Translations under genes and position numbers: made by a program | Shown: positions 1 to 64,000 of the stretch, piece after piece | Layout: every line of letters begins with the position of its first letter | Position numbering within the stretch: position 1 is the stretch's first letter | The notes under the pieces: model-generated | What the model saw: the letters and a program-made list of their open reading frames with translations, nothing else | What the model was told of the DNA's origin: nothing | Database searches by the model: none | Assembly: GCF_002305895.1 (NCBI RefSeq) | Contig: NZ_CP022203.1 | Coordinates: 3,388,501-3,452,500 of the forward strand | DNA from: Corallococcus macrosporus DSM 14697 | GTDB lineage: Bacteria > Myxococcota > Myxococcia > Myxococcales > Myxococcaceae | Direction of reading: 5' to 3' | DNA length: 64,000 bases

Positions 1-21
1 GACTCGGGAAGGAGTGCCCGG

Positions 22-705
22 ATGCGGCCCCGGGCCGTCTTCTTCGACTTGGATGACACGCTGATTGACCGCGCGGGCGCCTTCACGCGCTACGTGGATT
101 CGCTCGTCGCCCGTTACCCGGCGGTGTTCCCCGAGGCCCGGCGCGCCGAGTCCGTGGCGTGGCTGCACACGGTGGATGGCCGCGGCGGCGTGTCCCGGAG
201 CGCGTTCTGCCAGCAGGTGACGGAGGCGTTCCCGGGCCTGGGCCTCACGCCGGACGCGCTCTGGGAGGACCTGGCCTCGCGCCTGCCGCAGCTCGTCCAC
301 GAGGACGCGGACGTCTGCGATTGGGTGGCCTCCGTGGCCCGGTGCCGGCCGGTGGCGGTGGTGTCCAATGGCTCGGCGCGGGTGCAGCGCACCAAGCTGG
401 CCCGCGCGGGGCTGGCGGACGTGTTGCCGGAGGTCTTCCTCTCCGGCGAGGTGGGCGCGTCGAAGCCGGACGCCCGCATCTTCGAGGCCGCGCTGGCCCA
501 CATCGGACGGCCGCCGGAGGAGGTGCTGCACGTGGGGGACGACCCGGAGCGGGACGTCATGGGCGCCGCGCGGCTGGGGCTGGCCACCTGCTGGGTGTCA
601 CACGGCCGCCCGTGGCCGTCCGCGCTGCCGCCGCCCACCTTCACCGTGGAGTGCATCCCGAAGCGCATCGACGACATCGCCGGAGTGCTCACGCGATGGA
701 CATGA
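22..705 (+). CDS. HAD-family hydrolase (phosphatase)
   Basis: A 227-aa haloacid-dehalogenase-superfamily hydrolase, probably a small-molecule phosphatase; the substrate cannot be read from sequence. All four HAD motifs are visible: motif I DLDDT at residues 9-13 (nucleophile D9, general acid D11), motif II Ser at about 115 in VVSNGS, the motif III Lys at about 148 in ASKPDA, and motif IV acidic pair D173-D174 in HVGDDPERD. A purine-rich GGAAGGAG lies about 8 bases before the ATG. The 3' end overlaps the next gene by a few bases, so it looks translationally coupled to the STM4013-STM4012-STM4011 genes and may serve the same pathway. No stop codon of an upstream gene is seen in the first 21 bases. 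Confidence 0.9.
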   Translation: MRPRAVFFDLDDTLIDRAGAFTRYVDSLVARYPAVFPEARRAESVAWLHTVDGRGGVSRSAFCQQVTEAFPGLGLTPDALWEDLASRLPQLVHEDADVCDWVASVARCRPVAVVSNGSARVQRTKLARAGLADVLPEVFLSGEVGASKPDARIFEAALAHIGRPPEEVLHVGDDPERDVMGAARLGLATCWVSHGRPWPSALPPPTFTVECIPKRIDDIAGVLTRWT

Positions 706-1505
706 ACGCCGTGGTCGGCACGCACGACCTGCTCTTCATCACCCTGGACACCCTGCGCTACGACGTGGCGGAGCAGCTCGCGGCCCAGGGCCGCACGCCG
801 AACCTCACGGCCCTGTTGCCGGGAGGCCGGTGGGAGCCGCGGCACTCCCCCGCGAGCTTCACCTACGCGGCGCACCACGCCTTCTTCGCCGGCTTCCTGC
901 CCACGCCCGCCACGCCCGGTCCGCATCCGCGGCGGTTCGCGATGCGCTTCGAGGGCAGCGAGACGACGGCGCCGGGCACCTGCGTGCTGGACGCGCCGGA
1001 CCTCGTCACGGGGCTGGCGGCGCGCGGCTACCACACGGTGTGCATTGGCGGCGTGGGCTTCTTCAACAAGCGCAACCCGCTGGGCAGCGTGCTCCCGGGG
1101 CTCTTCGCGGAGAGCCACTGGAGCCCCGAGCTGGGCGTGCGGGAGCCGCGCTCCACCGGGCATCAGGTGGCGCTCGCCGTCCAACGGCTGGAGGCCGTGC
1201 CTCGCGAGCAGCGCGTCTTCCTCTTCATCAACGTGTCCGCGCTGCACCAGCCGAACCGGCACTACCTGCCGGGCGCGACGGAGGACTCGCGCGAGTCCCA
1301 CGCCGCGGCGCTGGCGTACGTGGACTCGCAGCTCCCTCCGCTCTTCGCGGCCCTGCGGCGCCGGGGGCCTTCCTTCTGCATCGTCTGTTCGGACCACGGC
1401 ACCGCCTACGGCGACGACGGCTTCACCGGCCATCGCCTGGCGCATCCGGTGGTGTGGACGGTGCCCTACGCTGAATTCCTGCTACCTCGAGAGACCGCAC
1501 CATGA
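696..1505 (+). CDS. STM4013/SEN3800-type hydrolase (alkaline phosphatase/sulfatase fold)
   Basis: A 269-aa protein of the alkaline phosphatase-like superfamily, best matched to the STM4013/SEN3800 hydrolase family found beside STM4011, STM4012, STM4014 and STM4015. Metal-site features are visible: LFITLDTLRYD near the N-terminus (Asp plus candidate nucleophile Thr), SALHQPNRH in the middle and CSDHGTAYGDDG followed by GHR near the C-terminus. It is short for a sulfatase and has no signal peptide, so it should be cytoplasmic. Two starts are possible: ATG 696, or ATG 702, which makes a 4-base ATGA overlap with the HAD stop and suits translational coupling. It ends in another ATGA overlap with the STM4012-type gene. 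The substrate is unknown. Confidence 0.85.
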   Translation: MDMNAVVGTHDLLFITLDTLRYDVAEQLAAQGRTPNLTALLPGGRWEPRHSPASFTYAAHHAFFAGFLPTPATPGPHPRRFAMRFEGSETTAPGTCVLDAPDLVTGLAARGYHTVCIGGVGFFNKRNPLGSVLPGLFAESHWSPELGVREPRSTGHQVALAVQRLEAVPREQRVFLFINVSALHQPNRHYLPGATEDSRESHAAALAYVDSQLPPLFAALRRRGPSFCIVCSDHGTAYGDDGFTGHRLAHPVVWTVPYAEFLLPRETAP

Positions 1506-2818
1506 CGCGTCTGGAGCAGATGCTCGAAGGGTCGCCCTATGTGGCGTACCTCTACGGCTACCCGCACAAGACGGCCTACCGGCCCTTCACGCCCACGCTC
1601 CCGCTGGAGTCCGTCTGGGCGGAGGAGCGCCGCGACGCGCTGTTCCTCTACGTCCACGTGCCCTTCTGCGAGATGCGCTGCGGCTTCTGCAACCTGTTCA
1701 CCGCCGCCGGGCCGAAGCAGGACGTGGTGGACGGGTACCTGGGCGCGCTGGTCCGCGAGACGAAGCGGGTGAAGGACGCGCTGGGCACGGCGACGTTCGC
1801 CCGGGCCGCCATTGGCGGTGGCACGCCGACGCTGCTGGACGTGGCGGGGTTGAACACCGTGTTCGACCTGGCGGAAGGCGTCATGGGCGCGGACATGAAG
1901 AACATCCCCGTGTCCGTGGAGGTGTCGCCGGAGACGGTGGACGCGCAGAAGCTCCAGGTGCTCCGCTCGCGCGGCACGGACCGGGTGAGCATGGGCATCC
2001 AGAGCTTCATCGAGGCGGAGGTGGCCGCGGTGAAGCGGCCCCAGAAGACGGCGCAGGTGGAGGCGGCGCTGGACCTCATCCGCGCCACGGGCTTCCCCAC
2101 GCTGAACCTGGACCTCATCTACGGCATGGAGGGGCAGACGGAGGAGAGCTTCCTCTACTCGCTGCGGACCGCGCTTCGCTATACGCCGGAGGAAATCTAC
2201 CTCTATCCGCTCTACGTCCGGCCGCTGACCTTCCTGGGCAAGAAGGCGCGCGCGTGGGACGACCTGCGCCTGTCGCTGTACCGCGTGGGCCGCGACTTCC
2301 TCCTGTCGGAGGGCTACACGCAGGTCTCCATGCGGATGTTCCGCGCGAAGCACGCGCCGGACCTGGGCGGCCCGGTGTACCGCTGCCAGGAGGACGGCAT
2401 GGTGGGGCTGGGCTGCGGGGCGCGCTCGTATACGGGCCGGGTACATTACTCGTCCGAGTACGCGGTGGGCTCGCGCGAGGTGCGCTCCATCATCTCCTCG
2501 TACAGCGAGCGCACGGAGGCGTCCTTCGGCGAGGTGGGCTACGGCTTCCGCCTGGACTCCGAGGAGCGGCGCCGGCGTTACATGCTGCTGTCCCTGCTGG
2601 CGGACGGCGTGGACCTGGCCGAGTACCGGCAGCGCTTCTGCACCGACGCGCTGGAGGACTTCCCGGAGCTGGAGGAGCTGGAGGCGCACGGGCTGGCGCG
2701 GAACCACGGCGGCGTGGTGCGGCTCACCGCGGCCGGCGTGGAGCGCTCCGACCTGATTGGCCCCTGGCTCCACTCCGAGCAGGTGCAGGCGATGATGAAG
2801 GAGTACGCTTGGCGATGA
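1502..2818 (+). CDS. STM4012-type radical SAM protein
   Basis: A 438-aa radical SAM enzyme resembling coproporphyrinogen dehydrogenase (HemN) and best placed in the STM4012 family. The cluster motif CX3CX2C is C56-C60-C63 (FCEMRCGFCNLF), followed by a GGGTP SAM-binding motif near residue 103. The HemN-type segments MGIQSF, LNLDLIYGMEGQT and LYPLYVRPLT follow. The C-terminal region resembles the HemN-C winged helix. It starts in an ATGA overlap with the upstream hydrolase and ends in an ATGA overlap with the STM4011-type radical SAM gene, so the two radical SAM enzymes are translationally coupled. Function of the family is unknown; a true heme-synthesis role is unlikely given the neighbours. 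Confidence 0.92.
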   Translation: MTRLEQMLEGSPYVAYLYGYPHKTAYRPFTPTLPLESVWAEERRDALFLYVHVPFCEMRCGFCNLFTAAGPKQDVVDGYLGALVRETKRVKDALGTATFARAAIGGGTPTLLDVAGLNTVFDLAEGVMGADMKNIPVSVEVSPETVDAQKLQVLRSRGTDRVSMGIQSFIEAEVAAVKRPQKTAQVEAALDLIRATGFPTLNLDLIYGMEGQTEESFLYSLRTALRYTPEEIYLYPLYVRPLTFLGKKARAWDDLRLSLYRVGRDFLLSEGYTQVSMRMFRAKHAPDLGGPVYRCQEDGMVGLGCGARSYTGRVHYSSEYAVGSREVRSIISSYSERTEASFGEVGYGFRLDSEERRRRYMLLSLLADGVDLAEYRQRFCTDALEDFPELEELEAHGLARNHGGVVRLTAAGVERSDLIGPWLHSEQVQAMMKEYAWR

Positions 2819-3684
2819 AGCTCACCGTGCTCTATCGAGGCCCGCTGTCGAGCTGTAACTACGGCTGCGAGTACTGCCCCTTCGGCAAGTGGAAGCACAC
2901 CGAGGAGGAGCTGGCCAAGGACCGCGCGGACCTGGAGCGCTTCGTCGCGTGGGTGGAGGCGCGCACGCAGGACACGGTGTCGGTGTTCTTCACGCCGTGG
3001 GGCGAGGCGCTCATCTGGCCCTGGTATCAGGAGGCGCTGGCCCGCCTGTCACACCTGCCGCACGTGGAGCGGCTGGCCATCCAGACGAACCTGTCCTGCA
3101 AGCTGGACTGGTTGGCCCGGGCGAGCGCGGACAAGCTGGGCATCTGGGCCACGTACCACCCGGAGTGGACGAAGCGGCACCGCTTCGTGGCCCAGTGCGC
3201 GAAGCTGACCGAATTGGGTGTGCGGCACAGCGTGGGCGTGGTGGGCTTCCTGCGCTTCACGGAGGAGGCGGAGGCCCTGCGCGCCGAGCTCCCCGCGGAC
3301 ACCTACCTGTGGATCAACGCCGTGAAGGACGGGCAGGAGGAGCCGTACACGGCCGAGGACGTGGCGCGCTTCACGCGGCTGGACCCGCTGTTCCCGGTGA
3401 ACAACACACGCCACCCGAGCCTGGGCCGCGCGTGCCGGGGCGGGGAGTCCGTCATCTCCGTGGACGGCGAGGGCACGGCGCGGCGGTGCCACTTCATTGA
3501 AGAAGCGATTGGGAACATCTACGCGCCGGACTTCGACGCCGCGTTGAAGCCCCGGCCGTGCGCGAAGCAGACCTGTGGGTGCCATATCGGGTACGTGCAC
3601 CTGGAGTACCTGGAGCTGGACCGCGTCTTCGGCTCGGGCATCCTGGAGCGCGTCCCGGCAATCCGCTGGGGAGGACGTCCCTAG
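2815..3684 (+). CDS. STM4011-type radical SAM protein
   Basis: A 289-aa radical SAM protein of the STM4011 family. The motif CX3CX2C is C14-C18-C21 (CNYGCEYC). Extra cysteines in the C-terminal half (GRACRGG, RRCHF, CAKQTCGC) could bind an auxiliary Fe-S cluster, as in SPASM-like peptide-modifying enzymes; that is inference. The start is the ATG at 2815 in an ATGA overlap with the STM4012-type gene. A longer frame runs open far upstream but overlaps the two preceding genes. The stop at 3684 lies 19 bases before the left inverted repeat of the AT-richer island, so this is the last gene of the plus-strand operon. Confidence 0.9.
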   Translation: MKLTVLYRGPLSSCNYGCEYCPFGKWKHTEEELAKDRADLERFVAWVEARTQDTVSVFFTPWGEALIWPWYQEALARLSHLPHVERLAIQTNLSCKLDWLARASADKLGIWATYHPEWTKRHRFVAQCAKLTELGVRHSVGVVGFLRFTEEAEALRAELPADTYLWINAVKDGQEEPYTAEDVARFTRLDPLFPVNNTRHPSLGRACRGGESVISVDGEGTARRCHFIEEAIGNIYAPDFDAALKPRPCAKQTCGCHIGYVHLEYLELDRVFGSGILERVPAIRWGGRP

Positions 3685-3703
3685 GATGGAGTGCCGCCTG
3701 TTA

Positions 3704-3712
3704 GCGCCAATT
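3704..3712 (+). repeat. Left 9-bp inverted repeat of the island
   Basis: GCGCCAATT, 19 bases after the STM4011-type stop codon. It is the exact reverse complement of the sequence at 5905-5913, and the bases just inside are similar but not identical (ctgg versus tccg read inward). The orientation is that of terminal inverted repeats. A 9-bp match may still arise by chance. Confidence 0.45.
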
Positions 3713-3947
3713 CTGGCTTGCCGAGCATCGCTGTCGTAGATGTTGGATGCGCCCAGTCTTGCTCGCATTGCCTGGGTGCTGTTCACTTCACTCGTTTACT
3801 GTGTTGCGGTATATATAAGTAGAAACAGTTTTGCAGTTGGTGTGCTGCTGGTCTGTGGTTCGCCTGGGGTGTTGTGTTTGTGTTTCAATGATGCGCTGCG
3901 ACATGGCTGTGTCTGGATTGAGTGTCGATTGATCGGAGGGTCAAGGA

Positions 3948-4418
3948 ATGCTTCCTGTTTTTGCGATAGTTGGACTTGGCGGCCTGCTCTGGTGGGCCAC
4001 AAGAAATGGCCATCCTAGTGCATTTATTAGTTTTGCGGCAGAAGATGCAAAATATCGGGACTATTTGGTGGAGCAGGCCAAGCGAGAAAGAACTCCGTTC
4101 AAATTCCAGGACCGCTCACTTCATGAGCCATTTAGCAACGCCTGGAAGACTCAGACTCGAGAGATAATCAAAAAATCGGATGTTATGATTGTGATGATTG
4201 GGGCTGATACGCACAGGGCAGAGGGCGCTTTATGGGAAATTCGCACGGCCCGCGAGGAAGGGGTTTATGTTTTTGGAGTTCATATTAGCAAGAATTCGAA
4301 GGGGAAAATTCCCAAGGAGCTTCATTTTTGTCGTGTTGTCGAGTGGAGCCACGACGGGATCGCTGAAGAGTTGAGTCGAGCTGAACTCTATCGCAAGCGG
4401 AAGATGGCTAGAGAGTGA
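3948..4418 (+). CDS. Membrane-anchored TIR-like protein
   Basis: A 156-aa protein with an N-terminal hydrophobic segment (about residues 1-17) followed by a TIR-like domain of the DUF1863/ThsB type. It has beta-A AFISFA, an acidic AEDAKYRDYLVEQAK helix, WKTQTREIIKKSDVMIVMIG, and GALWEIRTAREE, whose Glu is in the position expected for the catalytic/NAD-contacting Glu of TIR enzymes. The start is well supported: GGAGGG at 3935-3940 lies 7 bases before the ATG. It is a paralogue of the TIR gene at 5070-5453 (shared FISFA, WKT, IVM, GALWE). Its last 31 bases overlap the convergent membrane-protein gene. In Thoeris, ThsB TIRs make an NAD-derived signal after phage sensing; the same role here is inference. 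Confidence 0.75.
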   Translation: MLPVFAIVGLGGLLWWATRNGHPSAFISFAAEDAKYRDYLVEQAKRERTPFKFQDRSLHEPFSNAWKTQTREIIKKSDVMIVMIGADTHRAEGALWEIRTAREEGVYVFGVHISKNSKGKIPKELHFCRVVEWSHDGIAEELSRAELYRKRKMARE

Positions 4419-5065
4419 TAGAGCTGAACTGACGCGGCTACGAGTATTCCTAAGTGCAGGGCGAAGAATACCCACGGAACCCAGGGCTCAATGGCGGTGA
4501 ATGGAAGGTATTTTTTTTTGTCCTTCCCTTCTCCCAGCGCGGTCCATTCTGCTGCAAAGAGGCGTAGTGGTAGGTATTCTTCTATCGCATGGATGACGTC
4601 GAATTTTCCTTGATTGATGCCTCTGTAGGATCTGAGCAGGCGGTTCCATGAGTAGCAGAGCGACAGCCCCGCCAGTCCAACTCCGACATGCCATTGAATG
4701 GCTGAGTTGGGAGTGCCTTGGGGCCAGGCGATTCCGAGTAATCCTATGAGAGCCGTGTTGATCGTGAGAAAGAATGTGTTCGCATGCTGACGGCGTTCGC
4801 TGACTTTATCCATTAGTTCTATGTACATTTTGTATTGGTCCAGTAGATGTGAGCGGTATTCGGCCCCATACTCTTCGGAGGGGGCGGCTAATATTTTTAT
4901 TGATGCGTTGCTGTTGTTTTTTGTCGGGTTTGACGTGTTTGACGTGTTTGACGTGTTTTTGTTGTTGGGTTGAATTGTGTTGTGGTTTTGTTCTTTTGTG
5001 AGGGGCTTGGTAGGGCGTTCGCTGCGGGAAGATTCACTGCGGGAAGATCTGCGTCGTTTTGCCAT
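4388..5065 (-). CDS. Multi-pass membrane protein, candidate effector of the TIR module
   Basis: A 225-aa protein with a basic and Asn/Ser/Thr-rich N-terminal tail (residues 1-56), a charged amphipathic segment (YRSHLLDQYKMYIELMDKVSERR), then hydrophobic segments at about 93-113, 125-143 and 194-218. It resembles small bacterial proteins annotated as RipA-family or SLATT-like (2TM, conflict-system) membrane proteins; the assignment is by eye. The ATG at 5065 lies 4 bases after the stop of the TIR gene upstream, so the two are a translational pair; an in-frame TTG at 5095 is an alternative start. There is no strong ribosome site of its own. It would fit the membrane-disrupting effector of a TIR-signalling abortive-infection system (inference). 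Confidence 0.7.
   Translation of the reverse strand: MAKRRRSSRSESSRSERPTKPLTKEQNHNTIQPNNKNTSNTSNTSNPTKNNSNASIKILAAPSEEYGAEYRSHLLDQYKMYIELMDKVSERRQHANTFFLTINTALIGLLGIAWPQGTPNSAIQWHVGVGLAGLSLCYSWNRLLRSYRGINQGKFDVIHAIEEYLPLRLFAAEWTALGEGKDKKKYLPFTAIEPWVPWVFFALHLGILVAASVQLYHSLAIFRLR
4932..4958. repeat. Three tandem copies of a 9-bp unit inside the membrane-protein gene
   Basis: GACGTGTTT is repeated exactly three times (4932-4940, 4941-4949, 4950-4958), coding for the Thr-Ser-Asn repeat in the N-terminal tail. Unit length is a multiple of three, so copy-number change would alter the tail without breaking the frame. Confidence 0.85.
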
Positions 5066-5069
5066 GGCG

Positions 5070-5453
5070 TTAGAGTCGGGTGATGAAGTTGGCAATGCCC
5101 TGCCAATTCCAAGGGATTATGCGTATGCCAAGGAGTTCAAATGGAACGGAGCTGTCATCTGAGTAGGCCCATACCCCTATGACGGGAATCCGCTCCTCAA
5201 GAGCACATCGGACTTCCCAAAGAGCTCCACTGGAGCGTTCGGTGTTTTTACTCACCATGACGATGAGGCCGTCGCAGCCGCGGATTTTGGTTCGGCAGTT
5301 GGTTTTCCACTGGCTGTCCCAAGGAGTTTTTACGGACATGTCTACGAAATGGAATGGACTGTGAGCGCCTCTTGCTTGACCCACTAGGAAATCACGAGCC
5401 CAAGTATCTTCGGGGACTGCAAAGCTGATAAAGAGTCGATTGTTTCGCGCCAT
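5070..5453 (-). CDS. TIR-like protein (ThsB/DUF1863 type)
   Basis: A 127-aa single-domain TIR-like protein. Visible elements are RLFISFAVPED (beta-A with acidic turn), the WKTNCRTKIRGCDGLIVMVS helix-strand and GALWEVRCALEERIPVIGVW, containing the conserved Glu. The domain has no membrane segment, unlike its paralogue at 3948-4418. ATG 5453 was chosen; an in-frame TTG at 5462 adds three residues, and neither has a strong ribosome site. The stop is 4 bases before the membrane-protein start, making a TIR plus membrane-protein operon. The Thoeris-like pairing (TIR signal producer plus effector) is inference from domain content. Confidence 0.75.
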   Translation of the reverse strand: MARNNRLFISFAVPEDTWARDFLVGQARGAHSPFHFVDMSVKTPWDSQWKTNCRTKIRGCDGLIVMVSKNTERSSGALWEVRCALEERIPVIGVWAYSDDSSVPFELLGIRIIPWNWQGIANFITRL

Positions 5454-5904
5454 TGGTCTCAAATCTCGAATTTGGTGTGGTTCAAAGGGAAGTTCTAGGG
5501 GCGGAAATCCTACTTTAACCTATTGTGAATGTGGCGAACAAGCGGGGTTTGGGCAACTTGAGAATGAGGTGATGGCATTGTCTTTGATTCAGATGGGGCG
5601 CTCAAGGGTGCCGCTAGTGTTCGGCTGGCGGCTGCTGTGTGCAATGGCATTTGTGTTGTAGTTGGGGGTGTATCTGTTTTTAGGGGACGTCGTGCAGTTG
5701 GTGGATGGTGTGGTGATTTGCCTCGGCCTCTCTCGTTGTGGATGGGAGTGTAAATGCTTGGTCATTCTTGTGTATCTATGTGATTTTTTGATTGTGAGAC
5801 TTTTGGTTTTGCCGTTTCTTGTTTGGCTTGGCGGCACGCGCGTTGGTCGGATGGGTGGTGGCGGCCTTGAGTCGGCAGTGTAAGGCTGAATGTAGACTGT
5901 CGGA
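5454..5904. other. AT-richer non-coding stretch upstream of the TIR gene
   Basis: About 450 bases with no convincing gene. The short open frames here on both strands have unnatural composition (runs of Pro/Thr/Ser/Arg or of Val/Leu) and no ribosome sites. It must hold the promoter of the minus-strand TIR/membrane-protein pair. The last 90 bases (about 5820-5913) are GC-richer again. Confidence 0.4.
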
Positions 5905-5913
5905 AATTGGCGC
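5905..5913 (-). repeat. Right 9-bp inverted repeat of the island
   Basis: AATTGGCGC on the plus strand, the reverse complement of 3704-3712, and 6 bases before the STM4014-type stop codon (5920-5922 on the plus strand). Together the two repeats frame the whole AT-richer segment. Confidence 0.45.
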
Positions 5914-5919
5914 ATAATG

Positions 5920-7053
5920 TCATGTTGTGCGGAGGGCCTCGCGAATCTCCCACTCGTACACGGTGAGCCCGTCGCGGCGGAGGTTGGGGAGCAAATCTCC
6001 AAAGGCATTGGCTTCAATCACCCGGTGCCCGGTGAAGTGCTCCTCGTACATGAGGTCGATGCCCACGTGGAGGCAGTCATGGGACTTCGCCACCGTGCGG
6101 CAGCTCTCTATGGCGTCCGCGAGCTCATTCCGGGGGACCTCTGCGTGGAAGTCGTCCAGGTCGCCCCGCCAGCCGCCCAGGTGCAGGTTGGTGATGGGCC
6201 GCAGGCTCTGCCGCACCACCGTGAAGGCCGGCTCGCCGCGGACCATCAGCACGCGGCAGTCGAAGTAGTCGCCGCCCAGCCGCGCCTTGGGAATCGAGCG
6301 CTCCACCTGTGAGCCCTCGCGCAGCAGGTACGTGAGGATTTCATCCACCCGCTCGGGCTCCTCGATGCGGCGCACCTTCAGCGAGTTGTACCAGCCCGTC
6401 TTCGCCACTTCGATGGTGGTGGTCAGCGTGTCCGCCGAGCGCCCCCGCCGGTAGATGGCGAGGCACGACGCGGACGAGCCGCACGACACCTTCACGAAGA
6501 CCTCGCGGCAGTCCGCTTCTTCCATCCGCGCACGGAGTGATTCCACGTCCGTGACGCCTTCCAGGGCCTCTGGAACGGGCACGCCCAGGGCGGCGTAGCG
6601 GCGGGAGGTGATGCGCTTGTCGAAGAGGTCCGCGATGGCGGAGGGCTTCTGAAGGACGCGCCAGCGAGGGTGCGCGGTGAAGATGGCCTCCAGCTCCGCC
6701 AGGACGCGCAGGAAGCCCAGGTGATGCTGCCGGGGGCTGAGGATGCGGCCGTGGTCCTCGGGCAGCCGGTCCACCTGCTCCGGCGTGAGGACCGAGCAGC
6801 CGTGGCCCACGGCGTCCGCGTAGCCCCGCTTGAGCAGGGCCTTCTCCACGTCCCAGTTCTCCCCCGTGGAGTCGATACGGACCAGCGCCTCCGAATCCGG
6901 CAGGTCCGCCAGGAGGCCCGGTGCCGCCAGCAGCTCACGCCAGGCCACGACGTGGGCGGGGGAGAGGCCCTGGCGGGCCAGGGCCTCCTGAAAGAGCGCG
7001 ACGCGCCGGTTCTCCGGATTGCCGATGAGGATGAACGGAGGCGCGCCTGCCAT
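5920..7053 (-). CDS. STM4014-type ATP-grasp protein
   Basis: A 377-aa protein of the STM4014 family with an ATP-grasp-like architecture. It has an N-terminal Rossmann-like part (FILIGNPENRRVALFQEAL), a central segment with EVFVKVSCGSSASC (ATP-binding Lys and glycine/serine loop), RVLMVRGEPAFTVVRQS, and a C-terminal metal-binding site GIDLMYEEHFTGHRVIEANAFGDLLPN with the Asp, Glu and Asn typical of ATP-grasp enzymes. ATP-grasp enzymes ligate carboxylates to amines or thiols, so it may modify a peptide or protein. It lies 6 bases downstream of the LRR/WGR gene on the same strand. In Salmonella these genes are clustered; here the STM4011-4013 half faces it across the island. Confidence 0.8.
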   Translation of the reverse strand: MAGAPPFILIGNPENRRVALFQEALARQGLSPAHVVAWRELLAAPGLLADLPDSEALVRIDSTGENWDVEKALLKRGYADAVGHGCSVLTPEQVDRLPEDHGRILSPRQHHLGFLRVLAELEAIFTAHPRWRVLQKPSAIADLFDKRITSRRYAALGVPVPEALEGVTDVESLRARMEEADCREVFVKVSCGSSASCLAIYRRGRSADTLTTTIEVAKTGWYNSLKVRRIEEPERVDEILTYLLREGSQVERSIPKARLGGDYFDCRVLMVRGEPAFTVVRQSLRPITNLHLGGWRGDLDDFHAEVPRNELADAIESCRTVAKSHDCLHVGIDLMYEEHFTGHRVIEANAFGDLLPNLRRDGLTVYEWEIREALRTT

Positions 7054-7059
7054 GCGGCG

Positions 7060-8412
7060 TTACTCGCCCACCGCGGCGTAGCGGTAGTCCTCTTCGTACT
7101 CGCGCTGGTTGCCCACGTTGGCCTGGGGAATCGCCTTGGACAGCAGCGACTGGCCCTCGTCCGTCAGGATGTTCTCCGTGACGTCGAACTGCTTGAGGTG
7201 GGCGAAGGCCGCCGCCTTGTCGGCCAGCGCGCGCGCGCCCTCGGTCGTCAGGGTGCCCATGGAGATGTCCAGCTTCTCCAACTGCGGGAGCACCTTCGCG
7301 CCAGGCAGCGCCTGGGCGAGCGCGTCCGCGAACTCGGAGTTGCGCAGGCCGAGCTGCTTGAGGTTCGGCAGGCCCTTGCCGTCGAGGATGGGCTGGATGT
7401 CCTCCACGCCGCCCTCTGCGCCGTAGTTGTCGCTGCCGAACCACACCTCCAGGCGCTCCAGCTTCGGCCACTTCGCGTTGGCGATGGACTTGACCGCCCC
7501 CAGGGGCAGGCCGCCCGTCTCCACGGTGAACTCACGCAGCTCGGGCAGGTCCACGTCGCCCAGCTCCAGCTCGCCGCCGCGCAGCCGCAGCTTGCGCAGG
7601 TCGGGCAGCAGCTTGAGGGCGCCGGAGATGTCGTGCAGGTATGTCCAGGAGATCTCCGTCTCGTCCGGGTACTGGAAGTCGCCGAGGAACAGCTCCTGGA
7701 GCGTCTTCAAGCCACCCACCTCGACGATGGCATCGGCGACCCTGCTGTAGTGGTTCTCCTCGAAGTCCGTCATGCCCACCGTGAGCCCGCGGATGAAGCG
7801 GGCGGAGGGGTGCTTGAGCAGCGCCCCGACGGCCTCCACGACGTCGAACTCGGAGTCGTAGTCCTGCTTGGCCAGGCGCGCGGAGCGGATGAAGCCCAGG
7901 TGCCACTCCAGGGAGATCTCCTTCGACTTCACGCCGTCCGCCAGCTCGCCGAGCAGCAGCGTCTGGTACTTCTTGATGTGCGCGGTGGCCTTGCGCTTCA
8001 GGTCGCTGGCCTCCGTGCCGCTGGCCTGCGCGGCCGCGTGCTGGATGGCGATGAGCTCGCCGCGCGGGTCGCCCTGGCCCTGGAGCCAGTCGCTGTAGAC
8101 GAGGTACGCGTCCACGTTGTCCGGGTCCTTGAGGATGGCGGCCTCCAGCTCCGGGTTGGAGGCGGGCTCGTCACCGCCGCCGCCCTCACCGTCGTCGTCA
8201 TCGCCCTTGCCGGCCAGGACGTAGCCCTTCTTCTCCTTCTCGCGGACGAGCTTGTCGTGCTCCTTCTGGGCCTCGGCGGGGGAGCCGAAGGTCTGGGTCT
8301 TCTCCTGGCCGTCGGTGCCGATGCGGCCCCACCGCGCGGTGAAGCTGTTGCCGGAGAGGGTGATTTCCCAGAACTTGCTGGAGCTGCCTTCCTTGAACTC
8401 GTACCGCGGCAT
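7060..8412 (-). CDS. WGR-domain leucine-rich-repeat protein (STM4015-like)
   Basis: A 450-aa three-part protein. Residues about 1-75 are a WGR domain (FWEITL, ARWGRIGTDGQEKTQTFGS). About 95-140 is the short repeat-companion motif seen in many myxobacterial and planctomycetal LRR proteins (NPELEAAILKDPDNVDAYLVYSDWLQGQGDPRGELI). The rest is leucine-rich repeats (LPDLRKLRLRGGELELGDVDLPELREF, LPNLKQLGLRNSEF). A ribosome site (GAAGGACGG) precedes the ATG. It is 50 bases downstream of the vWA-like gene and 6 bases upstream of the STM4014 gene. STM4015 proteins are LRR proteins, so this is taken as the STM4015 counterpart; the WGR domain (in eukaryotes a nucleic-acid/PARP-associated domain) is an unusual addition. 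Confidence 0.8.
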   Translation of the reverse strand: MPRYEFKEGSSSKFWEITLSGNSFTARWGRIGTDGQEKTQTFGSPAEAQKEHDKLVREKEKKGYVLAGKGDDDDGEGGGGDEPASNPELEAAILKDPDNVDAYLVYSDWLQGQGDPRGELIAIQHAAAQASGTEASDLKRKATAHIKKYQTLLLGELADGVKSKEISLEWHLGFIRSARLAKQDYDSEFDVVEAVGALLKHPSARFIRGLTVGMTDFEENHYSRVADAIVEVGGLKTLQELFLGDFQYPDETEISWTYLHDISGALKLLPDLRKLRLRGGELELGDVDLPELREFTVETGGLPLGAVKSIANAKWPKLERLEVWFGSDNYGAEGGVEDIQPILDGKGLPNLKQLGLRNSEFADALAQALPGAKVLPQLEKLDISMGTLTTEGARALADKAAAFAHLKQFDVTENILTDEGQSLLSKAIPQANVGNQREYEEDYRYAAVGE

Positions 8413-8462
8413 GGCCCGTCCTTCGTCCGTTGCGCCGGGTGGGGCGCGTTGTGGAACGGACG

Positions 8463-9932
8463 CTAGAGAAGCCCTTGCGCAAGCTCAAGCGTTACCCCCA
8501 TCCACGCGTCCCACTCCGTCTTTCGAGAATCCAGGACTTCGCGCCTGCCCTGAAGGCCGCGGACGGACGGCACCGGGCCGCTGAGGTCCAGCAGGTGCAA
8601 CGCGACGCGTGCGTCAACGGGCGGCAACGACGCGTCGACGTGACGGCCCGCGTCGAGCAGCACCACGTCGACGCGCGCGCGCTTCGTGGTCGCCGCCGCC
8701 GTGTCCAGCACCTCCTCCAGCGAGGCGGCGGTGAGCACTTCGGCCGTGCCTCGGGCCCGCCATTCGCGCAGCAGCAGCTCGCAGAGGCCGCGCTCGGCAT
8801 CCAGGGGCGGTGCGTCCGCGCCCGGCGCGTGGAGGAAGACGGCTCGAAAGTGGAGCTCCTCACTGCCCAACCACTGGGAGAGCCGCCGCACGAGGCAGAG
8901 CAGCAGGCCCAGCGCCACCACGACCCGCTGCCAGCGCACCCCCGCGTCCTTCACGCGCGCATCCACGAGGTCCGGCGGCAGGACGAAGGTGATGACGCGG
9001 CGGCGGCGGACGGAGATGCTCTCGTCGCGCGTGTAGTAGAGGAGCTCTCCCTCCACGTAGCGCACGTCGAAGAGGTCCAGGTCGGGCTCGTCCTCCATGT
9101 AGACGAGCTCGGAGGTGACGAGGTTCTCCAGGCTGCCCACGTTGGACACGGAGGAGAATCCCCCCTGTGGGAAGGCGGCCTCGTCCTCCAGCGTCATGGG
9201 CAGGGGGGCGGTGGCGACGGGCCGGGCGCGCAGCTTGGGCGGCAGGCTCCGCGACAGGGCCTCCGCTGCCTCCACCGCCTGCTCCAGGGCCATCCGCTGG
9301 GCCTTGCCCTGAAGGTGCTCCAGGTTCTCCAGGGTGAAGGACTCCGCGTCGCCGAGCAGCGCCCGCGCGCGACGGGCCGCGCTCGCCAGGGCTTCGTAGC
9401 CTTCCGCGAGCCGCTCCAGCGCGGGACTGGCCCCTGTGTCGCGCAAGGCCGCGTAGCCACCTTGGAGCAGCTCCGCGGGCGGGCGCTCCAGGACGCGTCG
9501 GGCCAGGCCTGGGCTCACCGCGGTGCCCGCCGTGAAGCCCATCCGCATCAGCACACGCGATACGAGGAAGGCGATGCCTCGGGGCCGAAGCGCTTCGGGG
9601 AGACGCGCGAGGGCGGCGGAGACGGCCTCCAGGTGGGGCTCCGCCGCGAGCCGGGCCAGCACGTGGTCGTCATAGGCGCGCACCGCCGCGCGCAGCCGGG
9701 GCAGCGTGTCCGGCACGGGCGCGGAGGGCGCGAGCGGCACCCCCGCGACGAGCCGGCCCAGGTCCGCAATCAACGCGGGAGGGGGCAGGGCGGGCGACTC
9801 CGCGAGCGTGGCGAGGAGCCACGGCACGGCTGAATCCAACGTGCCGGCCGCGAGGTGCTCGTGCCGTATCAGGCACAGCCCCGCGCACAGCCAGCGCTCC
9901 GCGTCCTGGGGACTCCGCAGCTCCGTGCTCAT
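8463..9932 (-). CDS. vWA-like component of an FtsH-vWA-MoxR ternary system
   Basis: A 489-aa protein directly downstream (7-base gap) of the MoxR gene. The N-terminal two thirds are helical and Ala/Leu/Arg-rich. The last 190 residues alternate strands and helices as a von Willebrand A fold would: RRRVITFVLPPDLV, a long helix (VRWQRVVVALGLLLCLVRRL), LHFRAVFL, a helix, RVDVVLLDAG, VALHLLDLSG. The metal-site DxSxS expected after strand 1 is not there; LPPDLV stands in its place. The gene order MoxR-vWA is classical, which is the main reason for the call. In such systems the vWA protein is thought to recruit the MoxR ATPase to a client. An unrelated scaffold is possible. Confidence 0.6.
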   Translation of the reverse strand: MSTELRSPQDAERWLCAGLCLIRHEHLAAGTLDSAVPWLLATLAESPALPPPALIADLGRLVAGVPLAPSAPVPDTLPRLRAAVRAYDDHVLARLAAEPHLEAVSAALARLPEALRPRGIAFLVSRVLMRMGFTAGTAVSPGLARRVLERPPAELLQGGYAALRDTGASPALERLAEGYEALASAARRARALLGDAESFTLENLEHLQGKAQRMALEQAVEAAEALSRSLPPKLRARPVATAPLPMTLEDEAAFPQGGFSSVSNVGSLENLVTSELVYMEDEPDLDLFDVRYVEGELLYYTRDESISVRRRRVITFVLPPDLVDARVKDAGVRWQRVVVALGLLLCLVRRLSQWLGSEELHFRAVFLHAPGADAPPLDAERGLCELLLREWRARGTAEVLTAASLEEVLDTAAATTKRARVDVVLLDAGRHVDASLPPVDARVALHLLDLSGPVPSVRGLQGRREVLDSRKTEWDAWMGVTLELAQGLL

Positions 9933-9939
9933 CCGCGAC

Positions 9940-10962
9940 TCACGAGAGGCCCAGCAGCCGGGGCACCTTCTCCTCCAGCAGGTCGATCTCCTCGCGCGTC
10001 TCTCCCAGGTAGGAGAGGAGCTGGAGGTCCTGCCGCTCCACCGCGCCGCCGTGGAAGATCCACGCCCGCGTCCGCAGCAGGCGGTAGAGCTTCACCAGCT
10101 TGCGGTCGCTGATGAACACGCCGTCCTCGCGCGTCAGTGTCTGCACCACGCGGCGGAACTCCCGCAGCAGGTCATCGCGGAAGAACAAGTCCCGGTCGCG
10201 CAGCTCGCGGCCATCCGGACCCGTCTCGCGCTTGCCCATCATCAGCGTCAGGTAGCGGTGGGCCTTGAGCACGTCGTCCAGCGTGGCGTGTCCTTCCGCC
10301 CAGGGTTTCTGGTTCATCTCCCGGTGCGTCTGTGAGTCCAGGCCGGAGTCCAGCAGCTCCAGGAAGTAGCGGTCCTGCACCGGCCGGCACGCGGCCTTGA
10401 GGCAGAAGCGGTCCTTGAGGGCGCCCAGCTCGGCGTGCTCCGGCAGCTCGTTGGTGGCGGCGAACAGCACCTTCAGCTTCACCGGCTGCGGCGCGCCGTC
10501 CTGGTAGAACTTGCGCTCGTTGATGACGGTGAGCAGCGCGTTGAGGATGGCGGAGCTGGCCTTGAAGACCTCATCCAGGAACACCAGCCGCGCGGTGGGC
10601 AGCTTGCCGCCCTCGCGCCGGATGTAGCGGCCCTGGCGCAGCAGGTTGATGTCGATGGGGCCCAGCACCTCCGACGGCTCGGTGAAGCGCGTCAGCAGGT
10701 ACTCGAAGTAATCCTCGTTGGGGATGCGCAGCGCGTCCCGGAACTTGAGCACCAGGTCCGACTTGGCCGTTCCCGGCGGGCCCACCAGCAGCAGCGGCTC
10801 CTGCGCCACCGCCGCCACCGTCATCAGGTCCACCAGCGTCTGCTTGCCCACGAAGTGGCGGCCCAGCGCCAGGCGGAAGCGGTTGAGGCGCTCGCGCAGG
10901 CCGTGGGCCTCGCTGGCGAGCGCGTCGAGCGACAGCTCGGAGATGGCGGGAAGACTGCTCAT
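9940..10962 (-). CDS. MoxR-type AAA+ ATPase
   Basis: A 340-aa MoxR-family AAA+ ATPase. Walker A is GPPGTAKSD (about residues 61-69), Walker B is LVFLDEVFKAS, followed by ILNALLTVINERKF and sensor-1 FAATNELPE, all hallmarks of the family. A helical lid ends the protein. It starts in an ATGA overlap with the 1090-aa gene upstream and is followed after 7 bases by the vWA-like gene. MoxR/vWA pairs act as chaperones that remodel or insert metal into client proteins. Here it would be the second AAA+ engine of the operon beside the FtsH-like protease. Confidence 0.93.
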   Translation of the reverse strand: MSSLPAISELSLDALASEAHGLRERLNRFRLALGRHFVGKQTLVDLMTVAAVAQEPLLLVGPPGTAKSDLVLKFRDALRIPNEDYFEYLLTRFTEPSEVLGPIDINLLRQGRYIRREGGKLPTARLVFLDEVFKASSAILNALLTVINERKFYQDGAPQPVKLKVLFAATNELPEHAELGALKDRFCLKAACRPVQDRYFLELLDSGLDSQTHREMNQKPWAEGHATLDDVLKAHRYLTLMMGKRETGPDGRELRDRDLFFRDDLLREFRRVVQTLTREDGVFISDRKLVKLYRLLRTRAWIFHGGAVERQDLQLLSYLGETREEIDLLEEKVPRLLGLS

Positions 10963-13900
10963 GTGCGCTCCTCCAACTCCCGATGGATGCGCCGTCGCAC
11001 CAGGAACTCGTCTTCATCCAGCCAGCTTCGCGCGCGCGCGCCGGTGCCCTGCGCCACCTCCACGTGGCCCTGCACCAGCGCGTCCGCCAGCTCCACCACG
11101 GAGAGGCAGAAGTGGCTGTTGGTGTTGTAGCTGTCCGTGACGTTCGGCAGCCCTTCGGAGATGCGCGCCAGCCCCGGAAGCGCCAGCTCCACGGGGGCAT
11201 GCGCCAGCGCGTTCGCGAGGCTGCGCATCAAGGCCAGCCGCTCCGGCAAGCCGCCCTTCGCCGTGCCCAGTGATTCGAAGGCGGCGTCGAACACGTCGAC
11301 AGCCTCGGCCGTGCGCCCCTGCATGGACAGTCCTGCCGCAACGCCGAGCCTCGCCGTCAAAGGTGTCTTTGGGCCCGTCAGTCGCTCTTGCGCCGCGTCC
11401 ACCAGCTCGGCGGCTTCGCGAGACAGGCCCACCCGGCGCAGGCCCCGCAGGCTCACCCCGAGGATGCCTTGTCCCCAGGCGGGCGACGTGGGGGCCAGCG
11501 CCGTGAGCACCGTGCGCAGCCGCGCCGCCAGCTTCATCGCGTGGTCCGCGCGGCCGAAGAGGGCCGCCAGCGTCAGCGCGTCTCCCAGCAGCACGGCCTG
11601 GGCTTCACCGGGCAGCGCCTCCATCGACGCGACGAGCCGGTCCAATACGGGGAGCGCGCGCGCCGGAGCGACGCGGGGCAACGTGTCCAGCAGCCCTCCG
11701 ATGAGCCGCTGGCGCTCCGCTGCGGCCTGGCTCATCTCGGTGGCCCGGCTCGTCAGGGCTTCTACCTGCGCGGCCACCTGGGCCGGGTCCTTCAAGTCGC
11801 GAAGGGTCGCGAACTCCTCGCCGCGCAAGTCGCGCGCGCCGCGACCGAAGGCCCTCGCGGGGTCGAGCCGCTCGCTGGGCTCCAGCAGCGCCGAGGCCTG
11901 CCGCAGCCGGTCCACCTTGTACCGCTGGAAGGTGCCCAGGGCGTTCAGCTCGGCGGCGATGTCGGCGGGCAGCGGCGCCTCGGGCGGCTGACCTTCCAGG
12001 GCCTGCGCCACGCGCGCGCCGTAGGCACGGGAGAGGAAGCCGTGGATGACCTCCGTCGCGTCGACAGCGCCCGCCGCCGCGGATGCCAGGGCCCGGGCCC
12101 GGTCCGCCTGCCCGAGCCGCGCCAGTCCCACGGCGAAGACGTAGCGCACGTAGGCCAGCGTGAGGGCGGGCGCCGCTTCGATGGACGAGCGGCGGCGGGG
12201 CGTGGTCTCGAAGCGCTCCAGCAGGGCTTCGAGCTGCGACACCACGCGGGGCACATGGGCCGAATCCGTGCCGCCTCGAAGGAAGCGCGGCACGTCTCTC
12301 GCGAGGGACAGGCCGCGCTGGAGCATCTCCAGCAGCCGGTCGCCCGCGCGTGCCAGACCGAGCGCGTCCCCGCCCGACAGCGTGTCGAGCGCCGTCCGCG
12401 TCAGCCAGAGCGACCGGACATCGAGCTCCGCGTCATGCCGGTCCAGCCACCGTTGGACGGAGGCCACGTCGACCGGCGCGGGGGCGCTCGGGTCCCGCAC
12501 CGCGCGCACCAGGCTGCTGGCGATGCCTCGCACGTCATCGCCCGTGGGCGCGGGGGACGCCATCCGTTCGGCGGGCGTGGCGCTTCCTTGTGACTCCGCA
12601 TCGGCCCAGCGCCGCGCGAGCTCCGTGGCCTCGGTGTCGGACGCGGACCACAGGGCGCGCGTCCAGCACAGGCTCGCGTCTCGTCCGCGGCCCAAGCGGC
12701 CATTCAGCTCCGCCATGCGCGTCCAGAGCTCCTGTCGCTGCGGCGAATCGGCGGGCACCTCCAGGGCCAGGAAGGACTTCTCCAGCGCGGTCAGCTCCTC
12801 TTCCACCGCGTCGGTCTGCGCGGGCGTGAGCGGCGCCAGGGAGGCGCCGCTGGGCGCGGGGTGCGCGACGCGGACGGCGACGATGGGGGGAGGGCTCGCG
12901 GGCGCCTCGGAAGGCGTCGTCGCCGCACGCCGGCCGCGGCGCGCGCTTCTTGGGCTTCGGTCGTCCTCCTCGTCCGATTGCACCGAGCGGGCCGCGGCCT
13001 GCCACTCACCCTCCGCCACTTCGAAGGCGGCGAAGTCGAAGCTCGCGCCCCGGACCCAAGGCATGAGCGCGTCGGCGTTGGCGTCCACGACGTAGTCCAC
13101 CCAGGTGTCGAGCGGCTGGAACGCGGACTCCGGCAGCCGCTCCGCGCGGAAGCCGCCGCCTCCGGTGGGGTGGAGCCACGTCACGGTGTCGGCCTGGGGC
13201 ACCAGCAACGCGCGCAGCCTGTCTCTGCGCACGGGCGGCTCCAGCAGCCCGTCACACGGCAGGAAGAGGTCCGCGAGCTGCGGCAGCGGCGCATACGCCA
13301 TGCCCGACAGGCCCAGCTCCGGTGGCCGTTCCCGGCCCGCCCGGGCGCGCAGCACGATGCACGGCGCCTCCAGCGGCCCCATGACAGCGAAGCGGAGCTG
13401 CGCGAGCAGCGGCTCCGGCAGCGTGTGGACCAGGGACTCCACCTGGGCGAGCGCGTCCTCTCGCAGCACCCAGAGGCTGGCGGGCTCGGTGCGAGCGGCC
13501 CGCGTGAGTCGCAGCGGCACCGTGAGCCGGCCCGGCGTGGGCGCGGGCGTCCAGTCCTCGCTGGGGGCGGGGAGCCGCAGGTCGGTGTGTTGGTACAGGT
13601 CCGTCCACGGGCCGTCCGGCGCGGTCAGCCACGGACCTTCGCCGCGGATGAGCAGCAAGGTCCCCACGGGCGCTTGCAGCGCGCGCGCGAGCGGATGCGT
13701 GTAGCCCACCTCCACCCAGACGGACTGTTGGCCCGGGACGGCGGGGACGAAGGCGCGCAGCGGCCCCGTGGTGTCCAGCGCGCTGGTCAGCGTGAAGTAG
13801 GGCGGCGCCACCGCGCGGAGCAAGGCACGCGGTCCGCTTCCCTTGGAGGATTGCGCGAAGCACACCTCCTGCCGGTCACATCCCAACCGCAGCATCTCGC

Positions 13901-14231
13901 CCGCAAGGGGCAGCAGGGCCTCCGCGCTCGGCGGCAGGAACAGCACCGGACCGGTGGGCGCGCTCTCCAAGGGCACGCGCCGCGCCCGCACCAGCTCCGC
14001 CCAGCAGAGGACCGGCGTGGCCTCCTTCGCGTGGGTTCGAGTCACCTGGACGCCCAGGGACGCGAGCCGCGCCAGCGCCTCCTCCGAGAGCCGCGCCTCC
14101 GGCACGACGTGGAGCGCGCCGTCGGGTGTCCGGTGGCAGCGGGCGGGAGCGGCCTGGACTTCAGCGGGGACGAGTCCGGAGGTCAGCGCCAGTTGGAGCG
14201 CCTCCTCACTGGTGAAGACGAGCATGGACAT
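10959..14231 (-). CDS. Large two-part scaffold protein of the FtsH/MoxR operon
   Basis: A 1090-aa protein of unrecognised family. Residues about 1-400 form a mixed alpha/beta region with conserved-looking blocks (VLVFTSEEAL-type N-terminus, DLFLPCDGLLEPPVRRDRL, ADTVTWLHPTGGGGF). About 405-470 is an acidic/Arg/Pro-rich linker (SDEEDDRSPRSARRGRR). The rest is all-helical with TPR-like spacing. The start is the ATG at 14231 in a TGATG overlap with the 88-aa gene; an in-frame TTG at 14234 is less likely. It ends in an ATGA overlap with moxR. Its place in the operon suggests the specificity or scaffold subunit, equivalent to the X domains defined for FtsH-vWA-MoxR systems (inference). Confidence 0.75.
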   Translation of the reverse strand: MSMLVFTSEEALQLALTSGLVPAEVQAAPARCHRTPDGALHVVPEARLSEEALARLASLGVQVTRTHAKEATPVLCWAELVRARRVPLESAPTGPVLFLPPSAEALLPLAGEMLRLGCDRQEVCFAQSSKGSGPRALLRAVAPPYFTLTSALDTTGPLRAFVPAVPGQQSVWVEVGYTHPLARALQAPVGTLLLIRGEGPWLTAPDGPWTDLYQHTDLRLPAPSEDWTPAPTPGRLTVPLRLTRAARTEPASLWVLREDALAQVESLVHTLPEPLLAQLRFAVMGPLEAPCIVLRARAGRERPPELGLSGMAYAPLPQLADLFLPCDGLLEPPVRRDRLRALLVPQADTVTWLHPTGGGGFRAERLPESAFQPLDTWVDYVVDANADALMPWVRGASFDFAAFEVAEGEWQAAARSVQSDEEDDRSPRSARRGRRAATTPSEAPASPPPIVAVRVAHPAPSGASLAPLTPAQTDAVEEELTALEKSFLALEVPADSPQRQELWTRMAELNGRLGRGRDASLCWTRALWSASDTEATELARRWADAESQGSATPAERMASPAPTGDDVRGIASSLVRAVRDPSAPAPVDVASVQRWLDRHDAELDVRSLWLTRTALDTLSGGDALGLARAGDRLLEMLQRGLSLARDVPRFLRGGTDSAHVPRVVSQLEALLERFETTPRRRSSIEAAPALTLAYVRYVFAVGLARLGQADRARALASAAAGAVDATEVIHGFLSRAYGARVAQALEGQPPEAPLPADIAAELNALGTFQRYKVDRLRQASALLEPSERLDPARAFGRGARDLRGEEFATLRDLKDPAQVAAQVEALTSRATEMSQAAAERQRLIGGLLDTLPRVAPARALPVLDRLVASMEALPGEAQAVLLGDALTLAALFGRADHAMKLAARLRTVLTALAPTSPAWGQGILGVSLRGLRRVGLSREAAELVDAAQERLTGPKTPLTARLGVAAGLSMQGRTAEAVDVFDAAFESLGTAKGGLPERLALMRSLANALAHAPVELALPGLARISEGLPNVTDSYNTNSHFCLSVVELADALVQGHVEVAQGTGARARSWLDEDEFLVRRRIHRELEERT

Positions 14232-14497
14232 CAAGCCTTCTGGGGGACCTTCTCGGAGGCGTCCTCGGGGGGGGCGGTGGGCTCGGCCGACTGGCCCGAC
14301 GGCGTGTCGCGCCGGACGATGACGCGGCCCAGCTCGGAGGCCTTCAGCGTGCCACCCTGGATGAGCGAGTCCACGAGCCGGCGGTGCTCGTCCTCGTGCT
14401 CCATGGGCAGCGCGTCCGCGTCGCTCTCGTACTGGATGATGACGTCCTTGCGGCCCGTCGCCGGGTCCACCTGGAGGCGGAGGATGAGGCTAGCCAA
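14231..14497 (-). CDS. Small protein of the FtsH/MoxR operon, TTG start
   Basis: An 88-aa protein with a beta-strand-rich N-terminus (ASLILRLQVDPATGRKDVIIQYESDADALP) and a disordered Pro/Glu/Ser tail. The start is a TTG at 14497-14495: a clean AAGGAG lies 7 bases upstream, inside the end of the FtsH-like gene, and the frame overlaps that gene's stop by 8 bases. The N-terminal part resembles small partners (DUF2997-like or ubiquitin-fold-like) that accompany FtsH-type ATPases; I cannot settle which. The stop overlaps the start of the 1090-aa gene (TGATG). Confidence 0.7.
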   Translation of the reverse strand: MASLILRLQVDPATGRKDVIIQYESDADALPMEHEDEHRRLVDSLIQGGTLKASELGRVIVRRDTPSGQSAEPTAPPEDASEKVPQKA

Positions 14498-16610
14498 GCG
14501 CGGGCTCCTTCTTCGGCGCCGCGGTCGCGGGCACCAGGTGGGTGAAGGCCTCGCGGTCCAACACCTTGCGTTCAATGAGCAAATCCCTCAGGGCCACGAG
14601 CCGCTCCTTCTCGCGCCGGAGGATATCCCGGGCCCGGGCGCGCTGGACGGCCAGCACCTCCTGGATGGCGGCCTCCAGCGTGCTCCGCGTCGCGTCGGAC
14701 AGGGCGTGCCGCTCCGCCTGCCGCCCCGGCGCGTCATAGCGGCGCACGGGCACGCCGTCGCCGCCCATGCCCAGGTCCTCCACCAGCTCGCGCGCAATCT
14801 CCGTGGCGCGCTCCAGGTCATGCGCGCTGCCCAGGGAGAGGTCATCCAGCAGCAGCGCCTCCGCCTCCCGGCCGCCGAAGAGCATGCAGATGCTGTCGAG
14901 CAACTGGCCTCGCGTGACGACGTAGCGGTGCGCCGGGTCCGCGTACTGCACGTGGCCCAGCGAGCCCGCCAGGTCGCCCCGGATGCTGATGCGGTCAATC
15001 GCGGGCGCGTGCTCGCAGAAGAGGGCGCACACCGCGTGGCCCGCCTCGTGGGTGGCCACCACGCGCTCCTCGGTGGGCGTCAGCTCCGGCCGGTCCAGGA
15101 ACTCCGTGAGGGCGCGCTCCACGTCCACCGCCTCGGTGGGGCCCTGGGCGCCTTCGCGCAGCCGCCGCCGCGCGAGCGCCCGGCACAGCGCCTGGATGTG
15201 GTCACCGGAGAAGCGCGTGCCGGTGCCCTCCACCCGGTCGCCCGTGCGCTTCACCGCGTAGTCCAGCGCGCGCTCCGTCATCTCCAGGCCCAGCTTCTGG
15301 TCGTAGATGGACAGGATGGCGCGCCGGTCCGCGCTGTTGGGGTAGGGGATGCAGAGCTGGAACTCGAAGCGGCCCGGGCGCAGCAGCGCCGGGTCCAGGG
15401 ACTCCACGAAGTTGGTGGTGCCCACCACGAAGACGAGCTCCTCCTTGCGGAACCCGTCCATCTCCGTGAGGAGCTGGTTCACCATGGAGTGCTCCACGCC
15501 CGAGCCGGTGTACGTGCCACGCGCCGACGCGAAGGAGTCCAGCTCGTCGAAGACGATGATGCTGGGCGCCGCCTGCCGCGCGCGGACGAAGATCTGGCGG
15601 AGGTTCTCCTCGCTCTCGCCCACCCAGCGGCTCTTGAGCTCGGGGCCGCTCACCACCTGGACGGCCGCGCCCAGCGCGGAGGCCATGGCCTTGGCGAAGA
15701 GCGTCTTGCCGGTGCCGGGCGGGCCCCAGAAGATCATCCCGCGCGGAAGCAGCGCCTCCACGCGCTTCACGGCCTCCGGGTCGCTCAGCGTGTCCTTGTG
15801 GGACAGGACGTCCAGAAGCTCCTGCTGGAGCCGCTGCTTCACCTTGGCGTAGCCGCCGATGTCCGCGTGCAGCTCCAGCTCCGGGACGCTGAGCGCGCCG
15901 GTGAGCGTGGCCGAGCGCAGCTGCGCATACGCGGGCTTCGGGTTGGCGGGGTAGTCCTCGCCGGTGATGGCGCCCAGCAGCCGCCGCAGGCGCACGGCGT
16001 TGACGCCGGAGACGTGCTTGTAGAGCGCGTAGGGCTGAAGGCCCCGGCCGAACTTGCGGCACTCGCGCTGGGTGATGAGGTGGCGGAGCCTGTCCCGCCC
16101 CACGCCGAGGATGCTCTCCTTGTGGGGGAAGAGGTTCTCGATGACGCGCGGCACGGCGAAGGACGGGTCCTTGAAGCCGACCCAGACCATCTCCGGGTTT
16201 TCGTACAGCAGGGGGATGACCTCGCGCGCCTCGCTGGTGAGCCCGCCGCTGCTGGTGGTGAGCAGGTCCAGGTGCGGCAGCACGACGATGCGCTCCCGCA
16301 CCGCGCCCCGCACCGCGTCCCGGAGCTGCGCGATGAGCGTGGCCATCATGGAGGGCGCCGGCATGCCCGGGGGCGGCTCCTGCGCGGTGCGGCCGTCCAG
16401 GTAGAGGAACTGCTTGCCGTCCTTCTTCAGCCTGTCCCGCAGGCACTTGTAGAAGTACGGCGTCAGCTCCTTGTCCGCCTCCACCATGACGGGCAGGCCG
16501 CGCAGCAGCGCCTCGCAGACGCGGTTCAGCTCGGCGGGGTAGGCGGCCTCGACGGCGGCGAAGGGGGACAGCTCGGTGGGCAGCGACTCCTCGGGGATGC
16601 GCTGGCTCAT
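14490..16610 (-). CDS. FtsH-like AAA+ zinc metalloprotease (soluble)
   Basis: A 706-aa AAA+ protease. Residues about 1-230 are a domain not found in housekeeping FtsH, and there are no transmembrane helices. The AAA module has Walker A GPPGTGKT (about 294), Walker B IIVFDELD, and the second region of homology ALLRPGRFEFQL with its Arg. The M41 protease domain has the zinc motif HEAGH (about 520) and the third ligand Asp in SLGSAHDLERAT, so it should be catalytically active. It overlaps the upstream 188-aa gene by 4 bases and the downstream 88-aa gene by 8. In FtsH-vWA-MoxR systems such a protease is thought to degrade targets delivered by the partner subunits. It is not the essential FtsH: anchor lost, new N-terminus, no typical FtsH neighbours. 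Confidence 0.9.
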   Translation of the reverse strand: MSQRIPEESLPTELSPFAAVEAAYPAELNRVCEALLRGLPVMVEADKELTPYFYKCLRDRLKKDGKQFLYLDGRTAQEPPPGMPAPSMMATLIAQLRDAVRGAVRERIVVLPHLDLLTTSSGGLTSEAREVIPLLYENPEMVWVGFKDPSFAVPRVIENLFPHKESILGVGRDRLRHLITQRECRKFGRGLQPYALYKHVSGVNAVRLRRLLGAITGEDYPANPKPAYAQLRSATLTGALSVPELELHADIGGYAKVKQRLQQELLDVLSHKDTLSDPEAVKRVEALLPRGMIFWGPPGTGKTLFAKAMASALGAAVQVVSGPELKSRWVGESEENLRQIFVRARQAAPSIIVFDELDSFASARGTYTGSGVEHSMVNQLLTEMDGFRKEELVFVVGTTNFVESLDPALLRPGRFEFQLCIPYPNSADRRAILSIYDQKLGLEMTERALDYAVKRTGDRVEGTGTRFSGDHIQALCRALARRRLREGAQGPTEAVDVERALTEFLDRPELTPTEERVVATHEAGHAVCALFCEHAPAIDRISIRGDLAGSLGHVQYADPAHRYVVTRGQLLDSICMLFGGREAEALLLDDLSLGSAHDLERATEIARELVEDLGMGGDGVPVRRYDAPGRQAERHALSDATRSTLEAAIQEVLAVQRARARDILRREKERLVALRDLLIERKVLDREAFTHLVPATAAPKKEPALG

Positions 16611-17173
16611 ACGCGCACCTTGATGGTGAGCGAGCCCGTCGCCGCGTCCTCGTGCACCTCCTCGACGGTGCCGAGCTGCCCGGCGCGCACCTTGAGCGCC
16701 TCCGCCGTCACCTTGTTGGAGATGGCGTCCAGCTCCGACTTGAGGTCGCGCAGCCGCCCTTCGAGCTTCTGCGTCACCTGCTGGCGCAGCGTCTCCGTGG
16801 CGACGTCCGCCGCGTCCTCCAGCCTGGCGCGCGCCAGGTCCTGGGCCCGCAGCTTCGCCTCCTCCACGGCGTGCGGGTTCTCCACGGCCAGCTCGCCCCG
16901 GGCCTTCAGCTCCACCTCCTGCTCACCGCTGAGCGTGACGCTGACGTCGCCGGTGGTGACGTCGATGGCGACGCGGACGCCATCCGCCTCCGTGCGCAGG
17001 GCGACGTCTCCCTCTTGCGTGAAGCCCCGGTTCGCCAGCTCCGCCGCGAGCAGCCCGGCCAGCTCCGCTTGCGAAAGGAGGGGGAGCAGCTCCAGCTTGG
17101 AGCAGAGGCCGTCCTCGGCCTGGACCACGCGGTTGAGGGACTCGGAGACGGAGACTCGGTAGGCGCGGCTCAT
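16607..17173 (-). CDS. 188-aa accessory protein of the FtsH/MoxR operon (DUF1257-like)
   Basis: A 188-aa protein. The N-terminal half has strands (AYRVSVSES, VALRTEADGVRVAIDVTTGDVSVTL) and the middle is a long charged helix (EEAKLRAQDLARARLEDAADVATETLRQQ), ending in strands (GSLTIKVRV). The overall pattern and its place just before a Ycf46/FtsH-type ATPase recall the DUF1257/Ycf35 group. It begins in an ATGA overlap with the 361-aa gene upstream and ends in an overlap with the protease start. It is a probable adaptor or sensor of the complex; the biochemical role is unknown. Confidence 0.65.
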   Translation of the reverse strand: MSRAYRVSVSESLNRVVQAEDGLCSKLELLPLLSQAELAGLLAAELANRGFTQEGDVALRTEADGVRVAIDVTTGDVSVTLSGEQEVELKARGELAVENPHAVEEAKLRAQDLARARLEDAADVATETLRQQVTQKLEGRLRDLKSELDAISNKVTAEALKVRAGQLGTVEEVHEDAATGSLTIKVRV

Positions 17174-18255
17174 GGGGCGCTCCCGGCGGTGGAAGGTGGA
17201 GGTGCGGCGGCAGCGCCGCTGGCGCTGGTGAGGGCGGTGGCCAGGTGCCGGGCGTGGTCCTCGGCGCGGCGGAAACCGGCTTCGCCGAAGGCGCTCCATT
17301 CGGACAGCAGGCGCTGGGCGGTGTCGTAGTCGTCGTCGAAGAAGCGCACCGCGCGGTGTTCGGCGTCCCACCGCGCCAGCCGGCCCAGGATGCGGAGGAC
17401 GGCGGCGGCGGCCCGGGCCGCCTCGGCGCGCGAGGACAAGGTCGCCGCGGTGGACAGCCCCTCCACCCAGCGCGAGGCGGGCTGCTCCAGCAACGGGCGC
17501 GCCGCTTCGAGCAGGAAGCCCGCCAGGTCTCTCCGGCCCGCGCCATCCACCGCGTCCAGGAACGCGGCGAGCACGGCCTCCTGCGCGGTGCCCAGGGCCA
17601 GGGCCTCGGCGGGGGAGGCGATGGTGCGCTTGGACTCCTCCAACGCACGCCAGCGCTGCGCGAGCTCCAGGCGCAGCGCCTCCAGCAGCCACGCGCCGTC
17701 CGCCAGCAGCGGCGCGAAGGCGGCGGCGTCGAGCTTTGGGCGGTGCGCCCCGAACTGCTCCGGGAAGCCCAGCCAGCAGAGCGCGGAGCGGCGGAAGAGG
17801 GGCTGGGCGCCCAGGGCCGGCGCGCAGGGGCTGCCGGCCACCAGGCGGCAGCACAGAAACAGGACGAGCTCGTCGGCGAGCGTGGGCGCGCCGTCCTCGT
17901 GGAGCGGCATGGCCCCATGCGCCGTCAGGGGCTGCTCCAGCAGCCACCGCAGGACGAGGAAGGAGCGCGGCGAGAAGCGCAGGGCGGGCGGCGCGTGCCG
18001 TTCCCACAGCCGGCCGGAGCGCGGCTGCCCGTCGCGCGCGGTGCGCTGCCGCCGCCAGCCGCCACACCGGACGAGCGCGAGCACGCCGCCCTTGGCGAGC
18101 GTGTCCCGCAGGACGTGCATCGCGCCGGGGCTGAGCTTCGCCGGGACGTCGTGCCGGTTGCGGAGCAGGTCCTCCACGGGTGCGTACTGGCCCAGGCCGA
18201 CGACGGCGCGGGCGAGCGTGAGCAGCTCGAGCTCGGTCGGCGCGACATGAATCAT
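17170..18255 (-). CDS. Unknown 361-aa protein of the FtsH/MoxR operon
   Basis: A 361-aa, mainly helical protein of no recognised family, with clustered Trp/Cys/Leu (LVLRWLLEQPL, LVLFLCCRLVAG, ALCWLGFPEQFG) and a Pro/Ala-rich disordered end. The ATG at 18255 (MIHVAPTELELL) is in an ATGA overlap with the radical SAM gene upstream; the frame is open further 5' but only through that gene. It ends in another ATGA overlap. The strict coupling says it is made with the radical SAM protein and the protease. It could be the substrate or scaffold of the radical SAM enzyme; nothing in the sequence proves this. Confidence 0.7.
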   Translation of the reverse strand: MIHVAPTELELLTLARAVVGLGQYAPVEDLLRNRHDVPAKLSPGAMHVLRDTLAKGGVLALVRCGGWRRQRTARDGQPRSGRLWERHAPPALRFSPRSFLVLRWLLEQPLTAHGAMPLHEDGAPTLADELVLFLCCRLVAGSPCAPALGAQPLFRRSALCWLGFPEQFGAHRPKLDAAAFAPLLADGAWLLEALRLELAQRWRALEESKRTIASPAEALALGTAQEAVLAAFLDAVDGAGRRDLAGFLLEAARPLLEQPASRWVEGLSTAATLSSRAEAARAAAAVLRILGRLARWDAEHRAVRFFDDDYDTAQRLLSEWSAFGEAGFRRAEDHARHLATALTSASGAAAAPPPSTAGSAP

Positions 18256-18863
18256 GGGCGGAGCCGGTCGGCGAGCGCGGGCCAGCCGTTGATGACGAGC
18301 CTGCCGCCGACGAAGTGCACCTCCGCCGTGTTGGGCGCGGTGAAACACGCGTCATCCGGCGCGTACCGGGCGGTGAAGAAGTGCATCACCTGGTTGCGCG
18401 AGCCAATCCACCGCCGCGCCGTCTCCGGCTGCTCCTTCTCGAAGCGGCCGTCCACCAGCAGGTCCACCGTGGCGAGCAGCCGCGCCACGTCCTCGCTTCC
18501 CTGGGCCCGCAGCTCCGCGAGCGTGTAGCCGGTGAAGACCATGACGCTCAGCCCTGCGGCGCGGACGCGCTCGCACAGCAGCGCGGCGGGGCCGGCCTGC
18601 GAGAAGGGCTCGCCGCCCAGCAGGGTGAGGCCTTCGATGCCGGGCGTGGCCAGCACCTGCCGGGCCAGCGCCTCCACCGGCTCCACCGTGCCGCGCTCGG
18701 TCGCGAACATCTCCGGGTTGCAGCACCCCGCGCAGCGCAGGGGGCAGCCCTGGACCCACAGGGCGTAGCGCACACCCGGGCCCTCCGCCTCCGTGCGAGC
18801 GACTTTCTGGGCAATCCGGAGCGTCGGGCCGGAGCGGGAGGATGTGCCGTCTGCGAGGACCAT
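18252..18863 (-). CDS. NrdG-like radical SAM protein heading the FtsH/MoxR operon
   Basis: A 203-aa minimal radical SAM protein of the activase type. The motif CX3CX2C is C40-C44-C47 (GCPLRCAGC), with LTLLGGEPF as SAM-binding motif and VMVFTGYT and VDLLVDGRFE strands typical of NrdG/PflA. The ATG at 18863 has GGGAG about 7 bases upstream; further upstream in-frame codons are Arg/Pro-rich and unlike the domain. No anaerobic class III ribonucleotide reductase or pyruvate formate-lyase gene is nearby. It therefore probably activates or modifies a component of this operon. First gene of the operon, so the promoter should lie in 18864-19070. Confidence 0.85.
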   Translation of the reverse strand: MVLADGTSSRSGPTLRIAQKVARTEAEGPGVRYALWVQGCPLRCAGCCNPEMFATERGTVEPVEALARQVLATPGIEGLTLLGGEPFSQAGPAALLCERVRAAGLSVMVFTGYTLAELRAQGSEDVARLLATVDLLVDGRFEKEQPETARRWIGSRNQVMHFFTARYAPDDACFTAPNTAEVHFVGGRLVINGWPALADRLRP

Positions 18864-19070
18864 GAAGCGCTCCCAGCATGCCAGCAGCGGCGGGGCAGGG
18901 GGAGCACCCGGGCAGCTCCCAAGTCTCAAGACGGGCTCGCCGCGGGTTGATACCTTCCGCCGCGCCGCCGTTCATGACTTTTGCCTACATGGCTGAAGTG
19001 ATGGTTAGCGGATCTTCCCGCGCCGCAATTTGTCAACGTCGCTTCATCCCTCAAGTAGACTGCGGTGGTC

Positions 19071-20861
<1,791 letters not shown>

Positions 20862-20871
20862 CCTCTTCGCG

Positions 20872-22293
20872 TCAGTGGGCGCGGACCCACTGGAGCAGCG
20901 GCCTCCAGACACGCACGCGCGCGTCGTCCGCGAGGAACAGGTCCGCGTGCCCGTAGTCCAGGGCGCGCGCGGCCTCCGGCAGCGTGCGGATGTCGAGGAC
21001 GGTGACGTCCCGGCTGCCCAGCAGCGTCACGCTGTGCTCGCCGTAGCGGCCCACGCCGCCCGCGGCGCCCACGTACAGCACCGGCACCTTCACGTGGCGC
21101 AGGCGGTCATCGTAGGGCACGTCCAGGCCGCAGGCCCACGCCTCCGTCTCCACCACCTCGTTGAGGCTCTGGTAGGGGGCCGCGCGCTGGCCGTATTCGA
21201 AGAGGTAGCCCTCGCGGGTGAAGGTGAGCTGCTCCGGCAGGCCCATGGCATCCGGCGTGCTGCCCAGCAGGTGGTAGCCCGGGACGATGGGCTGGAGCGG
21301 CGCGAAGAGGACGCTCGTGGCGCCCGCGGCGACGACGGCCAGCTTGCGGTTGGTGGGACGCCCCGTGCCCGGCCCGAAGACGTCGGGCTCCACCAGCAGG
21401 GACGGCGCCGTCGGTTCGCTCGCGGCGAGCTGACCGATGGCCCGCAGCATCATCCCCGGCGCCGGCCCGAGCAGGCCGCCCTCCAGCCGGCCCTCCCGGC
21501 GCGCGTCGCTCAGCGCCTCGAAGCGCTCGCAGGCCCAGGCCTGCTGCTGGGCGTCCCGCGGCCCGAAGCGCACCGCCATGTCCATGGGGATGAAGCCGTC
21601 CACCTGGCGCAGCGCGCGCGGCAGCAGGGCCTCGCGGTTGAGGTACGCGTAACCCACCACCGCGCCCCGGCTCCAGCCCAGCAGGTGCATGTTGCCCAGG
21701 AAGTTGCCGCCCGCCAGCCGCATCAGCCGCGCCACGCCCAGGGCCACGCCCACGTCGGTCGCGTGCGTCTCCAGCGTCCAGTTCTTCATGAAGCGAAAGT
21801 CCTGCGTCCCCTCCGGCACCCCCGCCCACCGCAGGTCGATGCCCCACACGTCCACGCCCTCCTTCGCCAGGTACGCCGCCAGCGACTGCTCCGGCGGTAC
21901 GTACGCCGAGCCGACGCTGGAGAGGAACGCGGCCTCGAAGCCCCACCCGTCGCCGTGCACCATGAACACCGCGCGGGACGAGCGCGCCGGCCGCCACGCC
22001 CCGTCCTCCTTCACCACCCGGTGCAGGGTGACGACGTCGTGTTCCGTTGGACCCACCCTCAGGCGGTAGCGGTAGTGGGCCACGGCGCCGAAGAGCGCCA
22101 CGCGCTCGCTGCCTCCCGGATTGCTGGAGCCCAGGAACGCGGCGCTGCTGACGGCGTCCTCCGCCAGCGTCACGCCCTGGAGGGCCGCGGCCTGTGAGAC
22201 AGCCCGCCGCATGTCATCAGAGGGGGCCGCTTGGGCGCTTCCAGCCAACGACAGACATGCCAACGAGACACAGAGGAAGAACACGGAACGCAT
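20872..22293 (-). CDS. Secreted alpha/beta-fold hydrolase
   Basis: A 473-aa exported hydrolase. It has a signal peptide (MRSVFFLCVSLACLSLAGSAQA, cleavage after about residue 22). The alpha/beta-hydrolase core shows the nucleophile elbow LLGWSRGAVVG, VPVLYVGAAGG before the acid, and YGHADLFLADDA with the likely catalytic His. It resembles secreted lipase/esterase or PHA-depolymerase-like hydrolases; the substrate is unknown. It is convergent with the sigma54 activator (10-base gap), with no terminator between them. Confidence 0.85.
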   Translation of the reverse strand: MRSVFFLCVSLACLSLAGSAQAAPSDDMRRAVSQAAALQGVTLAEDAVSSAAFLGSSNPGGSERVALFGAVAHYRYRLRVGPTEHDVVTLHRVVKEDGAWRPARSSRAVFMVHGDGWGFEAAFLSSVGSAYVPPEQSLAAYLAKEGVDVWGIDLRWAGVPEGTQDFRFMKNWTLETHATDVGVALGVARLMRLAGGNFLGNMHLLGWSRGAVVGYAYLNREALLPRALRQVDGFIPMDMAVRFGPRDAQQQAWACERFEALSDARREGRLEGGLLGPAPGMMLRAIGQLAASEPTAPSLLVEPDVFGPGTGRPTNRKLAVVAAGATSVLFAPLQPIVPGYHLLGSTPDAMGLPEQLTFTREGYLFEYGQRAAPYQSLNEVVETEAWACGLDVPYDDRLRHVKVPVLYVGAAGGVGRYGEHSVTLLGSRDVTVLDIRTLPEAARALDYGHADLFLADDARVRVWRPLLQWVRAH

Positions 22294-22779
22294 ACAGACC
22301 TCGGATCGGCTGAAGATGTTCGGGGGTGTCGAGTGACCGCCGGCCCATGACGCCCCGGACGTGCCGCGCCTGAGCAGAATTCACGCCAATCAATAAACCC
22401 CTGTAACCCCTGGAGTGTTCTCCAGGTTGGGACTTCATGGGTGAAGGCCACTCTGGATCGAACCTCTGACATCCCCTGGTGCCCGGGGTACTTCCGCGCA
22501 TGCTTCAACGCTGAAGCGCGCGTGTCACCGGTGCGGCTCCCGGGGTGTCACGAGGGAAGACCGGCAGGGATTGAGGGGCGTGGGTGACGAAGGCGCGCAA
22601 ATGACCACAGGTGCGCAGAACGGGCAAGAGCGGATTGGCGCTCCAGGACGGGCGGACTGACGGGGTCCAGACGGCACCAGGTGACGTGGGCGGGGTGCTG
22701 AACACACGCGCCCGTGGGGCTCTCGCCACCCTCCGGGGAGGGGGGCACATGAAAGCCAGACTCCAACCGGGGGCGGCCC
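22294..22779. other. 486-base intergenic region
   Basis: Divergent spacer between the exported hydrolase and the ThiF-like gene, holding both promoters. The only structure seen is a short hairpin CCTGGAG-TGTT-CTCCAGG at 22409-22426 without a T-run. No gene or RNA was recognised. Short open frames here are Pro/Arg/Ser-rich and not convincing. Confidence 0.5.
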
Positions 22780-23625
22780 ATGGTCGAGCAGCGGTTCCAG
22801 CGCAATCTGGGGGTGGTGGATGCGGAGACGCTGGACAAGCTGTCACGCACGCATGTGTTGGTGGCGGGGGTGGGCGGCGCGGGCGGGCAGTGCGCGGTGG
22901 ACCTGGCGCGGCTGGGCTTCGGGAGCGTGACGCTGGCGGACTTCGACGTCTACGAGCGCCACAACATGAACCGGCAGGTGGGCTGCTTCGAGAGCACGCT
23001 GGGCCGCTCCAAGGTGGAGGTGGTGGGGCGGATGTGCCGTGACATCCACCCGGCGCTGCGGCTGCGGCAGGTGCCGGAGGGCATCACCGGGGCGAACGTG
23101 GAGGACGTGCTCGGCGGGGGCGGCGCGCTGCCGCCGGTGGATTACGTGGTGGAGGTCATCGACATCGCGGGGGCGCGGGAGAAGCAGGTGCTCCACCGCG
23201 CGTGCCGCCAGCGCGGCGTGCCGGTGATGACGGGGTTGATGCTGGGCTTCGGCGCGGCGCTGCACGTCTTCCAGCCGGACGCGCCGCTGTACGAGGCGCT
23301 GTACCTCCTCCCCGACGGCCGCATCGACCTGCCCGCCATCATCCCCCACCTGGGCAGCTACATGCTCCGCGAGTACATGGACGCGTGCTACCAGGGCCGG
23401 GGCCATGCGCCCACCTGCGTGGTGGGCGCGACGAGCGCGGCGGGGATGATGGTGACGGAGCTGACGCGCGCGGTGATGCGGGGCCCCCGGTCCATGGTGT
23501 CCTGGCCGGAGTACCTCTACGTGGACTTCTTCGACCACTGCTTCGTGCGGGGCACCGCCGCGCCGGCCCTGCCCGGGCGGGACGCCCTGGCGCCCCGGGC
23601 CGCGGAGGTCCCCGCCGCGGGCTGA
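22780..23625 (+). CDS. Orphan ThiF/E1-like adenylating protein
   Basis: A 281-aa ThiF/MoeB/E1-superfamily protein. The nucleotide loop is GVGGAGGQ (about residues 31-38), followed by ADFDVYERHNMNRQ (acidic residue plus the conserved N-x-x-R-Q segment) and a Gly-rich C-terminal half. The CXXC zinc pairs of MoeB/ThiF and an obvious E1 catalytic Cys are not seen. Family members adenylate the C-terminus of ubiquitin-like or sulfur-carrier proteins, or cyclise tRNA t6A (TcdA). The length and the EYMDACYQGRGHAPTCVVGATSAAG segment fit a stand-alone dinucleotide-binding member. No carrier-protein gene is adjacent, so the partner is unknown. It opens with ATG 22780 after a 486-base gap and has no operon partner on its strand. 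Confidence 0.8.
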   Translation: MVEQRFQRNLGVVDAETLDKLSRTHVLVAGVGGAGGQCAVDLARLGFGSVTLADFDVYERHNMNRQVGCFESTLGRSKVEVVGRMCRDIHPALRLRQVPEGITGANVEDVLGGGGALPPVDYVVEVIDIAGAREKQVLHRACRQRGVPVMTGLMLGFGAALHVFQPDAPLYEALYLLPDGRIDLPAIIPHLGSYMLREYMDACYQGRGHAPTCVVGATSAAGMMVTELTRAVMRGPRSMVSWPEYLYVDFFDHCFVRGTAAPALPGRDALAPRAAEVPAAG

Positions 23626-23647
23626 CGGGGCGCGGAGGGCGGGCGGC

Positions 23648-24094
23648 TCACACGACGCCGCGCGCCCGGGCCTCCTCGATGACCTTCACGCCGTCCACGC
23701 CCAGGCTCTTGCCGAGGAAGGGCGCGACCAGGTCGGCGTGCTTGTGCACGCGGTGGAAGGTCTCATCGAAGGTGCGCGTCACCAGGTTGATGCCGGAGAT
23801 GATGACCCGCTGCAGGTTGTATTGCAGGTCATTGCCTTCGACGATGGCGTGGATCTCCGTGAAGAGCGGGCGCGCGTCCGAATGGAAGGTGGACAGGTTG
23901 CGCCGCTGCTCCGAGTTGGGCACGGAGGACTTCGGTGAGAGGCTGGCGACGAGGACGAGCGGGTGCTGGAGCTGCGCGTGCACGCCCTTCATCTGCTGGA
24001 AGACGGCGTGAATCTCCTCCTGGCTGGGAGGCGCCTCCCAACGGAGGAAGAACACTCTGCCGATGATGGCGGTCTTGTAGACGGGTGTGGCCAT
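23648..24094 (-). CDS. Conserved-looking 148-aa protein of unknown function
   Basis: A 148-aa alpha/beta protein. Strands (YKTAIIGRVFFLRWEA, LVLVASLSP, RVIISGINLVTR) alternate with helices (QEEIHAVFQQMKGVHAQL, SDARPLFTEIHAIVEG), a pattern like STAS/SpoIIAA-type folds. No catalytic motif is seen. The ATG at 24094 has AAGGGGG about 6 bases upstream; a longer frame upstream is Arg/Pro-rich and rejected. It is convergent with the ThiF-like gene, with only about 20 bases between the stops. Confidence 0.7.
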   Translation of the reverse strand: MATPVYKTAIIGRVFFLRWEAPPSQEEIHAVFQQMKGVHAQLQHPLVLVASLSPKSSVPNSEQRRNLSTFHSDARPLFTEIHAIVEGNDLQYNLQRVIISGINLVTRTFDETFHRVHKHADLVAPFLGKSLGVDGVKVIEEARARGVV

Positions 24095-24233
24095 GATGTC
24101 CCCCTTGCTGCCAGTACGAACGGCCGTGTCTGGCGGTCTGCGCACCCATTGGCGCGCGTCCTGGGAGCGGAGGGAATCGGACCGCGGGGCGGACCTCCGC
24201 GGCCAGACAGTGCCCCGAAGGGCCGCGGGGTGT

Positions 24234-24259
24234 CCGGCCCCCGACGAATCGGGGGCCGG
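24234..24259 (-). terminator. Hairpin after the penicillin-acylase gene
   Basis: A perfect 11-bp stem, CCGGCCCCCGA / TCGGGGGCCGG, with the tetraloop CGAA, just 8 bases past the stop of the acylase gene. There is no T-run, as is usual for GC-rich genomes. Confidence 0.7.
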
Positions 24260-24267
24260 AAGGGACG

Positions 24268-26778
24268 TCAGTCGCCGGTGAGCGTGAGCTGCTCGGCCGG
24301 CGCGGCGGCGACCTCTTCGGCGGTGAAGAGGATGGGCCGCCACTGCTTCTGGGAGAACAGGCGCGTCTGGTCCGCGTAGTACTCCGAGGCCGGGTCGCTG
24401 GACTCGCTGTACGTCAGCAGGGCGTTGGCCGCCACGCCCGTGTCCGTGAACTCCATGGCCATGATGAAGCTGCTGCCGTTGTTGACGACGTAGCCGCCGC
24501 GGGACAGGCCCGTGCGCGCGTTGATGACCTCACGCGTGGCGGTGCCGACCTCGGCGGCGGGCGTGGTGGACTTCAGCGTGCCGAAGCCCACGATGTTCGC
24601 CGCGCCGTCGTAGTTGGTCGCGCCGTGGATGGGGATGCGCTCGCCGCTCACGCGCGGGGAGAACTGCGCCTCGCCCAGCGGCAGGTCCAACGACAGGCCC
24701 GCGCGCGTCAGCGTGTCCACCGCCTGCGCCAGCTTCGCCAGCACCGGGTCCACGCCCTCGGCGGGCGCGGGCGCCAGCGTGTGCGGCGTGGCGATGGGGT
24801 TCGCCGGGTCGAAGGGCTGGGCATACAGCACCGGGCTGGCCTGCAGCTCCGCGAAGGGGAACGCGCCGGCGAACTCGCGCCAGACGATGGCGCCCACGCT
24901 GTCCACGTCATAGCGGCGGTCCCACTGCGCGAGCAGCGCGCACGCCTGGCTGATGTCCACGGTGCCGCTGCCGTGGGGCACCTCCGTCTGGCCGGTGCAG
25001 CGGGCCACCACGTCGTCGAGGAACAGCTCGGCGATCATGCCGCGGTTGTTGAGGATGGCGTCCTGCAGCTCGGCGCGGGTGAACTTGCCGTCCGCGCCGG
25101 AGGCGCCGTTCTCCGCCACCTCGGTGAGCATCACCGCGTTGAGGCGGGTGCGCGGGGTCTGGACCACGCCCTCCAGGCCGTGCATGGGCGAGTAGCCCGT
25201 GAGCGGCGCGGCGGGGTTGGCCAGCCAGTAGCTGTCGTTGGCGTTGAAGACGAAGTCGGTGCGGTCCAGCTTGGGCACCTTGCTGAAGGGCACCAGGCCC
25301 GGGCTGCGGGCGCCTTCCTCGTCCTGCCACTCGTTGCTGCTGGTGCTGCCGTCCAGGAGCACCAGGCCCATCTGGTTCCAGAGGAGGGTGGTGGCGGGGT
25401 CGGCGCCCTGGCGGGCGGCGTTCCAGGTGGCCAGCGCCACGGGGGACAGGTTCGGCGTGGGCGTGGCGTCCGTGTACCAGGTGTTGCCCGCGCGGTCGGC
25501 CGCCATGGTGTTGACCCAGGGGATGCCCTGCTCACGCGCGTAGACGGCCTTGAACTCGTCCAGGCTCTTCGCCTGGTTCATGCCCACGAACTGCGCCAGC
25601 AGGGTGTCGTTCTCCAGGTTGGCGTCGCGGTAGGTGAGCACGGACTGCTCGGTCCACTCCGCGGTGCCGGGGATGGAGATGATGGGGCCGTAGTGGCTGA
25701 AGTAGATGCGGCGGGTGACGTTGAGGAGCAGCCCGTTGTCGAGCCGCACCAGGATGTTGATGTCCTTCCAGGTCATCTCCCGCTCTTCGCCGTCGTACAC
25801 GTACGAGGTCGGCTTGCCCGGCACCAGGCGGAGCCCGTACAGCGTCATGCGCTGGCCGGAGGAGAAGGTGTGCGTCCAGGCCACGTCGTTGTTGAAGCCG
25901 ATGAGCACCGCGGGCACGCCCAGCAGGCCCACGCCGTAGATGTCCAGCTCGCCCGGGACGGTGAGGTGGCTCTCCCACAGCTTCAGCTCGCCTTCCCAGG
26001 GGAAGTGCGGGTTGGCCACCACCATGCCGTGGCCGGAGGCGGAGCGGTCTCGGCCAATGGCCCAGCCGTTGCTTCCCACCTGGTGCGTTTCGGGGCGGGT
26101 GATCTTCACGTGGTCGCGCGCGGGCGTGCCAATGGCCTCCGCCGTCACGTTGGGCGGGGTGGCCGCGGCGATGGCGAGGATGAGCTGATAGCTGCTGCCC
26201 GTCAGCGCCGCGCTGAAGGCATACGCCAGCAGGTCCACCTCGGAGATGGGCTTCACCCACGCGGCGTTGGTGCAGGGCGCGGGGAGCTGATCCTTCGGCG
26301 TCTCCTCCAGGTAGCGGTTGAAGCCGGCGGCGTAGCCCTTGAGCATCGCCTGGATGGTGGCGGACTGCTGGCCGAACCGGGCCTTGGCGCGGTCATGGAG
26401 GCCCAGCGCGCGGTAGGCGAAGTCGCTGCCCGCGTAGGTGCTGCCGGGGCCCTGGCCCAGGTAGCGGGCGCGCTCGCCGCGGACCTTCAGGAGCTGGTCC
26501 GCGAGGATGCAGACGTGGTCCTGGGCGAAGGCGTAGCCGTTGCCGTACGCCACGCTGCCCATGTCCTTGCCGGTGATGTGCGGCACGCCGTGGGCGGTCC
26601 GGCGGATGGTGGCTTCATAGGTGGGCGTCGGCTCGGGGACGGTGCCGTCGTCACCGTCATCACCACAGGCGGAGGTGAACAGCAGGCTGAGGCCCGCGAG
26701 GAGGGAGAACTGCCAGCGGGTGTTCCGGGTGCGCGGGAACACACCGCGCCGGAGGGGCGGGTGAAATTTTGGGTGCAT
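24268..26778 (-). CDS. Penicillin acylase-family lipoprotein
   Basis: An 836-aa N-terminal-nucleophile hydrolase of the penicillin/acyl-homoserine-lactone acylase family. The N-terminus is a lipoprotein signal (hydrophobic core LLAGLSLLF then lipobox TSAC at about residue 38), so it is exported and lipid-anchored. The precursor is cut before a Ser: VGSNGWAIGRDRSASGHG gives the nucleophile Ser in GSNGWA, with VANPHFPW and GFNNDVAWTHTF as the expected conserved blocks. Family members hydrolyse amide bonds of acylated small molecules; family size of about 800 aa fits. Candidate substrates are N-acyl signals or lipopeptides of prey or of the cell itself. A hairpin terminator follows the gene. It is divergent from pssA. 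Confidence 0.9.
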   Translation of the reverse strand: MHPKFHPPLRRGVFPRTRNTRWQFSLLAGLSLLFTSACGDDGDDGTVPEPTPTYEATIRRTAHGVPHITGKDMGSVAYGNGYAFAQDHVCILADQLLKVRGERARYLGQGPGSTYAGSDFAYRALGLHDRAKARFGQQSATIQAMLKGYAAGFNRYLEETPKDQLPAPCTNAAWVKPISEVDLLAYAFSAALTGSSYQLILAIAAATPPNVTAEAIGTPARDHVKITRPETHQVGSNGWAIGRDRSASGHGMVVANPHFPWEGELKLWESHLTVPGELDIYGVGLLGVPAVLIGFNNDVAWTHTFSSGQRMTLYGLRLVPGKPTSYVYDGEEREMTWKDINILVRLDNGLLLNVTRRIYFSHYGPIISIPGTAEWTEQSVLTYRDANLENDTLLAQFVGMNQAKSLDEFKAVYAREQGIPWVNTMAADRAGNTWYTDATPTPNLSPVALATWNAARQGADPATTLLWNQMGLVLLDGSTSSNEWQDEEGARSPGLVPFSKVPKLDRTDFVFNANDSYWLANPAAPLTGYSPMHGLEGVVQTPRTRLNAVMLTEVAENGASGADGKFTRAELQDAILNNRGMIAELFLDDVVARCTGQTEVPHGSGTVDISQACALLAQWDRRYDVDSVGAIVWREFAGAFPFAELQASPVLYAQPFDPANPIATPHTLAPAPAEGVDPVLAKLAQAVDTLTRAGLSLDLPLGEAQFSPRVSGERIPIHGATNYDGAANIVGFGTLKSTTPAAEVGTATREVINARTGLSRGGYVVNNGSSFIMAMEFTDTGVAANALLTYSESSDPASEYYADQTRLFSQKQWRPILFTAEEVAAAPAEQLTLTGD

Positions 26779-26922
26779 GACAGTGTCGAGCGTAGGGAGC
26801 GGCTGATCACACCGTCAAAGTGTTTCTGAAACTGGATGATTTCCCACACCGCCGGGCACAACGCAGTGTGCCAAGAACGAGGTGCCGGCCACGCGGGAGG
26901 GGTGTGGTAGGAAATTGCGCAT

Positions 26923-27567
26923 ATGTCGACCGAGCCGTCCCGTGCCCGCCGCCCGCGCCGTCACTTCTCGATGATTCGCACGTTCGTGCTCGCTGACTTC
27001 GTGACGCTGGGCAACGGCTTCGCGGGGGCGGGCGCCATCCTGGCGTCGATGCAGTACCTGGCGTCCGGGGAGGTGCGCTGGCTGTGGGTGGCCTTCGGGT
27101 TGATGCCGGTGGCGTTGGTGATGGACGTCATGGACGGGCGCATCGCGCGCTGGCGCTTCAAGAAGTCGCCGCTGGGCGCGGACCTGGACTCGCTGGCGGA
27201 CGTCATCTCCTTCGGCATGGCCCCGGCGGCGCTGGCCTTCGCGGTGGGGATGCGCGGCTCGCTGGACGTGGCGGCGCTGCTCTATTTCGTGGCGTGTGGC
27301 ATCAGCCGGCTGGCGCGCTTCAACGTCACCTCGGCGGAACTGTCGGATGAGACGGGGAAGGTGAAGTACTTCGAGGGCACGCCCATCCCCACGAGTCTGG
27401 CGTTGGTGATGGTGATGGCCGCGGCGACGTGGGCGGGGCGCGTCGGGCCGGACCTCTGGGGCGGCGAGTGGCGCGTGGGGCCGTTGGTGCTGCACCCGCT
27501 GGCGCTGATGTTCGTGGCCAGCGGCAGCGCGATGATCAGCAAGACACTGCGCATTCCGAAGGTTTGA
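26923..27567 (+). CDS. pssA: CDP-diacylglycerol-serine O-phosphatidyltransferase
   Basis: A 214-aa membrane enzyme that makes phosphatidylserine from CDP-diacylglycerol and serine, feeding phosphatidylethanolamine synthesis. The family signature D-x2-D-G-x2-A-R-x8-G-x3-D-x3-D is complete: MDVMDGRIARWRFKKSPLGADLDSLAD. Several hydrophobic segments flank it, and the EGTPIPTS motif that follows the third helix in PssA is present (FEGTPIPTS). The N-terminal RRPRRHFSMIRTFVLADFVTLGN is typical of the short PssA subclass. Upstream 144 bases separate it from the divergent acylase gene. Confidence 0.93.
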   Translation: MSTEPSRARRPRRHFSMIRTFVLADFVTLGNGFAGAGAILASMQYLASGEVRWLWVAFGLMPVALVMDVMDGRIARWRFKKSPLGADLDSLADVISFGMAPAALAFAVGMRGSLDVAALLYFVACGISRLARFNVTSAELSDETGKVKYFEGTPIPTSLALVMVMAAATWAGRVGPDLWGGEWRVGPLVLHPLALMFVASGSAMISKTLRIPKV

Positions 27568-27724
27568 TTACCGGACGTCCACCCACCCCTGGGCGCGGGG
27601 TTACCCACGTGTGGCTGGTTGCCCACCCTGAAGTGGGTGCCTAGCTTCGCCATCGTTCCTTTCGCCGTGCTCCATGTGAGGCACGCGGCGGCCAGGGTTG
27701 ACGGTAGTGGGGAAGGGGTGGGCC

Positions 27725-30694
27725 ATGACAGGGCGCTGGGGCTGGGTGGCCCTCGCGGTGGTGGGGTTGCTGGCCGGGTGTGCGGACCGTGAGCGTTCAG
27801 CGCTGGCGGACGGGCGGCTGACGGCGACGCCTGGTGGCGTCGACTTCGAGAAGGTGGCCATCTTCGATGCGCGCGAGGCGGAGATTTCGCTGCGCAACGT
27901 GGGGCGCGCCCCCGTCGACGTGAACGAGGTCTGGGTGGAGGGGCCGGAGGGCGCCTACCGGGCCGAGTTCACCCATGAGGGCCCCCACAGCCTGCAACCG
28001 GGGAGCGCGTGCTCGCTGCGGGTGCGCTTCGCGCCGGCCGCGGCGGGGGCCCAGCCCGCGGTGCTGGTGGTGCGCTCGGACACGCGCATCGAGCCGTTGC
28101 TGCGCCTCCCCCTGAATGGAAGCGGCGTGGACGCGTGGGCCCGCGTGTCACCGCGGCGGCTGGACTTCGGCCGCATCGAGGCGGACGCCACGAAGACGCT
28201 GCCGCTGCGGCTGGACAACCCCACGGAGCTGCCGGTGGAGGTGACGCCGAAGCTGGTGGGCGCCGACCGCGACGAGTTCAGCGTGGAGGCGGTGACGCTG
28301 GCGCCCGGTGAGAGCCGGGAGCTGAACGTGACGTTCCACCCGGTGCGGGTGGGGCGCAAGCAGGTGGCGCTGGCGGTGTCGCCCTGCCGCGGCTGCGCGG
28401 ACGTGTCGGTGCAGGTGGCCGCCGAGGCGCTGGAGCGCGCGGTGGTGGCCGAGCCGGAGGTGCTGGACTTCGGCGCGGTGCCCGTGGACCGGGACGCGGT
28501 GCGCGAGTCGAGCATCCGTAACATCAGCACCGAGCCGGTGACGGTGACGCGGTTGACGCTGGAGGGCCGCGACGCGTCCTTCACCCAGAACAACGACGTC
28601 AGCTTCCCCTTCGTGCTCCAGCCCGGCGAGGTGCGGACCTTCACCTTCCGCTACAGCCCGGACCACCAGGGCGCGGCGCAGGACACCGCGCTGTACCACG
28701 TGGAGAGCCGCCGCCACCCGACGACGCCCGTGGCGTTGCGCGGCTACGGCGGCGCGCCGGAGCTGTGCGTGTCTCCGTCGTTCCACGACTTCGGCACGCA
28801 GCCGCTCGGCGCGAAGGTGCGCGTCATCATCAACGTGAAGAACTGCGGCGCGTCCAACGAGGGCGGGCTCACCATCAACACGCTGGACTGGCTGCCGCAG
28901 CAGGGCGGGGCGCCCCAGTTCAACCACACGCCGCTGGCGCTGCCGGTGACGCTGCCGCCGGGCGGCGAGGTCAACCTGGAGGTCTTCTACGAGCCCACCG
29001 AGCTGCGCGCGGCGGAGGGCTCGCTGGTGATGACCACGAACGCCTTCTCCGCCGCCACGGTGCAGATGGACTTCCGCGGCGACACGGAGGCGCACGCGCC
29101 CTGCGAGCTCGTGCTCACGCCGCAGGCGCTGGACTTCGGCACCATCCCGCCCGGGCAGGGCGCGGTGCTGGGCCTCAAGCTGGAGAACCGCGGCACGGAT
29201 TTGTGCCCGGTGAAGAACATCCGCCTGCGCGACGACGGCGGCGGCGTCTTCACGCTGCCGGGCGGCGACCTCTACGGCGGCATCATGTACCCGGGGGACT
29301 GGTTCAGCTTCCAGGTGGCCTTCATGGCGCCGGTGGCGGGCGGCCACTTCACCGGCACGGTGCAGATCGAGCAGATGGAGCCGGCCAACCCGGTGATGCT
29401 GGTGCCGCTGGTGGCCAACACCCAGGCGGTGTGCCTGGTGGCGTCGCGCCGCTACATGGACTGGGGCGTGGCGCGGCCGGACTGCCCCGCCGAGCCCATG
29501 GAGGTGAACTTCCTCAACGCCTGCGCCGCGCCGGTGACGGTGGCCGACGTGTGGATTGGTCCGGGCACCACGGACTCGGAGTTCGGCCTGTCGGCGGTGC
29601 CGGACCCCATCCCCTTCGTACTTCCGCCCAACGAGGCCTTCACGGTGGGCGTGGAGTACCTCGGCCTGGTGTCGGGCATGAACCTGTCGCCGCTATACGT
29701 GGCCTCCAGTGATTTGCCAGCGCCGTTGATGGTGCCGCTGGTGGGCGAGTCGTCCATGCGGGTGGAGCGGACGGACACCTTCATCCAGCAGGACGTCAGC
29801 AAGGTGGACGTGTTGCTGGTGGTGGACAACACCGCCTCCATGGCGGTGGAGCACCCGCGCCTGGTGGACGCCATCCCCACCTTCGTGCAGACGGCGCTGG
29901 ACCGGGGCGTGAGCCTCAACGTGGCGGTGACGACGACGGGCATCCACCCGGTGACGCCGCCGGACCCGGCCAACGCGTGCCCGGGCGGCGCGGAGGGCGG
30001 CGAGGCGGGCCGCTTCTTCCCGGCGGACAACTCGCTGCCGCGCATCCTCACGAGCGCGACGCCGAACCTGGCGCAGCAGCTCCAGCAGAACGTGCAGGTG
30101 GGCCGCTGCGCGGAGGTGGAGCAGGGCTTCGAGGCGATGCGCCGCGCCCTGTCCCGGCCGCTGGTGAACAGCGCGGATGACGCGCGCACGCCCCTGCCCG
30201 ACGACGGCAACGCGGGCTTCCTGCGCGAGGAGGCCGCGCTGGTGGTGCTGTTCGTCAGCGACGAGGATGACCACTCGCCCGACGCGGTGGACACCTACGT
30301 GGACTGGGCCCAGCAGCTCAAGGGGCAGAACCAGCCCCAGCGGGCGACCTTCTACGCCATCGCCCCGCCGGCGGAGGGCTGCGCGACGGCCGGTGGCGCC
30401 GGCACCCGCTACGCGGAGGCCACCGCCCGCACGGGAGGCGAGGTGGTGAGCGTCTGCGCGGAGGACTACCGGCCGCTGCTGCAGGCGGTGGGCGACAAGG
30501 CCTTCTCCGCGCAGGAGCGCTTCCCGCTGAGCGACCTGCCGGAGCCCGGCACCGTGACGGTGACGGTGAACGGGACGCCGTCCACGTCGGGCTGGACCTA
30601 CGACGCCGCCACCAACAGCGTGGTGTTCGACGTGGTGCCGCCGGCCGGCACGCGCATCGCCATCAACTACCGGCGCTCCTGCGAAGCGATGTAG
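27725..30694 (+). CDS. Surface lipoprotein with Hydin-like repeats and a vWA domain
   Basis: A 989-aa lipoprotein. A short signal ends in the lipobox LLAGC (about residues 15-19). Residues about 35-700 are five or six immunoglobulin-like ASPM/SPD-2/Hydin (choice-of-anchor D) repeats, each with a conserved LDFG-type start (RRLDFGRIE, EVLDFGAVPV, SFHDFGTQPLG, ALDFGTIPPG). A vWA domain follows (VDVLLVVDNTASM, an intact DxTxS-like MIDAS, about residue 700). ATG 27725 with AAGGGG upstream; an in-frame ATG at 27698 would give an N-terminus that is not a signal peptide. Likely outer-membrane or extracellular adhesion or scaffold. A strong hairpin follows. Confidence 0.9.
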   Translation: MTGRWGWVALAVVGLLAGCADRERSALADGRLTATPGGVDFEKVAIFDAREAEISLRNVGRAPVDVNEVWVEGPEGAYRAEFTHEGPHSLQPGSACSLRVRFAPAAAGAQPAVLVVRSDTRIEPLLRLPLNGSGVDAWARVSPRRLDFGRIEADATKTLPLRLDNPTELPVEVTPKLVGADRDEFSVEAVTLAPGESRELNVTFHPVRVGRKQVALAVSPCRGCADVSVQVAAEALERAVVAEPEVLDFGAVPVDRDAVRESSIRNISTEPVTVTRLTLEGRDASFTQNNDVSFPFVLQPGEVRTFTFRYSPDHQGAAQDTALYHVESRRHPTTPVALRGYGGAPELCVSPSFHDFGTQPLGAKVRVIINVKNCGASNEGGLTINTLDWLPQQGGAPQFNHTPLALPVTLPPGGEVNLEVFYEPTELRAAEGSLVMTTNAFSAATVQMDFRGDTEAHAPCELVLTPQALDFGTIPPGQGAVLGLKLENRGTDLCPVKNIRLRDDGGGVFTLPGGDLYGGIMYPGDWFSFQVAFMAPVAGGHFTGTVQIEQMEPANPVMLVPLVANTQAVCLVASRRYMDWGVARPDCPAEPMEVNFLNACAAPVTVADVWIGPGTTDSEFGLSAVPDPIPFVLPPNEAFTVGVEYLGLVSGMNLSPLYVASSDLPAPLMVPLVGESSMRVERTDTFIQQDVSKVDVLLVVDNTASMAVEHPRLVDAIPTFVQTALDRGVSLNVAVTTTGIHPVTPPDPANACPGGAEGGEAGRFFPADNSLPRILTSATPNLAQQLQQNVQVGRCAEVEQGFEAMRRALSRPLVNSADDARTPLPDDGNAGFLREEAALVVLFVSDEDDHSPDAVDTYVDWAQQLKGQNQPQRATFYAIAPPAEGCATAGGAGTRYAEATARTGGEVVSVCAEDYRPLLQAVGDKAFSAQERFPLSDLPEPGTVTVTVNGTPSTSGWTYDAATNSVVFDVVPPAGTRIAINYRRSCEAM

Positions 30695-30697
30695 CGC

Positions 30698-30729
30698 CCG
30701 TGAAGGGCCGACCATCCGGCCCTTCACGG
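30698..30729 (+). terminator. 13-bp hairpin terminator
   Basis: Perfect 13-bp stem CCGTGAAGGGCCG / CGGCCCTTCACGG with a six-base loop, beginning 3 bases after the lipoprotein stop codon. No T-run. Confidence 0.75.
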
Positions 30730-30847
30730 CGGTGTCAGTCCCCGGTGCTACAGGTCTGCTTCCGCCTGTGCGGATGACCAGAAAATTGGAGGTCACCTCG
30801 CGGTGTGTACCCTGAGGTCGTACCTGCACCTGCCGAGGAGGCACCCG

Positions 30848-31189
30848 GTGAGCTCCCAGGATTTCGAAGGAACGATGACGAGCGCGGCCCGCCCCTCCGG
30901 GAAGGCGCCTGGGTTGCGCGTCATCAAGGGAGAGGGGCGGCGGAGGGAGGAGCCGCTCGCCTCCCGGGACGCCGTGGCGCGGGTGTTGATGGAGGCCGGC
31001 GCGGACCTGCTGCTGCGCAGGATCAGCCCGGCGCGGGCCGGGGAGATCGAGCGGAAGGTGGACCGGGTCCTGGACCTGTTCGACCGGGTGGACGTGGCGC
31101 CGGTGCTGATGCCGGTGCTGAAGCGGCACCTGGACGAGCTGGAGGCCCTGATGCGGGAGACCCGCGAGGTGCGGGCCGCCCGGAGATAG
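30848..31189 (+). CDS. Small helical protein of unknown function
   Basis: A 113-aa protein. GTG 30848 is chosen because GAGGAGG lies 6 bases upstream; ATG 30875 (AAGGA upstream) is the alternative. The N-terminal 35 residues are basic and disordered, the rest is helical (ARVLMEAGADLLLRRISPARAGEIERKVDRVLDLFDRVDVAPVLMPVLKRHLDELEALMRETREVRA). No known domain. It lies 134 bases upstream of the first kinase gene on the same strand, but no link is shown. Confidence 0.6.
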   Translation: MSSQDFEGTMTSAARPSGKAPGLRVIKGEGRRREEPLASRDAVARVLMEAGADLLLRRISPARAGEIERKVDRVLDLFDRVDVAPVLMPVLKRHLDELEALMRETREVRAARR

Positions 31190-31323
31190 CCACAAAGGCG
31201 GCTCCGGGAGCGGTTGGGGGTTTGACCCTCCTTCCCGGTGCGCTTACGCTCGGGTCCTTCCCGCGCCCGGAACCCGGGGCCACTTCAAGGTGGTTGTCCC
31301 GTCCAGGGGCCGGTCAGGTCGCC

Positions 31324-33735
31324 GTGTCCATCGAAACCTATGGCAGGTATCAGCTCCTGAAGCGTCTCGCCACGGGCGGGATGGCGCAGATCTATCTTGC
31401 GCGGCCTCAGGGGGCGGAGCCTGACAAGCGGGTGGTGGTCAAGCGGATCCTCCCGCACCTCGCGGAGAACGACGACTTCGTCAAGATGTTCCTGGACGAG
31501 GCGCGCATCGCCGCCCGGCTCAACCACCCCAACGTGGTGCAGATCTTCGACCTGGGGGCCCAGGACGACTCCTTCTTCATCGCCATGGAGTACATCCACG
31601 GCGACGACCTGCGGCAGCTCTGGAAGCACTCGGAGTTGATGGGGCAGCCGCTGCCGGTGCCGCTGGTGTGCCGCATCCTCATCGAGGCGTGCGCGGGCCT
31701 GGACTACGCGCACAAGCGCACGGACCCGACGACGGGCCGGCCGCTGGGCATCGTCCACCGCGACGTGTCCCCCCAGAACATCCTCGTCACGTTCGAGGGC
31801 GGGGTGAAGGTGGTGGACTTCGGCATCGCCAAGGCGGCGGACCAGGCCACGGTGACGCGCTCCGGGGTGCTGAAGGGGAAGTACTCGTACATGTCGCCGG
31901 AGCAGGCGGCGGGCATGCGGGTGGACTGCCGCGCGGACATCTTCGCGTTGGGCATCGTCCTCTACGAGCTGCTCACCGGCACGCGGCTGTTCAAGCGGCC
32001 CAACGACATCCAGACGCTGACGGCGGTGTCGGAGTGCCGGGTGGTGCCACCCTCGCAGGTGACGCCGCGCGTGCCGGCGGACCTGGACGCCATCGTCCTC
32101 AAGGCGCTCGCGAAGGACCTGTCGGAGCGGTACCAGGAGGCGGCGCAGCTCCAGCACGCGCTGGAGGAGTGGCTGGCGCGGCACCACGCGCCCGCGACGT
32201 CCGCGCACCTGTCCGCCTTCGTGAAGGAGGTCTTCGCGGAGCGGCTGGCCGAGGAGGCACGGGCCGGCGACGTGCTGGGCGAGGACCTGGATTCAGGCGG
32301 CTCGCGGCCGGAGTCCCCGCCGCGCCGCACCGGGCTCAGGCCCGCGCTGCCGCCCCGGCCGCCGCCGCTGTCCCCGGAGGATGACGCCACGGCGGCGCTG
32401 CGCCCGCGCCCGCCGTCGCGGACGGGCCGCTTCGAACTGGAGCCGGAGAAGCCCGCGCCGCGCCCGACGGGCCGCTTCGAGCCGGAGCCGGAGCCCCGGC
32501 CCGCGCCGCGCCTGACGGGCCGCTCCGAACCGGAGCCGGAGCCCCGGCCCGCGCCGCGCCTGACGGGGCAGCGCCGGGCGGTGGAGCCGGAGCGGCCCTC
32601 GCGCTCCGGCATGGGCGCGCTGCCGCCGTTGCCGCCGCCCGTGGAGGAGGACGCGCCCACGGTGGACGCGCGGGCCGCCTCGCGGGAGACGCGGACGGAC
32701 GTGAAGCTGGGCGGGGCCGCCGCCGCGCCCACGGACCCGCGAGGGGCGCCGAGGCCCTCCGGGTTGATGAGCCGGTTCGACCTGCCCGCGTCGGTGGACG
32801 ACGACGAGGACGCGCCCACGCTGGATGCCCGCGCGGGCGCGCGCGCGGAGGTGCGCGGGGGGCACGAGGTGGAGGAGGACGCGCCCACCATCGCCATGAT
32901 GGAGACGGCCAGCCGGCCCGCGCGCGTGGTGCTGCCGCTGCGGGACGGAGAGCCGCTCGAGGAGGACGCGCCCACGCTGTCGCTGGGGATGTCGCGTCCG
33001 GCCAGGCGCGCCGGGGCCCCCGCGGCTTCGGGGGGCTCGGCGTGGCTGTTCGTGGGCCTGGGCCTGCTGCTGGCCGTGGCCGTGGGCGTGGTGTTCTGGT
33101 CCATGCGGTCGTCCGAGCCCGAGGTCGTGCCGGTCGCGGCGGAGCCGGAAGCGCGCGCGCCGGTGCCGGAGCCGCGGCCGGCCCTGACGGAGTTGCAGCC
33201 GCCGCCCGTGGTGCCCCAGCCTCCCGTGGAGGCCGCGCCCGCGCCGGTGCGGCTGCGCATCGAGACGCAGCCCGAGGACGCGGTGGTGCTGGTGGACGGC
33301 GCGCGTCAGGCGGCGCGGCCGGTGGTGCTCGAGGCGGCGGTGGGCCAGCAGGTCGCCGTGCGCGTGGAGGCCGAGCGGCACCAGGCGCTGGAGCGGACGG
33401 TGACGGTGGGAGCGGGCGCGGAGCAGGTGGCGCGCTTCACCCTGGAGCCGGAGCCCCGGCCCACGGCTGCCGTGGCGGCGGTGGTCCGCGAGCGCCCCAC
33501 GCGTCCCGAGCCCCGGACCGAGAGCCGTACGGCCCGGGTGCGCTTCGTGGTTCACCCGTGGGCGGAGGTGACGTGCGGTGGCAAGCGGCTGGGCGAGACG
33601 CCCTTCGAGGCCGTGGACCTCCGCGTCGGCAGCTACGACTGCCGGTTCGTCAACGCCGACCTCAAGAAGACGCTCAGTAAACGTATCGAGGTGAAGCCCA
33701 TCGACCTCAACGTGGTGAGCGTGAAGTTCGAATAG
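31324..33735 (+). CDS. Membrane Ser/Thr protein kinase with PEGA domain
   Basis: An 803-aa Hanks-type kinase. Kinase domain about residues 7-270: G-loop LATGGMAQIYLA, ATP Lys in VVVKRILPHL, catalytic loop HRDVSPQN, DFGIAK and the SPEQ motif at the APE position. The catalytic-loop Lys of HRDxK is Ser, common in myxobacterial kinases. The juxtamembrane part is a long Pro/Arg/Glu linker with repeats of the (E)PEPRPAPRLTGR type. One transmembrane helix (SAWLFVGLGLLLAVAVGVVFW, about 575) precedes a periplasmic PEGA domain (IETQPEDAVVLVDGAR) and a second one at the end (TCGGKRLGETPFEAVDL). Start GTG 31324 fits the domain boundary; no strong ribosome site. Seven bases separate it from the second kinase gene, so both are probably co-transcribed. 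Confidence 0.92.
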   Translation: MSIETYGRYQLLKRLATGGMAQIYLARPQGAEPDKRVVVKRILPHLAENDDFVKMFLDEARIAARLNHPNVVQIFDLGAQDDSFFIAMEYIHGDDLRQLWKHSELMGQPLPVPLVCRILIEACAGLDYAHKRTDPTTGRPLGIVHRDVSPQNILVTFEGGVKVVDFGIAKAADQATVTRSGVLKGKYSYMSPEQAAGMRVDCRADIFALGIVLYELLTGTRLFKRPNDIQTLTAVSECRVVPPSQVTPRVPADLDAIVLKALAKDLSERYQEAAQLQHALEEWLARHHAPATSAHLSAFVKEVFAERLAEEARAGDVLGEDLDSGGSRPESPPRRTGLRPALPPRPPPLSPEDDATAALRPRPPSRTGRFELEPEKPAPRPTGRFEPEPEPRPAPRLTGRSEPEPEPRPAPRLTGQRRAVEPERPSRSGMGALPPLPPPVEEDAPTVDARAASRETRTDVKLGGAAAAPTDPRGAPRPSGLMSRFDLPASVDDDEDAPTLDARAGARAEVRGGHEVEEDAPTIAMMETASRPARVVLPLRDGEPLEEDAPTLSLGMSRPARRAGAPAASGGSAWLFVGLGLLLAVAVGVVFWSMRSSEPEVVPVAAEPEARAPVPEPRPALTELQPPPVVPQPPVEAAPAPVRLRIETQPEDAVVLVDGARQAARPVVLEAAVGQQVAVRVEAERHQALERTVTVGAGAEQVARFTLEPEPRPTAAVAAVVRERPTRPEPRTESRTARVRFVVHPWAEVTCGGKRLGETPFEAVDLRVGSYDCRFVNADLKKTLSKRIEVKPIDLNVVSVKFE

Positions 33736-33742
33736 CCATGCC

Positions 33743-36109
33743 TTGGATGCTCTCGTGACGCTCGAAGCCGGCACTCACATCGGCAAGTACATCGTCCGCC
33801 GCAAGCTCGCCGAGGGCGGCATGGCGGAAATCTACTTGTGCACGGCGCGCGGCGCGGAGGGCTTCGAAAAGGAAGTCGTCATCAAGCGGGTGCGCGCCTT
33901 CCTCGCCAGCGACCCGGAGTTCGTGGGGATGTTCATCGCCGAGGCGCGGCTGGCCTCGCGGCTGAACCACGCGAACGTGGTGCAGATCTTCGACTTCGAC
34001 AAGCACGAGGACACGTACTACCTGGCCATGGAGTACGTGCGCGGCTGCTCGCTGTGGGAGCTGCGCAAGCGCGGCAAGGAGCTGATGGAGCCGGTGCCGC
34101 CGATGCTGGTGGCGCACATTGGCGCGGAGGTCGCCCGCGGCCTGCATTACGCCCACCGCGTGCGGGTGAATGGCCAGCCGCTGGACCTGGTGCACCGGGA
34201 CGTCACGCCGCACAACGTGCTGCTGTCCTTCGACGGCGCGGTGAAGCTGACGGACTTCGGCATCGCCAAGGCGGGCAACAAGCTGACGCAGCCGGGCGTG
34301 CTGAAGGGCAAGTTCGCGTACATGTCGCCCGAGCAGGCCCGGGGCGAGGCCGTGGACGCGCGCACGGACATCTTCGCGCTGGGCGTGGTGCTGTGGGAGA
34401 TGCTCACGGGCGGCCGCCTGTTCGACGGGGACTCCGAGGTGGCGGTGCTCCGCGCGGTGCAGCAGAGCGCCATTCCGCCCCCGGCCCGGCTGAACCCCGA
34501 CGTGCCGGCGGACCTGGACGCCGCCGTGGTGCGCGCCCTGGAGCGTGACCCCGCGCTCCGCTTCCAGACGGCCGCCGAGCTCGAGCGCGCCCTGGCCCAG
34601 TGCGTGCTGACGCATGCGCGCTCCGTGGACGACACGGACCTGAGCGCCTTCATGCGCCGCCTGTTTCCGACGAGCCTCACCCAGGCGATTCCGACGGTGC
34701 AGGAGCGCACGCACGTCGTGGAGGGCGAGCCGGCCCCCGGGGCGGGGCCAGGCCCCGTGCCGCGCGAGCCCACCGCGGTGATGGCGCCTCACGGGCGCAG
34801 TGGCCTGGCGTTGCCGACGTCTCCGGATGAGGACGTCAACGCGCCCACCTTCGTGCTGCCTCGCAGGGGCGAGGAGGCCGCGCTGGACGCGGCGCCGCTG
34901 CCGCCCATGGCCACGCCGATGATGCCGCTGCCCGCGGTGGCGTCGTCGCCGGTGCCGCGCGGTGTGGCCTCGGATGGGGGCTCCCCGGCGCAGGTTCCGG
35001 GAGCGTCCAGCGAGGAAGGGTCCGCGGCCCCCGGCCGGCAGCAGCGCGCCGAGGGCGTGGCTCCGGCGGCGCCCTCGGATGAGCGGTCCTCGGCGCGGGG
35101 CCCGCAGGGGCACTCGGCTGGAGCGGGCGCGGGCGCGCCGGGTGACGAGCGGTCCTCGGCGCCGGGCGGGCAGGGGCGTTCGGAGGGGATGCCCTCGGGC
35201 GCGCCCCTCGACGGGACGTCCTCGGGGTCGGGAATGCGCTCCGTGCCCGGCGAGGCCGCGCGTTCAGGCAGGACGCCGAGCCGGGGCGCTGGCGTTCCGT
35301 CGGTGGCCGGGGACGCGCGTACGCCCAGCCGGCCCGAAGGGCTCGCCGCCGTCGCGCCTTCGCCCGGCGCCAGCGGGAGCCTGGGGCTGGCCAGCGCGTG
35401 GGATGACGAGGACGACGACGAAGGCACCGCGTCGACCACGGAGCCCGAGGCGCTTCCCGCGGGCGGACCCAGTTGGCCTGGAAACGCCCAGGTGGCCGCC
35501 CCCCGTGCGTCCGGTCCGGTGGCCTCCGTGGGCGTCCCGCCCTCGCGCAAGCCGTGGGCGCTGGGGCTCTCCGTCGCGCTGGGGCTCACCGTCATCGGAG
35601 GCGGTGTCGCCTTGATGCGTGGCCGTGACGCGACGCCGCCTCCCGTCGCGCAGGCCGGGCAGGCCGCGCCCGAGGTGCCCGAGGTGCCCGCGCCCGTCGT
35701 CGCCGAGGCGCCGGCGCCCGTGGCTTCCAGTGGCGTGGAGGCAGCGCGGGACGCTGGGGTGGAGCCCGCGGAGGCCCCCCAGGACGCCGAAGCCGAGGTC
35801 GACGGCGTGTTGCGCGAGGAAGTGCTCGCCGCCGCGACCAGCCCGTCGTCCGCGGCCAAGGCCCCGGAGCCGGAGGACACGCGCGCCGCCCCGTCGAACG
35901 GCACGCTCCAGGTCCAGGCCGCGCCCTATGCCACCGTGTTCATCAACGGCAAGCGCATGGGCGAGGTGACGGGGCGGGCGACGTACCGGTTGCCCGCGGG
36001 CGCCCACAAGCTCGTCTTCCAGCACCCGTCCGGCGAGCGCCGCTACGACGTCACCGTCACCGCGGGCGGCACCGTGAGCCGCGAGTTCCGCGCCCCCAGG
36101 GCCCGCTGA
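33743..36109 (+). CDS. Membrane Ser/Thr protein kinase with PEGA domain (second)
   Basis: A 788-aa Hanks-type kinase, paralogue of the previous gene. Kinase domain about residues 12-285: [29 protein letters not shown] (catalytic-loop Lys replaced by Thr), LTDFGIAK and MSPEQ. A long Pro/Gly/Ser/Ala linker (about 340-600) is followed by a transmembrane helix ([21 protein letters not shown]) and a C-terminal PEGA-type domain ([27 protein letters not shown]). The start is uncertain: TTG 33743 or GTG 33755, neither with a ribosome site, so translation may be coupled to the gene just upstream. Substrates unknown. The pair could phosphorylate each other. Confidence 0.92.
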
Positions 36110-36124
36110 CCCTTCCGGTGTCCC

Positions 36125-36148
36125 GGCGCGGCCTCACTCCGCCGCGCC
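36125..36148 (+). terminator. Hairpin after the kinase pair
   Basis: An 8-bp stem GGCGCGGC / GCCGCGCC with an 8-base loop, 16 bases after the second kinase stop. The remaining bases up to the next gene at 36420 (about 270) hold no gene that I can support. Confidence 0.5.
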
Positions 36149-36385
36149 CGGGGCCCCTGGGAGGTCCGAAGTCACCCGCTGCCTCCGTGCTCGCGCGCTT
36201 CCGCGCGCTTGAGCGCCCCCAACGTCCAGTCCTGAACGCCGCGGCTTCGCGCTGAGCGAGGTCCGCTCCGGGCCACGACGCCTACCTCGTCCCACCTCCC
36301 GCTCCGCCTGTTCGAAGGCGGGCGATTCGTCCACCCCCGCCTGCTTGCCTGGTGGTCTGCCTTGACACCCAACCGTCCGTTCTGG

Positions 36386-36408
36386 CACTCAGTGGCCCCC
36401 ACTCAGTG
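36386..36408 (+). promoter_or_regulatory. Two palindromic 9-bp operator-like sites
   Basis: CACTCAGTG occurs at 36386-36394 and 36400-36408, each itself a palindrome (CACT-C-AGTG), spaced 14 bases start to start. A TTGACA lies at 36362-36367 and an A/T-rich TTATATT at 36411-36417 just before the ATG of the MerR-type gene. The placement between a -35-like box and a -10-like box is what an autoregulatory operator would show. Functional proof is absent. Confidence 0.4.
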
Positions 36409-36419
36409 GATTATATTCA

Positions 36420-36944
36420 ATGGAATCCATGGACCTGCTGGCTCCGGAGGAGATTGCTCGGATCGAGCGCGAGAACGCGGGCGGCCTGCCCGCGAGCGCC
36501 ATCCTGGAAATCTTCCGGCCGCGGGGCGTGCGCCTCTCGGAGGCGACGTTCCGGAAGTACGTGCAGGCCGGCCTGCTACCCAGGAGTCGCCGGGTCGGCC
36601 GGAAGGGGAAGCACCAGGGGAGCGTCGGGCTCTACCCGGTGGAGGCGGTGCGCCGCATCAATGTCATCAAGAAGATGATGGCGGAGGGGCACACCCTGGA
36701 GGACATCAAGCGGTCCTATGTCTTCCACAGCAACTACATCGACCAGTTGGAGCGGGACCTCGCGGGCCTCCTGGATGGGTTCCAGGAGGAGCTGGGGGAC
36801 CGCGCCTTTGGGGGGGCGCACCGGCGTTCGCTTGAGGCACAGCTAGCAACCTTGCGGCAAAGAGCGCAGGATCTGGTCCGGGATGTCGCCCGGCTGGGCA
36901 GCGCCGTGACTGCACGCGCAGACGAAACCAACCGTTCGCAATAG
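36420..36944 (+). CDS. MerR-type transcriptional regulator
   Basis: A 174-aa MerR-like regulator. A winged-helix N-terminal part (LPASAILEIFRPRGVRLSEATFRKYVQAGLLPRSRRVGRKGKHQGSVGLYPVEAVRRINVIKKMMAEGHTLEDI) carries the Y/F-R-K-Y helix and wing and ends with the dimer-helix start. The C-terminal half is coiled coil (LERDLAGLLDGFQEEL, LEAQLATLRQRAQDLVRDV). There are no MerR metal-binding cysteines, so the ligand is not obvious. ATG 36420 and ATG 36429 are both possible; there is no ribosome site. It sits 42 bases before the sigma-like gene, on the same strand. Confidence 0.8.
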   Translation: MESMDLLAPEEIARIERENAGGLPASAILEIFRPRGVRLSEATFRKYVQAGLLPRSRRVGRKGKHQGSVGLYPVEAVRRINVIKKMMAEGHTLEDIKRSYVFHSNYIDQLERDLAGLLDGFQEELGDRAFGGAHRRSLEAQLATLRQRAQDLVRDVARLGSAVTARADETNRSQ

Positions 36945-36986
36945 AATACCCGGGAACCGGGTAGACTGGCCTCACGTGGAGGGGAC

Positions 36987-37478
36987 ATGTCGGAAGTGAA
37001 GCAGCTACAGGAGGAGGGGGGGGACCAGGAATCGGACCAGGCGCAGGAGCGCCGCCGTTCCAAGACCATGTCGCGCAAGGAGATGGCGCGCGACCTGCGG
37101 AGGCGGCGCCTCACGGGTCAGGTGGACCCCGAAGAGGCCGACCTGCTCAAGCAGATGGATGACACGCGGCCGCGCACCCGCGCGGACTGCATCAACGGGC
37201 CCCGGCCGTGCAACTTCGTCTCCTGCAAGCACAACCTCTACCTGGACGTGAACCCGGAGACGGGGTCCATCAAGCTCAACTTCCCGGACAAGGAGATCTG
37301 GGAGCTGGAGCACACCTGCGCCCTGGACGTGGCGGAGAAGGGCGGCATCACGCTCGAGGAGGTGGGGGAGATCATGAACCTCACCCGTGAGCGCATCCGC
37401 CAGGTGGAGACGCGCGGGCTGATGAAGCTGCGCGAGGCCACCGAAGCCGAGCCCCCGGTCTCGGCGCGCAAGCCCTGA
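36987..37478 (+). CDS. Cys-rich protein with sigma-70 region 4 helix-turn-helix
   Basis: A 163-aa DNA-binding protein. The C-terminal part is a sigma-70 region 4 helix-turn-helix ([31 protein letters not shown]), as in sigma factors but without region 2, so it cannot be a full sigma factor. The middle has four cysteines ([17 protein letters not shown] and HTC) that could hold an Fe-S or zinc centre. The N-terminal 40 residues are charged and disordered. GGAGGGG precedes the ATG closely. A stand-alone region 4 with a Cys cluster suggests a redox- or metal-responsive regulator. It sits 42 bases after the MerR-type gene and may be co-transcribed; a 107-base gap separates it from purH. Confidence 0.85.
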
Positions 37479-37585
37479 GGTGTCCGCGGGTGGTTTCCAC
37501 CCGCAAACGGAGGGCCGACGTGTTGCGTTGACACCCCAGGGGGTGGTTGCTACTACCGCCGCTTCCCGCACACCGAGGCCCACAC

Positions 37586-39130
37586 GTGCTGGCTCTCCTG
37601 AGCGTATCCGACAAGCGAGGTCTGGTTCCCTTCGCCCAGGGGCTCGTCCGCCTGGGCTTCCGGTTGTTGTCCACCGGGGGCACGCTGGAGGCGCTCAAGG
37701 GCGCGGGGGTGCCCGTCACCAAGGTGTCCGAGCACACGCAGAGCCCCGAGATCCTGGGTGGCCGCGTGAAGACGCTCCACCCCCGCATCCACGGCGGCAT
37801 CCTGGGGCGGCTGGAGCTGGACGCGGACCGGGAGGAGATGAAGGCGCACGGCATCGAGCCCATCTCCCTGGTCGCGGTGAACCTGTACCCCTTCCGGCAG
37901 ACGGTGGCCTCGGGCGCCGCGGAGCCGGACGTCATCGAGCAGATTGATATTGGCGGGCCCGCCATGGTCCGCGCCTCCGCGAAGAACTTCCGCCACGTCT
38001 CCGTGGTGGTGGACCCGGACGACTATCCGGCGGTGCTGGCGGAGCTGGAGGAGCGGAAGACGGTGGGCGAGGACACGCGGCGCCGGCTGATGCGCAAGGC
38101 CTTCGCGCACACGGCGGCCTACGACGCCTCCATCTCCGCGTGGCTGTCCGCGCAGGCGGGGGAGGCGTTCCCGGGCGAGCTGTCGCTGGCGTTCCAGAAG
38201 TCGCAGGAGCTGCGCTACGGGGAGAACCCGCACCAGCGCGGCGCCTTCTACCGCGAGCACGCCACGCCCCAGGAGCCGACGGTCGCCTTCGCCAGGGTGC
38301 TGCAGGGCAAGGAGCTTTCGTACAACAACATCCTGGACCTGGACGCGGCCCTGGGGCTGCTGCTGGAGTTCCCGGAGGCCCCCGCGGCGGTCATCATCAA
38401 GCACAACACCCCGTGCGGCGTGGCGGTGGATGACGCCCTGGTGAAGGCCTACCGCACGGCCCGCGCGGTGGACGAGGTCTCCGCCTTCGGCGGCATCGTC
38501 GCGCTCAACCGCGAGGTGGACGCGGCCACGGCCCAGGCCATGGCGGAGACCTTCCTGGAGGCGGTCATCGCCCCGTCGTATTCGCCGGAGGCGCTGCAGG
38601 TGCTGGCGGCGAAGAAGAACCTGCGCCTGCTGGAGGCGGGGCCCGCCCTGGCCAGCCCCCAGGCCCGGCCCCGGGCCCAGTTGGATGCCCGCAGCGTGTC
38701 CGGGGGCCTGCTGCTGATGGACCGGGACTCGGTGGAGCCGCCCCTGTCGTGGAAGGTGGTGTCCAAGCGGGCCCCCACGCCGGAGGAGGAGCGGGCCATG
38801 CGCTTCGCCTGGAAGGTGTGCAAGCACGTCAAGAGCAACGCCATCGTCTTCGCCTCGGGCGCCCGGTTGCTGGCGCAGGGCGGGGGGCAGACGAACCGGG
38901 TGGACTCGGTCCGCATCGCGATGCAGCGCGGCGGGGAGGCCCTGAAGGGGAGCGCGGTGGCCTCGGACGCCTTCTTCCCGTTCCGGGACGGGCTGGACGA
39001 AGCCGCCCGGGCGGGGGCCACCTGTGTCGTACAACCCGGCGGTTCGGTCCGTGACGCGGAGTTGATTGCCGCCGCGGATGAACATGGGATGGCCATGGTG
39101 CTGACGGGAGTGCGACACTTCCGGCACTGA
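37586..39130 (+). CDS. purH: Bifunctional AICAR formyltransferase / IMP cyclohydrolase
   Basis: A 514-aa bifunctional enzyme of the last two steps of de novo purine synthesis. The IMP cyclohydrolase half carries LALLSVSDKRGLVPFAQGL, the phosphate-binding STGGT and HPRIHGGIL. The formyltransferase half carries LRYGENPHQRG, NILDLDAALGL, IKHNTPCGVA, AFGGIVALN, RFAWKVCKHVKSNAIVFA and the C-terminal DAFFPFRDGLD and GGSVRD blocks. GTG 37586 gives the standard length. First gene of a six-gene operon with the next stop-start gap of 3 bases. Confidence 0.96.
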   Translation: MLALLSVSDKRGLVPFAQGLVRLGFRLLSTGGTLEALKGAGVPVTKVSEHTQSPEILGGRVKTLHPRIHGGILGRLELDADREEMKAHGIEPISLVAVNLYPFRQTVASGAAEPDVIEQIDIGGPAMVRASAKNFRHVSVVVDPDDYPAVLAELEERKTVGEDTRRRLMRKAFAHTAAYDASISAWLSAQAGEAFPGELSLAFQKSQELRYGENPHQRGAFYREHATPQEPTVAFARVLQGKELSYNNILDLDAALGLLLEFPEAPAAVIIKHNTPCGVAVDDALVKAYRTARAVDEVSAFGGIVALNREVDAATAQAMAETFLEAVIAPSYSPEALQVLAAKKNLRLLEAGPALASPQARPRAQLDARSVSGGLLLMDRDSVEPPLSWKVVSKRAPTPEEERAMRFAWKVCKHVKSNAIVFASGARLLAQGGGQTNRVDSVRIAMQRGGEALKGSAVASDAFFPFRDGLDEAARAGATCVVQPGGSVRDAELIAAADEHGMAMVLTGVRHFRH

Positions 39131-39133
39131 GCC

Positions 39134-41962
39134 ATGCGCATCGTCTGTCAGAAATGCGCGGCCGCCTACGCGATTGATGACAAGCTCATCACCGCCAAGG
39201 GTGTCCGCGCGCAGTGTCCCCGCTGCCGCCACCTGCAGTTGGTCCGGCGTGATCCCTCGGCCGCGCCCGCACCGGCGCCCCAGCCCCCCGTCACCCTGAC
39301 GCCCGTCTCCGGCGCGGGGGCAGCGCCCGCGCCCAACCCCGCCGACGACCTCTTCGGAGACTTCGGCGCGCCGCCTCCCGCCGCCGCGCCGGCACCCACG
39401 CCGGCCCGGAGCGAAGGGGCGGCGGGCTCGGACCTCTTCGGCGACTTCGGGGCGATGCCCGCGTCCGCGCCGGCGTCCTCTCCGCCCGTGGACCCGTTCG
39501 CGGACCTGGGGGCCCCGGCCGCGGCGCGTGGGCCGGCGGCGGCGGAGGACCCGCTGCTGGACTTCCTGGGGCCGCCGCCTTCCGCGCCGCAAGGCCTGGA
39601 GGCGCGGGCCGAGCGTCCGGCGAAGCCCGCCGCGCCGAAGCCCCCCGCGACCGCGGGCTGCCGCGCCTGTCAGAAGCCCCTGACGGACTCCTTCGACCAG
39701 GCGCTCGGCATCTGTGACGACTGCCGCCAGCCTGGCGCCGCCCAGGTGCCGCCCGCCGCCGCGAGCCGTCCGTCCGCCCCGGCGGCGAGCGCCGACTCCC
39801 TGCCGCCCATGGCGGACCTCGGCGCGGGCCCCTCTTCGGGGGGCGGCGCGCAGGACCCGCAGCCGGAGCCGCGCGGTGGCGCGCGCGTGCCCATCAGCAC
39901 CGACATCATCCCGGACATGGGGCCGGAGCCGCGCAGCGGCGCCCGTGGCTCCGCGCCGCAGCTCGGGGCCGAGCCTCGCAGCGGCCCGCGCGCGGCGCCG
40001 GTGCGCACCAGCGCCGCGCAGCACGGTGGCCGCGCACGCGGTGGCAGGGGCGGACTGGTGGCGGGCCTGGTGGGGCTCGTCGTCGTGGGCGGCGGGGTGG
40101 GGGGCTACTTCCTGTACCAGCAGCAGCAGACGGCCCGCCGCGACGAAGGCCCTCCGCCCGCGCCGGCCATCCCGGACGCGGTGCAGGCGGTGCTGCCGCG
40201 CTGGAAGCTGAAGTACCTGGAGATTTCGGGGACCAGCGCGGAGCGGCTGGCGCAGGGGCAGCAGCAGCTCGCCCGGGACGAGCGTTTCGGTTACGCGGAG
40301 GCGGAGGAGTCCTTCCAGCAGGCGCTGCTCCTGGACCCGACGAGTGACGCCGCCATCGCCGGCTACGTGCAGGCGCTGGCCCTGGGACGCGGCGCGCGCA
40401 TGGACGACGCCACGTTCCAGGAGGCCCGCGCGCTGCTGCTGGCGGCGGAGTCGCGCTCCGGCCGGACGGCGCCGCTCCTGCTGGCGCACGCGAACCTGCT
40501 GCTGGCCCGCTCCGGGCAGCCCGAGCAGGCGCGTCCGCTCGCGGAGGAGCTGCTCGCCCGCGCGGAGCTTCCGGACGCGCAGAAGGCGGAGGCCCACCTG
40601 GTGCTGGGCCGCACGTGGCTGTCGTCCTCGCGCGAGCTGGCGCGCAGCCACTTCGACTCCGCGCAGAAGCTGGCGCCGGACATCAAGCGGCTGCACTACT
40701 ATCGCGCGCTGGCGCATGCGTCGGGCGGTGAGTACTCCGCCGCGCTGGACACGCTGCGCGAGCGCCTGGAGGCGAACCCGAAGGACTGGGAGAGCCTGGC
40801 GCTCACCGCCCGCCTCTACCAGGAGGTGGGCGAGCCCGGGGAGGCGCGCAAGCTGTACGAGGCCCGCGTGAAGGCGGAGCCCGGCGAGCTGCGCGCGCTG
40901 CTGCCGCTGGCGATGCTGCGCTATCAGTCGGAGGGCAGCGCCGCGGGCGCGGTGCGCGAGCTGCGCGCGCTGCTGAGGAACCGCGCGCGCTACGACGCGC
41001 CCGAGGTGGCCGAGGTGCTGGTGCACCTGGCGGCGGCGGAGCGCACCGCGGGCAGCCAGGACGCGGCGGCGAAGTCGGCCGAGGAGGCCCTGCGGTTGGT
41101 GAAGGACCTGCCGGAGGCGCACCTCCAGTTGTTCCTGGTGGCCCTGGGCCGCCGCGACGCGGAGAAGGCGCGGGCGCACCTGCCGGGCTTCCGCGGGCAG
41201 CTCGAGGACGGCGCGCTGGAGAAGGTGCTCGAAGGCCGGCTGCTGCTGCTGGAGAAGCAGCCGCTGGTGGCGCTGGAGGCGTTCCAGGCGGCGGTGAAGC
41301 TGGACGCGCGGCGGCTGGACGCGCAGCTCCTGGCGGGGGTCGCCGCGGCGAGCGCGAAGCGGCGGGACGATGCCTTCCGGGCGCTGCACCAGGCGTTGCA
41401 GTCGGACCCGCTCCGGTTGGAGCCGCGCCCGGTGATGTCCGCCTATTGGGTGCGTCCGCGCGAGACGGTGGACGGCGTGGAGGGCGTCATCCTCGCGCTC
41501 GCCGAGGGGCCGGAGGACCCGTCCCCGCTGCTGTACGAGGGCCTGCTGCGCTTCCACCAGCACCAGCTCGACGCGGCCGAGCGTCACTTCCGCGGCGTGC
41601 TGGAGGTGGACGCGAACAACGCGGGGGCCCTGGCCTACCGCTCCCTCATCGCCCTGCAGCGCGGGGCCGTGGCGGACGCCCGGCGCCTGGGCGAGCGCTC
41701 CGCGGCGGCGGGGCGGCAGATGCCGGTGTCCCACCTGGCGCTGGGGCTGGCGCGGGCGGAGTCCCGGCAGGTGGAGCCGGCCAAGCGCGCGCTGCGGGAC
41801 GCGCTGGCGCTGGCGCCGACGCTGCTGTCGGCGCAGGCCCGGCTGGCGAACCTGGAGTCGCCCCAGGGCAAGGCCGCGGCGAAGGACACCCTGGTGAAGG
41901 TGGTGGGGTTGGATCCGGCCTACCTTCCCGCGAAGCGGATGCTCTACCTGTTGGAACGGTGA
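39134..41962 (+). CDS. Zinc-ribbon, single-pass membrane TPR protein
   Basis: A 942-aa protein. Residues 1-35 are an MJ0042-type zinc ribbon (CQKCAAAYAIDD ... CPRCRHLQ). A Pro/Ala-rich linker follows, with a second Cys pair motif at about 175 (CRACQKPL ... CDDC). A transmembrane helix sits at about 305-325 (GGLVAGLVGLVVVGGGVGGYFLYQQ). The rest (340-942) is tetratricopeptide repeats, predicted outside the cytoplasm. This architecture is common in Myxococcota gliding/secretion scaffolds. It is flanked at 3 bases by purH and a few bases by purD, with no known biochemical link to purines, so it is likely a hitchhiking envelope gene. Confidence 0.85.
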   Translation: MRIVCQKCAAAYAIDDKLITAKGVRAQCPRCRHLQLVRRDPSAAPAPAPQPPVTLTPVSGAGAAPAPNPADDLFGDFGAPPPAAAPAPTPARSEGAAGSDLFGDFGAMPASAPASSPPVDPFADLGAPAAARGPAAAEDPLLDFLGPPPSAPQGLEARAERPAKPAAPKPPATAGCRACQKPLTDSFDQALGICDDCRQPGAAQVPPAAASRPSAPAASADSLPPMADLGAGPSSGGGAQDPQPEPRGGARVPISTDIIPDMGPEPRSGARGSAPQLGAEPRSGPRAAPVRTSAAQHGGRARGGRGGLVAGLVGLVVVGGGVGGYFLYQQQQTARRDEGPPPAPAIPDAVQAVLPRWKLKYLEISGTSAERLAQGQQQLARDERFGYAEAEESFQQALLLDPTSDAAIAGYVQALALGRGARMDDATFQEARALLLAAESRSGRTAPLLLAHANLLLARSGQPEQARPLAEELLARAELPDAQKAEAHLVLGRTWLSSSRELARSHFDSAQKLAPDIKRLHYYRALAHASGGEYSAALDTLRERLEANPKDWESLALTARLYQEVGEPGEARKLYEARVKAEPGELRALLPLAMLRYQSEGSAAGAVRELRALLRNRARYDAPEVAEVLVHLAAAERTAGSQDAAAKSAEEALRLVKDLPEAHLQLFLVALGRRDAEKARAHLPGFRGQLEDGALEKVLEGRLLLLEKQPLVALEAFQAAVKLDARRLDAQLLAGVAAASAKRRDDAFRALHQALQSDPLRLEPRPVMSAYWVRPRETVDGVEGVILALAEGPEDPSPLLYEGLLRFHQHQLDAAERHFRGVLEVDANNAGALAYRSLIALQRGAVADARRLGERSAAAGRQMPVSHLALGLARAESRQVEPAKRALRDALALAPTLLSAQARLANLESPQGKAAAKDTLVKVVGLDPAYLPAKRMLYLLER

Positions 41963-41969
41963 GGTGGAT

Positions 41970-43229
41970 GTGAAGGTCCTGCTGCTCGGTTCCGGTGGCC
42001 GTGAGCACGCGCTCGCGTGGAAGCTGTCACGGAGTCCCCGGCTGACTCGGTTGCTGTGTGCGCCTGGCAACCCGGGCACGGCGAAGCTGGGCACCAACGT
42101 GGCCCTGCGCGCGGACGCGCCGGAGGAGGTCGCGGCGTTCGCGAAGCGCGAGTCGGTGGACCTGGTGGTGGTGGGGCCGGAGGCGCCGCTGGTGGCGGGC
42201 GTCGCGGACGCGCTGGCCGACGTGGGCATCGCCTGCTTCGGGCCCGTGGCGGCGGGCGCCCGCATCGAGGGTTCCAAGGCCTTCGCGAAGGACATCATGG
42301 CCGAGGCCGGCGTGCCCACCGCCGCCTTCCGCACCTTCACCGACGTGGCGGCGGCGGAGGCCTACGCGGTGGCGCAGGGCCGCATCGTCGTGAAGGCGGA
42401 CGGCCTGGCGGCGGGCAAGGGCGTCATCGTCGCCCATGACGTGGAGGCCGCGCGCGCGGCGGTGCGCGCCGTGGGCGCCATGGGCGTGGCGGGCCAGACG
42501 ATGGTCCTGGAGGAGCTGCTGGAGGGCGAGGAGGTGTCCGCCATGGCGCTGTGCGACGGCGAGCGCTACGCCATGCTGCCGCTGTCCCAGGACCACAAGC
42601 GCGTGGGCGAGGGCGACACGGGGCCCAACACCGGCGGCATGGGCGCGTACAGCCCCGCGCCCTTCCTGTCCGCCGAGCAGCTCGCGGAGGTGGGGGAGCG
42701 CGTGGTCGCCCCGACGCTGGCCGTGCTGCGCCGGCGCGGAATTCCCTTCCGGGGCGTGCTGTATGCGGGGCTGATGCTCACGCGGAGCGGCCCGAAGGTG
42801 CTGGAGTTCAACGCCCGCTTCGGCGACCCGGAGACGCAGGTGTTGATGATGCAGCTCGGCGAGGACCTGCTGCCGCTGCTGGACGCCTGCGCGCGGGGCA
42901 CGCTCACGCCCCGGACGCTGGTGTCCGCGCCGGGGGCCTCGGTGGGCGTGGTGCTGGCGGCGCGCGGCTATCCGGACGCGCCGGAGAAGGGGCGGCGCAT
43001 CGAAGGGCTGGACGCGGTGCCGCCGGACGCCACGGTGTTCCTGGCGGGCGTGGAGGCGCGCGACGGCGGGCTGGTGACGGCCGGCGGCCGGGTGCTGACG
43101 GTGTGCGCGCGGGGCGAGGACCTGGCGCGCGCGCGTGAGCGGGCGTACGCGGCGGCGGCGGCGGTGCGCTTCGAGGGCATGCACTTCCGCCGGGACATCG
43201 GCGCGCGAGGGATGAAGGGCGCCCCGTGA
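41970..43229 (+). CDS. purD: Phosphoribosylamine-glycine ligase
   Basis: A 419-aa ATP-grasp enzyme making GAR from phosphoribosylamine, glycine and ATP. It has the N-terminal LLLGSGGREHALAWKL, APGNPGT, the ATP-grasp segment IVVKADGLAAGKGVIVA, EELLEGEEVSAMALCDG, QDHKRVGEGDTGPNTGGMGAYSP and LEFNARFGDPETQVLM. GTG 41970 is preferred over GTG 41964: GAGGTGG lies just upstream and the product begins KVLLLGSGG like known PurD. It ends in a GTGA overlap with lptF. Confidence 0.96.
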   Translation: MKVLLLGSGGREHALAWKLSRSPRLTRLLCAPGNPGTAKLGTNVALRADAPEEVAAFAKRESVDLVVVGPEAPLVAGVADALADVGIACFGPVAAGARIEGSKAFAKDIMAEAGVPTAAFRTFTDVAAAEAYAVAQGRIVVKADGLAAGKGVIVAHDVEAARAAVRAVGAMGVAGQTMVLEELLEGEEVSAMALCDGERYAMLPLSQDHKRVGEGDTGPNTGGMGAYSPAPFLSAEQLAEVGERVVAPTLAVLRRRGIPFRGVLYAGLMLTRSGPKVLEFNARFGDPETQVLMMQLGEDLLPLLDACARGTLTPRTLVSAPGASVGVVLAARGYPDAPEKGRRIEGLDAVPPDATVFLAGVEARDGGLVTAGGRVLTVCARGEDLARARERAYAAAAAVRFEGMHFRRDIGARGMKGAP

Positions 43230-44338
43230 ACAGCCTGTCGCGCTACCTGCTCCGGGAGCTGCTGGTCCCGCTCGGCGTGTGGGTGGCGTTCATGTTCCTG
43301 CTGCTCTTCGTCATGCAGTTCCTGCGGGGCACCGACGTGCTGCTGGGCTCGTCGGTGACGCTGGTGGACCTGGCGCGGCTGCTGGCCTACCTGGCGCCGC
43401 ACTTCCTGATGATGGCGCTGCCCATCGCCTTCCTGCTGGCCATCCTCCTGGGGTTGGGCCGGCTGGCCGAGGACCGGGAGCTGACCGCGCTCCAGTCGCT
43501 GGGCGTGGGGCCCAGCCGCCTGGTGGCCGCGCCGCTGGGCATCGCGGTGGCGCTCAGCGCGCTGATGCTGGTGATGACGTCCACGGCGCAGCCCTGGGGT
43601 CTGTCGGGCCTGAAGGTGCTGGTGAGCGAGGTCATCCGGAAGAACGCCGTGGGCGACGTGAAGTCCGGCGTCTTCTACGAGGACCTCAGTGACTTGACGC
43701 TGTACGCGGAGCAGGTGTCCGCCGACGGGAAGTGGACCAACGTGCTCCTGCATGACGACCGGGAGGCGGACGCGCCGCTGCTGGTGCTGGCGCGGCGGGG
43801 CCAGGTGGGCACGTCCACCAGCGGCGAGGTGCTGCGCTTCGCGCTGGCGGCGGGCGAGGTGCACCGCTCCGCCGGGGGCGAGGCGGAGGAGTACAGCGTC
43901 ATCCGGTTCGACGAGGCCGAAATCAGCGTGGGCCTGGGCGCGTCCATGGGCAAGCGCAGCCGCTTCTCCTTCTCCCGCGAGGAGCTGACGCCCGCCGAGT
44001 TGATGGCGGCGGCGCGCGACGCGGAGGCGCGGGGCGAGGACCCGCGCGTGTTCCGGATGGCGCTGCACAGCCGGCTGGGCAGCGCGCTGGCGCCCATCGC
44101 CTTCGCGCTGCTGGGCACGCCGCTGGCCATGGGCCGGCGCCAGTCGGGCCGGGCGTGGGGCTACCTGCTGACGCTGGGGGGCTACGTCCTCTACTACCTG
44201 CTGAGCCGCGTCTTCGAGCAGATGGGACAGAAGGGGCAGATGCCCGTGGCGCTGGCGGGGCAGATGGCCAACCTGGTGTTCATCGCGGTGGGCCTGGTGG
44301 CGCTGTACCGGGTGAGCCGCTCGGGGACGCTCAAGTGA
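43226..44338 (+). CDS. lptF: LPS export permease LptF
   Basis: A 370-aa member of the LptF/LptG permease family, which with LptB forms the ABC transporter that pulls LPS out of the inner membrane. It has an N-terminal transmembrane pair (YLLRELLVPLGVWVAFMFLLLFVMQFLRG), the coupling-helix region ALPIAFLLAILLGLGRLAEDRELTALQSLGV, a periplasmic beta-jellyroll centre, and a C-terminal three-helix block (LAPIAFALLGTPLAMG). GTG start overlaps purD by 4 bases, and the stop overlaps lptG by 4 bases. The choice of F versus G rests on the order and the ELTALQSLGV motif. Confidence 0.88.
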   Translation: MNSLSRYLLRELLVPLGVWVAFMFLLLFVMQFLRGTDVLLGSSVTLVDLARLLAYLAPHFLMMALPIAFLLAILLGLGRLAEDRELTALQSLGVGPSRLVAAPLGIAVALSALMLVMTSTAQPWGLSGLKVLVSEVIRKNAVGDVKSGVFYEDLSDLTLYAEQVSADGKWTNVLLHDDREADAPLLVLARRGQVGTSTSGEVLRFALAAGEVHRSAGGEAEEYSVIRFDEAEISVGLGASMGKRSRFSFSREELTPAELMAAARDAEARGEDPRVFRMALHSRLGSALAPIAFALLGTPLAMGRRQSGRAWGYLLTLGGYVLYYLLSRVFEQMGQKGQMPVALAGQMANLVFIAVGLVALYRVSRSGTLK

Positions 44339-45450
44339 GGGCCACGCTCTTCTCCTATGTGTTGCGCGCCTACGTGCGCTACGCCCTGGGCATGCTGGCG
44401 GGGCTGGTGCTGGTGTTCGTGGTGGTGGACTTCGTGGACCGCGCGAAGCTGTACACGGGCCCGGGCTGGGTGCGGGACGCGGCGGAGCTCTACTTCTACA
44501 AGGCGATGATGTCGGTGCAGCAGCTCGGGCCGGCGGCGCTGCTGCTGGCGGCGGGCACCACGGTGTCCGCGCTGCGCAAGCAGGGCGAGGTGACGGCCAT
44601 CCGGGCGCTGACCTTCGGCCCGTCCGCGCTGTACCTGCCCATCCTGGTGGCGTCGTTCGTGGCCTGCGCGGGGCTGGTCGTCTTCGACGAGCGGGTGGCG
44701 ACGTACTCCGGCCGGCGCGTGGACGAAATCACCACCCAGCGCTTCAACAAGTGGGGCGACTGGCGCTTCTACTACACGCCCAAGCAGTGGTTCCGGCGCG
44801 GGGACAACATCTTCTTCCTGCGGGGCGGCAGCGCGCAGGAGGGCTTCCAGGACGTGTCCGTCTTCACGGTGACGGAGTCGTTCGACCTGCGGCGGCGCCT
44901 GGATGCCTCCGGCATGTTCCCGGTGGAGGGCATGCGCTGGCGCCTGACGGACGTGGTGGAGCGCACCTTCGACGGCGAAGGCAAGACGTCCGTGCGGCGG
45001 CTCCCCGAAGCGGAGTACGCGTTGGGCGTGGCCGTCACCGCGTTCCGCATCCGCCCGGGGCGCCCGGAGCAGATGCGGGCCTCCGAGCTGCGGGAGCAGA
45101 TTGACGCGCGCCGGGACGTGGGGCTGGCGACGAAGCAGTTCGAGCTGGCGCTCCACAACCGCTTCGCCTACCCGATGGCCGCGTTCCCTGCGGCGCTGCT
45201 GGGCGTGGGGCTGGCCCTGCGGGCCAACCGGCGCGGGCACCTCACCGCCGCCATCATCGAGGGCCTGCTGACCGCGGTGGCGATGTGGGGGCTGATGATG
45301 GTGTGCCGCACGCTGGTCCTCACGGAGCGGTTGTCCCCCGGGGTCGCCGCGTGGACGCCCACCGTGCTGCTGGCGCTCGTCGCCGGAGCGGTGTGGTTGC
45401 AGCGCGAGGGCCTGTTGCACCTGCCCCGGCGCTCGCTGCTGGTGAGGTAG
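44335..45450 (+). CDS. lptG: LPS export permease LptG
   Basis: A 371-aa LptG-type permease, partner of LptF. N-terminal helices (VLRAYVRYALGMLAGLVLVFVVVDFVDRAKLY), the coupling block (LLLAAGTTVSALRKQGEVTAIRALTFGPSALYLPILV), the periplasmic part and C-terminal helices (NRFAYPMAAFPAALLGVGLALRANRRGHL). GTG 44335 is in a GTGA overlap with lptF, and the product begins exactly at the predicted first helix; the open frame extends upstream through lptF. lptF and lptG form the standard pair; lptB is not in the window. Confidence 0.88.
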   Translation: MRATLFSYVLRAYVRYALGMLAGLVLVFVVVDFVDRAKLYTGPGWVRDAAELYFYKAMMSVQQLGPAALLLAAGTTVSALRKQGEVTAIRALTFGPSALYLPILVASFVACAGLVVFDERVATYSGRRVDEITTQRFNKWGDWRFYYTPKQWFRRGDNIFFLRGGSAQEGFQDVSVFTVTESFDLRRRLDASGMFPVEGMRWRLTDVVERTFDGEGKTSVRRLPEAEYALGVAVTAFRIRPGRPEQMRASELREQIDARRDVGLATKQFELALHNRFAYPMAAFPAALLGVGLALRANRRGHLTAAIIEGLLTAVAMWGLMMVCRTLVLTERLSPGVAAWTPTVLLALVAGAVWLQREGLLHLPRRSLLVR

Positions 45451-45451
45451 C

Positions 45452-46822
45452 GTGTCCACGCCCATGGGAACCGCGTCCGAGCTTCCGCTGGACCCGCGCT
45501 GGCGCCGCGCCGTCAACGCCGTGCTCGTGACGTGGACCGTGGGCCTGGTGCTGGCGGAGGTCGTGCTCCAGGTGGCGACGGGCGCGGCGGTGCTGCTGGC
45601 GGTGCTGCTGCGCGTCGGTGGGCGGCTGCGCCTCCCGCCGGACGTGCGGGCCTACGTCGGGGCCAGCGTGGGGCTGTGCCTGTGGCAGGCCGTGTCGCCC
45701 GCGGTGGCGCTGCTGACAGGCGCGGCGGAGGCGTGGCCTCGCGGCGCGCGCTACGGCCAGGTGCTGGATTCGGTGGCGGGCGCCGCGGCGGCGTGCGTGG
45801 GCGCCGCGGGCGTGCCGTGGCTGCTGCTGGCGGGCGTCCTGGCGGGGGGGTGGCTGGTGGCCGCGCTGCTGGGGATGTTCCAGAACCGGGTGCGCTGGTC
45901 CGTGGAGCTGCCCGCCTTCCTCAAGCTCAACCTGGGGCGCCTGCACGAGAACTTCGGCACGGAGGAGTCGCCCCGGTACGCGGCGGGGGGCTTCTTCTCG
46001 CACCGGCTGCGCTTCGCGCACGGCGCCATCGCGGCGCTCGGGCCGGCGTTGGCGGTGCTGGGCGGCGCGGAGCACGCGCGGCGGCGGGTCCTGGCGGGCG
46101 CGGTGGTGATGGGGATGCTCCTCTCCATCTACAACGCGTTCGCCCGGGCGGCCCTGGGCGCGGCCCTGCTGGTCAGCGTGGTGGCGTTGCTGCTGCTGGT
46201 GCAGGGCTCCGCGAGGAAGGTGGGCCTGGCGCTCCTCGTCGCGCTGGTGGCCGTGGTCTCCATGAGCCCGGCCTGGCGCGCGCGCATGGAGAAGGCGCTG
46301 GGCAACCTCTACGGCGGCGAGCGCGAGCACGCCATGGTGGTGGGGTGGAGCCTGGTGCGCGAGCACCCGCTGACGGGCGTGGGCTTCGGCAACCACAAGC
46401 CGGCGGCCCTGGCCACGCAGGACGAGACGGGCATCACCGACCTGCTGGCCACGGACTCACACAACCTGTGGCTGACGGTGTGGGCGGAGACGGGGCTGGT
46501 GGGCCTGCTGCTGGCGCTGGCGATGCACGGCTTCCTGGGGCGGGCGCTCATCCGGCGCTACCGGGAGGGCTCGCTCGCGGCCACCGGGGCGCTGCTGTCC
46601 TGGGTGGGCTTCCACATCCTCGCCATGGTGCACTACCTGCCGTTCCACTCCAGCGTGTACCTGTCCTTCTCCCTCGTGTGGGGCCTGGGCCTGTGTGAAG
46701 GCAGCGAGCGGCTGCGAGGCGGCACCGCGCGCCCGGCGCTCGACGCGCTCACGGAGGCGCCTGGCGCGGCGCCCTATCCGCGTGCGCCGCCCGGCGCGGA
46801 GGCCTCCAACACGCGCCGGTAG
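45452..46822 (+). CDS. O-antigen ligase / polymerase family membrane protein
   Basis: A 456-aa polytopic membrane protein with about ten hydrophobic segments and the large loop typical of O-antigen ligases (WaaL/Wzy). Motifs seen are VREHPLTGVGFGNHKP and TDSHNLWLTVWAETGLVGLLLAL, where the His is the likely catalytic residue of the ligase family. It starts (GTG 45452, or ATG 45464) one base after lptG, completing the operon purH to ligase. Whether it joins O-antigen to lipid A core or polymerises another glycan cannot be decided here. The last 49 bases overlap the convergent glycosyltransferase gene. Confidence 0.85.
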   Translation: MSTPMGTASELPLDPRWRRAVNAVLVTWTVGLVLAEVVLQVATGAAVLLAVLLRVGGRLRLPPDVRAYVGASVGLCLWQAVSPAVALLTGAAEAWPRGARYGQVLDSVAGAAAACVGAAGVPWLLLAGVLAGGWLVAALLGMFQNRVRWSVELPAFLKLNLGRLHENFGTEESPRYAAGGFFSHRLRFAHGAIAALGPALAVLGGAEHARRRVLAGAVVMGMLLSIYNAFARAALGAALLVSVVALLLLVQGSARKVGLALLVALVAVVSMSPAWRARMEKALGNLYGGEREHAMVVGWSLVREHPLTGVGFGNHKPAALATQDETGITDLLATDSHNLWLTVWAETGLVGLLLALAMHGFLGRALIRRYREGSLAATGALLSWVGFHILAMVHYLPFHSSVYLSFSLVWGLGLCEGSERLRGGTARPALDALTEAPGAAPYPRAPPGAEASNTRR

Positions 46823-47895
46823 ACGGCGAGCGTGCGCCGGGCACAGTCGTCCCAGGTGAAGCGCGCCACCCGCTCCCGGCCCAGCTCCACCAGCTCCCGG
46901 CGAAGCGCGTCGTCGCGCAGCACGCGCAGCGTGGCTTCGCGCCAGGCCGCGGCGTCATCGGGCGGGAGCTTCAGCGCCGCGTTGCCCACGACCTCCGGCA
47001 GCGAGGACGTGTCCGAGGCCAGCACCGGGCAGCCCGCGCCCATGGCCTCCAGGGCCGGCAGGCCGAAGCCCTCGTAGCGGGAGGGCAGCAGCAGCGCCGC
47101 GGCCGCGCCGTAGAACAGCGGCATCTCGTCCTCGGGCAGCTCCTCCAGGTCCAGGACATTCTCGTGCAGGCCCAGCTCGTGGGCCACCGCGCCCTTGCCG
47201 GCCAGCAGCACCACCGGGACGGGCAGGTCGCCGGCGAAGTCCTTCAGCAGGGCCAGGTTCTTGAAGCGCTTCGCGTTGCCCACCGCCGCCACGTAGCGCG
47301 CCGGCAGCTCGTGGCGCTCGCGGAACGCGGCGGCCTCGGCCTGCGTCGGAGGCTGGAAGCGGGCGTCCACGCCGTTGTGAATCACCTGGAGGCGGTAGGG
47401 TGACAGCTTGAGGTGCCTGGCGATTTCGTCGCGGGAGAACTCGGACACCGTCACCAGGGCGGAGGCCCGCCTCGCGCGGGGGCCCACCACCACGCGGTAG
47501 TAGAGGGACTGGGCCGGGGTGTACTGGTCCGCCAGCGCCAGGTGGTTGGCGTCATGGAGCGTGGCCACCAGCCGCCCGCCCCAGAAGAGCGGCAGGGAGA
47601 AGGAGGTGGCGTGGAAGGCCTCCGGCGCGAGCTGGAGCAGGTCCGCCGCGAGCGCAGGCTGTTCAAGAGGCGACAGGAAGCCGGCGCGCGCGCGGTGCAG
47701 CGGCATGCGCGGCGTCAGCTCGCCGAGCCCGGGCGCGAGCCCTTCGGGCGGCACCAACGCGGAGAAGCGCAGGTCGGGCGCCAGCGCGGGCATCCGCCGC
47801 GCCAGCTCCAGGGCGTAACGGGCAATCCCATGCAGCCGTCCGCGCACCATGCGCAGGTCGAGGAGGACGTGAGCCACGGCCCCCGCGTACCACAC
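46774..47895 (-). CDS. Glycosyltransferase family 4
   Basis: A 373-aa GT4 glycosyltransferase. The C-terminal nucleotide-sugar half has the donor motif LLPSRYEGFGLPALEAMGAGCPVLASDTSSLPEVVG with the EX7E-type spacing (two Glu). The N-terminal acceptor half is VLLDLRMVRGRLHGIARYALELARRMPAL. GTG 47895 (GGGAG upstream) is used; an internal GTG at 47874 (VAHVLLDL) is an alternative. It is convergent with the O-antigen ligase gene and divergent from the next transferase. Probably works on the LPS or exopolysaccharide of this cluster. Confidence 0.88.
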   Translation of the reverse strand: MWYAGAVAHVLLDLRMVRGRLHGIARYALELARRMPALAPDLRFSALVPPEGLAPGLGELTPRMPLHRARAGFLSPLEQPALAADLLQLAPEAFHATSFSLPLFWGGRLVATLHDANHLALADQYTPAQSLYYRVVVGPRARRASALVTVSEFSRDEIARHLKLSPYRLQVIHNGVDARFQPPTQAEAAAFRERHELPARYVAAVGNAKRFKNLALLKDFAGDLPVPVVLLAGKGAVAHELGLHENVLDLEELPEDEMPLFYGAAAALLLPSRYEGFGLPALEAMGAGCPVLASDTSSLPEVVGNAALKLPPDDAAAWREATLRVLRDDALRRELVELGRERVARFTWDDCARRTLAVYRRVLEASAPGGARG

Positions 47896-47981
47896 GCACG
47901 GCTCCCATGGGGGGCGGGCGGGCGCGCGCCGTTCCTTCGACGCTTGCCGCGCCGCGCGCGCCCGGTGCTAGAAGCCCTGCC

Positions 47982-49091
47982 GTGAAGGTCGCCCTGGTCC
48001 ACGATTGGCTCGTCACCCACCGCGGCGGTGAGCGCGTCCTCGATGCCCTCTGCGAGGTGCTCCCCGGCGCGGACATCTACACGCTCATCCACAAGCCGGG
48101 CTCCCAGTCGCCGGCCATCGAGTCGCGCCGCATCTTCACGTCCTTCCTCCAGCACCTCCCCGGCATCCATTCGCGCTACCGGCACTTCCTGCCGCTGATG
48201 CCGAAGGCCATCGAGTCCCTCCGGCTCCAGGGGACCTACGACCTGGTCCTCTCCTCCAGCCACTGCGTGGCCAAGGGGCTGCGCACGCCGCGGGGCACGC
48301 CGCACCTGAGCTACGTGCACGCGCCCATGCGCTACATGTGGGACTTGTTCGACGACTACTTCGGTCCGGGGCGCACGGGGCTCCCGGTGCGCGCGGCGGC
48401 CCACGCCGTCCGCCCCTGGCTGCGCCGGTGGGACCGGAGGACGGCGGCGGGGGTGGACCGGTTCGTCGCCAACAGCCGGCACATCGCCGCCAAGGTGCGG
48501 CGCTTCTGGGGCCGCGAGGCCTCCGTCGTCCACCCGCCGGTGGCGCTGGAGCGCTTCGCCCAGGTGCCGCTGGAGGGCGGAGGCCAGGGGGGCTATTTCC
48601 TCTGGCTGGGCGCCTTCGCGCCGTACAAGCGATTGGACATCGCGCTGGAGGCGTTCCGCGGCCTGGACGCGCCCCTCTGGGTGGTGGGGACGGGGCAGGA
48701 CGCGGCCCGCCTGGGTGGTGAAAGCCTGCCTGCCAATATCCGCTTCCTTGGCAATGTCTTGGATGCGTCCCTGCCGGCGCTGTACCGGGACGCCCGCGCG
48801 CTCATCTTCACGCCCGAGGAGGACTTCGGCATCACCCCGTTGGAATCCCAAGCAACGGGGCGCCCCGTCATCGCCTATGCGAAGGGCGGCGCGCTGGAGA
48901 CCGTCACGAACCAGACAGGAATCTTCTTCCAGGAGCAGACGCCCGCCGCGCTCGCCGCCGCCGTTCGCCGCTTCGATGCATGGGAGCAGGGCTTCCGCCC
49001 CGAGGACGCGCGCGCGCAGGCGGAGCGCTTCAGCCGCGCGCGCTTCCAACAGGCCATGCTGGAGGAAATCGACGCAATTCTGAGGGGGTGA
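47982..49091 (+). CDS. Glycosyltransferase family 4
   Basis: A 369-aa GT4-type transferase. It has an N-terminal Rossmann fold (VKVALVHDWLVTHRGGERVLDAL), HAPMRYMWDLFDDYFGPG, and the donor-site C-terminal half YFLWLGAFAPYKRLDIALEAF, LPANIRFLGNV and IFTPEEDFGITPLESQATGRPVIAYAKGGALETV with the catalytic E-x7-E (EDFGITPLE). GTG 47982 gives a natural N-terminus; the open frame upstream is Arg/Ala/Pro-rich and rejected. Related to mannosyl/galactosyl transferases of exopolysaccharide clusters. The downstream glycosylphosphotransferase would begin the same glycan. Confidence 0.9.
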   Translation: MKVALVHDWLVTHRGGERVLDALCEVLPGADIYTLIHKPGSQSPAIESRRIFTSFLQHLPGIHSRYRHFLPLMPKAIESLRLQGTYDLVLSSSHCVAKGLRTPRGTPHLSYVHAPMRYMWDLFDDYFGPGRTGLPVRAAAHAVRPWLRRWDRRTAAGVDRFVANSRHIAAKVRRFWGREASVVHPPVALERFAQVPLEGGGQGGYFLWLGAFAPYKRLDIALEAFRGLDAPLWVVGTGQDAARLGGESLPANIRFLGNVLDASLPALYRDARALIFTPEEDFGITPLESQATGRPVIAYAKGGALETVTNQTGIFFQEQTPAALAAAVRRFDAWEQGFRPEDARAQAERFSRARFQQAMLEEIDAILRG

Positions 49092-49344
49092 TGCCAGATT
49101 CCCCAGGCTCCGCGTCGGGACTGTGACTTTCCTGTCACTCCTGGCCTCGCCATTTGTGGGCAACGGGGCGACATCGCTGCTGCCTGGAGGGGAGGGGCAG
49201 TCGCAACCCATTGTTTTCACGAATTTTTTCGTGTTAGCAACCGCGCCCATCAAACGGTGTTGGGCAAGGCGCGTGTCCGTTGACCGAGGGCGCGAGTCTT
49301 GCACCAGGGTGGCCGCCCGTTGATCACGCCACAGGAGTACTGCG
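49092..49344. other. Intergenic region with a perfect palindrome
   Basis: 253 bases upstream of the phosphotransferase gene. At 49218-49233 it holds CACGAA-TTTT-TTCGTG, a perfect 6-bp inverted repeat around TTTT, in an A/T-rich patch. Placed 111 bases before the gene, it may be an operator or part of the promoter region; no consensus known to me fits. No other gene was recognised. Confidence 0.4.
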
Positions 49345-50739
49345 GTGTTCAGTCGTCTCCAGCGTTTCTACACGTCGATCAAGGTCGTCGCCGACATGGT
49401 GATGCTCGCGATGGCATTCGTCCTCGCGTACGCCACGCGCTTCTCCGGCATCGTCCCCGTCACGGAGGGGATTCCGCCGTGGACCGACTCGTTCTTCTCG
49501 CTGGTGATGGTGCTCGTCATCTTCCCGGTGACGTTCCACCAGTCGCGGCTGTACGGCACCAACCGCTCCCGGACGAACACGGGCGAGGTGTTCGAGGTCT
49601 TCAAGTCCACCATCACCGCGGCGCTCATCCTGGTGGCGGTGACGTACTTCGTGCGGGAGCGGTACTCGCGCCTCACGCTGGCCATCTTCATCGTCTATGC
49701 CTTCACGCTGGTGACGTGCAGCCGGCTGGTGTTCCGCTACGTGCTGAGCGAGGTGCGCCGCCGGGGCCACAACCTCAAGTCCATCCTCGTCATCGGCGCG
49801 GGGGACCTGGGGCAGCGGGTCATTGAGACGGTGGAGCACCACCGCGAGCTGGGCTTCCGGGTGATGGGCGTGCTCACGCTGCGCCAGGAGAAGGTGGGCC
49901 AGTACGTGCACGGCGTGCGCATCATCGGGCACGTGGACCAGGTGAACGAGGTGCTGGATGCGCACCCGGTGGACCAGGTCATCCTCGCGCTGCCGCTGGA
50001 GGGCCACGCCCACGTCAAGGGGCTGATGGACAAGCTGGCCCTGCGCACCGTGGACGTGCGCGTGGTGCCGGACCTGTACCAGTACATCACCCTGTATGGC
50101 GGGCTGGAGGAGTTCGGCGGGCTGCCCATCATCCGCCTCCAGGGCGACCCGATGGAGGGCTGGAGCCAGGTGGCGAAGCGGGCCTTCGACATCACCTTCT
50201 CGCTGCTGGCCATCCTCATCACCTCGCCGCTCATGGTGGCCACCGCGCTGGCGGTGCGGCTCACCAGCCGCGGGCCCATGTTGTACCGCCAGGAGCGGAT
50301 GGGCATGGATGGGCGCACCTTCCCCATCCTCAAGTTCCGCACCATGCGCATCGACGCCGAGCACTCGGGCGCGATGATGGCCCGGCCGGATGACCCGCGC
50401 CGCACGGTGATTGGCACCTTCCTGCGCAAGTACTCGCTGGACGAGCTGCCTCAGTTCTTCAACGTGCTGCGGGGGGACATGAGCCTGGTGGGCCCGCGCC
50501 CGGAGCGCCCCGTCTTCATCGAGGAGTTCAAGCGGCAGATTCCGCGCTACCACCTGCGGCACAAGGTGAAGGCGGGCATCACCGGCTGGGCGCAGATCAA
50601 CGGCCTGCGCGGCCAGACGTGCATCGAGAAGCGCATCGAGTACGACCTGTACTACATCGAGAACTGGTCGCTGCTGATGGACCTGAAGATTCTCGTGCGC
50701 ACGGCGCTGGGCGGCTTCCTGTCGAAGAACGCCTACTGA
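49345..50739 (+). CDS. Polyprenyl glycosylphosphotransferase (undecaprenyl-phosphate glucose phosphotransferase type)
   Basis: A 464-aa membrane initiating enzyme that moves a hexose-1-phosphate from a nucleotide sugar to undecaprenyl phosphate, starting an exopolysaccharide or O-unit. About four N-terminal helices come first (YTSIKVVADMVMLAMAFVLAYATRFSG). A CoA-binding/Rossmann cytoplasmic domain follows (SILVIGAGDLGQRVIETVEHH). The last part is the catalytic bacterial sugar transferase domain: KRAFDITFSLLAILITSPLM, PMLYRQERMGMDGRTF, ILKFRTM, LRKYSLDELPQFFNVLRGDMSLVGPRPE, and KVKAGITGWAQINGLRG. It is of the WcaJ/EpsZ-like class. A strong terminator follows. Confidence 0.92.
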   Translation: MFSRLQRFYTSIKVVADMVMLAMAFVLAYATRFSGIVPVTEGIPPWTDSFFSLVMVLVIFPVTFHQSRLYGTNRSRTNTGEVFEVFKSTITAALILVAVTYFVRERYSRLTLAIFIVYAFTLVTCSRLVFRYVLSEVRRRGHNLKSILVIGAGDLGQRVIETVEHHRELGFRVMGVLTLRQEKVGQYVHGVRIIGHVDQVNEVLDAHPVDQVILALPLEGHAHVKGLMDKLALRTVDVRVVPDLYQYITLYGGLEEFGGLPIIRLQGDPMEGWSQVAKRAFDITFSLLAILITSPLMVATALAVRLTSRGPMLYRQERMGMDGRTFPILKFRTMRIDAEHSGAMMARPDDPRRTVIGTFLRKYSLDELPQFFNVLRGDMSLVGPRPERPVFIEEFKRQIPRYHLRHKVKAGITGWAQINGLRGQTCIEKRIEYDLYYIENWSLLMDLKILVRTALGGFLSKNAY

Positions 50740-50747
50740 CGCCGCGA

Positions 50748-50780
50748 GCCCGGGCGGTGGCGAAAGGCCACGGCCCGGGC
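50748..50780 (+). terminator. Strong hairpin terminator after the phosphotransferase gene
   Basis: GCCCGGGC then one mismatch then GTGGC, loop GAAAG, GCCAC, mismatch, GCCCGGGC. An 8+5-bp stem beginning 8 bases after the stop. It also lies 29 bases from the end of the convergent protease gene, so it may serve both. Confidence 0.75.
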
Positions 50781-50808
50781 CCGGAGCTTCACTGCCGCCG
50801 CGAAGCGC

Positions 50809-52749
50809 CTAGTCGATGCTCCACACCACGGTGCCCGAGCAGCTATTGCTGGAGTAGCAGCCCGCGCGAATCTGCAGCGGTCCAGACGTGGTCGCGGTGA
50901 ACGACAGGCTGGAGCCCAGGCCGCTGCTGCAGCCGTCGTCATTGGAGGCGGCCTGCGTGGTCCCGTTGTAGAGCCGCAGGTAGGTGTCGCCGTTGGCGAC
51001 GGCGCCCGCCACGCCACAGGTCGCCACGGAGATGCGCTGGCCCGCGGCGACGGTGACGTCGCGGTTGGTGGTGTTCTGCTGCGCGCTGGCGGTGTTGCTG
51101 GCGCTGAAGTCGAAGCTGCCGCTGGTGGGCCCGCCGGAGCCGCCGGTGGTCTCCCAGACGACGCGGCCGGTGCAGCTCCCGCTGGAGTAGCAGCCGGCGC
51201 GGACCTCGTGGTTGCCGGCGGTGGTGGCGGTGAAGGTGATGCTGGAGCCCCGGCCGCCGCAGGCGTCGTCATTGGAGGCCACCTCGGTGCCCGCGGGGTT
51301 GCGCAGGCGCAGCCACGTGTCACCCGTGAACTGGGTCCCCGTGAGGCCGCACGTCGCGACGGTGAGCGTCTGGCCGGCCGTCAGCGCGATGACGTGGTTG
51401 GTGGTGTTCTGCGTGGCGCTGGCGGTGTTGCTGGCGGTGTAGTCGAACGAGTCCTCCGGCGGCGGGGGCGGCGGCGGCGGAGGAGGCGGCGGCTCCCCGT
51501 TGCCGTTGGGGTTGCAGCCGGCGGCGGGCAGCGCGCACTCGGGCAGGCTGGTGCCCAGGTGGCTGATGACGGATTCAATGGGCACGCCGCGGTTGGGGCA
51601 GTAGGCGCAGTGGTGCAGGGCCACCACCAGGTTGTCCGCGTGGCCGATGACGGGCGAGCCGGAGGAGCCGCCCTGCGTGTCCGCGTAGTAGCCGATGTCG
51701 TTGGGGCCGCCCGACTGGCAGGAGGCCTCGTTGCGGCTGTAGACCTCGGCGAAGCCGGACTGGTCCTGGGTGTGGGTGGAGCGCACGGCGATCTTCTTCC
51801 CGTGGCCCGCCGGGTGCTGCGGCACGTAGATGCGCTCGTCCACCACGGCGCCGGTGGAGCGGAGCTGGAGGTAGCCGTAGGTGTTGGCGGGGTTCTGGGA
51901 GAGCTGGATGAGGGCGTAGTCTCGCGGCGCGTCCACCTTCACCAGCGTGCCCCCGGGGATGACGGTGCCCGGGCAGCCGAACCAGGAGGCGCAGCTCGTC
52001 GAACAGCTCGCGCCTTCCGCCATGAACTCAAAGTTGGTGTTCTGCGCCTCGCTCGCCGAGCCGATGCAGTGCTGGTTGGTCATCAGGTGGCCCTGGCTGC
52101 CCACGAGCCAGCCGGTGCACGCGCCCGAGCCGTTGATGAGCAGGCGCGCCACCGGGCGGGCGCGGCCATAGATGGCGGGGTCGCTGGAGGCGTAGCAGGG
52201 CGCCCACTGCGAGTCGTCCGCGCCGCAGAGCGCCTTGTTGTCCGACAGGCCCATCTCCTCGTTGGAGTAGCCGCGGGCGTACCGGTCAATGACGTAGCCG
52301 TGCTTGTTGAGGATGCCGCGGCGGTTGACGCTGTCGCGGCTGTGCAGCTCGATGATGGCCGTGTCACCGGGGATGTGGATGGCCCAGAAGCCGCCGCGCG
52401 CGCCCGGGTGCGAGTTGTCGTAGCGCCACTTGCGCGTGCCGTCCGGCGAGCGCACCACGACGAAGTCGCCTTCCTCCACGTCCAGGCGCTCGAAGTGGGG
52501 CGCGATGTACGCCGCGCCGGGGTGGGTGATGACGTCCGTGTGGATGGGGCCGTCGGACGCGCGAATCCGCGTGGTGGCGTAGGGGTGGGTCGTCTCGAAG
52601 CGCCGGAAGACGTCCTCGCCCACCTTCGTGAGCCGCTGGGACGAGGACGAGGCAGCGGCTTCCTCTTGCTGGCAGACCGCGTCGGAGGCCAGCGCCGGCG
52701 CCCCGGTGACGAGCGCGGTGACAAGACATGCGAGTGGGATGCGTTTCAT
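50809..52749 (-). CDS. Secreted trypsin-like serine protease with two C-terminal beta domains
   Basis: A 646-aa extracellular protease. Signal peptide MKRIPLACLVTALVTGAPALAS at the N-terminus (ATG 52749, AGGAGA upstream). The trypsin-like domain has His in LMTNQHCIGS, Asp in PRDYALIQL and Ser in TQGGSSGSPV, a complete triad. A run of 12 Pro (about residues 448-459) links to two 90-residue repeats (FDYTASNTASATQNTTNHVI and FDFSASNTASAQQNTTNRDV), pre-peptidase C-terminal (PPC)-like domains probably used for substrate or surface binding. It is convergent with the phosphotransferase gene. It may be a digestive exoenzyme in a predatory bacterium (inference). Confidence 0.9.
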   Translation of the reverse strand: MKRIPLACLVTALVTGAPALASDAVCQQEEAAASSSSQRLTKVGEDVFRRFETTHPYATTRIRASDGPIHTDVITHPGAAYIAPHFERLDVEEGDFVVVRSPDGTRKWRYDNSHPGARGGFWAIHIPGDTAIIELHSRDSVNRRGILNKHGYVIDRYARGYSNEEMGLSDNKALCGADDSQWAPCYASSDPAIYGRARPVARLLINGSGACTGWLVGSQGHLMTNQHCIGSASEAQNTNFEFMAEGASCSTSCASWFGCPGTVIPGGTLVKVDAPRDYALIQLSQNPANTYGYLQLRSTGAVVDERIYVPQHPAGHGKKIAVRSTHTQDQSGFAEVYSRNEASCQSGGPNDIGYYADTQGGSSGSPVIGHADNLVVALHHCAYCPNRGVPIESVISHLGTSLPECALPAAGCNPNGNGEPPPPPPPPPPPPEDSFDYTASNTASATQNTTNHVIALTAGQTLTVATCGLTGTQFTGDTWLRLRNPAGTEVASNDDACGGRGSSITFTATTAGNHEVRAGCYSSGSCTGRVVWETTGGSGGPTSGSFDFSASNTASAQQNTTNRDVTVAAGQRISVATCGVAGAVANGDTYLRLYNGTTQAASNDDGCSSGLGSSLSFTATTSGPLQIRAGCYSSNSCSGTVVWSID

Positions 52750-53056
52750 CGATTCTCCTGGGAGTGAAGCGCTTACGGCGAGGACTGCACTTCCAGTTAT
52801 AGTCCGCGAAACCGACATTCCTCTGTGGTCACGGTGGGTTCCGCGAAAGAGCAGTGGGGTTGAAGCATTCCCGTTTCACGGTGAGTGACGCCCGATGGGG
52901 GTGGCGGGAGCCTGGGGGAAGGGACTCGCGGTGAGGCGGGGACTTCACCCGGGGCAGGAGGGGCATGGCGCTGCTCGTGCGGCCTGGCGGGCGTGCAGCG
53001 GCCCCAGGTTGGAGGGGCGTCTCAGGCGCTGAGAACGCGTCTAGAATCGGGCGGAC
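52750..53056. other. 307-base divergent intergenic region
   Basis: Lies between the protease gene and the giant repeat-protein gene. It shows an imperfect direct repeat (ccgcgaaa twice around 52806-52850) and nothing else recognisable. Promoters for both genes are expected here. Long open frames crossing it on the minus strand are shadows of the repeat protein. Confidence 0.4.
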
Positions 53057-56000
53057 ATGGCCGAAAAGCTCGGAGCGATCCTGGTCCGCAAGGGCCTCAT
53101 CACGCAGGCACAGCTCGACGAAGCCCTCCGGGCGCAGCTCATCTACGGTGGAAGGTTGGGCTCCAACCTGGTCGAGCTGGACATCCTCGACATCGACACC
53201 CTGGCGATGGTGCTGGGGGAGATGTGCCGCTACCCGGTGGCGCAGGAGGCGGACTTCGAAGCGGCGCCGGACGCGGTGCTGCAGGTGCTTCCCGCGGCGA
53301 TGGCGGAGAAGCACCAGGCCTTCCCGCTGGCGCAGGAGGGGCGGCGGCTGAAGGTGGCCATGGCCAGCCCGCTGGAAATCGAGCATGCGGATGCGCTGGG
53401 CTTCATCACCGGGCTGCGCATCGTGCCGTACGTCACGCCGGAGCTGCGGCTGTTCCACTTCCAGGAGCTCCGCTACGGCATCAAGCGCGAGACGCGGTTC
53501 ATCCAGATGTCGTCGCCGAAGCGGCCGATGCGGAACGCGGCCGTGGCGCCGCTCGTCGAGGCACCGTCGAGGCCCGCCGCGCTGAGCATGGAACCCCCGC
53601 CTCCCGCCCCCGTGCGCGCGGAGCCCGAGACGGAGGGGATGTTCGGTGGGCTGGCGCCCGGTCAGTACTTGAGTGGGGATGATCCGGACGCGGAGACCGA
53701 GGACACGGGGGCCGTCCGGTGGGCGCCGCCCGTGTCCGGGAGCGCGCATCCGATGGACCATCTGCCGCCGCCCGCGCCCCCGGTGGCGATGATTGACTTC
53801 GGGGATGACGGCGGGATGCGGGTGGTGACGCCCGAGGTGCCCGCGCCTCCGACGCTGACGCCGGTGGGAACGGCGGGCGCACGGCCGGCCGCGCCGCCTC
53901 GGCTCACGCCAGCCGAAACCCCGCGGGCCGTCGCGCCGCCCGCGTTCACGATGGAGCCGGAGCCCGCCGAGGAGATTGACCTCCTCGAGGACGGGGAGGT
54001 GCTGGAGGAGGGGGAGCTCATCGAGGACGCCGCGGTCATGGCCGAGGACGACGGTGACGTTCAGGCCGAGGCGTCGCAGGCGTTGCCGCAGGGGCAGGGT
54101 GGAGGCTCGCAGCCTCCGGGGTTGATGGCGCGGCAGGGCCTGGCGGCTCGGCCTCCGGGGGCCGAGGGGCATGGGATGCCTCCTGGAATGCTCTCGCGGC
54201 CTCCCGCCCATCCGGGCGCCGTGGTGCCTCCGGGGATGATGGGGGCTCGGCCTCCCTCCGGGACGGGACTCCCCGCGGTGCCTGGGGGCCATGGCTCGAT
54301 GCCGCCGGGGATGGCGGGGGCCAGGCCGTCCGCGTTGCCGGGGGCGCCGGCGATGACGGCTCCCCCGGGTGGGCCGGGCGCGGGAGCGCCGGTGCCTCCG
54401 GGGATGCTGGGGCAGCGGCCGCCTTCGGCGACAGGGATTCCCGCGGTGGCTGGGGCACAGGGTTCGGTGCCGCCGGGGATGGTGGGGCAGCGGCCGCCTT
54501 CGGCGACAGGGATTCCCGAGGTGGCTGGGGTACAGGGTTCGGTGCCGCCGGGCATGGTGAGGGCGCCGCCGCCTCCCGCGACCGCCGGAGCCGGTGGCCC
54601 GGTTCCCCCCGGGATGCTGGGGCAGCGGCCGCCTTCGGCGACAGGGATTCCCGTGGTGGGCGGGGCACACGGTTCGGTGCCGCCGGGTATGGTGGCCGGG
54701 CCGCCTCCTGCGAGCGGGTTGACCCCTGGTGCTCAGATGCCGCCGGGCATGACCGCGTGTCCGCCTCCTTCGGCGGGACTGCCAGCCGTGCCGGGCGTGC
54801 CTGCTTCGCCGGCGGCTGGTGGCGTGGCAGGGGCTTCTGCTCCCGTGCCGCCAGGAATGATGGGGCCCAGGCCTCCCTCGGCGACAGGACTCCCCGCGGT
54901 TTCCGGGACGCAGGGGCCGGTGCCGCCAGGAATGATGGGGCCCAGGCCTCCCTCGGCGACAGGACTCCCTACGGTTCCCGGGACGCAGGGGCCGGTGCCG
55001 CCAGGAATGATGGGGCCGCGCCCGCCTGCCGCACATGGAATCCCAGGCGCGTCCGGACCTCACGGCGTTGTGCCGCCAGGAATGATGGGGCCGCGCCATC
55101 CTTCGGCGACGGGGCTCCCCGCCGTTCCCGGGGCACCAGGGCAGGTGCCACCTGGGACGGTGGGCTCGCGCCCGCCTTTCGTGCAGGGCGGCCCCGCGAC
55201 GTCCGGGCCTCACGGGGGTGTGCCGCCCGGGATGGTGGGCTCGCGCCCGCCTTCCGTGCAGGGCGGCCCCGCGGCGTCCGGGCCTCATGGGGGTGTGCCG
55301 CCCGGGATGGTGGGGCATCGGCCTCCGTCGGCGACCGGGCTGCCTGCCGCCTCCGGACACCATGGGCCGGTTCCATCTGGAATGCAGGGCGCGCGTCCCC
55401 CTTCGTCGACGGGCTTGCCCATTGCGCCAGGGCCTCATGGGCCCGTGCCACCTGGGATGGCGGGGAATCGGCCTCCTTTCGCCCAGGGCCCGGTTCCCCC
55501 CGGGATGCTGGGACATCGGCCACCCTCCGCGACGGGACTGCCCGCTGCGCCGGGGCCTCATGGGCCGGTGCCGCCCGGCATGCCTGGGGCTCGGCCTGGC
55601 GCCGGGCCGGGGTTGCCGCCTGGGGCCGTGCCTCGCGGGCATGTGCCTCCAGGTGCATTCCCCACGGGGGGCGTGCCTGGGGCCATTCAAGGAGCCCCGG
55701 CTCCAGGTCTGGTGCAGCGTCCACTGAGCGGGCCGCCCGCCCATGCGTTGCCGACGCCGCCTGCTGGTGTCGCCGCCGCGAATCCACCGGCTGTGCCGCC
55801 GCAACCCACGGCGCATGGAGTGGAGGCGGGTGGAATCGGTGCCTCCGCGATGCCAATGGGGCAGGGCCCTGCTTCGGCAAACGTGCCGTTGCCGCACGCG
55901 CCGGTGCAGGCGGAGCGGCTGTCGCAGACGCCCTCTGGATTGGAGCCTCCTGGCGCGGTGTCGCCACAGGTGGCAGCGCCTGCCGTCACGAGCGCGTTCA

Positions 56001-59000
56001 TTCCTCCGCAGTCGAGCCCGGCAACTCCTGGGGAGACGTCGGGTGCGCCGCTGCCTCCGACCGATGCACGTAGCGCTCACCCCGCGGCGGCTTTCCCGGG
56101 GGGGCTTTCGGAGGCGCCGAGTTCCGGTGTTGCTTCGGTGTCGACTCACGGAGCTGGCCAGCCCGCCCATGCACCTCTGACGCAGGCCGACGCGGGGGCG
56201 CCCATGCCCGCATCGGGTGGAATGGAACGTCCGTTCCACGGCGAGCACGCCCCGAGGTCAGCGGCGCCGGGTGGCGATGTCTCCACGCAGGTGGCTACGG
56301 CTGACGAGGCAGGCACGGTTGATTCGCCGGTGCTTCTCGATGAAGGCACATCGGGGTTGGTTGTCGCCCTGGCTGATGCTGATGTCGTGGCAGGCACGAG
56401 CGTCGATGTGGCTGAAGGCAGCGCCCAGCCGGGTGAAGCCGCTGTCGGCGACGCGCCTCTCGGAACCGTGGCGGGCGGTGCTGACACCGCAGTGCCAGAT
56501 GCCGCCGTCGTGGAGCGTGCAAACGCCGCGACTCAACCGGCTGATGCCGCTGCTGGTGTCCTGGACGCCACCTCGCTGACGAGCACGAGCCCTGAGGCTC
56601 CGTTGGCGAGTGCCCCTGGCTCGGTCGTGGACGCCGATGCGGTAGGTGCCAGCGTGGAGGCCCCCGCGGCCGAGCTGGCGACCCTTGCACCGGCAGCGAC
56701 TGTTGATGCTCGCGCGGCTGTCGATGCCGAGGCTGTTGGCCCCGCTCCTGCCGAGCCTCGAATCGCTACTGCCGGCACGGCGGATGTTGGTGCTGAGGTC
56801 GCAGGCGCGATTTCCTCCGAATCGGCAGCAGACGTCATTGCTTCTGCGGTTGTTGATGCTGAGGCTGCAGCGGCGATTGCCTCCGGGCTGGCAGCCGCCG
56901 TTGTCCCTCATGCGGCTGTTGATGCTGCTGCGGTTGTGGATGCCGAAGCCGCGGGGACGGTGGCGTCCGAGGGGGGCGCAGTCGTTGTTGCTCCTGCGGT
57001 TGTGGATGCCGAAACCGCAGGGACGGTGGCCTCCGAGCCGGCAGGCGCCGTTGATGCTTCTGCGGTTGTGGATGCCGAAGTCGCGGGGCCGATGGACTCC
57101 GAGCCGGCAGGCGCCGTTGATGCTCCTGCGGTTGTGGATGCCGAAACCGCAGGGACGGTGGCCTCCGAGCCGGCAGGCGCCGTTGATGCTCCTGCGGTTG
57201 TGGATGCCGAAGCCGCGGGGACGCTGGCGTCCGAGGAGGCCACGGCCGTTGATGCTCCTGCGGTTGTCAACGCCGCAGTCGCAGGGGCTCCTGCATTTGA
57301 GCCAGCCGCCGCCTCTTCCCCTGTCGTCGTCGATGGCGACGTCGCGGGGGCGATGGGCTCCGAGTTGCCAGCCGCTGCTGCTGCTGCCGTTGTCGATGCT
57401 GACATCACTGGGGCGACCGCCTCTGAGTTGGCAGCAGGCGTTGTTGCTCCTGCCGTCGATGCAGACATCACTGGGGCGCTGGCCTCAGTGCCGGCTGAAG
57501 TCACCGTTGCTCCTGCGGTCGTCGCTGCTGACGTCGCTGGGGCGATGGCCTCCGAATCGGCTGAAGTCGCGGTTGCTCCTGCGGTCGTCGATGCTGCCCT
57601 CGCTGGGGCGATGGCCTCCGAGTTGGCTGAAGTCACCGTTGCTCCTGCGGTCGTCGAAGGCGAGGCTGCGGAGGCGATGGCCTCCGAGCCGGCAGCAGGC
57701 GTTGCTTCACCTGTGGTCGTCAGTGCCGAGGCCGAGGCGTCGACTTCCTCCGAATCGGGAGCAGGCGTCGTTGCTGCTGCCGTCATGGATGCCAAAGCCG
57801 CGGAAGCGATTGCTTCCGAGTCGGCAGCCGGCGTTGGTGAACGCGCCGCCGTGGAAACCTCCGGCACTGCTGCCACGGAACGGGAAGCCGACAGCGTTGG
57901 CAGTGTGAACATCGATGCCAACACCGCCGAGTCCGAGGCTCCCATTGAGGGCCGCACAGGCGGCGATTCCGCGGCACCGGGTGCAGCGGCCACCGAGCAT
58001 GAAAGCGCCGTTGCACCCAGTGCGGGCGCCGAAATCGCGACAGCAAGTGCAGTGAGTGCCGAGTCGGACGGCGCCGTTGAGGTCAGTGCCAACGCGGACG
58101 TCGCGACCGCAGTCGCAACAAGCGCTGAGCCGGACGGCGCCGTGAAGGCCAGTGCAGACGACCAGCTCACCGACGGAGAGGGCATCGTCGCCAGGCCGGA
58201 AGCGCCGACGGGCACTCAAGCACCGACCGAGGAACCGGTGCCCGACGCGAACGTCGCGGTGGATGACGGGGCGAGCCTCGACGCGTCGACGGGAGGCGTT
58301 GCCGCTGACGGGCTGGATGCCGCTGTGGGAGCCAGCTCGAGCGTTGAAGCCGTTTCGCCTCAGCCGGCTGCCACCCTCGCCGAGGATGCGCACGGGGAAG
58401 CACGGGCGGCTCACTCCACTCTCGCAGCATCGGATGCCGGTGCTGGTACCGCTGTGCCGTCGTCCGTGCCTCCAGGCGCCATGGCGACGATTGAAGCGGT
58501 CATCGTCGCGGCCGAGGCCTCCGATATGTCCGGGCAGGCCGAGGCCCCGTTGGGCGCATCGGAGGGTGTTGTCTCCGACGTCATCGCTCTGGCCGGGCCG
58601 GACGCCACAGTCACCGCGGACTCGCCATCGACCGCAGTGGAGGCGGGTGCCGCCTCCACGGACGGGCGCTCCGATGCCATCGCCGCGGCGGAGGCGCCCG
58701 CCACCGGCGAGCTCACAGCGGCAGAGGCCTCGTCGCCCAGTGCAACCGAGCCACTTGGCGGCGCGGCACTCGCTCGGTCCGCCGATGCGCCGGAAGGCGT
58801 CGACCGCATCGTCGGCGATACCGAAGCGACGCAGGCGCTGGCCGCGAGCGCGTACGAGACGGCGCTTCCGTCGCCAGCATCGAGCACGGAGCCGCGGATC
58901 GAGGAGCAGGCGCAGCCCACGCCCGCGCTCGATGCGCTTCAGACGCACTCGACTGGAATCCCGCAGCCCAGCGCCGAGCACGTATCCGCCGAACCGACGC

Positions 59001-60535
59001 CCGCTCCGGGCGACGCGGATGCATCGCAGGTCCAGGCGAGCCCGGCCCATGGCACGTCGTCGCCCGGTACCGAGACCCCCGCCGATATGCCGCCGCGGGC
59101 CGGCAACGCCCCGGGCGAAGCGGATACGACCAGCCCCGTTGCTCAGCCCGAGCCGGACTCCGCGAGGGCAGGGGCCGCGACCGAGATTGCCGCCCAAGCG
59201 ACGGCCGCTCCCAGCGACGTGGCGCAGCCGTCCGAAGCCTCGCCCGTGGACGCAGCGCCCCCGAGCGACGCCATCTCACCGTCCGACCAGGTCCCAGCCA
59301 CCGTCAGCGCGTCCGCCGAGTCGCCGCCGCCCGCGGACGATGCACCTCCCGAAGCCGCGCAGGCTGCCGCCCAGGCGACGACGCCCGAAACGGCACCCCC
59401 CGTCACGCAGGGCAAGAAGGACGAGTGGGCCACGCTCACGTTCGCGGAAGTCACCACGCCCTTCGGCCTGAAGCTGGCCCCGGACGAAGCCGACCTGGCG
59501 GACGAAGAGGCCCCGTCGTCCAGCACGCATGCAGCGCCACCCGCGACGGACACACAACCGGAGGCGCCCGAGGAGCCGACCAAGGGGCGCGGCTTCGTCG
59601 TCGCCGAGCACGGGGAGCTGCTCACCACACCCGTGTCCACCACGGCCGCTCAGGACGTCGCGGCACCGGAGGCGCACGGCGACCTCCCCGCGCCTTTCGC
59701 GGAGGCCTCCGAGGTCACCTCCCCCCCCACGCCCCGCGCGCCCATCGAGCTGGATGACCTGTCCGGCACGTCCGACGAGCCGATGCAGCTCGCCTCGACG
59801 TGGGAGTTCGTGGGGTGGCAGGGCGGGAGCGACGCGGGCCCCATCGGCCATGTCCCGGAGACGACCTGGGCGGACCGCGTGGTGGACCTCGAGGGGCCGG
59901 CTCCTGCTCCCGCGAGCAGCGCGGTTCCGCTGGCCACGGCGTGGGACTTCATCCAGCAGCCGTGGCAGCCCACGGCCTCCGAGCCCTCGGAGCTCATCGC
60001 CACGCTCCTGGCCGCGGCGGCGGGTGCTTCCACGGACACGCCTGGCAGCGGCCCCTCGGTGACGGCGGAGCAGGTGCTGACGGCGCTCGACGCCGTGAGC
60101 ACGCAGGGCACGCTGGGCCGGGTGGTGCTGGCGTACTGCGCGGGCCGCTTCCAGCGCGCCTTCCTCCTGGGCGAGAGCCTCGGCCTCGCGCGGGTGGGCC
60201 ACGCCTGGGGCCCCGGCAGCGACACCGCCGAGGTCTCCGGCCTCAAGGTGGACCTCGAGGCGCCGTCCCTCCTGCACACCGCGATGGCGTCTCCAGGCGC
60301 CAGCGTCTTCGACGCGCCGGCGTGCCCTCAAGACGAAGCCATCTTCGCCGCGCTGGGAGGCGAGGGGACCGCTCACCTGGCCGTCATCGCCATCCGGAAC
60401 CGGGGGCAGGCCGTGGCGTTCATCGTCGCGGACCACGGCGCGGAACCCGTCGGCCAGTCGGCCCTCGATGAGCTCACCCTCATCGCCGAGAAGGCCTCCG
60501 CGTCCTTCGCCCGCCTCCCCACCCGGGGTGCCTGA
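53057..60535 (+). CDS. Giant repeat-rich protein with a GspE/PilB N-terminal-like domain
   Basis: A 2492-aa protein. Residues about 1-155 match the MshEN/GspE N-terminal fold of type II secretion and type IV pilus ATPases (KLGAILVRKGLITQAQLDEALRAQ, ADALGFITGLRIVPYVTPELRLF), a cyclic-di-GMP-binding region in PilB/MshE. There is no ATPase domain. Residues about 355-890 are a Pro/Gly/Met-rich array (VPPGMxGxRPPSATGLP), about 1250-1560 an Ala/Val/Asp array (VDAPAVVDAEAAGTVASEPAGA). A long Ala/Pro/Ser region follows, and a folded C-terminal domain at about 2310-2492 (GRVVLAYCAGRFQRAFLLGE, VSGLKVDLEAPSLLHTAMASP) resembles a GAF-type fold. No signal peptide; likely cytoplasmic, perhaps linking a second-messenger sensor to a large disordered spacer. 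ATG 53057; weak ribosome site. Confidence 0.85.
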   Translation: MAEKLGAILVRKGLITQAQLDEALRAQLIYGGRLGSNLVELDILDIDTLAMVLGEMCRYPVAQEADFEAAPDAVLQVLPAAMAEKHQAFPLAQEGRRLKVAMASPLEIEHADALGFITGLRIVPYVTPELRLFHFQELRYGIKRETRFIQMSSPKRPMRNAAVAPLVEAPSRPAALSMEPPPPAPVRAEPETEGMFGGLAPGQYLSGDDPDAETEDTGAVRWAPPVSGSAHPMDHLPPPAPPVAMIDFGDDGGMRVVTPEVPAPPTLTPVGTAGARPAAPPRLTPAETPRAVAPPAFTMEPEPAEEIDLLEDGEVLEEGELIEDAAVMAEDDGDVQAEASQALPQGQGGGSQPPGLMARQGLAARPPGAEGHGMPPGMLSRPPAHPGAVVPPGMMGARPPSGTGLPAVPGGHGSMPPGMAGARPSALPGAPAMTAPPGGPGAGAPVPPGMLGQRPPSATGIPAVAGAQGSVPPGMVGQRPPSATGIPEVAGVQGSVPPGMVRAPPPPATAGAGGPVPPGMLGQRPPSATGIPVVGGAHGSVPPGMVAGPPPASGLTPGAQMPPGMTACPPPSAGLPAVPGVPASPAAGGVAGASAPVPPGMMGPRPPSATGLPAVSGTQGPVPPGMMGPRPPSATGLPTVPGTQGPVPPGMMGPRPPAAHGIPGASGPHGVVPPGMMGPRHPSATGLPAVPGAPGQVPPGTVGSRPPFVQGGPATSGPHGGVPPGMVGSRPPSVQGGPAASGPHGGVPPGMVGHRPPSATGLPAASGHHGPVPSGMQGARPPSSTGLPIAPGPHGPVPPGMAGNRPPFAQGPVPPGMLGHRPPSATGLPAAPGPHGPVPPGMPGARPGAGPGLPPGAVPRGHVPPGAFPTGGVPGAIQGAPAPGLVQRPLSGPPAHALPTPPAGVAAANPPAVPPQPTAHGVEAGGIGASAMPMGQGPASANVPLPHAPVQAERLSQTPSGLEPPGAVSPQVAAPAVTSAFIPPQSSPATPGETSGAPLPPTDARSAHPAAAFPGGLSEAPSSGVASVSTHGAGQPAHAPLTQADAGAPMPASGGMERPFHGEHAPRSAAPGGDVSTQVATADEAGTVDSPVLLDEGTSGLVVALADADVVAGTSVDVAEGSAQPGEAAVGDAPLGTVAGGADTAVPDAAVVERANAATQPADAAAGVLDATSLTSTSPEAPLASAPGSVVDADAVGASVEAPAAELATLAPAATVDARAAVDAEAVGPAPAEPRIATAGTADVGAEVAGAISSESAADVIASAVVDAEAAAAIASGLAAAVVPHAAVDAAAVVDAEAAGTVASEGGAVVVAPAVVDAETAGTVASEPAGAVDASAVVDAEVAGPMDSEPAGAVDAPAVVDAETAGTVASEPAGAVDAPAVVDAEAAGTLASEEATAVDAPAVVNAAVAGAPAFEPAAASSPVVVDGDVAGAMGSELPAAAAAAVVDADITGATASELAAGVVAPAVDADITGALASVPAEVTVAPAVVAADVAGAMASESAEVAVAPAVVDAALAGAMASELAEVTVAPAVVEGEAAEAMASEPAAGVASPVVVSAEAEASTSSESGAGVVAAAVMDAKAAEAIASESAAGVGERAAVETSGTAATEREADSVGSVNIDANTAESEAPIEGRTGGDSAAPGAAATEHESAVAPSAGAEIATASAVSAESDGAVEVSANADVATAVATSAEPDGAVKASADDQLTDGEGIVARPEAPTGTQAPTEEPVPDANVAVDDGASLDASTGGVAADGLDAAVGASSSVEAVSPQPAATLAEDAHGEARAAHSTLAASDAGAGTAVPSSVPPGAMATIEAVIVAAEASDMSGQAEAPLGASEGVVSDVIALAGPDATVTADSPSTAVEAGAASTDGRSDAIAAAEAPATGELTAAEASSPSATEPLGGAALARSADAPEGVDRIVGDTEATQALAASAYETALPSPASSTEPRIEEQAQPTPALDALQTHSTGIPQPSAEHVSAEPTPAPGDADASQVQASPAHGTSSPGTETPADMPPRAGNAPGEADTTSPVAQPEPDSARAGAATEIAAQATAAPSDVAQPSEASPVDAAPPSDAISPSDQVPATVSASAESPPPADDAPPEAAQAAAQATTPETAPPVTQGKKDEWATLTFAEVTTPFGLKLAPDEADLADEEAPSSSTHAAPPATDTQPEAPEEPTKGRGFVVAEHGELLTTPVSTTAAQDVAAPEAHGDLPAPFAEASEVTSPPTPRAPIELDDLSGTSDEPMQLASTWEFVGWQGGSDAGPIGHVPETTWADRVVDLEGPAPAPASSAVPLATAWDFIQQPWQPTASEPSELIATLLAAAAGASTDTPGSGPSVTAEQVLTALDAVSTQGTLGRVVLAYCAGRFQRAFLLGESLGLARVGHAWGPGSDTAEVSGLKVDLEAPSLLHTAMASPGASVFDAPACPQDEAIFAALGGEGTAHLAVIAIRNRGQAVAFIVADHGAEPVGQSALDELTLIAEKASASFARLPTRGA
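54845..55444 (+). repeat. 75-bp tandem repeats, eight units
   Basis: Strict 75-base periodicity with starts at 54845, 54920, 54995, 55070, 55145, 55220, 55295 and 55370, each beginning with a gtgcc-type VP codon pair and coding for a 25-residue VPPGMxGxRPPSATGLPxxxGxxG unit. The flanks contain degenerate copies from about 54170 to 55640. The exact period implies recent duplication or strong gene conversion. Confidence 0.9.
56918..57313 (+). repeat. 66-bp tandem repeats, six units
   Basis: Units start at 56918, 56984, 57050, 57116, 57182 and 57248 (exact 66-base period), coding for a 22-residue VDAPAVVDAEAAGTVASEPAGA-type unit. Degenerate copies continue to about 57720. Same logic as the 75-bp array: two independent repeat arrays in one gene. 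Confidence 0.88.
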
Positions 60536-60552
60536 GCAGCACCAAAACGAAA

Positions 60553-60581
60553 GGGCTCCGGAGCCAGTCGCTCCGGAGCCC
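60553..60581. terminator. Bidirectional hairpin terminator
   Basis: A perfect 12-bp stem GGGCTCCGGAGC / GCTCCGGAGCCC around a five-base loop between the repeat-protein stop (60535) and the stop of nrdJ (60610, minus strand). Read from nrdJ, the stem is followed by TTTCGTTTT, a good T-rich end. Confidence 0.85.
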
Positions 60582-60609
60582 GCTTCACTTCAAACGCCGC
60601 GAGCCGTGC

Positions 60610-63390
<2,781 letters not shown>

Positions 63391-63995
63391 GTCGCCACCC
63401 TCCGCGAGTTCACTGTGAGTTTCGATGCAAAATTTTGCAAAACGCTAACGTCGCGAGATCCCGATGGATCCGATGGATCAGCCCGGGGCAAGCCGGGGGT
63501 GACATCGGAGCGGATTCGCGACGACGAAGCAGGGGCGCGCCCGGCCCCTCGATTGTTTTTCGGAGATGCCCGCCAGCCCGCCGGACGAGGCCATGGATAG
63601 ACCCCTGTAGCAGCCCCGTCAAAGAATCTATCGGTACAACAAATGGTAGCCATCAAGTCTATGCCCACCACGGATTGTGTGTAGCCGCGAAGTGAGCCCC
63701 CGAGGCCTGCCTGCCTGCCCCGCTGCTGCGGCGTTGCGCGCGGAAGGGCGATCTAGAGGGCTCCGCCTGCCATGGCAACACATGCTTTACGGTGAATGAA
63801 TCCAGATGGCGAGCCATGTATCGTCACTTCGAGGCAAGCGAGCGTGATCACTGGGAGACGTTTGCTGTGAGTCTGTGCACGACTCGTGGGGGATCAACCG
63901 GGCCGAGCCACCAGGGGTGGCGGATCAGCCCAGGCGCCGGTCGGCTGGTGAACGAGGCCGTCGATTTCGGCCCGCCCGCGCGTTAGGAGGCGGAC
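63391..63995. other. 600-base intergenic region upstream of nrdJ
   Basis: Holds the nrdJ promoter and one or two possible small open frames of low confidence (one at 63792-63986 of 64 codons ends at a stop that overlaps the AGGAGG of the next start). A tandem CGATGGATC pair lies at 63462-63479. I saw no cobalamin riboswitch B12-box or NrdR box consensus. No tRNA recognised. Confidence 0.4.
63426..63442 (-). promoter_or_regulatory. Overlapping palindromes upstream of nrdJ
   Basis: TGCAAAATTTTGCA (63426-63439) is a perfect 14-bp palindrome, and TTTTGCAAAA (63433-63442) is a second palindrome sharing seven bases. They begin 36 bases before the nrdJ ATG (63390), where an operator would act. They do not match the NrdR box I know. 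Confidence 0.4.
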
Positions 63996-64000
63996 ATGGC
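63996..64000 (+). CDS. Start of a gene that leaves the window
   Basis: ATG at 63996-63998 with a strong AGGAGG five bases upstream (63985-63990). Only the first codon and two bases of the second are present, so the product is unknown. Confidence 0.4.

Follow-up and report, generated by a model that had tools for sequence, protein, structure and literature searches.

A predicted simple-type FtsH ternary system in a myxobacterium

The simple type of FtsH ternary system was described by Kaur, Burroughs, Iyer and Aravind in 2020 (PMC7159879), and their paper includes an adjacent radical SAM protein (rSAM), which it predicts to modify a peptide effector. As the locus examined here fits that description, both the system and its association with an rSAM are already known. 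By sequence, the locus is a myxobacterial copy of this ATP-driven protein-remodelling and protease system, whose function is a predicted one, and our search of the literature found no paper on the experimental function of members of the operon.

Within the window, i.e. the whole 64000-nucleotide stretch of DNA analysed, we found all eight ORFs of the single minus-strand run that the initial annotation had placed at 8463–18863. By comparison with Pfam, seven of the eight proteins belong to FtsH-ternary-system families or are its core enzymes (fvmX6, fvmX5, FtsH, fvmX3-analog, fvmX7, bpMoxR and ivWA). The eighth is an rSAM of 203 aa (18252–18863, minus strand, as for all of the genes that follow), which matches Fer4_12 (PF13353, E 1.8e-33) and carries a CxxxCxxC motif with an extra cysteine (C40, C44, C47 and C48). 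The 361 aa protein (17170–18255) was identified as fvmX6 (PF20004, E 8e-69), the 188 aa protein (16607–17173) as fvmX5 (PF20003, E 6.6e-49), for which profile comparison allows a possible kinship with DUF1257/Ycf35, the 88 aa protein (14231–14497) as fvmX3-analog (PF20002, E 5.1e-30) and the 1091 aa protein, with a TTG start (10959–14234), as fvmX7 (PF20005, E 3.5e-76), in which the X7 domain covers residues 2–384 only. All four matches were above the Pfam cut-off, and the earlier proposal of an FtsH–vWA–MoxR ternary system with fvm X domains was thus borne out by the Pfam assignments.

The FtsH-type AAA+ zinc protease (706 aa; 14490–16610) has both the AAA (PF00004) and Peptidase_M41 (PF01434) domains, and its motifs are intact, with a Walker A sequence GPPGTGKT at 296, IIVFDE at 351 and HEAGH at 521. 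No second Walker A motif was present in its N-terminal ~240 residues, which may be the second, catalytically dead AAA domain of such systems, and the hydropathy profile gave no peak of the membrane type and no predicted transmembrane segment. The MoxR AAA+ ATPase (bpMoxR, 340 aa; 9940–10962) matched PF20030 at E 2.8e-60 and 203 bits, against a cut-off of 27, and carries the P-loop GPPGTAKS at position 61. The last gene encodes a divergent vWA protein of 489 aa (8463–9932) with a helical N-terminal region, which scored above cut-off for both PF19996 and PF19997 (ivWA-helical_N and ivWA). No DxSxS sequence or clear metal site was seen in the likely first strand of its vWA domain; a DESIS sequence occurs at 303, however, and a conserved YTRDES precedes that strand, so that the metal site may or may not have been lost.

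Junctions overlapping by 4–8 bases had been reported for almost the whole run, and this holds for six of the seven, the overlaps being 4, 4, 4, 8, 4 and 4 bases in order from the rSAM gene and the exception being the MoxR–vWA junction, with a 7-base gap. The overlap of fvmX3-analog with fvmX7 is 4 bases with the TTG start of the latter and 1 base with an ATG start. The first four overlaps are identical in nearly all of the genus members compared, and that between fvmX7 and MoxR is 4 bases in every one. Because identical overlaps recur in this way the pattern is not due to chance, and the tight spacing has been selected or at least inherited; it does not imply that the products are made in equal amounts. 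Several congeners have an opposite-strand gene between MoxR and vWA, and a 370 aa gene lies between fvmX3-analog and fvmX7 at locus L095; a single transcription unit is therefore not common to all relatives. We also sought a sigma-54 promoter between the rSAM gene and the divergent EBP gene; the best site matched at only 8 of 12 positions, a score that occurs ~500 times in the window, and the candidate was dropped.

Association of the rSAM with the system across genomes

fvmX5 scored above cut-off in 52 of 195 Myxococcota genomes, and the rSAM family (E≤1e-20) was found in 64 of the same 195. All 52 of the fvmX5-positive genomes were among these 64, compared with 12 of the 143 genomes without fvmX5 (Fisher 4e-36, with genomes counted without correction for kinship). 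In addition, we took the 80 best loci from an rSAM scan of GTDB genomes and annotated them with profiles of the components. Many of these loci, from Myxococcota and from Planctomycetota MAGs, retain the order rSAM–X6–X5–FtsH–X3-analog–X7–MoxR–vWA, and a same-strand FtsH gene is found no more than 8 kb away in 35 of the 55 rSAM loci that have at least 8 kb downstream. The concern that the rSAM gene might lie apart from the ternary genes in relatives proved justified for some of the loci, 20 of these 55 having no FtsH within 8 kb, but not for the genomes, since 15 of 16 checked genomes whose rSAM locus lacks an adjacent FtsH carry fvmX5 elsewhere, mostly beside FtsH.

The steadiest neighbour of the rSAM gene is fvmX6, which adjoins it in 66 of 77 loci, and the pair is kept even with FtsH elsewhere (for example at L135, L142 and L159). 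As X6 follows the rSAM even at such loci, and fvmX5 is present in 15 of the 16 genomes, the two form a unit that is tied to the system and not always in its operon. The occurrence of the rSAM in every fvmX5-positive Myxococcota genome searched and the gene order kept in Planctomycetota confirm that it is part of the system, as first supposed, and indeed that it is a fixed component of the machine and not a variable effector. The detachment of the rSAM from FtsH in 20 of the 55 long loci, and that of vWA from MoxR in some congeners, are observations that run against the explanation preferred below.

Within the genus, fvmX5 is present as a single copy in each of the 27 members searched, with the same EBP and WGR genes flanking it in many of them, and other genera in its family lack it. 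The former leans towards a core function and the latter towards an accessory role. This distribution bears on an alternative in which the run would serve not defence but housekeeping: as an elaborated Ycf46–Ycf35–DUF2997 module, it would perform quality control by maturing or removing one particular protein, perhaps an Fe–S or redox protein. The single copy in 27 of 27 genus members fits such a role, as do the PADLOC models, where the matches were limited to AAA models of a generic kind and, weakly, radical SAM models, and the viral contigs searched, in which no fvmX5 was found. However, the system is missing from the family's other genera, and the divergence of X6, X7 and vWA in our alignments, which is faster than that of the ATPases, fits either view. 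With the evidence on the module itself (see below) included, we regard this alternative as rather unlikely.

The target of the rSAM

The initial annotation had suggested a glycyl-radical or cysteine-based activation step; read as the former, the rSAM would be an activase of the NrdG/PflA type that introduces a glycyl radical into one of the system's proteins. The best named models for the rSAM are indeed NrdG and PFL activase, its closest solved structure is the pyruvate formate-lyase activase, and it is small and without a SPASM domain; C40, C44 and C47 are invariant among 15 sequences (alignment A1), C48 being the extra cysteine. However, its score of 99.2 bits against the NrdG equivalog model was under the cut-off of 126.1, and we found neither NrdD (NRDD, PF13597) nor a Gly_radical protein (PF01228) in the genome (one contig, 8.97 Mb), using searches that gave matches in several control genomes. 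In addition, none of the eight operon proteins contains the glycyl-radical motif RVxG[FWYHS], and X6, the closest neighbour of the rSAM, is predicted to be helical and not to form the barrel of a glycyl-radical enzyme. Given the lack of NrdD and Gly_radical proteins in the genome and of the motif in the operon, a glycyl-radical step is unsupported and a glycyl-radical enzyme as the target was discarded for the known families; we consider an activase of this kind highly improbable. In view of its structural likeness to PFL activase, the rSAM may nevertheless perform activase-like chemistry on another target.

The AlphaFold2 model of X6 is confident and all-helical (pLDDT 91.5). A fold search of the PDB gave no clear match, the best Foldseek hit having an E-value of 0.62 and the best VIA hit a Z-score of 7.6, and for this predicted model such scores are within the chance range for helical models. 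The X3-analog was modelled as beta–beta–alpha–beta with a disordered tail at low to moderate confidence (pLDDT 61.8). E33, H34, E35 and H38 are invariant in 31 FtsH-type copies (alignment A6), giving EHExxH, with HExxH on the helix; a zincin site was considered here and rejected, as charged residues flank the motif and stand-alone X5–X3-analog pairs have lost it. Its tail is acidic or proline-rich and unremarkable, and the protein has no cysteine, properties unlike those of known radical-SAM peptide substrates and contrary to maturation of the X3-analog by the rSAM.

These properties also bear on the proposal of Kaur et al. (PMC7159879) of a conflict system with a peptide-toxin or signal branch, made up of the rSAM and a short effector peptide. 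This prediction was published for the very type to which the locus belongs, and the X3-analog, as the only stand-alone gene of less than 100 aa in the run, fits by size. Against it, the core of the X3-analog is conserved and cysteine is absent, the nearly gapless run leaves no room for an extra peptide gene, and Pfam reveals no gene for a zincin peptidase among the eight. We therefore judge a peptide-effector branch distinctly unlikely here.

Relationship to AAA–DUF1257–DUF2997 modules

Ycf46 and Ycf35 are conserved proteins of cyanobacteria and of many algal plastids; to our knowledge the module found there, consisting of a Ycf46-like AAA protein, DUF1257 (Ycf35) and DUF2997, has no known role. 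Among the Myxococcota genomes, DUF1257 is encoded in nine of the 12 that are fvmX5-negative and rSAM-positive, compared with nine of the 131 negative for both. At four loci (L111–L114) the rSAM gene is convergent to an AAA, DUF1257 and DUF2997 gene cluster; in L112, AAA and DUF1257 are separated by a gene for a Cys-rich protein. In Planctomycetota, two loci (L222 and L223) have AAA, DUF1257, DUF2997 and rSAM in that order on one strand, and a third (L213) has DUF1257, DUF2997 and rSAM. At L244 and L247 the gene directly before the rSAM encodes a DUF1257-like protein that has a long helical insert. L245 encodes DUF2997, then a shorter protein that shares the C-terminus of these DUF1257-like proteins, and then the rSAM. 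A tree of the rSAM family placed the AAA–DUF1257-linked sequences in two groups; its root and base are unresolved and its L242 row stems from a faulty translation, and we do not count it as evidence. In cyanobacteria, the cluster duf2997–ycf35–fed7 contains a ferredoxin gene and not an rSAM gene (PMC4284462). Ycf46 is not mentioned in the main text of Kaur et al. (PMC7159879), and that the rSAM also travels with AAA–DUF1257–DUF2997 in both Myxococcota and Planctomycetota is possibly a new observation.

Pairs of X5 and X3-analog genes also occur without an adjacent FtsH (L072, L205–L208 and L251), in a layout that resembles DUF1257–DUF2997. No Pfam match to DUF1257 (PF06868) was obtained for the fvmX5 protein, nor to DUF2997 (PF11211) for the X3-analog. 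In profile–profile comparison fvmX5 scored 22.6 against DUF1257, compared with 10.3±1.7 for shuffles (maximum 14.5 in 120) and 15.7 for the reversed profile, where the null, column shuffling, is a lenient one. This weak signal was obtained with deeper alignments, shallow ones giving none, and the alignment is in register at both C-termini; the HH-suite probability was only 5–11%. The score rose slightly, to 25.2 (P 0.0027), once the DUF1257-like proteins of L244, L245 and L247 were included, but these three alone scored 18.2 against X5, below the shuffle maximum of 24.5. A match of fvmX5 to the TRIM5 coiled coil in the PDB (E 0.005) was read as coiled-coil bias. A relationship of the X3-analog to DUF2997 by sequence was rejected, the profile score being no better than that of shuffles though the gene arrangements are parallel. 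From the profile resemblance, a common origin of fvmX5 and DUF1257 is possible, though we put it at less than an even chance.

The ternary system may accordingly be an elaborated Ycf46/Ycf35-type module. More broadly, though short of an even chance in our estimate, the ternary system and AAA–DUF1257–DUF2997 could be two forms of one ancient machine, comprising an AAA+ motor, a pair of small partners and a dedicated rSAM or other Fe–S protein, such that FtsH–X5–X3-analog–rSAM would correspond to AAA–DUF1257–DUF2997–rSAM with the protease, MoxR–vWA, X6 and X7 added. For the housekeeping alternative, the sharing of one rSAM family with AAA–DUF1257–DUF2997 operons and the position of cyanobacterial DUF1257/DUF2997 beside a ferredoxin gene (PMC4284462) are favourable, and the weakness of the X5–DUF1257 homology is not.

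Proposed mechanism and significance

We think it reasonably probable that the run is a simple-type FtsH ternary system with a dedicated rSAM and X6 that modify a small subunit and thereby gate the FtsH protease. The identities of the parts, their motifs, the conservation of set and order and the linkage of the rSAM are directly supported, and from these we infer a modification, its substrate and the gating. In this scheme the chaperone pair is MoxR–ivWA and the AAA+ protease a soluble one of the FtsH type, and both would be joined by X7, X5 and the X3-analog. Together, the rSAM and X6 would modify one of the small proteins in the complex, the run offering just two small candidates, the X3-analog and X5. 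This modification would set the state of the FtsH protease, licensing or gating it; upon a signal, MoxR–vWA would remodel the assembly, and FtsH would then unfold and cut its substrate. Infection could be the trigger, as in a conflict system, or else a cue from development or from internal stress.

As an ortholog of a described system with a predicted function, the locus is modest as a discovery. What has been clarified is that the rSAM does not belong to any known family of glycyl-radical activators, and the evolutionary and functional link to AAA–DUF1257–DUF2997 is possibly a modest new lead. If this link is true, a radical SAM maturation step becomes a testable hypothesis for Ycf46/Ycf35, and Myxococcus genetics could address both systems.

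Comparison with known systems

The rSAM shares with the NrdG/PflA activases a Fer4_12-type domain, the CxxxCxxC motif and the lack of a SPASM domain, but differs from them in scoring below the NrdG cut-off and in belonging to a genome without a glycyl-radical enzyme. With the Ycf46-like AAA/DUF1257 (Ycf35)/DUF2997 module the system has in common an AAA+ ATPase with partners of ~110–190 and ~70–90 aa and, in some loci, the same rSAM family; the AAA protein of that module has no M41 protease domain, unlike FtsH here, and no MoxR, vWA, X6 or X7 was detected beside it. The Ubl-conjugation type of FtsH ternary system (PMC7159879) has the same FtsH, MoxR and vWA core, whereas Pfam found no beta-propeller–vWA, JAB, E1, E2, RING, caspase or zincin domains in the eight proteins here. 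The closest counterpart is the simple type (PMC7159879), which shares MoxR with the GXXXTAKS form of the P-loop, ivWA fused to a helical N-terminus, FtsH with an N-terminal region that is putatively non-catalytic here, the fvm X domains and the adjacent rSAM. In contrast with that description, no separate peptide gene was recognized in the present run, and the rSAM is not an occasional effector but a near-constant component paired with X6.

Conserved motif and divergence of the system components

The 88-aa X3-analog protein of the FtsH ternary system (window 14231–14497, minus strand) carries at residues 33–38 an EHExxH motif, which is invariant across 31 X3-analog proteins and is predicted to sit on a helix. 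The canonical zincin motif was considered as its identity, but does not fit. In stand-alone X5–X3-analog pairs, i.e. those with no adjacent FtsH, the motif is shortened to EHR. EHExxH is a possible metal site.

X6 (17170–18255), X7 (10959–14234) and vWA diverge much more quickly within the genus than FtsH and MoxR, with median identities of 67–74% compared with 91% and 95% respectively.

Gene neighbourhood

Upstream of the radical SAM gene (rSAM) lies a divergent PilZ–sigma54 activator gene (window 19065–20861), and many members of the genus retain it as the neighbour of rSAM. The gap between the two genes contains no convincing sigma-54 site. Genes for a WGR–LRR protein and an ATP-grasp-like protein (window 5920–8412) follow the run immediately downstream on the same strand, and this position is also kept within the genus. 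G+C falls to 0.505 at window 4001–6000, the rest being mostly near 0.7.

Among homologous loci, some congeners have MoxR and vWA parted by a gene on the opposite strand, and L095 has a 370-aa gene between X3-analog and X7. The intervening genes lie, in locus coordinates, at L058 12301–13833, L060 13277–13732, L089 2825–3280 and L095 13593–14048 and 8077–9186. At L169 (2948–5413 and 10031–12264), FtsH and X3-analog are on the strand opposite to rSAM–X6–X5, showing that the system can be divided into two units.

The rSAM family also occurs in a third context, besides the FtsH ternary system and the AAA–DUF1257–DUF2997 genes, at L244 (6758–9983), L247 (6355–13001) and L245 (6533–14000). All three loci include a DUF1257-like protein, accompanied at L245 by DUF2997, and a large coiled-coil-like protein; an SF1 helicase lies close by at L245 (Pfam) and L247 (by eye). 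This third context may represent an undescribed system.
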